Part shown: piece after piece, positions 1 to 23,990 of the stretch
Layout: each line of letters opens with the position of its first letter
Position numbering within the stretch: position 1 is the stretch's first letter
Virus record (IMG/VR): IMGVR_UViG_3300018065_000072
Coordinates: 1-23,990 of that record
Direction: 5' to 3' (one strand)
From: a virus
DNA length: 23,990 nucleotides
Notes under the pieces: model-generated
Seen by the model: only the letters and a program-made list of their open reading frames with translations
What the model was told of the DNA's origin: nothing
The model's database searches: none
Translations under genes and position numbers: made by a program

Positions 1-1
1 C

Positions 2-2044
2 AGAACCAGCACAAGAACTTCTCTTGCAGCTGGAACGACTACACTAGACACGTCATATAACCCTTCAACTGCTCCCGGAAACGGTCTTTCTCACATTAGA
101 ATCTATGATGGGAGAAATACGTTTCAACAGTCGACTCCTGCAGATGATGATAGATACCAGGCGTTTTCAACCGCAGGAAGTGCCGGAAGAAATGTAGTAA
201 TCACATTTCAGTTTCAAGACATCGACTTTTCCGGCGGCGAAGACTTTATCGCGTTTCGTACTTATGGTGCAGCAATTACAATTGGTGCTATGGCTAAAGT
301 AGAGACTGGTCTAACCATAAGTACCTTTACTGGAACTATCGCCGCAAACACCCTGAGGAATCTATCTGTAACAGGGAATCCCGATAGAGGAGACAGAGGG
401 CAGGTTTCATTTTGGTTCACCCTTCCAGCTGGTCTTACTAGATTGGACGTTTGGTATATCGACGACCCTGACGATGACTCTAGAGATACTGGATTCGAGA
501 TATTTTTTCCGTTTAACACATATGCTGGAAATTTCGGCGGTAACTTTACTGGCAATTATGGCGGTAACTTCACGGGAAATTATACTAGAATCAGCACCAG
601 AACTTCTAACCGCGCATTTACCAGAACTCGTGTCACAAACTATCTCGGTAACTTCACTAGAATTAGCACTAGAACTAGCACCAGAACTTCTAGCCGCGCA
701 TTTGCCAGAACTCGTGTTACAAACTACGCCGGCAACTTCACTAGAACTCGTATCACAAACTTTGCCGGTAACTTCGTAGGAAACTACGCTAGAAATTATG
801 CAGGGAACTTTACGGGAAACTACGCTAGAAATTATGCAGGGAACTTTACGGGAAACTACGCTAGAAATTATGCAGGGAACTTCATAGGTAACTATGCAAG
901 AGGATTTGTTGGAAATTACGCAGGAAACTTTACTGGCAATTACACTCGAATTTCAACCAGAAGTAGAATTTCAGCATACTCAAGAACAAGAAACTCTGCA
1001 TATACTCGAACAAGAAACTCTGCATATAGTCGCAATAGGGTTACAAACTTTGCAGGTAACTTCGTAGGTAATTATTCAAGAACTTTTGTCGGAAATTATA
1101 CTCGAAATTCTACTAGATCTAGAGTTTCTGCTTATACGCGCAACAGGTCTTCAGCATATACTCGCGATAGAATCACAGACTTTGCTGGCAATTTCGTAGG
1201 CAACTATTCAAGAACTTTTGTTGGCGAGTATACTCGAATTTCTACGAGATCTAGAGTTTCTGCTTATACGCGCAACAGGTCTTCAGCATATACTCGCGAT
1301 AGAATCACAGACTTTGCTGGCGATTTTACAGGGAATTACACAAGACTCTTCACTGGAAATTATACTCGAATTTCTACGAGAGATTCCACTCGAGACAGAA
1401 TTTCAGTATACAGCAGAACCAGAATCTCTACGTTTACAAGAGATACAATCACAGAATTTGCTGGCAACTTCATAGGCGATTATTCACGTGCTTTCTTGGG
1501 AGAGTATACTCGAAACTCTACTGCAGATTTCACTAGAACTAGAATCTCGGCATACTCAAGAACAAGAAATTCTGCCTTTACGAGAACTGTTATCACAGAC
1601 TTCATTGGAAACTTTATCGGTAACTACGTAAGGGGATTTGTTGGCGAGTATACTCGAAACTCTACGGCAGACTCTGTTCGTGAAAGAGCAAGCGCATACA
1701 CGAGAGATAGAAGTTCCGCATACACCAGAATTGTTGCGACAGATTTTGTGGGGAACTTTATTGGTAACTACACTAGACTCTTTGCTGGTGAATACACTCG
1801 AAACTCTACGGCAGATTCAACTCGAGATAGATCAAGTGCTTATACCAGAGATAGAAATTCTGCATATACACGCATCTCTGCTAGAACTCGCGCAAGTAAT
1901 TTCGTGGGAGATTTTACAGCCAATTTTGTAACAGATTATACTGGAAATTATAATAGAAACTTTGTAGGTAATTATGCCGGAGAGACAATCCAATCCTCTC
2001 CACAAACGATTGAAACATACACGCTCTACGTTAGAGCAAGCTAA
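2..2044 (+). CDS. Repetitive virion structural / fibre-like protein, 5'-truncated by window edge
   Basis: The frame is open from base 2 to the TAA at 2042-2044 (680 residues visible), so the first ATG, at 290, is internal and the true start lies left of the window. The visible N-end already shows RTSTRTS, followed by a globular segment of about 160 residues. From about base 520 to 1975 the protein is built of short units of the type GN(F/Y)xGNYxR and YTRxSTR, with a longer period of about 44 residues (GNFVGNYSRTFVGNYTR then STRSRVSAYTRNR then SSAYTRDRITDFA). It ends in a short non-repeat tail. Early repeats are Arg-rich; later ones gain Asp and Glu (TADS, TRDR). Such YTRxS/GNY repeats are known in structural proteins of marine T4-like phages. 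A virion fibre or adhesion role is inferred from repeats and position. No enzymatic motif was seen. Confidence 0.75.
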   Translation, partial: RTSTRTSLAAGTTTLDTSYNPSTAPGNGLSHIRIYDGRNTFQQSTPADDDRYQAFSTAGSAGRNVVITFQFQDIDFSGGEDFIAFRTYGAAITIGAMAKVETGLTISTFTGTIAANTLRNLSVTGNPDRGDRGQVSFWFTLPAGLTRLDVWYIDDPDDDSRDTGFEIFFPFNTYAGNFGGNFTGNYGGNFTGNYTRISTRTSNRAFTRTRVTNYLGNFTRISTRTSTRTSSRAFARTRVTNYAGNFTRTRITNFAGNFVGNYARNYAGNFTGNYARNYAGNFTGNYARNYAGNFIGNYARGFVGNYAGNFTGNYTRISTRSRISAYSRTRNSAYTRTRNSAYSRNRVTNFAGNFVGNYSRTFVGNYTRNSTRSRVSAYTRNRSSAYTRDRITDFAGNFVGNYSRTFVGEYTRISTRSRVSAYTRNRSSAYTRDRITDFAGDFTGNYTRLFTGNYTRISTRDSTRDRISVYSRTRISTFTRDTITEFAGNFIGDYSRAFLGEYTRNSTADFTRTRISAYSRTRNSAFTRTVITDFIGNFIGNYVRGFVGEYTRNSTADSVRERASAYTRDRSSAYTRIVATDFVGNFIGNYTRLFAGEYTRNSTADSTRDRSSAYTRDRNSAYTRISARTRASNFVGDFTANFVTDYTGNYNRNFVGNYAGETIQSSPQTIETYTLYVRAS
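779..882 (+). repeat. 36-bp perfect tandem repeat, about 2.9 copies
   Basis: Units start at 779, 815 and 851. The first two are identical over 36 bases and the third matches for 32 bases before diverging. Each unit encodes GNYARNYAGNFT. The repeat lies within the repetitive fibre-like gene. Identity at the DNA level, not just the protein level, points to recent duplication. Confidence 0.9.
1115..1321 (+). repeat. 132-bp period direct repeat with 75 identical bases
   Basis: A 75-base block at 1115-1189, beginning AGATCTAGAG, recurs without change at 1247-1321, offset by 132 bases (44 codons). The flanking parts of the period are similar but diverged. The block encodes the RSRVSAYTRNR to ITDFAG part of the long repeat unit. 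Confidence 0.88.
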
Positions 2045-2084
2045 TATATACTATATTGGTCCTGGTCCTTCTGGAGGAAATGAA

Positions 2085-2558
2085 ATGAGTAGAAGAACAT
2101 GGCTTGATAATGCCTTCTGGGAAACTTCTGAAAAGATGATGCTTAACTGCATTCTCGAATTAGAAGATGATGTTGGTAGAGTTACTCGTCAAGTAATGAA
2201 AATTAACAAATTTGACAGAGAAGGTAATGAGAATCCTGACTTTTTTGAAGTTGTTAATGCTGTTACTGAAGAAGTGATTAGCAAAAATACCGAAGAAAGA
2301 AGAGCAAGGAAGAAAGCAGAAGCAGAGGAAGCAAAACAAAGAGAGATAGAGCATGCGAAAGCAAGAAAACTCGAAAAACTCTTTGAATACAAACTTGAGA
2401 CTTTTGAGGTTGAAGAAATCAAAAACTCGAAAAACCGTGCTCTAAAGTCAAAACTTCGTCGAGCAAAGAGCAAGGTTGAGGTTGATCTCTATGCCATGAT
2501 GATTCTTGCAGAAGAATTGCGAAAAAAAGAAGAGGAAGAGGCAAGTGGAGAAAACTAA
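2085..2558 (+). CDS. Hypothetical coiled-coil protein (157 aa)
   Basis: I chose ATG 2085 because a strong GGAGG (2073-2077) lies 7 bases upstream. The frame is open back to 1974, but that start would overlap the repeat gene by 71 bases and has no better site. The product is highly charged. Residues from about 65 onward are rich in Glu, Lys and Arg with few Pro or Gly, as in a long helix or coiled coil, ending in KKEEEEASGEN. No signal peptide or membrane segment is seen. It overlaps the following glycosyltransferase start by 14 bases, so the two are probably translationally coupled. I do not recognise the family. A structural, chaperone or fibre-assembly role is possible from position only. 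Confidence 0.7.
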   Translation: MSRRTWLDNAFWETSEKMMLNCILELEDDVGRVTRQVMKINKFDREGNENPDFFEVVNAVTEEVISKNTEERRARKKAEAEEAKQREIEHAKARKLEKLFEYKLETFEVEEIKNSKNRALKSKLRRAKSKVEVDLYAMMILAEELRKKEEEEASGEN

Positions 2559-3270
2559 AGGATATTTGGTTGTTGCCTCAAAGAGAATTAACTTTTACAA
2601 GTATGCCCTTAATCTGATTGACTCTATTCGAGATTTCAATGAAGATGCCAAAATTTGTTTGGTCACCGAAGAGCATTTCCTCGACGATAAAGGAAGAGAT
2701 CTTGCAGACGATATCATTTTCTGTGATAATCATTATCGAGCAAAACTCTGGGGAATGGCGAAAACTCCATATGATTTGACAATGTATATTGATGCTGATA
2801 TGGAATGTGAGCATGAAGACATCACAAAAGTTTTTGACGAACTTGGTGATCATGATGTCATGTTTAGTGCTTTAACTGATGACCGTTCTTACGTTTATGC
2901 TGAAAGAGATTTTGACACTCCAGAAGGTAAAACCAAATTCACTCTTTGTGGAGGAGTTTGCCTCTACGATATGACCAAACCAATTGTTCGCAATTTTATG
3001 AATGATTGGTGGGAACTTACCAGGAGACAAATGGAAGATGAATGGTGGCCGGAAGGATACTCTGAAAGTCTAAAATCTTGGGATCAATTTTCTCTTTGGT
3101 GGTTGACGGAAAGAGAAGCAAAGTACAAAGACCTAAAGGTAGGAATCTTTAAAGATGACCTACGATGGAATTACTATAATGCCTTTAACTGGGCAATTAC
3201 TAGACCTGAAGGAGAAGTCGTACTAAGACATTACTCCTGCGGGTTGGATAAGGATGGTGTTTTGGTATGA
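2545..3270 (+). CDS. Glycosyltransferase-like protein (GT-A fold, DxD motif)
   Basis: The product is 241 residues from GTG 2545, which has GAGGA (2532-2536) 8 bases upstream; an in-frame ATG at 2506 lies deeper inside the previous gene. The N-end GYLVVASKRINFYKYALNLI and the motif YIDADME (DAD at about residues 83-85) fit a nucleotide-sugar-dependent GT-A enzyme, where the DxD binds the metal and sugar diphosphate. A later CGGVCLYD segment followed by a Trp-rich stretch and SWDQFSLWWL resembles the acceptor-side part of such enzymes. Its stop overlaps the next ATG (ATGA). It lies just downstream of the repetitive Ser/Thr/Asn-rich fibre-like protein, so modification of a virion protein is a reasonable inference, but no substrate can be read from sequence. 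Confidence 0.72.
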   Translation: MEKTKGYLVVASKRINFYKYALNLIDSIRDFNEDAKICLVTEEHFLDDKGRDLADDIIFCDNHYRAKLWGMAKTPYDLTMYIDADMECEHEDITKVFDELGDHDVMFSALTDDRSYVYAERDFDTPEGKTKFTLCGGVCLYDMTKPIVRNFMNDWWELTRRQMEDEWWPEGYSESLKSWDQFSLWWLTEREAKYKDLKVGIFKDDLRWNYYNAFNWAITRPEGEVVLRHYSCGLDKDGVLV

Positions 3271-3956
3271 CAGGACATATGATACACGTTCCAGTATTGA
3301 ATAAAGAATTACTTTCTATTTTAGATCAATACCCTGCCTTGATTTCTCTTGAGGGGTTTGAAAAAAATCTTCATCTAACAGCGAGAGAGCATCAAGAAAA
3401 GCGCCATTATTATGTCGGCGAGACTCATATGAACGAAATCATGTCTCTTAAAGAAAGGCATGACGGATTCCCGGATCAACTCGTAGGGTATGATTTAAAA
3501 TTAAACACAAGAGATCACGTTTATTTTGAAAGAAATGTTGATGCTCAATGGAAACTTGATTTCACTAAGAAACTAGGGCAACTAAACTCAGAAATGATGT
3601 CATTCCTAGGGACAAGGAATAATGCTCTGACTTGCATCTATCCTCCGGGCGGATTTATCTCTTGGCATAATAACGCAAATGCTGCAGCATATAATCTGAT
3701 TTTCACTTGGAGTGAAAACGGGAACGGATGGTTTAAGTACGTTGACCCTGACACAAAACGAGTCGTTACTGTAAACGATAAACCTGGTTGGCAATGTAAA
3801 GCAGGATATTTTGGTCACTATGGTGAACCTGACCGATTGTTATATCATGCTGCTTCGACCGACTGCTGGCGCTGCACGGTTTCCTATACTTTCAACATAG
3901 AAGAATCTGCAAGAGAATTTAGAGAAGAAGTTCTAGAGGATATATCTTCAGAATAA
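3267..3956 (+). CDS. 2OG-Fe(II) oxygenase-like protein
   Basis: A 229-residue protein starting in an ATGA overlap with the glycosyltransferase. AAGGA is 12 bases upstream, which is a long spacing. The C-terminal half has the layout of a double-stranded beta-helix dioxygenase: YPPGGFISWHNN (His134), a following strand AYNLIFTWSE, GWFKYVDP, then YHAAST (His194) and WRCTVSYTF (Arg202, the usual 2-oxoglutarate anchor position). The proximal iron site would read H-x-N (His134, Asn136) instead of the common H-x-D/E, so activity is uncertain. Similar proteins occur in marine T4-like phages near tail genes. It may hydroxylate a protein or small molecule; the substrate is unknown. Confidence 0.65.
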   Translation: MTGHMIHVPVLNKELLSILDQYPALISLEGFEKNLHLTAREHQEKRHYYVGETHMNEIMSLKERHDGFPDQLVGYDLKLNTRDHVYFERNVDAQWKLDFTKKLGQLNSEMMSFLGTRNNALTCIYPPGGFISWHNNANAAAYNLIFTWSENGNGWFKYVDPDTKRVVTVNDKPGWQCKAGYFGHYGEPDRLLYHAASTDCWRCTVSYTFNIEESAREFREEVLEDISSE

Positions 3957-3963
3957 AAAATCT

Positions 3964-3971
3964 TATAAATA
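3964..3971 (+). promoter_or_regulatory. T4-type late promoter (TATAAATA)
   Basis: An exact TATAAATA box lies in the short gap after the oxygenase-like gene, 31 bases before the ATG at 4003. It shares a CTTATAAATA context with the copies at 11058 and 21394. In T4 this sequence is read by the gp55 sigma factor with gp33 and the gp45 clamp. The next gene has AGGA at 3993-3996. Confidence 0.85.
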
Positions 3972-4002
3972 AGAAGAAACTGACCCTTGTTCAGGAAAAT
4001 AA

Positions 4003-4359
4003 ATGGCAGACTACGAAGAAATTACAATTGATCAGGGCGCAGATGTAGCAATTGAACTTCATCTCGTAGAAGAAGATGGGTCCAAAAAAGACCTGACAGA
4101 TTATTCTGCAGCTGCAAAAATGAAGAGAAATTACAACAGCGATAGTGCCGACACTGTAGATTTTACTGCAGTCATTCCTGACCCTTCAACAGAAGGAATT
4201 GTAGTACTTTCTCTCACTAACGAGCAAACAGATGCCCTAAATACAAGGGGTAGATATGTTTATGATGTAGAGATATCTTTTGATGATAGTGATGGCAACA
4301 CTATTATTGAAAGAGTTCTCGAGGGAAAAATATTAGTTACACCTTCAGTTACTAGGTAG
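4003..4359 (+). CDS. Small virion structural protein, Ig-like / BppU-N-like
   Basis: 118 residues, acidic, first gene after the late promoter. It starts MADYEEITIDQGADVAIELHL and continues with DLTDYSAAAKMKRNY, VLSLTNEQTDAL, RGRYVYDVEISF and a closing EGKILVTPSVTR. This pattern of alternating beta strands resembles the N-terminal domain of baseplate or fibre upper proteins (BppU-like) in tailed phages. No catalytic motif was seen. It is followed 4 bases later by the next small gene. A virion role is inferred from late expression, fold-like pattern and neighbours. Confidence 0.62.
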   Translation: MADYEEITIDQGADVAIELHLVEEDGSKKDLTDYSAAAKMKRNYNSDSADTVDFTAVIPDPSTEGIVVLSLTNEQTDALNTRGRYVYDVEISFDDSDGNTIIERVLEGKILVTPSVTR

Positions 4360-4363
4360 GAAA

Positions 4364-4588
4364 ATGGCAATCAGGGTATCATCGCGAGGAACAACGAAAG
4401 TAAAACGTGTTACAGTCGGTAGACCTGTCCGTAGAGTTTCCGAGCAATTAATTTCGATTACGGCGATAGAAGGGATAGACGTTAGCAATTCATCTAACGG
4501 CAGTGTTCTAGTTTATAATCCTTCTTCTCTAAATTATGAAGCGACAACAGAACTAGAAAATCAAACTGTTAATGGAGGCCAGTACTGA
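4364..4588 (+). CDS. Hypothetical small protein (74 aa), probably structural
   Basis: It starts 4 bases after the previous stop, with the Shine-Dalgarno sequence TAGGTAGGA overlapping that stop. The N-end is basic (MAIRVSSRGTTKVKRVTVGRPVRR) and the C-half is rich in Ser and Asn, ending NGGQY. The phrase SNGSVLVYNPSSLNYEATTEL resembles the fibre phrase in which a label is followed by 'gsVLvyn...yvat' in phage fibre proteins. Its stop overlaps the next ATG (TGATG). The function is not known; a small fibre adaptor or truncated fibre head is possible. Confidence 0.6.
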   Translation: MAIRVSSRGTTKVKRVTVGRPVRRVSEQLISITAIEGIDVSNSSNGSVLVYNPSSLNYEATTELENQTVNGGQY

Positions 4589-6129
4589 TGGCGTCAACAA
4601 TTAGAATTAAAAGGTCCGGAGTATCTGGTAATCCATCAGTACTCGCGCAAGGTGAACTTGCTTATTCCTACTTAACCGATAACGGATCCAATGGCGGCGA
4701 CCGCCTTTACGTTGGAACTGGTACCGAGACAGGAGGAGATGCTGCTAATCACGTGGTCATCGGCGGTAAATACTTTACCGACATGCTTGATCATGCGAAA
4801 GGAACTCTTACCGCAAGCAGTGCTATCTTGGTAGATGAAAATAGTAAAATCGACGTCCTTAATGTCGATAATATTACACTTGATGGAAATACACTTTCTA
4901 CTTCGAGTGGAGATATCACCCTAAGTCCTGATGGCGACGTCGATGCTAATGGCAATAAGATTAAAAATCTTCTTGCTCCTTCCGCAGATTCTGATGCAGC
5001 AAACAAAAAATATGTTGATGATCAGATTTCTGCAATAACATTTACTCTTAGCGATTCTAGCACGACAGACACGTTCAATGCTTCTTCTGGAACGCTTGTA
5101 ATTTCTGGCGGCACCGGGATAACTTCCTCTGTTTCAGATGATAGATTCGAACTTTCTATCACAGACACTGGTGTTGTTTCTGCAACATATGGTTCGACAA
5201 CTCAGATTCCTGTTCTTACTATTAATGCTCAAGGTCAAATTGATAGTGCAGGCACTGTCGACGTTGCAACGACTCTTACAGTAAACAATGACGGGATTTC
5301 TATCCTCGATTCAGACCTAACGTTCGCTGCGGGCGAAGGTCTAGATCTTGCCTATGACAGTGCAACAAACACGTTTACCTTCTCTGGTGAAGATGCATCT
5401 ACAACAAACAAAGGTGTTGCATCGTTTAACACTAACGATTTTACTGTTACCAGCGGCGCTGTCTCTATTAAAGATTCTGGGGTCGGCAATTCTCAACTAG
5501 AAAACAGTTACGTTATCATCGGTACCGATGCTGTACAACTAGGAGACACGATCACCGACCTGAATGGTTTGACTCAGTTAGACGTAGATAATATCCGTCT
5601 TGACGGCAATACCATTAGCACTACTTCTGGCGGTGATCTAATTCTTGATCCTAACCCCGTCGGAGATTCTGGCGACCTTATCGTTCTTGGTAATCTGATT
5701 GTTCAAGGTACAACTACCACAATCAACTCCACAGAACTTACCATCAATGATCTCGCAATCGTTCTTGCTGACTCGGCAGGTTCGGCAGCAGAGGCAGATG
5801 GTGCTGGTATTATCGTAAATGGAGCGAGTGCGAACTTCCTGTACTCTGTCTCTGGCGATAAGTGGACAATGAACAAAGACCTGGATATCACAGGTCAACT
5901 TTATCTGAATGGCGTTGGATTTGAGCAACTCGTAGATAGCGAAGTTGCAAATCTTCTAACTGCTGGCGAAGGTATTGACCTCACTTATAATGATGGTGCA
6001 AACGAACTCACAATTGCTGCAGAACTAGCAACCGTCTCTAACCCTGGTGTTGCTTCCTTTGACTCTGATCAATTTACAGTATCTTCGGGTGCTGTTACCA
6101 TCTATCAATTGGATGGCGGAACTTACTAA
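4588..6129 (+). CDS. Fibre-like virion protein with internal duplications (513 aa)
   Basis: ATG 4588 has GGAGG at 4574-4578. The N-end MASTIRIKRSGVSGNPSVLAQGELAYSYL and the phrase RLYVGTGTE form the head found in fibre proteins of marine T4-like phages. The body is Thr/Ser/Asp-rich beta repeats with clear internal duplication: LNVDNITLDGNTLSTSSGD (91-109) matches LDVDNIRLDGNTISTTSGGD (331-350). AAGEGLDLAYDSATNTFTFS to GAVSI (247-294) matches TAGEGIDLTYNDGANELTI to GAVTI (458-505). The phrase KIKNLLAPSADSDAANKKYVDDQI is typical of tail-fibre shafts. It ends abruptly in YQLDGGTY, followed by a hairpin terminator. A tail or whisker fibre role is likely. Confidence 0.75.
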   Translation: MASTIRIKRSGVSGNPSVLAQGELAYSYLTDNGSNGGDRLYVGTGTETGGDAANHVVIGGKYFTDMLDHAKGTLTASSAILVDENSKIDVLNVDNITLDGNTLSTSSGDITLSPDGDVDANGNKIKNLLAPSADSDAANKKYVDDQISAITFTLSDSSTTDTFNASSGTLVISGGTGITSSVSDDRFELSITDTGVVSATYGSTTQIPVLTINAQGQIDSAGTVDVATTLTVNNDGISILDSDLTFAAGEGLDLAYDSATNTFTFSGEDASTTNKGVASFNTNDFTVTSGAVSIKDSGVGNSQLENSYVIIGTDAVQLGDTITDLNGLTQLDVDNIRLDGNTISTTSGGDLILDPNPVGDSGDLIVLGNLIVQGTTTTINSTELTINDLAIVLADSAGSAAEADGAGIIVNGASANFLYSVSGDKWTMNKDLDITGQLYLNGVGFEQLVDSEVANLLTAGEGIDLTYNDGANELTIAAELATVSNPGVASFDSDQFTVSSGAVTIYQLDGGTY

Positions 6130-6135
6130 TTGAGT

Positions 6136-6176
6136 GGCAGGGAATTCCCCTGCCTCCTCTCATATAGAGGATTTTT
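6136..6176 (+). terminator. Tandem-hairpin intrinsic terminator
   Basis: Two adjacent stems follow the fibre-like gene. The first is GGCAGGG (6136-6142), loop AATTC, CCCTGCC (6148-6154). The second is TCCTCT (6155-6160), loop CATAT, AGAGGA (6166-6171), followed directly by TTTTT. The second stem plus T-run is the likely terminator; the first may reinforce it. Confidence 0.8.
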
Positions 6177-6199
6177 GTCCAATATTGGAAGGATGAGAA

Positions 6200-6586
6200 A
6201 TGTCAGATACCACATTCCGTTTAAAGCGTAGTTCGGTACAAGGAAAAATACCGACAACCGGACAGTTAGATCTTGGCGAGGTTGCCATCAATACGTATGA
6301 TGGCAGAATGTTCATTAAAAAAGACGACGGAACTGCTTCTGTAATTCAGGTTGGCGGTATCGATTCTACTTCTTTTGATTCAGCGACAAAAACCTTTACG
6401 ATTACGACAACTGACAGTTCTTTTTCAACAATTCTAAATTTTGCTCAACCTTCTGACATTAATGCAGCAATTGCTGCAATTGTAGATGGTGCTCCTTCAG
6501 AACTAAATACTCTTAACGAAATTGCAACTGCAATCAATGCGAACAGAATCAATGTCTATAACGCAAGTGGTTCGTTACTGAACTAG
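6200..6586 (+). CDS. Short fibre-like virion protein (128 aa)
   Basis: ATG 6200 is preceded by GGAAGGA (6187-6193), which overlaps a 12-bp palindrome TCCAATATTGGA (6178-6189). The N-end MSDTTFRLKRSSVQGKIPT, then DLGEVAINTYDGRMFIKKDDG, is the same head family as the 513-residue protein. The C-part contains a segment running from DINAAIAAIVDGAPSEL to NTLNEIATAINA, a known tail-fibre collar-type repeat, and stops soon after at GSLLN. It looks like a fibre head without a shaft or tip. It may be a natural short protein or the remnant of a longer fibre. It is separated from the upstream fibre gene by the terminator and has no visible promoter of its own. Confidence 0.65.
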   Translation: MSDTTFRLKRSSVQGKIPTTGQLDLGEVAINTYDGRMFIKKDDGTASVIQVGGIDSTSFDSATKTFTITTTDSSFSTILNFAQPSDINAAIAAIVDGAPSELNTLNEIATAINANRINVYNASGSLLN

Positions 6587-6601
6587 CTTCGGAGAAAATG
6601 A

Positions 6602-7363
6602 ATGGCGTCCCCAAACACAAGAGATGAATTTATTGACTACTGCCTTCGTTCGCTAGGAAGTCCTGTTATTGAAATTAATGTGGACGACGAACAAATTGAA
6701 GATCGTGTAGACGAAGCACTTCAATGGTTTAGAGAAAAGCATCCTGACGGATCTCGCCGTTTTTACATTTCTCATGAACTAACTCAGACAGACATTTCCA
6801 ATGGATATATTGACGTAGGAAACACAGACGTTCTTACGGTGGTTAGAGTTTTTCCTGTAAATACTGTGTCACAAACAACAAATTTCTTCGATATCAAATA
6901 TCAAATGATGTTAAACGATGTAACAGATTTGAATAACTATGCTGGTGACATAGCATACTATGAACAAATGCAACAATATCTTTCTCTCTTGGACATGAAA
7001 CTGTCCGGAACTCCTGAAATGACATTCTCTCGTCAAGAAAATCGCCTTTTCTTCTATTTGTCTGACCAAAAAATCTCTTCTGGAGATTACCTTGTTTATG
7101 AAGTTTATGGAATTCGCACTCCTACTTCTGGGTCTAGCGACTTTCATTCTTTGTGGAATCACTCCTTCTTAAAGAACTATGCTGCTGCTCTTATCAAAAG
7201 ACAGTGGGGAATTAATATGTCTAAGTTTGAAGGAATGCAACTTCCCGGTGGCGTAACGATTAGTGGTAGACAGATTCTAGAAGACGCGAATCAAGAAATT
7301 GAAACTATTATGACCAAATTCAGAGAAGAAGAGGATATCGGTCCAAACTTTTTTGTAGGGTAA
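6602..7363 (+). CDS. gp13: Neck protein gp13
   Basis: 253 residues. The N-end EFIDYCLRSLGSPVIEINVDDEQIEDRVDEALQWF is the characteristic opening of T4 gp13-family neck proteins. T4 gp13 is somewhat longer (309). ATG 6602 has GGAG (6591-6594) at 7 bases; the nearby ATG 6598 leads to an early stop. gp13 and gp14 form the neck that closes the filled head and joins it to the tail. gp14 follows within 3 bases. The mid-region phrase YQMMLNDVTDLNNYAGDIAYY and the C-terminal NHSFLKNYAAALIKRQWGIN are also family-like. Confidence 0.93.
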   Translation: MASPNTRDEFIDYCLRSLGSPVIEINVDDEQIEDRVDEALQWFREKHPDGSRRFYISHELTQTDISNGYIDVGNTDVLTVVRVFPVNTVSQTTNFFDIKYQMMLNDVTDLNNYAGDIAYYEQMQQYLSLLDMKLSGTPEMTFSRQENRLFFYLSDQKISSGDYLVYEVYGIRTPTSGSSDFHSLWNHSFLKNYAAALIKRQWGINMSKFEGMQLPGGVTISGRQILEDANQEIETIMTKFREEEDIGPNFFVG

Positions 7364-7366
7364 ATC

Positions 7367-9118
7367 ATGGCAACGAACCGTTATATTTCTCAAAAGGTTA
7401 AATCTGAACAAAATCTCTACGAAGATTTGGTCATAGAATCCTTGCAATTTTATGGACAAGACGTATACTACCTTCCTCGTGAAATTGTAAACAAAGATAG
7501 AATTTTCGTTGACGATATTCCTTCTAGATTTAGCAATGCGTATATCATCGAAATGTACATTGAAAATATTGAGGGATTTGATGGTGAAGGCGATCTCTTT
7601 ACTAAATTCGGAGTTGAACTTCGCGACCAAGCAACATTTGTTGTTGCACGTCGGCGCTGGAAACAACTTATCGGGAATAGATTAACAGAAGCAAACTTTC
7701 GACCGAGAGAAGGCGATCTTATCTATCTTCCTCTTTCAAAATCTATCTTTGAAATAAGAAAGGTTGAGACAGAGACACCATTCTATCAGTTAAGTCAACT
7801 TCCGACATTTAGAATGCAGTGTGAATTATTTGAATACAGCGATGAAGACTTTGACACAGAAATCGATGAAATCGATGAAATAGAATTTGAAGGAGCATTT
7901 CAATATGCTCTGACCATGGGAACTTCTACGGAAAACCGTGCTCAAATCTCTCTAGAAATAGACACCCAAGGTACAATTTCTCAATTAACGATCGAAAATT
8001 CAGGAAAGGGATATACATCTCCTCCTGAAATTACAGTAGATCCTGTTGATTCAGGATTCTCTAAGTTTGGAAATTCTTCTCTGAACGTTAACCTTTTCAG
8101 AGGAAAGGAAGGTTCTTATCTAAGAAATTCGAATAATGGCATCGTTGAAATGTTTGTTTATATAGATGCGCATCCTTCTGTCGGAGAAAAATCAGGTATT
8201 TTGATTACCGGTGGTGGTAACGACTCTAGCGGAAAACCACTAAGATTCGTTTATGGCGTAAATGAAGACGGAAAGATGGTCTCAAGCAGATTTGATAACC
8301 AAGGACAATCATTAAAAGTTTATGAGAATGCAATAGTACCTACTGGTTCTTGGACTCACATTCTAATAGGCGGAGACAGTTCTAATCACTACATTTATGT
8401 AGATGGCATAAAACAATTTGACAGCACACATCCAACAAATTTAGAAATGCTCACGGGTGAAGGATACTTGCTTGGTGTTTCCGCTGCGGGAACTTTCGAT
8501 AGTCAAGTTTGGAGTCCTCTTTTAGGATATATTGACGAATTCAGAGCAACAGAAGGAACGAAGGTAGAGTTGCTATCCTCTAGGTATGATTCTTCTGTTT
8601 CTTTCGATAGCGCAATAGATGTACCCACAGAGGAATTTGTTGATGACTCTACGACTGTTGCGTTGGAGCATTTAAACGGGAGCAGCATTTCTCTTCTTGC
8701 AAATATCGACTCTTCTTTGGGAGGAAGTATTTCTTCTGTCACAATTCTTGATAGTGGTGAATTTTATCTCACAACTCCGACAGTTTCGATTCCTGCGCCT
8801 TATGCAGATAGCAACTACGTCGTCGGTGAAATTGTGACTCAAGTCAATGACGATTATACAATCAGAGGCGAGGTTACTGATTGGTCAGATTCAGATAACA
8901 TTCTACAACTCGCTCATGTTGGATCGACCGATGGAAATTACCGCACATTCACGACAACTAAAAATGTTGTTGGAAGCACCTCTGGTGCTATCAGAATTCC
9001 TTCGCTAGTTCAAGAACTACAAGAGATTCAGAAAGAGTCACAAAATACTGTGTTCGATGATTTTGAAAGTGACTTCTTAGACTTCAGCGAATCTAATCCC
9101 TTCGGAGATATTCAATAA
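7367..9118 (+). CDS. gp14: Neck protein gp14 with LamG-like insertion
   Basis: 583 residues, more than twice T4 gp14 (256). Residues 1-170 are the gp14 core: RYISQKVKSEQNLYEDLVIE, QFYGQDVYYLPREIV and ELRDQATFVVARRRW. A GKGYTSPPEITVDP beta-repeat lies at about 213-226. Residues 235-405 look like a LamG/concanavalin-type jelly roll: SWTHILIGGDSSNHYIYVDG at about 327 and GYIDEFRATEG near 386. A second GEFYLTTPTVSIP repeat is at about 463. The tail EIQKESQNTVFDDFESDF is gp14-like. The extra domain would sit on the neck and could bind glycans or decorate the virion. The frame is continuous, so this is a domain insertion, not a frameshift. gp15 begins in a TAATG overlap. Confidence 0.88.
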   Translation: MATNRYISQKVKSEQNLYEDLVIESLQFYGQDVYYLPREIVNKDRIFVDDIPSRFSNAYIIEMYIENIEGFDGEGDLFTKFGVELRDQATFVVARRRWKQLIGNRLTEANFRPREGDLIYLPLSKSIFEIRKVETETPFYQLSQLPTFRMQCELFEYSDEDFDTEIDEIDEIEFEGAFQYALTMGTSTENRAQISLEIDTQGTISQLTIENSGKGYTSPPEITVDPVDSGFSKFGNSSLNVNLFRGKEGSYLRNSNNGIVEMFVYIDAHPSVGEKSGILITGGGNDSSGKPLRFVYGVNEDGKMVSSRFDNQGQSLKVYENAIVPTGSWTHILIGGDSSNHYIYVDGIKQFDSTHPTNLEMLTGEGYLLGVSAAGTFDSQVWSPLLGYIDEFRATEGTKVELLSSRYDSSVSFDSAIDVPTEEFVDDSTTVALEHLNGSSISLLANIDSSLGGSISSVTILDSGEFYLTTPTVSIPAPYADSNYVVGEIVTQVNDDYTIRGEVTDWSDSDNILQLAHVGSTDGNYRTFTTTKNVVGSTSGAIRIPSLVQELQEIQKESQNTVFDDFESDFLDFSESNPFGDIQ

Positions 9119-9903
9119 TGTTTGGAACCTGGTTTTATCATAAAAGAGTCCGAACTGCAGTCTCTGTATTTGGTTCGTTGTTTAATAATATTCATGTCCT
9201 AAGACAGAATTCTTCAGGAGAGACTGTCTCTCAGGTAAAGGTTCCTCTTTCCTATGCACCAAAGAGAAACTTCATCGAACGACTAACTGAAATGTCAAAG
9301 GGAGAGGACGCAGAAAGAAGAGTTGCAATTAAACTTCCTCGAATGTCATTTGAGATAACGAATTTGTCTTACGATTCACAGAGACAACTACCCAAAACAA
9401 ATAGTATCACTCGATCGATCGCAGGTTCTTCTACTCAGCGTAGAAAGATATTTACCTCCGTCCCTTACGATATCGATTTTCAGTTAAATATTTACGCTAA
9501 GTCACAAGACGATGCCTTGCAGATCGTTGAGCAAATTTTGCCTTACTTCAATCCTCAGTACAGCGTTTCAGTAAAACCATTTTCGGACTATCCAGAGATA
9601 CTAGAAGACGTTCCAGTAGTTCTTTCTAGTATCAGTTTCGAAGACGATTACGAAGGTGCCCTCGAGCAGAGAAGAACAATCATATACACTCTGAATTTCA
9701 GTATGAAAATTTCTTTCTATGGACCAGAGAAGGATAGTTCGATTATCCGCGAAGTCAACAACAACCTATTCAATATCGGTGCAGGTCTCGCTGATAGTGA
9801 CATTTTCATTCAAAATCTAAATATTACGCCAACTCCTTCAGGAGTGAGTCCTGATAGCGATTATGGATTCAACATTATCTATTTGGACAGCGCTGCACCA
9901 TGA
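9118..9903 (+). CDS. gp15: Tail terminator / sheath stabiliser gp15
   Basis: 261 residues against 272 in T4. The N-end MFGTWFYHKRVRTAVSVFGSLF is the family hallmark, followed by VPLSYAPKRNFIERL, RVAIKLPRMSFEI and VPYDIDFQLNIYAKSQDDALQI. In T4 a gp15 hexamer caps the contracted or extended tail and is the docking site for the neck. The start is in a TAATG overlap with gp14, with GGAG at 9104-9107. The stop shares ATGA with gp16. Confidence 0.94.
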   Translation: MFGTWFYHKRVRTAVSVFGSLFNNIHVLRQNSSGETVSQVKVPLSYAPKRNFIERLTEMSKGEDAERRVAIKLPRMSFEITNLSYDSQRQLPKTNSITRSIAGSSTQRRKIFTSVPYDIDFQLNIYAKSQDDALQIVEQILPYFNPQYSVSVKPFSDYPEILEDVPVVLSSISFEDDYEGALEQRRTIIYTLNFSMKISFYGPEKDSSIIREVNNNLFNIGAGLADSDIFIQNLNITPTPSGVSPDSDYGFNIIYLDSAAP

Positions 9904-10247
9904 AAGATGAAAAAGAAAAAATAAAAAGTGATTATGAATATTCTCGCGATACTTATTATGAACTAATAGAAAAGGGAAGGGAATCGCTTGATCTAATGAT
10001 TGAGGTAGCACGTGAGTCAGAGCATCCACGTGCGTTCGAAGTTCTATCAAACATGATAAAAAACATTTCTGATGTGAATGATAAATTAATGGACTTGAAT
10101 AAAAAGAACAAAGATATCAATAGAGAAGAAACCAAGCAAGTCGGTGCAACCACAAATAACGTATTCATTGGATCTACTACCGACTTACAGAGATTATTAC
10201 AGAATGATTCTAAGGTGATTGACGGTGAGTCTACAAGAGAAGAATAA
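9900..10247 (+). CDS. gp16: Small terminase subunit gp16
   Basis: 115 residues; T4 gp16 is 164. The conserved core is present: YEYSRDTYYELIEKGRESLD, then ASEHPRAFEVL-type ESEHPRAFEVLSNMIKNI, then DVNDKLMDLNKKNKD, a helical hairpin that oligomerises into the ring which stimulates the gp17 ATPase. The C-terminal VFIGSTTDLQRLL phrase is also family-conserved. It overlaps gp15 by 4 bases and gp17 by about 23 bases. Confidence 0.92.
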   Translation: MKDEKEKIKSDYEYSRDTYYELIEKGRESLDLMIEVARESEHPRAFEVLSNMIKNISDVNDKLMDLNKKNKDINREETKQVGATTNNVFIGSTTDLQRLLQNDSKVIDGESTREE

Positions 10248-11190
10248 TTACCTCGGTAATCCGAATGTCAAACGCGACGGCATAAAGGAAGAGTGGACCG
10301 AGGAGAAGGTTCGTGAATATGCTAAATGCATGAAGGATCCTGCATACTTTGCAAAAACCTACGTTAAAATTATATCTCTTGACAAAGGATTAGTCAACTT
10401 TAATTTATATCCTTATCAAGAAAAAATGTTTCATCACTTTAACGACAATCGGTTCTCTATTGTTCTCGCCTGTCGTCAATCAGGTAAATCCATTTCTTCG
10501 GTTGTGTACCTTCTCTGGTATTCTATCTTTCATCCAGAAAAAACTATTGCGGTCCTTGCCAACAAAGGTGCTACTGCTAGGGAGATGCTTGCTCGTGTCA
10601 CACTGGCCCTTGAAAACTTACCGTTCTTTCTTCAACCTGGTTGTCGTGCGCTTAATAAAGGATCGATTGAATTTAGCAATAATTCTCGCATCATTGCTGC
10701 TGCTACTTCTGGTAGTTCTATCCGAGGAATGTCAGTCAACCTCTTGTTCCTCGACGAGTTTGCGTTCGTGGAGCGTGCCGCTGAGTTCTATACCTCTACT
10801 TATCCCGTAATTTCTTCGGGTAAGAATACAAAGGTTATCATAACCTCTACTGCAAATGGTATTGGGAATACTTTTCACAAAATATGGGAAGGAGCAGTCC
10901 AAGGAATCAATGAATTCAAACCATTTGAAGTAAATTGGTGGGACGTGCCTGGCAGAGACGAGGAGTGGAAACGTCAAACAATAGCAAATACTTCGCAGTT
11001 GCAGTTCGACCAAGAATTTGGCAATTGCTTAGAAAGTCGTTCCCAAATAACTATTCTTATAAATAATATTATATACGAAATAAGAATAGGCGATTTATAT
11101 GACTGTATCAGAACAAGAGAAACACTTGGTCTACCTTTTGAAGAGGAAGTCAGACTCAAAGCAATACGTTGGTATCACCATACAACGTAG
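10225..11190 (+). CDS. gp17: Large terminase gp17, N-terminal (ATPase) half fused to a short N-intein
   Basis: I prefer GTG 10225 (AAGG 10212-10215, 9 bases away); TTG 10219 is the alternative. From GTG 10225, residues 1-267 are terminase: NPNVKRDGIKEEWTEEKV, Walker A CRQSGKS (83-89), Walker B LLFLDEFAF (173-181), the coupling segment KVIITSTANG and LQFDQEFGN. At codon 11026 the terminase stops matching and a new sequence begins with Cys: CLESRSQITILIN to IRIGDLYD. This aligns with the short N-intein of AceL-TerL (as I recall it, starting CVYGDTMV and ending IKIEDLYKRLA). The frame continues for about 28 further residues to TAG 11188-11190, overlapping the endonuclease gene in another frame; that tail has no obvious counterpart. 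The rest of gp17 is encoded from about 11803. Packaging activity would need trans-splicing of both halves. Confidence 0.9.
   Translation: MSLQEKNNYLGNPNVKRDGIKEEWTEEKVREYAKCMKDPAYFAKTYVKIISLDKGLVNFNLYPYQEKMFHHFNDNRFSIVLACRQSGKSISSVVYLLWYSIFHPEKTIAVLANKGATAREMLARVTLALENLPFFLQPGCRALNKGSIEFSNNSRIIAAATSGSSIRGMSVNLLFLDEFAFVERAAEFYTSTYPVISSGKNTKVIITSTANGIGNTFHKIWEGAVQGINEFKPFEVNWWDVPGRDEEWKRQTIANTSQLQFDQEFGNCLESRSQITILINNIIYEIRIGDLYDCIRTRETLGLPFEEEVRLKAIRWYHHTT
11051..11089 (+). promoter_or_regulatory. RNA hairpin predicted to hide the endonuclease ribosome-binding site
   Basis: CTATTCTTAT (11051-11060) and ATAAGAATAG (11080-11089) are a perfect 10-bp inverted repeat with a 19-base loop. The 3' arm contains most of the AGG (11088-11090) that lies 8 bases before the ATG at 11099. 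The late promoter box at 11058-11065 overlaps the end of the 5' arm and the loop. Late transcripts would begin near 11071 and lack the 5' arm. Confidence 0.72.
11058..11065 (+). promoter_or_regulatory. T4-type late promoter (TATAAATA) inside the N-intein
   Basis: An exact TATAAATA box lies within the N-intein coding sequence, 33 bases before the endonuclease ATG. It has the same TTCTTATAAATA-like context as the other late promoters of the window. It would drive the endonuclease gene and the downstream C-half of gp17 independently of the upstream operon. Confidence 0.8.
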
Positions 11191-11821
11191 GTTCAAGATT
11201 AGAATGGGCGACCACAAAAGGTCCAATCGTTTTAAGGGCGATGAGTTTGAAGTACAGATATTGGAAGAATCGCATGATAGAAATTACATTGAGAGTAGAG
11301 AAGAATATTGGATAGAAAATCTCAATACGTATCGAGATGGTTTAAACGAATCTCCTTCCGGTAAAGGGTATGGACACAATTCTCCCAATTTTACTACTCT
11401 AGGTTACAAGTTTTCCGACGAACAAAGGGATAGAATGTCTAAGTCGGCAAAAGAGCGTGCTAAAAGAGAAGGGTTTGAAGTTAGGTCGAAACGAAGCAAG
11501 GACAATTACAAGGATCCTGAATACTTGAAGAAACAAAAACAATCAAAATCCGGAAAAAGGTTAAGACCTCCAAAACTCTCAGATGATCAAGTTGACGAGA
11601 TCAGAGATACTTTCGCAAAAGAACTAGAAGAAATAAAACAAGAACTGATTTATGTTAATGAAGAAAGAAGAAAGAAAAATTCTGGTTGGAGACCGATAAC
11701 ACCGTACTCTACGTTCGCTAGAAAATACTGCGATTATTATAATGTCTCAGCAAAATGCATTGAAAATATAGTGTCTGGAAAATCAAGAACTGAGAGGCTC
11801 CCATCGATATACAAATCTTAA
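11099..11821 (+). CDS. GIY-YIG homing endonuclease between the two gp17 halves
   Basis: 240 residues in a different frame from both gp17 halves. The GIY-YIG core is residues 8-90: VYL (11-13), YVG (23-25), Arg residues near 30-35 in a segment matching the catalytic Arg region, Glu near 68 in the REEYWIENLN helix, and LNESPSGKG (82-90). A NUMOD3-like stretch follows (GYKFSDEQRDRMSKSAKER, 102-120), then a basic linker. The C-terminal STFARKYCDYYNVSAKCIENIVSGK is a helix-turn-helix of the kind homing endonucleases use to bind target DNA. It probably cuts intact gp17 alleles and spreads the split arrangement. The ribosome-binding site is weak (AGG) and lies in a hairpin. Its 5' end overlaps the N-half frame by 92 bases; its stop overlaps the start of the C-intein frame. 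Confidence 0.9.
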   Translation: MTVSEQEKHLVYLLKRKSDSKQYVGITIQRRFKIRMGDHKRSNRFKGDEFEVQILEESHDRNYIESREEYWIENLNTYRDGLNESPSGKGYGHNSPNFTTLGYKFSDEQRDRMSKSAKERAKREGFEVRSKRSKDNYKDPEYLKKQKQSKSGKRLRPPKLSDDQVDEIRDTFAKELEEIKQELIYVNEERRKKNSGWRPITPYSTFARKYCDYYNVSAKCIENIVSGKSRTERLPSIYKS

Positions 11822-12099
11822 CACCTTCTGGGTTTCAGAAGTTTCATGGTGTCAATCGTTATTGGCATGATTACGGGTTTCGTTTCGTGTTTGAAGACGG
11901 CACTGAACTCTGCACTGCAATTAATCATAAATTCTTCGTCGGAGGACGAATTCAATTTGCAAAAGAAATATTTGCTGGGGACGATATAGGAAAGGTTGTT
12001 GTTCGGAGAGAAGTTTGCGAGGGGCAATATTTTTACGACCCTTTGAACGTGGAAAACGGTAGAGTTTACAATCACGATAAACTGTTTACTTCCCACAAC
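11803..12099 (+). other. C-intein segment (IntC) of a split intein
   Basis: About 99 residues if translation starts at 11803; AceL-TerL IntC is about 104. It ends His-Asn (12094-12099) and the first extein residue is Thr (ACG 12100). The block B position usually filled by Thr (TxxH), or Ser in AceL-TerL, reads Ala in AINH. The penultimate His and terminal Asn needed for C-terminal cleavage are present. Confidence 0.82.
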
Positions 12100-12906
12100 A
12101 CGTTCTTTGGTACTGGCGACACTCTTATTAATGCAGAGACGCTTCTTTCTCTCAGAGCAAAACCACCCAAGAGCGTAAGGGAAAATGGATCCTTTTTGGT
12201 TTATGAAGAACCAGAAAGAGGGCATGAGTATATAACTCTTGTTGATGTTTCTAAAGGAAGAGGACAGGATTATTCGACGTTTAACGTCATTGACATCAGC
12301 ACAACTCCCTTTCGGCAAGTTGCTGTGTATCGGAACAACACTATTTCTCCAATACTCTTTCCAAATATTATTTATAAATACGCAACAGTTTATAACAACT
12401 CTTATGTGGTGATTGAATCAAACGATCAAGGTTCTGTTGTTTGTAATGGTCTTTACTACGACCTTGAATATGAGAACGTTCATGTCACCAGTGCAGTGAA
12501 AGCAAACTCTATTGGTATTGAAATAAATCGGAAGACAAAACGTCTTGGGTGCTCAGCAATCAAAGATATTTTAGAAAATAGAAAGTTGGACATAGTTGAC
12601 GAGAACACTATCCTAGAGATTAGCACCTTTGTTGCAAAGGGTCAATCCTACGAAGCATCTGACGGAAATCATGACGACCTCATGATGAATCTTGTCATGT
12701 TTGGATATTTTGCGTCGACGCAATTTTTCTCTGACATGACTGACATAAACCTAAAACAAATGTTATTTGAAGAAAGGATGAAAAACATAGAGGAGGATAT
12801 TCCTCCATTCGGATTCATAGACGACGGAACCTCTTATATCGAAGAGATCGAAAATAAGGAAAAGCATAACATTGCTTGGGTCGATTACGATCCGAGAGAG
12901 TTCTAA
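11803..12906 (+). CDS. gp17: C-intein fused to large terminase gp17 C-terminal (nuclease) half
   Basis: The frame is open from 11794 (after TGA 11791) to TAA 12904-12906. No ATG, GTG or TTG occurs before GTG 11887, yet the residues upstream of 11887 (IQILTPSGFQKFHGV, YGFRFVFEDG) match the C-intein of AceL-TerL, so I place the start at ATC 11803, 5 bases after GAGG (11794-11797). This is tentative. C-intein features: GTELCTAINHKFF (block B), FAKEIFAGDDIGKV, YDPLNVENGRVYN (block F) and LFTSHN (block G), cut before Thr at 12100. The extein (268 residues) starts TFFGTGDTLINAETL and carries the nuclease motifs VDVSKGRGQDYS, VVIESNDQG and GNHDDLMMNLVMFG, matching T4 gp17 Asp401, Glu458 and Asp542 regions. 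Spliced gp17 would be about 535 residues. Confidence 0.85.
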   Translation: MDIQILTPSGFQKFHGVNRYWHDYGFRFVFEDGTELCTAINHKFFVGGRIQFAKEIFAGDDIGKVVVRREVCEGQYFYDPLNVENGRVYNHDKLFTSHNTFFGTGDTLINAETLLSLRAKPPKSVRENGSFLVYEEPERGHEYITLVDVSKGRGQDYSTFNVIDISTTPFRQVAVYRNNTISPILFPNIIYKYATVYNNSYVVIESNDQGSVVCNGLYYDLEYENVHVTSAVKANSIGIEINRKTKRLGCSAIKDILENRKLDIVDENTILEISTFVAKGQSYEASDGNHDDLMMNLVMFGYFASTQFFSDMTDINLKQMLFEERMKNIEEDIPPFGFIDDGTSYIEEIENKEKHNIAWVDYDPREF

Positions 12907-12917
12907 AAAAAATATAT

Positions 12918-12925
12918 TATAAATA
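12918..12925 (+). promoter_or_regulatory. T4-type late promoter (TATAAATA) for gp18
   Basis: An exact TATAAATA lies in the 80-base gap between the gp17 C-half and gp18, preceded by an A-rich run. It is 61 bases before the gp18 ATG, which has AAGGA at 12974-12978. Confidence 0.85.
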
Positions 12926-12986
12926 AGGTTGTTGAAAATCCGTATTATGTTTCACTTATCATTCGTAAACGAAAAGGATAACAGTC

Positions 12987-14771
12987 ATGGCACTATTCTC
13001 ACCGTCTGCTTCTCCTGCAGTCACAGTTAGAGAGATTGATCTTACTGGCGTTTCGCCAAATGTAAGCACCTCTACTGGGGCATTTGTAGGAAACTTTCGT
13101 TGGGGTCCGGTAAATGATCGCACGCTAGTCGCAGACGAGTCTGGTCTAGTGACAGCATTTGCTGCTCCTGACGAAAACAATTCAGTAGATTTTCACTCTG
13201 CTGCTTACTTTCTAAGATATTCCGATTCACTCTTCATTGTTCGTGGAAATAATGGTGGTGTCAATGCTCACTCTGCCGCAGTCAAATTAAGTGACTCTGC
13301 AGTTGTAGAGAACCTAACTGATTGGGAAACTACAGTCAAAGGTGCAGTAGGCGAATCCGGACTTAAAACTGGTTCTTTCATTGCAAAGTATCCTGGTTCG
13401 CTCGGTAATGCTCTCAGCGTTTCTTTCTGCCCTGCTAATGATTCCGCTGGTGCTAACTACTTCGGTGCCTGGTCTTATGCGAACTCCTTCGATGGTGCTC
13501 CTGGAACTTCTACTTGGGCAGCTGCTCGTGGTGGTTCTAAAGACGAGGTTCACGTTGCGGTTATTGACCGAACTGGTGCGTTTACAGGAACTCCAAACAC
13601 GGTTCTTGAAACGTTCCCTTATCTCTCAGTTGCCAAAAACGCAGTGACACCAGATGGTTCTCCGAACTACATTTCTGACGTAATCAACAATCGTTCTCAG
13701 TATGTTTGGAACGGATACTTCGGTGACGACTCTGCTTTCGGTTCTTCTTACGAAAATATTGGTCAGAACTGGGGTAAGACTACTAGCGTAGATTCTAACG
13801 TTGATTATAGTGTCGGAACAAGTGCTTGGACAGACACTGTTTCTAAGATTAACCTTGGTGGTGGTGTTGCTTCTTCTGCCCTAACTGTTGGACAAATTGC
13901 TACAGCGTTCGATAAGTTTGAAGACACAGAAACTGTTACTGTCGACTTCCTTATCGCCCCTCAAGTTACCGATGATTCTGATGCAGCAACTGTAATCAAC
14001 GACATAGTTTCGATTGCTGCTGCTCGAAAAGATTGCGTTGTTACTGCTTCTCCAAACAGAGCAGCAGTAGTTGGTAATGCTAATCCGGTAACTGCAACTG
14101 TTACGTTTGCGAGTGCACTAACTAGATCTTCATACTTGATCGTTGATAATAACTACTTGAAAGTTTTCGACAAGTATAACGATCAATATGTAAACATTCC
14201 GGCTGCTTCTAGCACTGCGGGAATCATGGCGGCAACGGACCTTGTTGCAGCACCTTGGTTCTCTCCTGCAGGACAAAGAAGAGGCAATTATCTCGGAATT
14301 ACGGATATTGTAACAAACCCGAATAAAACACAAAGAGATACTCTCTATAAAGCAGGAATCAACCCAATTGCGAACATTCCTGGATCTGGCGTTATTCTCT
14401 TTGGAGATAAGACGTTTGAAGGTAGACCTTCTGCATTCGACAGAATTAATGTTCGTCGTCTCTTCCTTGCGATTGAGCGTTCGATTGCTCAAGCAGGTAA
14501 GAATATCATGTTCGAATTCAATGACGAGTTTACTCGTGCCGAATTCGTAAACGTTGTTGAACCTTTGCTTCGTGAGATTCGCGGTCGTAGAGGTATCACT
14601 GACTTCAGAGTCGTTTGTGACGAAACAAACAATACTCCTGCTGTCATCGATAGAAATGAATTTGTTGCAAGCATCTTCATCAAACCTGCTCGTTCAATTA
14701 ACTTCGTGACGCTAAACTTCGTCGCAGTGAGAACAGGTGTTGAGTTTGAAGAAGTTGTTGGCACGGTTTAA
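12987..14771 (+). CDS. gp18: Tail sheath protein gp18
   Basis: 594 residues; T4 gp18 is 659. The N-end LFSPSASPAVTVREIDLTGV and TGAFVGNFRWGPVNDRTLV are characteristic of gp18. The C-terminal region GINPIANIPGSGVILFGDKT, RRLFLAIERSIAQAGKNIMFE and LREIRGRRGITDFRVVCD is the conserved contractile-sheath core that packs on the tube. Shorter protruding middle domains explain the length difference. It has its own late promoter and a good AAGGA site, in line with high copy number (138 per T4 tail). The tube gene follows 17 bases later. Confidence 0.96.
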   Translation: MALFSPSASPAVTVREIDLTGVSPNVSTSTGAFVGNFRWGPVNDRTLVADESGLVTAFAAPDENNSVDFHSAAYFLRYSDSLFIVRGNNGGVNAHSAAVKLSDSAVVENLTDWETTVKGAVGESGLKTGSFIAKYPGSLGNALSVSFCPANDSAGANYFGAWSYANSFDGAPGTSTWAAARGGSKDEVHVAVIDRTGAFTGTPNTVLETFPYLSVAKNAVTPDGSPNYISDVINNRSQYVWNGYFGDDSAFGSSYENIGQNWGKTTSVDSNVDYSVGTSAWTDTVSKINLGGGVASSALTVGQIATAFDKFEDTETVTVDFLIAPQVTDDSDAATVINDIVSIAAARKDCVVTASPNRAAVVGNANPVTATVTFASALTRSSYLIVDNNYLKVFDKYNDQYVNIPAASSTAGIMAATDLVAAPWFSPAGQRRGNYLGITDIVTNPNKTQRDTLYKAGINPIANIPGSGVILFGDKTFEGRPSAFDRINVRRLFLAIERSIAQAGKNIMFEFNDEFTRAEFVNVVEPLLREIRGRRGITDFRVVCDETNNTPAVIDRNEFVASIFIKPARSINFVTLNFVAVRTGVEFEEVVGTV

Positions 14772-14788
14772 GGTAAGGAGTAAAACTA

Positions 14789-15316
14789 ATGGCAATTTTA
14801 GGTGTAGATGACTTTAAGTCTAAGTTGAGAGGAGGCGGTGCTCGTCCTAATCTCTTCAAAGCAACTGTCAACTTCCCTGCTTATGCTGGCGGTGATGTTG
14901 AACTAACATCATTCCTCTGCAAAGCAGCGCAGTTGCCTGCCTCGGTTATGAATGCAATTGAGGTTCCATTTCGCGGTCGTCAGCTGAAAATCGCTGGCGA
15001 TCGTACTTTCGAAACTTGGACAGTGACCGTCATTAACGACACTGATTTCAATGTTCGAAATGCGATGGAGCGTTGGATGAACGGTATCAACGCACACAGT
15101 GCTAATACTGGTTTTACCAATCCCGTAGATTATCAGGCAGACTTGATTGTTGAACAACTAGACCGTGACGAAAGCATTTTGAAGAGATACAACTTCCGTG
15201 GTTGTTTTCCGACAAATATCGCAGCGATCGATGTGAGTTATGAAACCACTGATGCTATCGAAGAGTTTACAGTTGAATTCCAAGTGCAGTACTGGGAATC
15301 TGACACAACCTCTTAA
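14789..15316 (+). CDS. gp19: Tail tube protein gp19
   Basis: 175 residues against 163 in T4. The ATG is 8 bases after AAGGAG (14775-14780). The sequence MAILGVDDFKSKLRGGGARP, FLCKAAQLPASVMNAIEVPFRG, AGDRTFETWTVTVINDTDF and NAMERWMNGINAH is the tail-tube family signature; hexamers stack inside the gp18 sheath. It is co-transcribed with gp18 and followed by a hairpin terminator. Confidence 0.96.
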   Translation: MAILGVDDFKSKLRGGGARPNLFKATVNFPAYAGGDVELTSFLCKAAQLPASVMNAIEVPFRGRQLKIAGDRTFETWTVTVINDTDFNVRNAMERWMNGINAHSANTGFTNPVDYQADLIVEQLDRDESILKRYNFRGCFPTNIAAIDVSYETTDAIEEFTVEFQVQYWESDTTS

Positions 15317-15331
15317 CTTTAGTATAAGTAG

Positions 15332-15370
15332 AGTGTACGGGTAACTAAAATTGCCCGTACACTTATTTTA
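15332..15370 (+). terminator. Hairpin terminator after gp19
   Basis: AGTGTACGGGTAA (15332-15344) pairs with TTGCCCGTACACT (15351-15363), 13 pairs including one T-G wobble, around the 6-base loop CTAAAA. A modest TATTTTA run follows. It separates the abundant sheath and tube mRNA from the portal gene. Confidence 0.78.
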
Positions 15371-15392
15371 TGATAACCTAGGAAAGTAAAAT

Positions 15393-16913
15393 ATGGCGGA
15401 ACCAAGCAATTCCTTGAAGATTTTCGGTTTTGAAATAAAACGAATTAACCGAAGCACTGAGGAAAAGAAAAACCTAGATTCTATCGTCCCTAAAACGGAT
15501 GACGATGGTGCAGGTTATGTTACTGCCAGTGGGGCGCATTATGGTCAATATATTGACATGGAAGGTAATGACGCCAAAGACAATACTCAATTAATTAAAA
15601 AGTATCGTGGATTAGCAGAACATCCTGAAGTAGATTCGGCAATCGAAGACATTGTAAATGAAGCAATCTCTGCTTCCGAGATGGAATCTTCAGTTGAAAT
15701 CGATCTGGATGGTGTTAAGGCATCAGATAAAATCAAAAAATCGATTTTAGAAGAATTCAATAACATTTGTTCTATGTTGAATTTTTCTGAACTTGGTCAT
15801 GATATTTTTCGTTCTTGGTACATAGACGGAAGATTATATCATCATCTTGTTGTAAACGAATCAAATTTAAAAGCAGGTATTCAAGAAATTAGACCGATCG
15901 ATGCAACTAAAATTCGAAAGGTAAAGGAAGTAAAGTATAGAAAAGATACTAAAACTGGTGTCAATATAGTAGATAAAGTTAACGAATTTTACATTTATCA
16001 AGAGAAAGCAGGATCTACGCAAGGCGTTAGAATCTCTACTGATTCTATCTCTTATGTTACCTCTGGACTCTTGGACCCTACTAGAAAAAGGGTCGTGTCT
16101 TTTCTACATAAAGCAATTAAACCAATCAATCAACTTAGGATGATGGAAGACTCTCTAGTCATCTATCGTCTTGCTCGTGCTCCTGAGCGCAGAATCTTTT
16201 ATATCGATGTCGGTAATCTTCCTAAGCGTGCTGCAGAAGAGCACATGAAAGATATCATGACGAGATATCGCAACAAACTCGTATATGATGCGAACACAGG
16301 TGATTTAAAAGACGATAGAAAACATATGTCTATGCTTGAAGATTTCTGGTTGCCGCGAAGAGAAGGCGGAAGAGGAACTGAAATCTCCACTCTCCCTGGA
16401 GGTGAAAACCTAGGGCAAATTGAAGATATTGTTTACTTTCAGAAAAGACTTTATCGTTCACTGAATGTTCCGATCAATAGACTTGAACAAGAAGCACAAT
16501 TTTCTTTAGGAAGATCTACTGAAATCTCGAGAGACGAAGTTAAATTCCAAAAGTTTATTGATAGACTTAGAAAGAGATTTTCATCACTCTTTTTAGGAAT
16601 CCTAAAAAAGCAATTGCTTCTGAAGGGTATTATTACAGATCAAGATTGGGAATCTTGGAAAAACGACATAACGATCGATTATATTCGAGATAACCATTTT
16701 GTTGAACTTAAGAATACGGAAATTTTAAGAGAAAGACTACAGACTATGGATCAGATCTCTCAATACATCGGAGAATATTTTTCAAGAGAATGGGTTCTTA
16801 AAAATGTTATGATGTTTACAGAAGACGACATTCGTCAAATGAGAAAAGAAATTGAGAGTGAAAATAAAAACGATGATGGAGAAACACCTGATGAAGGACA
16901 AAACAATGAGTGA
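15393..16913 (+). CDS. gp20: Portal protein gp20
   Basis: 506 residues; T4 gp20 is 524. ATG 15393 is 7 bases after AGGAAA. Family phrases: YRGLAEHPEVDSAIEDIVNE, WYIDGRLYHH, LRMMEDSLVIYRLARAPERR, VFYIDVG-type IFYIDVGNLPKRAAEEHM, TLPGGENLGQIEDIVYFQKR and LNVPINRLEQEAQFSLGR. The dodecameric portal nucleates the prohead and is the channel on which the gp17 motor docks. The acidic C-end overlaps the next gene by 8 bases. Confidence 0.96.
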   Translation: MAEPSNSLKIFGFEIKRINRSTEEKKNLDSIVPKTDDDGAGYVTASGAHYGQYIDMEGNDAKDNTQLIKKYRGLAEHPEVDSAIEDIVNEAISASEMESSVEIDLDGVKASDKIKKSILEEFNNICSMLNFSELGHDIFRSWYIDGRLYHHLVVNESNLKAGIQEIRPIDATKIRKVKEVKYRKDTKTGVNIVDKVNEFYIYQEKAGSTQGVRISTDSISYVTSGLLDPTRKRVVSFLHKAIKPINQLRMMEDSLVIYRLARAPERRIFYIDVGNLPKRAAEEHMKDIMTRYRNKLVYDANTGDLKDDRKHMSMLEDFWLPRREGGRGTEISTLPGGENLGQIEDIVYFQKRLYRSLNVPINRLEQEAQFSLGRSTEISRDEVKFQKFIDRLRKRFSSLFLGILKKQLLLKGIITDQDWESWKNDITIDYIRDNHFVELKNTEILRERLQTMDQISQYIGEYFSREWVLKNVMMFTEDDIRQMRKEIESENKNDDGETPDEGQNNE

Positions 16914-17160
16914 AGAAAATAAAAGCAGCATTAGCGATCTACTAGACTCGATCGAATCAGGAAACTATAACGTTTCCTCTGAAATTTTTAATGACCTTTT
17001 AAATGATAAAATTCAAACTTCTCTTGATGCAGAAAAAATTGCTGTTGCACAAGACATTTTTGATTCGTTTGATGATGACGAAGAAGAGGATTTTCCGGAT
17101 CTAGACGAAATCGACTTAGATGACGATTTTGATATAGACGAAGAAGATGATGAAGATTAA
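16906..17160 (+). CDS. Acidic prohead core protein, gp67-like
   Basis: 84 residues from ATG 16906, which has AAGGA (16894-16898) at 7 bases; the frame is open from 16852 but an upstream start would lie deep in gp20. The product ends in a long run of Asp and Glu (FDDDEEEDFPDLDEIDLDDD). T4 gp67 (80 residues, internal prohead core, cleaved by gp21) occupies the same place after the portal and is also very acidic. Assignment rests on size, charge and position, not on strong sequence recognition. Confidence 0.7.
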   Translation: MSEENKSSISDLLDSIESGNYNVSSEIFNDLLNDKIQTSLDAEKIAVAQDIFDSFDDDEEEDFPDLDEIDLDDDFDIDEEDDED

Positions 17161-17165
17161 TTTTT

Positions 17166-17173
17166 TATAAATA
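17166..17173 (+). promoter_or_regulatory. T4-type late promoter (TATAAATA)
   Basis: An exact TATAAATA in a T-rich context lies 6 bases after the gp67-like stop and 26 bases before the ATG at 17200. It would drive the core, protease, scaffold and capsid genes, since no closer late box was seen before gp22 or gp23. Confidence 0.82.
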
Positions 17174-17199
17174 AAAGTAAAATAAAGACTGGAACTTTA

Positions 17200-17403
17200 A
17201 TGAAAACATTTAAACAACTTCGAGAGAAAAAAGACAAAGAGAGTGAAGTTGTCTTAAATAAAAAAATCGGAAAGGTTCCGGTTAGAATAATGAAGGATAA
17301 GAAAGGGTTCACTGTTTTTATTGACGGCGACAAGCTTGATACTTTTAAAACACAATCCGAAGCAGAAAAGACTGCAGAGATTGTTGTAAAGGAACTAAAA
17401 TGA
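17200..17403 (+). CDS. Small basic prohead core protein, gp68-like
   Basis: 67 residues: MKTFKQLREKKDKESEVVLN, GKVPVRIMKDKKGFTVFIDG, DKLDTFKTQSEAEKTAEIVV. It lies between the gp67-like gene and gp21, the T4 gene 68 position, though T4 gp68 is longer (141). Small MKTFKQ-type proteins occur at this place in marine T4-like phages. It overlaps gp21 by 4 bases. Function as a head core or internal protein is inferred from position. Confidence 0.6.
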   Translation: MKTFKQLREKKDKESEVVLNKKIGKVPVRIMKDKKGFTVFIDGDKLDTFKTQSEAEKTAEIVVKELK

Positions 17404-18059
17404 AACTGATTAGCGAATATGTAGAAAACGATCTTCAATGCATCGTTGAGAAAAAAGAGGATGGCGAAAAGAAATTCGTCATTGAGGGAATATTCGCTCA
17501 AACAGAAAAAAGAAATAGAAATGGGCGTATTTATCCCAAAGCAATTATGGAAAGAGCAGTAGGGAAATACGTTCAAGATCAGGTTAGCAAGAAGCGAGCA
17601 GTTGGGGAATTAAATCATCCCGAAGGACCGACTGTTAACCTGGATAAAGTTTCTCACCTCATCACAGATCTCAAATTCGAGGGAAATGATGTGGTTGGAA
17701 AGGCACAAATATTGGATACTCCCATGGGTAAGATTGTTAAGGGATTGCTTGAGGGTGGTGTTCAACTAGGCGTGTCAACTCGTGGTATGGGTAGCCTCGA
17801 GCAAAGAAATGGCGCAATGTACGTCAAAGACGACTTTATTCTTAGCACGGTTGACATCGTGCAAGATCCATCTGCACCGGATGCCTTTGTTAATGGAATC
17901 ATGGAAGGTGTTGATTGGGTCTGGAATAACGGCATTTTAGAAGCTCAGGTGATTGAAAAGATAGAGACAGAAATTAGGGCTGCACCGAAAGCATTTCGAC
18001 CAGAAGTGCAAATTCGGGAGTTTAAGAATTTCCTCTCGTTGATAAAATCTCAAATCTAA
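17400..18059 (+). CDS. gp21: Prohead maturation protease gp21
   Basis: 219 residues; T4 gp21 is 212. ATG 17400 overlaps the previous stop, with AAAGGA at 17388-17393. Motifs of this herpesvirus-protease-like serine protease family: NRNGRIYPKAIME, GELNHPEGPTVN (His73), LGVSTRGMGS (Ser126) and VDIVQDPSAPDAF (Asp156 as a candidate third residue). It cleaves scaffold, core and capsid proteins after Glu in the assembled prohead. It is next to its substrates gp22 and gp23. Confidence 0.95.
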   Translation: MKLISEYVENDLQCIVEKKEDGEKKFVIEGIFAQTEKRNRNGRIYPKAIMERAVGKYVQDQVSKKRAVGELNHPEGPTVNLDKVSHLITDLKFEGNDVVGKAQILDTPMGKIVKGLLEGGVQLGVSTRGMGSLEQRNGAMYVKDDFILSTVDIVQDPSAPDAFVNGIMEGVDWVWNNGILEAQVIEKIETEIRAAPKAFRPEVQIREFKNFLSLIKSQI

Positions 18060-18069
18060 GGGGTCACTT

Positions 18070-19110
18070 ATGACTAAAGAGCAAAAAGTCGAAGTCGATT
18101 TCCACGATGAAGATAACGATATCGTGGAGGAGACTCTCGAGGAGCGTGCTGAGCCTAAGGGTGCTGGTGCAGGCAAGGACGATTCTGTCCAAGAACCTGA
18201 ATCTATCGCTTCAGTAGACAAAGCAGCAGACGCTACTTCTAAAGCTCCTGTTCCGAAAACAAAAGCAGGCATGATCAATGCTATGTACCAGAAGATGAAT
18301 GCTATGAAAAAGCACGATCTTCAGGCAGCATATGGCAAGATGATGGGCGAAGATGTTGATTTCGATGAAGACCTTCTTTCCGAAGAAGAAATCGATACTG
18401 CATCTGAACTTGATTCTTTGATCGAATCTGAGGCAACACTCAGCGATGAGTTTAAGTCTAAGACTGCTATTCTTTTCGAAGCTGCTGTTAAATCAAAACT
18501 GTCTGAAGAAGTCAGTCGCCTTGAAGAGCAGTATCAGGAGGAACTTTCCGAGGCAATCGCTGAAGTCAAAAGCGATCTTGTCGAGAAAGTTGACAGCTAC
18601 CTAAACTACGTTGTTGAAACTTGGATGGAAGAAAATCGTGTAGCGATTCAAAACGGTCTCCGTACTGAAATCGCTGAAACGTTTATGAACAAGATGAAGG
18701 ATCTCTTTGTTGAGTCCTACATTGATGTTCCTGAATCCAAGGTCGATCTAGTTGACGAACTTGCTACACAAGTTGAAGAATTGGAAGAAAAACTCAATAC
18801 TCAAACTGGTGAAGCAATTAAACTTACTGAGGAACTTGAGGTCTACAAGCGCAATGCAGTTATTGCCGAAGCTTGCCGTGATCTAGCAGAAACTCAGATT
18901 GAGAAGCTAAAGTCTCTTGTAGAGAATGTTGATTTTGAAGACGAAGATTCTTTTGCAACTAAGATTGCAACAATTAAAGAATCTTACTTTAGCAAAAAAG
19001 CAACAGAGACAAACGAATTCGTTGAAGAAGAAGCAGAAGAAGAAATCGAAGTTTCTTCAGTAATGGAACGTTATCTCAAAACTATTCGACAAACCTCTCA
19101 AAAGCAATAA
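18070..19110 (+). CDS. gp22: Prohead scaffold protein gp22
   Basis: 346 residues; T4 gp22 is 269. ATG 18070 follows AAGGGG at 6 bases. The first about 65 residues are low-complexity and acidic, longer than in T4, followed by KTKAGMINAMYQKMNAMKK, a scaffold-family phrase. The rest is a long acidic helix or coiled coil with YLNYVVETWMEENRVAIQNG, which is typical of gp22. The C-end reads SSVMERYLKTIRQTSQK. It forms the core around which gp23 assembles and is degraded by gp21. Confidence 0.94.
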   Translation: MTKEQKVEVDFHDEDNDIVEETLEERAEPKGAGAGKDDSVQEPESIASVDKAADATSKAPVPKTKAGMINAMYQKMNAMKKHDLQAAYGKMMGEDVDFDEDLLSEEEIDTASELDSLIESEATLSDEFKSKTAILFEAAVKSKLSEEVSRLEEQYQEELSEAIAEVKSDLVEKVDSYLNYVVETWMEENRVAIQNGLRTEIAETFMNKMKDLFVESYIDVPESKVDLVDELATQVEELEEKLNTQTGEAIKLTEELEVYKRNAVIAEACRDLAETQIEKLKSLVENVDFEDEDSFATKIATIKESYFSKKATETNEFVEEEAEEEIEVSSVMERYLKTIRQTSQKQ

Positions 19111-19121
19111 GGAATTAAAAA

Positions 19122-20465
19122 ATGAATCAATCTTACGATAAGTTGATCGAAAAGTGGGCTCCCGTCCTAAACGAAGAGTCTGCAGGTAAGATCAAAGACC
19201 ATCACCGTCGTGCGGTTACTGCTGCTATTCTTGAGAACCAAGAGCGCGCACTTGCAGAAGCACGTAACGCAGAGTACGGTTTCCTTTCCGAGAATGCAGC
19301 TGCTCCTGGTAGCGCAAACGTCGGTTCTATCGGTACTTGGGATCCTATTCTGATCTCTCTTGTACGTCGTGCTATGCCTAACCTCATCGCATACGACGTT
19401 TGCGGTGTTCAACCTATGTCTGGTCCGACTGGTCTCATCTTCGCGATGAAATCACGCTACGGTGCAGGCAACACCACTTCTCGTGAAGCACTCTTCAACG
19501 AAGCAGAAACCAAGTTCTCTGGTGATTCCAGCGGTACTCACGATTCTGACAATGCTTCTGGTTTCAACGGCGTAGAAGATACTGACTCTGATAGCACTCT
19601 CGACGATCAGCGTCTAACCAACATCTTCGCAACCGGTATGCCTACTGCGGACGCTGAAGCACTTGGTCGTTCCGGTGGTTCTGATTTCCGCGAGATGGGT
19701 TTCACCATCGAGAAGCAAACTGTTACTGCAGTTTCTCGTGCGCTGAAAGCAGAATACTCTCTTGAACTTGCTCAAGATCTTCGTGCGATCCACGGTCTTG
19801 ATGCAGAGACTGAACTTGCGAATATTCTCAGCACTGAAATTCTTGCTGAAATCAACCGCGAAGTTATCCGTACCATCAACAGCCAAGCGAAGACTGGTTG
19901 CACCCAGACTCCTATTAAACTTGCTGGTGTCTTCAACCTAAGCACTGATGCTGATGGTCGTTGGTCTGCAGAGAAATTCAAGGGTCTTGTTGTTCAACTT
20001 GATCGTGAAGCAAACGTAATTGCAAAAGAAACTCGTCGTGGTAAGGGTAACATCGTTATCTGCTCTTCTGACGTTGCTACTGCTCTTGCTGCTTCTGGTA
20101 TGTTGGACTACACTCCTAACATGAGCACTGACCTTCAAGTTGACGATACCGGTAACACCTTTGCTGGTACTCTAAACGGTCGTATTCGTGTTTACATCGA
20201 TCCATATGCAAGCACCGATTACATCACCGTTGGTTTCAAAGGTACCAATGCATATGACGCGGGTGTTTTCTACTGCCCTTACGTTCCTCTGCAAATGGTT
20301 AAAGCAGTTGGTGAGAATGACTTCCAACCTCGTATCGGGTTCAAGACTCGTTACGGCATGGCTGCTAACCCATTCGTACCTGGTGCGATCTCTAACAACG
20401 GTCTTGGTACTGTTAAGAGCAACCAATACTATAGAATTTTTCGCGTCGACAACATCCTCGCCTAA
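19122..20465 (+). CDS. gp23: Major capsid protein gp23
   Basis: 447 residues; T4 gp23 is 521, and marine relatives are usually shorter. ATG 19122 has AAGGA at 8 bases. YGFLSENAAAP has a gp21-type cleavage site (Leu-x-Glu|, after Glu57), removing the N-terminal peptide. Then GTWDPILISLVRRAMPNLIAYDVCGVQPMSGPTGLIFAM is the classic gp23 signature. The C-part includes GRIRVYIDPYAS and GFKTRYGMAANPF. Nearly all Arg codons are CGT or CGC, whereas AGA and CGA are common in the neighbouring portal gene, in line with very high expression. Confidence 0.97.
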   Translation: MNQSYDKLIEKWAPVLNEESAGKIKDHHRRAVTAAILENQERALAEARNAEYGFLSENAAAPGSANVGSIGTWDPILISLVRRAMPNLIAYDVCGVQPMSGPTGLIFAMKSRYGAGNTTSREALFNEAETKFSGDSSGTHDSDNASGFNGVEDTDSDSTLDDQRLTNIFATGMPTADAEALGRSGGSDFREMGFTIEKQTVTAVSRALKAEYSLELAQDLRAIHGLDAETELANILSTEILAEINREVIRTINSQAKTGCTQTPIKLAGVFNLSTDADGRWSAEKFKGLVVQLDREANVIAKETRRGKGNIVICSSDVATALAASGMLDYTPNMSTDLQVDDTGNTFAGTLNGRIRVYIDPYASTDYITVGFKGTNAYDAGVFYCPYVPLQMVKAVGENDFQPRIGFKTRYGMAANPFVPGAISNNGLGTVKSNQYYRIFRVDNILA

Positions 20466-20502
20466 GCATTCTAAAAAGAGCAGGGTTCACCTGCCGCACT
20501 TC

Positions 20503-20528
20503 AAGGGGGACTTCGGTCCCCCTTTTTT
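20503..20528 (+). terminator. Strong intrinsic terminator after gp23 (UUCG tetraloop)
   Basis: AAGGGGGAC (20503-20511), TTCG loop, GTCCCCCTT (20516-20524), then a T-run to 20528. A smaller stem GCAGG/CCTGC (20480-20494) lies just upstream. The T-run overlaps the stop codon of the convergent methylase gene. Confidence 0.93.
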
Positions 20529-21381
20529 ATGCCTCCAAAACGCTAAGAGCAGGAGTTTCATAGTTAAGGCAGAGAAGTTCTTTACGACTTTTCTGTTCTT
20601 GTAGATAAGCACCTCTGCTTTGCATCGTATAAGTTAGATCCCATTCGCGTTGATCCCATCCCTTGAACCAACCTCGAATATGCTCATTAGAATTGTAGGT
20701 GACCATCATCATACAATTTCGTTTGCAAAGTTCTTCTGCAAACTGCATATGATCAAACCCTTTGTGCATATTGCCTTTTTTTCCATAGAGAGAGGACTTG
20801 ATATCATAAGGAGGATCTAGGAAGACAAATACGTTAGGATCATCAGAAAGAAGTTCAGTATAGTTTCGGTTGGTAATCTTCCAGTGTTGAATCAATTTGC
20901 TGTAATATTTAAGAGACTCGCAGGCATTCACAGACCAGTTGCTATCCGACGCCATCTTAGAGAAACTAGAACTTTCTCCTAGACCCGAGAAAGATGCTTT
21001 GTTTAAAATAAAAAACCGCCACGCGATTTCAAATGGATCTTCCCACGGTTGATTGATGTCGTTTTTACATTCAACGAAAAGATTTTTAGCAGAATCGTGA
21101 TCTGCGTGATCCATCTTCATTTTAAGAGAATGCTCAGCAAGTCTTTCGCCATCATCACGAAGGACTTTCCAAAAACAAAACAAATTATAATATTTGTCAT
21201 TGACCCAAACAGGCGTTTCAGGGTATAATTTACTAAATGCAATTGCAGGACTGCCTCCTCCAAGGAAAGGTTCGCGATATTCTTGAATCTTAACAAGAGG
21301 CATATTTTCTGGAGAAAAGAGAAAATTAACTGCTCGAGATTTTCCGCCAGGATATCGCAGTGGAGACTTAAGTTTCTTCAT
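20527..21381 (-). CDS. DNA adenine methylase (D12 class, Dam-like)
   Basis: 284 residues from ATG 21381 (AGAGG 7 bases upstream on the minus strand); the longer frame to 21438 would start inside the divergent gene. Motifs: LRYPGGKSRA (8-17), EPFLGGGSPAIAF (S-adenosylmethionine site, 37-49), WVNDKYYNLF, LNKASFSGLGES and the catalytic FLDPPYD (DPPY 189-192). It transfers methyl to N6 of adenine. The target is not readable; T4 Dam uses GATC, and GATC is common in this window, so no avoidance is apparent. It is the only minus-strand gene here, convergent with gp23 and divergent from the next tail gene, with its own sigma70-like promoter, so it is probably an acquired cassette expressed early. Confidence 0.9.
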   Translation of the reverse strand: MKKLKSPLRYPGGKSRAVNFLFSPENMPLVKIQEYREPFLGGGSPAIAFSKLYPETPVWVNDKYYNLFCFWKVLRDDGERLAEHSLKMKMDHADHDSAKNLFVECKNDINQPWEDPFEIAWRFFILNKASFSGLGESSSFSKMASDSNWSVNACESLKYYSKLIQHWKITNRNYTELLSDDPNVFVFLDPPYDIKSSLYGKKGNMHKGFDHMQFAEELCKRNCMMMVTYNSNEHIRGWFKGWDQREWDLTYTMQSRGAYLQEQKSRKELLCLNYETPALSVLEA

Positions 21382-21393
21382 GTAAAAACCTCT

Positions 21394-21401
21394 TATAAAT
21401 A
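21394..21401 (+). promoter_or_regulatory. T4-type late promoter (TATAAATA), divergent from the methylase promoter
   Basis: An exact TATAAATA in a CTTATAAATA context, 30 bases before the ATG at 21432. It lies in the methylase 5' leader, so early minus-strand and late plus-strand transcription overlap here. Confidence 0.82.
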
Positions 21402-21409
21402 GAAAGGTA

Positions 21410-21438
21410 ATTATACCACCTAGGTGAAAAAATGGCAA
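21410..21438 (-). promoter_or_regulatory. Sigma70-like promoter for the methylase gene
   Basis: Read on the minus strand: TTGCCA (-35, 21438-21433), a 17-base spacer, TATAAT (-10, 21415-21410), with TGG just before the -10 giving an extended TGnTATAAT. The start would be near 21403, about 22 bases before the methylase ATG. The -35 lies in the first codons of the divergent gene. Confidence 0.75.
21417..21426. other. 10-bp palindrome between divergent promoters
   Basis: CACCTAGGTG is a perfect palindrome. It sits in the spacer between -35 and -10 of the minus-strand promoter and overlaps the AGG ribosome-binding site of the plus-strand gene. It could be an operator, but this is unproven and 10-bp palindromes also occur by chance. 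Confidence 0.35.
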
Positions 21439-21935
21439 CCCTAACTTCCAATAAAAATTATCTTCAACCGACAGGGTTCAAAGTCGTAATCAATCGCGAA
21501 AATTACCCGAACCTTGAATATTTTGCTCAGTCTGTAACACATCCTGGTGCTTCAGTTCCTCCTTACGAACTTCCGGTTCGTAGAGTAACCTCTGTTCCTC
21601 TTGCTGGCGATAAAATAAACTATGGTGAACTTGACGTTCAAATCATAGTCGACGAAGACTTGACTGCATACAAAGAAATGCAGTCTTGGTTAGAAAGAAC
21701 TGTTAATGTTGGTCAAGTCAATTCAAGAGAGGCAGTTGCGAACAACCAAATTCCTACTTATTCTGACATCACCGTCTTAATCCTTTCGAGTCATAACAAC
21801 AAAAACGTTCAAATAAAGTATTCAGATTGTATTCCAACAAACATTGGTTCCATTGAATTCTCTGCTACTTCATCTGAAATATCTTACCTAACTTTCAACG
21901 CAACGTTTAGATTTAGTACCTTTGTAATATCTTAA
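21432..21935 (+). CDS. Small tail protein with tail-tube-like fold (possible gp3-type tail completion protein)
   Basis: 167 residues, late promoter upstream, AGG at 7 bases. Features: YLQPTGFKVVINRENYPNLE, FAQSVTHPGASVPP, VPLAGDKINYGELDVQIIVD, DLTAYKEMQSWLERTV and SDCIPTNIGSIEFSATSSE then FNATFRFSTF. The order (Phe-x-hydrophobic strand, P-rich loop, pG-x-x-x-y strand, VDE-x-L-x-x-Y helix and W-L) is that of tail tube proteins such as gp19. In marine T4-like phages the gene between gp23 and uvsY is often annotated as gp3, the tail completion protein. I cannot decide between a gp3 counterpart and another tube-fold paralogue. Confidence 0.65.
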   Translation: MATLTSNKNYLQPTGFKVVINRENYPNLEYFAQSVTHPGASVPPYELPVRRVTSVPLAGDKINYGELDVQIIVDEDLTAYKEMQSWLERTVNVGQVNSREAVANNQIPTYSDITVLILSSHNNKNVQIKYSDCIPTNIGSIEFSATSSEISYLTFNATFRFSTFVIS

Positions 21936-21951
21936 TACTTGGAGTTATATT

Positions 21952-22398
21952 ATGCTGAACCTTGAAAATATCCTAAATGAATGGAAAGATGACTGCGAAA
22001 TTCCAAAACACAAACTAGATGAAGTCTCGCGCACAACTCCATCACTTCACGCAAAATACCTAGAATACCTGTCTCTTACTAAACTACAATTGAAACGAGC
22101 AGAGCATTCTCAGCAATCTTTGCTGAAAGAAAAGTGGTTGTATTATAATGGAAAACTGAGTCAGGAAGAACTCGAATCTAAGGGTTGGGAACCAGACCCA
22201 TTCAATGGTCTTAAGGTTTTGAAAGGAGAGATGGACCGTTACTACGATTCTGACCCAGAGATTCAGAGAAGCGAAGAACGAATCGCATATCTTAAGACTA
22301 TTATAGATACCCTGGTAGAAATTGTAGATAGTTTGAAATGGCGCCACCAAACTATCAAGAACATCATTGAATGGCGCAAATTCGAGGCAGGAGCATAA
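21952..22398 (+). CDS. uvsY: Recombination mediator UvsY
   Basis: 148 residues; T4 UvsY is 137. GGAG lies 7 bases before ATG 21952. Conserved phrases: LHAKYLEYLSLTKLQLKRAE, KWLYYNGKLSQEELESKGW, DPFNGLKVLKGEMDRYYDSD and DTLVEIVDSLKWRHQTIKNI then IEWRKFEAG. UvsY loads the UvsX recombinase on gp32-coated single-stranded DNA. It is followed by a small basic protein and uvsW, so the recombination genes form one operon. No separate early or middle promoter was found just upstream. Confidence 0.96.
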   Translation: MLNLENILNEWKDDCEIPKHKLDEVSRTTPSLHAKYLEYLSLTKLQLKRAEHSQQSLLKEKWLYYNGKLSQEELESKGWEPDPFNGLKVLKGEMDRYYDSDPEIQRSEERIAYLKTIIDTLVEIVDSLKWRHQTIKNIIEWRKFEAGA

Positions 22399-22399
22399 C

Positions 22400-22555
22400 A
22401 TGGCAGCAGCAAAGAAAGGTGGAGAAGTAAAGAAGGTTGTCCTTCATACGAATTCTACAGGAAAAAGAACGTCAATAGGTTGTTCGCATAATTCGAAACC
22501 TAACAACAAACATAAAAGACGTTGTTGGAAAAAATATCGCGGACAAGGTAAGTAG
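22400..22555 (+). CDS. Small basic protein (51 aa) between uvsY and uvsW
   Basis: ATG 22400 has AGGAG (22389-22393) 6 bases upstream and starts right after the uvsY stop; the open frame back to 22367 would start within uvsY. The product MAAAKKGGEVKKVVLHTNST continues GKRTSIGCSHNSKPNNKHKR and ends CWKKYRGQGK. It is rich in Lys, Arg and Asn, with two Cys and two His, too few and too irregular for a clear zinc finger. Similar small Lys-rich proteins occur beside uvsW in marine T4-like phages. A nucleic-acid-binding role is plausible but not shown. uvsW starts in a TAGTG overlap with its stop. Confidence 0.72.
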   Translation: MAAAKKGGEVKKVVLHTNSTGKRTSIGCSHNSKPNNKHKRRCWKKYRGQGK

Positions 22556-23990
22556 TGAAAAATACGATCCGCGTAAAAATGCTGAATCACTCGATGCTTG
22601 CTATCGACTGCCATCCAGCACAATCACAGGAACTTCGAGAATACTTCTCATTTTTTGTTCCTGGGTATAAGTTTATGCCAGCATTTAAAAGAAAGGTTTG
22701 GGATGGCAAAGTCAGACTCTACAATCAATTGACAAAGGAATTGAATGTAGGATTATGGCGGCACCTGAAAAAATTTTGCGCGGATCGATTCTATCCTCTT
22801 CAAATTATTGATAATCCTGAGGTTGGACACCCAGAAGAGAAAAATCACGTAAACCATCAAGAACTCGTAAAATATCTCGGTGGACTTAAATGTCCTTACG
22901 AAGTAAGGGATTATCAGTATGATGCTGTTGCTCATGGTATTCAGAATAAAAGAGCAATTCTTCTTTCGCCAACAGGATCAGGAAAATCGTTTATCATCTA
23001 TAATCTAATGCGTTGGTATCTAGACAATCATCGACAGAAAGTTCTTGTTATCGTACCAACAACTTCTCTAGTCGAGCAAATGCATAAAGATTTTCAAGAC
23101 TATGGTTTACGAGTTGAAGAATGCTGTCATAAAGTCTATTCTGGAAAAGATAAAAACACTGATATGCCAATTATAATCTCCACTTGGCAATCCATCTACA
23201 AATTAGATGGAGAGTGGTTCGAGCAATTTGGTGCAATATTCGGAGATGAGGTTCATGGGTTTAAAGCAAAATCTCTCTCTGGAATTATGAATAAAGCAAT
23301 CAATGCAGAATATAGGTTTGGTACTACAGGAACTTTAGACGGCACTGAGACGAACAAGTTAGTCCTAGAAGGACTTTTTGGTCCTGTCTACAAAGTTACC
23401 ACAACTGTTGAATTGCAGAAAAAGAAAACATTAGCAGGACTTGACATCAAGGTTTTGCTCCTTAGATACCACAATGATATCTGTTATTCGATGATAAATA
23501 AAAAGTATCAAGAAGAAATCGACTACATCGTGACAAATGAAAAGAGGAATACTTTCATCACGAAATTAGGACTCTCCTTAGAAGGCAACACTCTGGTCCT
23601 GTTTCAATTCGTAGAAAAACACGGTAAAGTTCTTTATGATATGATGAAAGAGAGAGCAGAAGAGGACCGAAAAATATTTTATGTTTCTGGAGAGGTAGAT
23701 ACTGCGGACAGAGAACAAATCCGCGGAATTGTCGAGAAGCAACAAAATGCAATTATTGTTGCTTCTCTCGGTACTTTTAGCACAGGCATAAATATACGTA
23801 ACCTACACAATATTGTGTTTGCTTCACCTTCGAAGTCTCAAATAAAAGTTCTTCAAAGCATCGGGCGAGGTTTGAGAAAATCTGATAATGGGAAAGACAC
23901 CGTCCTTTACGACATTGCTGACGACTTTCACACAAAAGATTACAAGAATTTTACTTTGAAGCACAGTGCAGAAAGAGTTAAAATTTATAA
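22555..23990 (+). CDS. uvsW: Helicase UvsW, 3'-truncated by window edge
   Basis: The frame is open from GTG 22555 (AAGG at 22545-22548; stop and start overlap as TAGTG) to the right end, 478 codons; T4 UvsW is 503, so only a short C-end is missing. The start MKNTIRVKMLNHSMLAIDC aligns with the T4 N-end. The N-terminal domain ELREYFSFFVPGYKFMPAF and VWDGKVRLY is UvsW-specific. Superfamily 2 motifs: SPTGSGKS (Walker A, 138-145), VIVPTTSLVEQM, DEVH (231-234), GTTGTLDGTETN and QSIGRGLRK (434-442). It unwinds branched DNA and RNA-DNA hybrids, acting with UvsX and UvsY in recombination-driven replication. Confidence 0.95.
   Translation, partial: MKNTIRVKMLNHSMLAIDCHPAQSQELREYFSFFVPGYKFMPAFKRKVWDGKVRLYNQLTKELNVGLWRHLKKFCADRFYPLQIIDNPEVGHPEEKNHVNHQELVKYLGGLKCPYEVRDYQYDAVAHGIQNKRAILLSPTGSGKSFIIYNLMRWYLDNHRQKVLVIVPTTSLVEQMHKDFQDYGLRVEECCHKVYSGKDKNTDMPIIISTWQSIYKLDGEWFEQFGAIFGDEVHGFKAKSLSGIMNKAINAEYRFGTTGTLDGTETNKLVLEGLFGPVYKVTTTVELQKKKTLAGLDIKVLLLRYHNDICYSMINKKYQEEIDYIVTNEKRNTFITKLGLSLEGNTLVLFQFVEKHGKVLYDMMKERAEEDRKIFYVSGEVDTADREQIRGIVEKQQNAIIVASLGTFSTGINIRNLHNIVFASPSKSQIKVLQSIGRGLRKSDNGKDTVLYDIADDFHTKDYKNFTLKHSAERVKIY

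What the first reader, a model, noticed from the sequence alone, without database searches (positions are those of the whole stretch)
11051..11101. Hairpin plus embedded late promoter: an I-TevI-like switch for the homing endonuclease, written inside an intein
Seen: a perfect 10-bp inverted repeat (11051-11060 with 11080-11089), a TATAAATA box at 11058-11065 overlapping the 5' arm, and the AGG ribosome-binding site touching the 3' arm, 8 bases before the ATG. Known: in the T4 td intron, I-TevI is kept silent on readthrough mRNA by a hairpin that hides its ribosome-binding site, and a late promoter within the stem makes mRNA lacking the 5' arm. Inference: the same logic arose here, but in protein-coding intein sequence that must also encode the N-intein. 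The extra INNI residues relative to AceL-TerL fall exactly on the promoter.
Basis: partly seen in the sequence, partly recalled or inferred. Interest (0 to 1): 0.82.

Follow-up and report, generated by a model that had tools for sequence, protein, structure and literature searches.

The report
Hidden switch inside a split intein
In a group of marine T4-like viruses, the DNA that encodes a self-splicing protein fragment also carries a promoter and a conserved RNA hairpin that probably control an overlapping gene-drive enzyme (a homing endonuclease), a known T4-type control scheme fitted into protein-coding sequence.

Summary
That ORF is nested, in another frame, in the N-half of a split TerL intein. 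TATAAATA is the late-promoter octamer of these phages. Relatives in IMG/VR are the decisive test. Six clade-A sequences (endonuclease 57-100% identical, plus one with a decayed endonuclease) keep all ten pairs; two of them carry compensatory double changes made by amino-acid-changing substitutions. A sister clade keeps the promoter but occludes the start region with a different pairing register. Endonuclease starts are predicted to be more occluded on long transcripts than other late genes of the same phages (P = 0.0008, not corrected for phylogeny). So an I-TevI/mobE-like arrangement is likely. Not shown: a late start near 11071, translational repression, or an early/late timing role. TerL is itself a late gene, and the hairpin lies inside a translated ORF, unlike I-TevI's. 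The 'extra INNI' argument fails: relatives without the promoter have longer loops there. Verdict: a real, conserved new variant of a known kind, with mechanism inferred.

The parts
10219..11025 (+). TerL (gp17) N-extein, ATPase half; exact start codon uncertain
   Evidence: Pfam Terminase_6N 2.7e-18; 89% and 79% identical to L004 and L008 over the N ORF
11026..11103 (+). Core of the N-intein (Cys1 ... GDLYD); the frame stays open to the stop at 11188-11190
   Evidence: Cys directly after EFGN; intein-less allele EFGN|TFFGTG in phage C48C1; alignment of N-inteins
11051..11060 (+). 5' arm of the hairpin (CTATTCTTAT)
   Evidence: pair probability 0.98 in all transcript lengths tried
11058..11065 (+). 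Late-promoter octamer TATAAATA
   Evidence: cyanomyovirus late motif NATAAATA in PMC2984593
11071..11071 (+). Predicted late transcription start (octamer = -13 to -6)
   Evidence: inference from T4 geometry (PMC2988020); not measured
11080..11089 (+). 3' arm of the hairpin (ATAAGAATAG), covering the first two bases of the SD
11088..11090 (+). Weak Shine-Dalgarno AGG, 8 nt before ATG
   Evidence: predicted free 0.25-0.32 on long transcripts and 0.72 on the late transcript
11099..11821 (+). GIY-YIG homing-endonuclease ORF (240 aa), overlapping the N-intein frame for 92 nt and the C-intein frame at its end
   Evidence: Pfam GIY-YIG 1.1e-7, above cut-off; PHROG 314 homing endonuclease 4.4e-15; relatives share the start
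11803..12099 (+). C-intein; start codon uncertain (no ATG/GTG/TTG in frame before 11887; ATC 11803 with GAGAGG upstream is the best candidate)
   Evidence: C-intein profile matches CatC, PDB 6dsl_B, 2.3e-16
12100..12906 (+). TerL C-extein (nuclease half)
   Evidence: Pfam Terminase_6C 2.3e-16
12918..12925 (+). Next late-promoter octamer, before the tail sheath gene at 12987 (reference for promoter geometry)

Best explanation
A phage-encoded GIY-YIG homing endonuclease gene is nested out of frame in the split TerL intein. Its start region, which is also N-intein coding sequence, carries a gp55-type late promoter and an RNA hairpin. On long transcripts that read through from upstream late genes, the hairpin pairs with the weak Shine-Dalgarno (and, in a sister clade, with the start-codon region), so the endonuclease is translated poorly. 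Transcripts that begin at the embedded promoter (about 11071) lack the 5' arm, leave the start free and express the endonuclease, together with the downstream TerL C-half. Shown by sequence: the elements, their conservation, compensatory changes and the control comparison. Inferred: promoter activity, repression, and its purpose (dosing the endonuclease separately from the abundant TerL message, and keeping endonuclease initiation from colliding with TerL-N translation), rather than strict early/late timing.
For: Promoter: octamer (or one-base variant) at a constant 33-nt distance from the endonuclease ATG in all clade-A and clade-B haplotypes and L033, while the same octamer precedes virion genes by 16-70 nt in the same contigs. 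Exact TATAAATA in 9 of 13 haplotypes; TATAAGTA, AATAAATA or GATAAATA in the rest. The Ile codon inside it is ATA in 13 of 13 although the neighbouring Ile codon varies. Stem: clade A (window, L014, L018, L019, L021, L065) keeps 10/10 pairs. L018/L019 differ from the window by C-G to U-A and U-A to G-C, via Leu CTT to Cys TGT and Arg AGA to Gln CAA. Nine haplotypes: 91.1% of cells paired versus 34-56% when slid; 8 double-change cells versus at most 4; 0 of 500 shuffles reach it. Sister clade B pairs TATAAAT with ATTTATA(TG) and CTATAG with CTATAG (pair probability 0.69-0.95) and frees the SD on the late transcript in three of four. Control: SD free on long transcripts 0.14 for 10 endonuclease starts versus 0.43 for 20 other late starts of the same phages, P = 0.0008; gain on late transcripts P = 0.02. 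After endonuclease deletion in L064 the octamer reads TATGAATA and the stem is broken.
Against: No expression data. With all 13 haplotypes the single register is less impressive (82% paired; covariation reached by 29 of 500 shuffles), and the number of independent compensatory events is small (about 3-4). Opening energies against synonymous recoding are only marginal (window P 0.033; L014, L021, L065, L033 not significant). Two of ten endonuclease starts (L021, L032) stay occluded on the modelled late transcript. L033 breaks the stem; L065 keeps it although its endonuclease is truncated; L197 keeps the octamer without any endonuclease. The hairpin is inside a translated ORF, so ribosomes could unwind it.
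Confidence: 0.6

Rival explanations
1. The embedded late promoter is real but serves mainly the TerL C-half (C-intein plus nuclease domain), which a split gene must supply in balance with the N-half; the inverted repeat is incidental or minor.
For: A transcript from 11071 runs through the endonuclease into the C-half, and the next octamer before a gene is only at 12918. L065-L068 keep the promoter region although the endonuclease is a 50-aa remnant, and there the C-half is still a separate ORF.
Against: The octamer sits at a fixed 33 nt before the endonuclease ATG; the stem covaries; L197 has a fused single-ORF TerL and still carries the octamer.
Confidence: 0.15
2. Coincidence: AT-rich codons for a beta-hairpin (T-I-L-I ... 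E-I-R-I) make complementary arms and a TATAAATA-like string by chance.
For: Given the amino acids, 10/10 pairs has P of 0.007-0.055 per sequence; folding energy z = -1.14; the endonuclease's own codon usage favours ATA (0.48).
Against: Compensatory nonsynonymous changes with an intact stem; arms of the window and L021 identical (20/20) while the loop differs; occlusion is specific to endonuclease starts among late genes.
Confidence: 0.12
3. Ribosome-coupled activation instead of repression: ribosomes translating TerL-N melt the hairpin and thereby license endonuclease initiation, as coat translation opens the MS2 replicase start (own knowledge).
For: The TerL-N frame runs through the hairpin and stops 98 nt after its 3' arm.
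Against: A dedicated promoter that removes the 5' arm would then be unnecessary; local hairpins should refold between ribosomes (inference).
Confidence: 0.08
4. The repeat is a DNA operator: the endonuclease or another dimeric protein binds the two arms and represses the promoter, as I-TevI autorepresses at its operator.
For: The arms flank the predicted transcription start, and I-TevI operators overlap its late promoter (PMC2988022).
Against: No similarity of the region to the intein-less TerL site (alignment score equal to the shuffle median); a G-U pair is tolerated in L014; the sister clade changes register but still covers the start, as RNA logic predicts.
Confidence: 0.05

Closest known systems
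I-TevI in the T4 td intron (also I-TevII and I-TevIII)
   Same: GIY-YIG endonuclease (I-TevI, I-TevII); RBS-blocking hairpin with a late promoter placed so that late RNA lacks the 5' arm (PMC2988022)
   Different: Element is a split intein, not an intron; the hairpin is in translated, dual-frame coding sequence; the host gene is late rather than early/middle; no operator-like site detected
mobE in nrdA of phage Aeh1, and T4 segB
   Same: Free-standing endonuclease genes with a hairpin over the RBS and a late promoter; mobE is embedded in its host gene (PMC2988022; PMC3014915)
   Different: Those are not inteins; mobE is HNH. The overlap with the intein reading frame is the new element
T4 gene e / soc type late translation control
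   Same: Late promoter in the 5' strand of an inhibitory structure; TATAAATA upstream of e (PMC3014915)
   Different: Phage genes of their own, not mobile elements, and not described there as written inside another protein's coding sequence
Atypical split TerL inteins (AceL-TerL, GOS-TerL, Cat)
   Same: TerL host; very short N-intein, Cys1 in AceL and Cat; C-intein of about 100 aa; profile match to CatC 6dsl_B; described in PMC11766414
   Different: Here the endonuclease ORF overlaps the N-intein out of frame and carries its own promoter and hairpin; the N-intein frame is longer (about 54 codons)
Fractured genes (split intein halves with a free-standing endonuclease gene; Dassa et al. 2009, cited in PMC10448857, itself not held here)
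   Same: Split intein halves with an endonuclease gene between them (from own knowledge of the paper)

Membership tests
T4-type hairpin-controlled homing endonuclease (I-TevI/mobE class) | Homing-endonuclease catalytic domain | tested here: met
   Pfam GIY-YIG 1.1e-7 above cut-off; PHROG homing endonuclease 4.4e-15
T4-type hairpin-controlled homing endonuclease (I-TevI/mobE class) | RNA structure covering the RBS on long transcripts, conserved in relatives | tested here: met
   (prediction and covariation; exceptions L033 in this register and L028)
T4-type hairpin-controlled homing endonuclease (I-TevI/mobE class) | Late promoter placed to delete the 5' arm | tested here: met
   Octamer position and census; promoter activity itself not measured
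T4-type hairpin-controlled homing endonuclease (I-TevI/mobE class) | Endonuclease translated from late but not from early/middle RNA | not testable with these tools
   No expression data; host gene TerL is itself late
T4-type hairpin-controlled homing endonuclease (I-TevI/mobE class) | Autorepressor operator resembling the homing site (I-TevI only, not class-defining) | tested here: not met
   Local alignment no better than shuffles
Atypical split TerL intein | Insertion in TerL with an intein-less allele at the same site | tested here: met
   C48C1 QEFGN|TFFGTG; matches cover both exteins
Atypical split TerL intein | Short N-intein with Cys1; C-intein ending His-Asn before a +1 nucleophile; homology to Cat | tested here: met
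   +1 residue is Thr here
Atypical split TerL intein | Trans-splicing activity | not testable with these tools
   needs experiment
T4-like late promoter | NATAAATA octamer upstream of late genes at a consistent distance | tested here: met
   PMC2984593
T4-like late promoter | gp55/gp33 homologues encoded in the same genome | not tested
   window is a 24-kb fragment; cyanomyoviruses in general carry g55, g33 and g45 (PMC2984593)

The most novel reading that the evidence does not exclude
One stretch of about 50 nucleotides carries four selected functions at once: N-intein sequence, a late promoter, an RNA hairpin, and the start of a second protein in another frame. RNA pairing drives coordinated amino-acid replacements in the intein (Leu/Arg to Cys/Gln), and a sister lineage has switched to a different pairing register while keeping the regulatory outcome.
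Probability: 0.42. Interest if true: 0.74.

Novelty: new variant of a known kind. Interest (0 to 1): 0.6.

Why it matters
If true, the T4-style hairpin/late-promoter control of homing endonucleases is used in inteins as well as introns and free-standing genes, and can be written inside coding sequence, where the mobile element must satisfy protein splicing, transcription and RNA structure together. It gives a natural test of whether such control exists for timing or for dosage and ribosome traffic, because here the host gene is late. It also gives a concrete case in which RNA structure appears to dictate amino-acid choice in an intein.

Tried and rejected
(1) Folding energy alone as evidence: not significant. 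(2) Opening energy against synonymous recoding: marginal, mixed across haplotypes. (3) One stem register for all relatives: fails for clade B, which led to the second register. (4) Operator similarity to the homing site: none. (5) Extra INNI as promoter insertion: rejected by the wider N-intein alignment. (6) A loose DNA pattern scan returned mostly unrelated contigs; a tighter N-intein pattern gave 25 contigs, most already in hand. (7) GTDB genomes hold only one partial C-intein match, so the system is viral. (8) gp55 was sought in S-SM2 as a query but was not in the two stretches fetched; not pursued. (9) N-intein against PDB sequences: too short, no hit. (10) Dassa 2009 and the Aeh1 mobE paper (Gibb & Edgell 2007) are not held.

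Full report
What is there. The window is a fragment of a T4-like myovirus (a virus record). TerL (gp17) is interrupted by a split intein. The N-extein ends EFGN, followed by Cys1 at 11026. The C-intein ends Ser-His-Asn at 12099 and the C-extein begins at 12100. The intein-less arrangement EFGN|TFFGTG is seen in phage C48C1. The C-intein profile matches CatC, the consensus engineered intein of the atypical TerL group, at 2.3e-16. Between the halves lies a 240-aa GIY-YIG homing endonuclease, read in another frame. Its ATG at 11099 is inside the conserved N-intein motif GDLYD, and the N-intein frame stays open for 92 nt into it.

The observation. The repeat is perfect, but the window has other repeats of this size and its folding energy is unremarkable. 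Judged from this sequence alone the case is suggestive, no more (P 0.025-0.054 given the protein sequence).

Promoter. TATAAATA is found 7 times against 1.08 expected. Five of the six plus-strand copies lie 27-62 nt before gene starts, and a similar pattern holds in related contigs. NATAAATA is the published late-promoter motif of cyanomyoviruses (PMC2984593), and T4 itself uses single-base variants (PMC2988020). In all clade-A and clade-B haplotypes and in L033 the octamer or a one-base variant is 33 nt before the endonuclease ATG. The Ile codon inside it is ATA in 13 of 13 haplotypes, while the neighbouring Ile codon varies between ATA, ATT and ATC. I regard the promoter as very likely real. 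The start at 11071 is inferred from T4 geometry.

Hairpin in relatives. Searches of IMG/VR with the endonuclease and the C-intein gave about 30 contigs with this nested arrangement. Clade A (window, L014, L018, L019, L021, L065) keeps all ten pairs. L018 and L019 differ from the window at both arms: CTT/AGA codons became TGT/CAA, so C-G became U-A and U-A became G-C, both by amino-acid replacement. L014 has a G-U. L028 and L245 keep an inner helix with further complementary changes. For nine haplotypes, 91% of cells are paired against at most 56% in any slid register, with 8 double-change cells and no shuffle of 500 reaching that; this set leaves out clade B, and with clade B included the figure is 82%. 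The window and L021 arms are identical although the endonucleases are 57% identical and the loop has changed.

A second register. Clade B (L022, L027, L030, L032 and near-identical contigs) keeps the promoter but not this stem. Instead the promoter strand TATAAAT pairs with ATTTATA at the start codon, with CTATAG pairing to CTATAG inside. The predicted probability is 0.69-0.95 in every transcript length tried, and the stem of clade A has 0.93-1.00 in its own members. Removing everything upstream of the predicted start frees the SD in most: window 0.25 to 0.80, L014 0.01 to 0.99, L027 0.01 to 0.58, L030 0.01 to 0.61. It does not in L021 or L032. L033 lacks both stems, yet its SD is predicted occluded on longer RNA and free on late RNA through other pairing. 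As a control, 20 other late starts in the same contigs are much less occluded on long RNA (0.43 against 0.14, P = 0.0008; not corrected for phylogeny).

Loss of the endonuclease. In L064 the endonuclease is gone, N- and C-intein form one 719-aa ORF, the octamer reads TATGAATA and the stem is broken. L197 also has a single ORF but keeps the octamer. L065-L068 carry a 50-aa endonuclease remnant and keep the stem. So decay follows loss in one of three cases, which is weak evidence either way.

How it probably works. On long messages from upstream promoters the start is covered; on messages from the embedded promoter it is open. This is the scheme described for I-TevI, shown for mobE and implied for segB (PMC2988022; PMC3014915). 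Three differences matter. TerL is a late gene and the nearest upstream octamer is at 3964, so timing is a less natural purpose than separate dosing. The hairpin is translated by TerL-N ribosomes, which allows coupling effects. And the promoter transcript also carries the TerL C-half, so it could help balance the split halves.

Standing. Shown: sequence features, conservation, complementary changes, second register, comparison with other late starts. Inferred: promoter activity, repression, purpose. The deepest relatives (L219, L225) lack the full arrangement and appear to start the endonuclease elsewhere, so the control scheme arose or survives in a subclade.

Noticed in passing
11794-11887: The C-intein frame has no ATG/GTG/TTG before 11887, although relatives (L018, L019, L022) have ATG. 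ATC at 11803 sits behind GAGAGG (GGAGAGG in L014), so a non-canonical start or a frameshift from the endonuclease may be used.
   Followed up: partly
L064 1582-3741 and L197: Contigs in which the endonuclease is deleted and the TerL intein is one continuous ORF: possible natural reversal of a split intein to a contiguous one.
   Followed up: partly
L065-L068: Identical truncated endonuclease (50 aa) with an intact hairpin: a decaying homing element.
   Followed up: partly
L036 989-3205 (Vibrio phage VP-1), L037, L227-L229: In these TerL inteins the GIY-YIG domain is fused in frame to the N-intein and only the C-intein is separate. VP-1 TerL appears to carry a second intein after its QSGK motif.
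   Followed up: partly
L230, L236, L238, 54 nt after the Cys codon: A different branch of the TerL split inteins, with another endonuclease, also has TATAAATA inside the N-intein, at another codon position, about 90 nt before the endonuclease ATG. Independent case or chance.
   Followed up: partly
L232, L251, L261-L264: Several other kinds of ORF, some with Zn-finger or HNH-like motifs by eye, occupy the gap between TerL intein halves in distant phages: one split site apparently reused by different endonuclease families.
   Followed up: no
290-2044: 584-aa protein built of short imperfect repeats (GNYTRISTRT, NFTGNYARNYAG), probably a fibre or structural protein.
   Followed up: no
20527-21438 (- strand): ORF resembling an adenine-specific DNA methylase (DPPY motif, by eye), on the opposite strand in the virion gene cluster.
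   Followed up: no
12369-12380: Two overlapping TATAAATA octamers on opposite strands inside the TerL C-half, with no gene start nearby.
   Followed up: no
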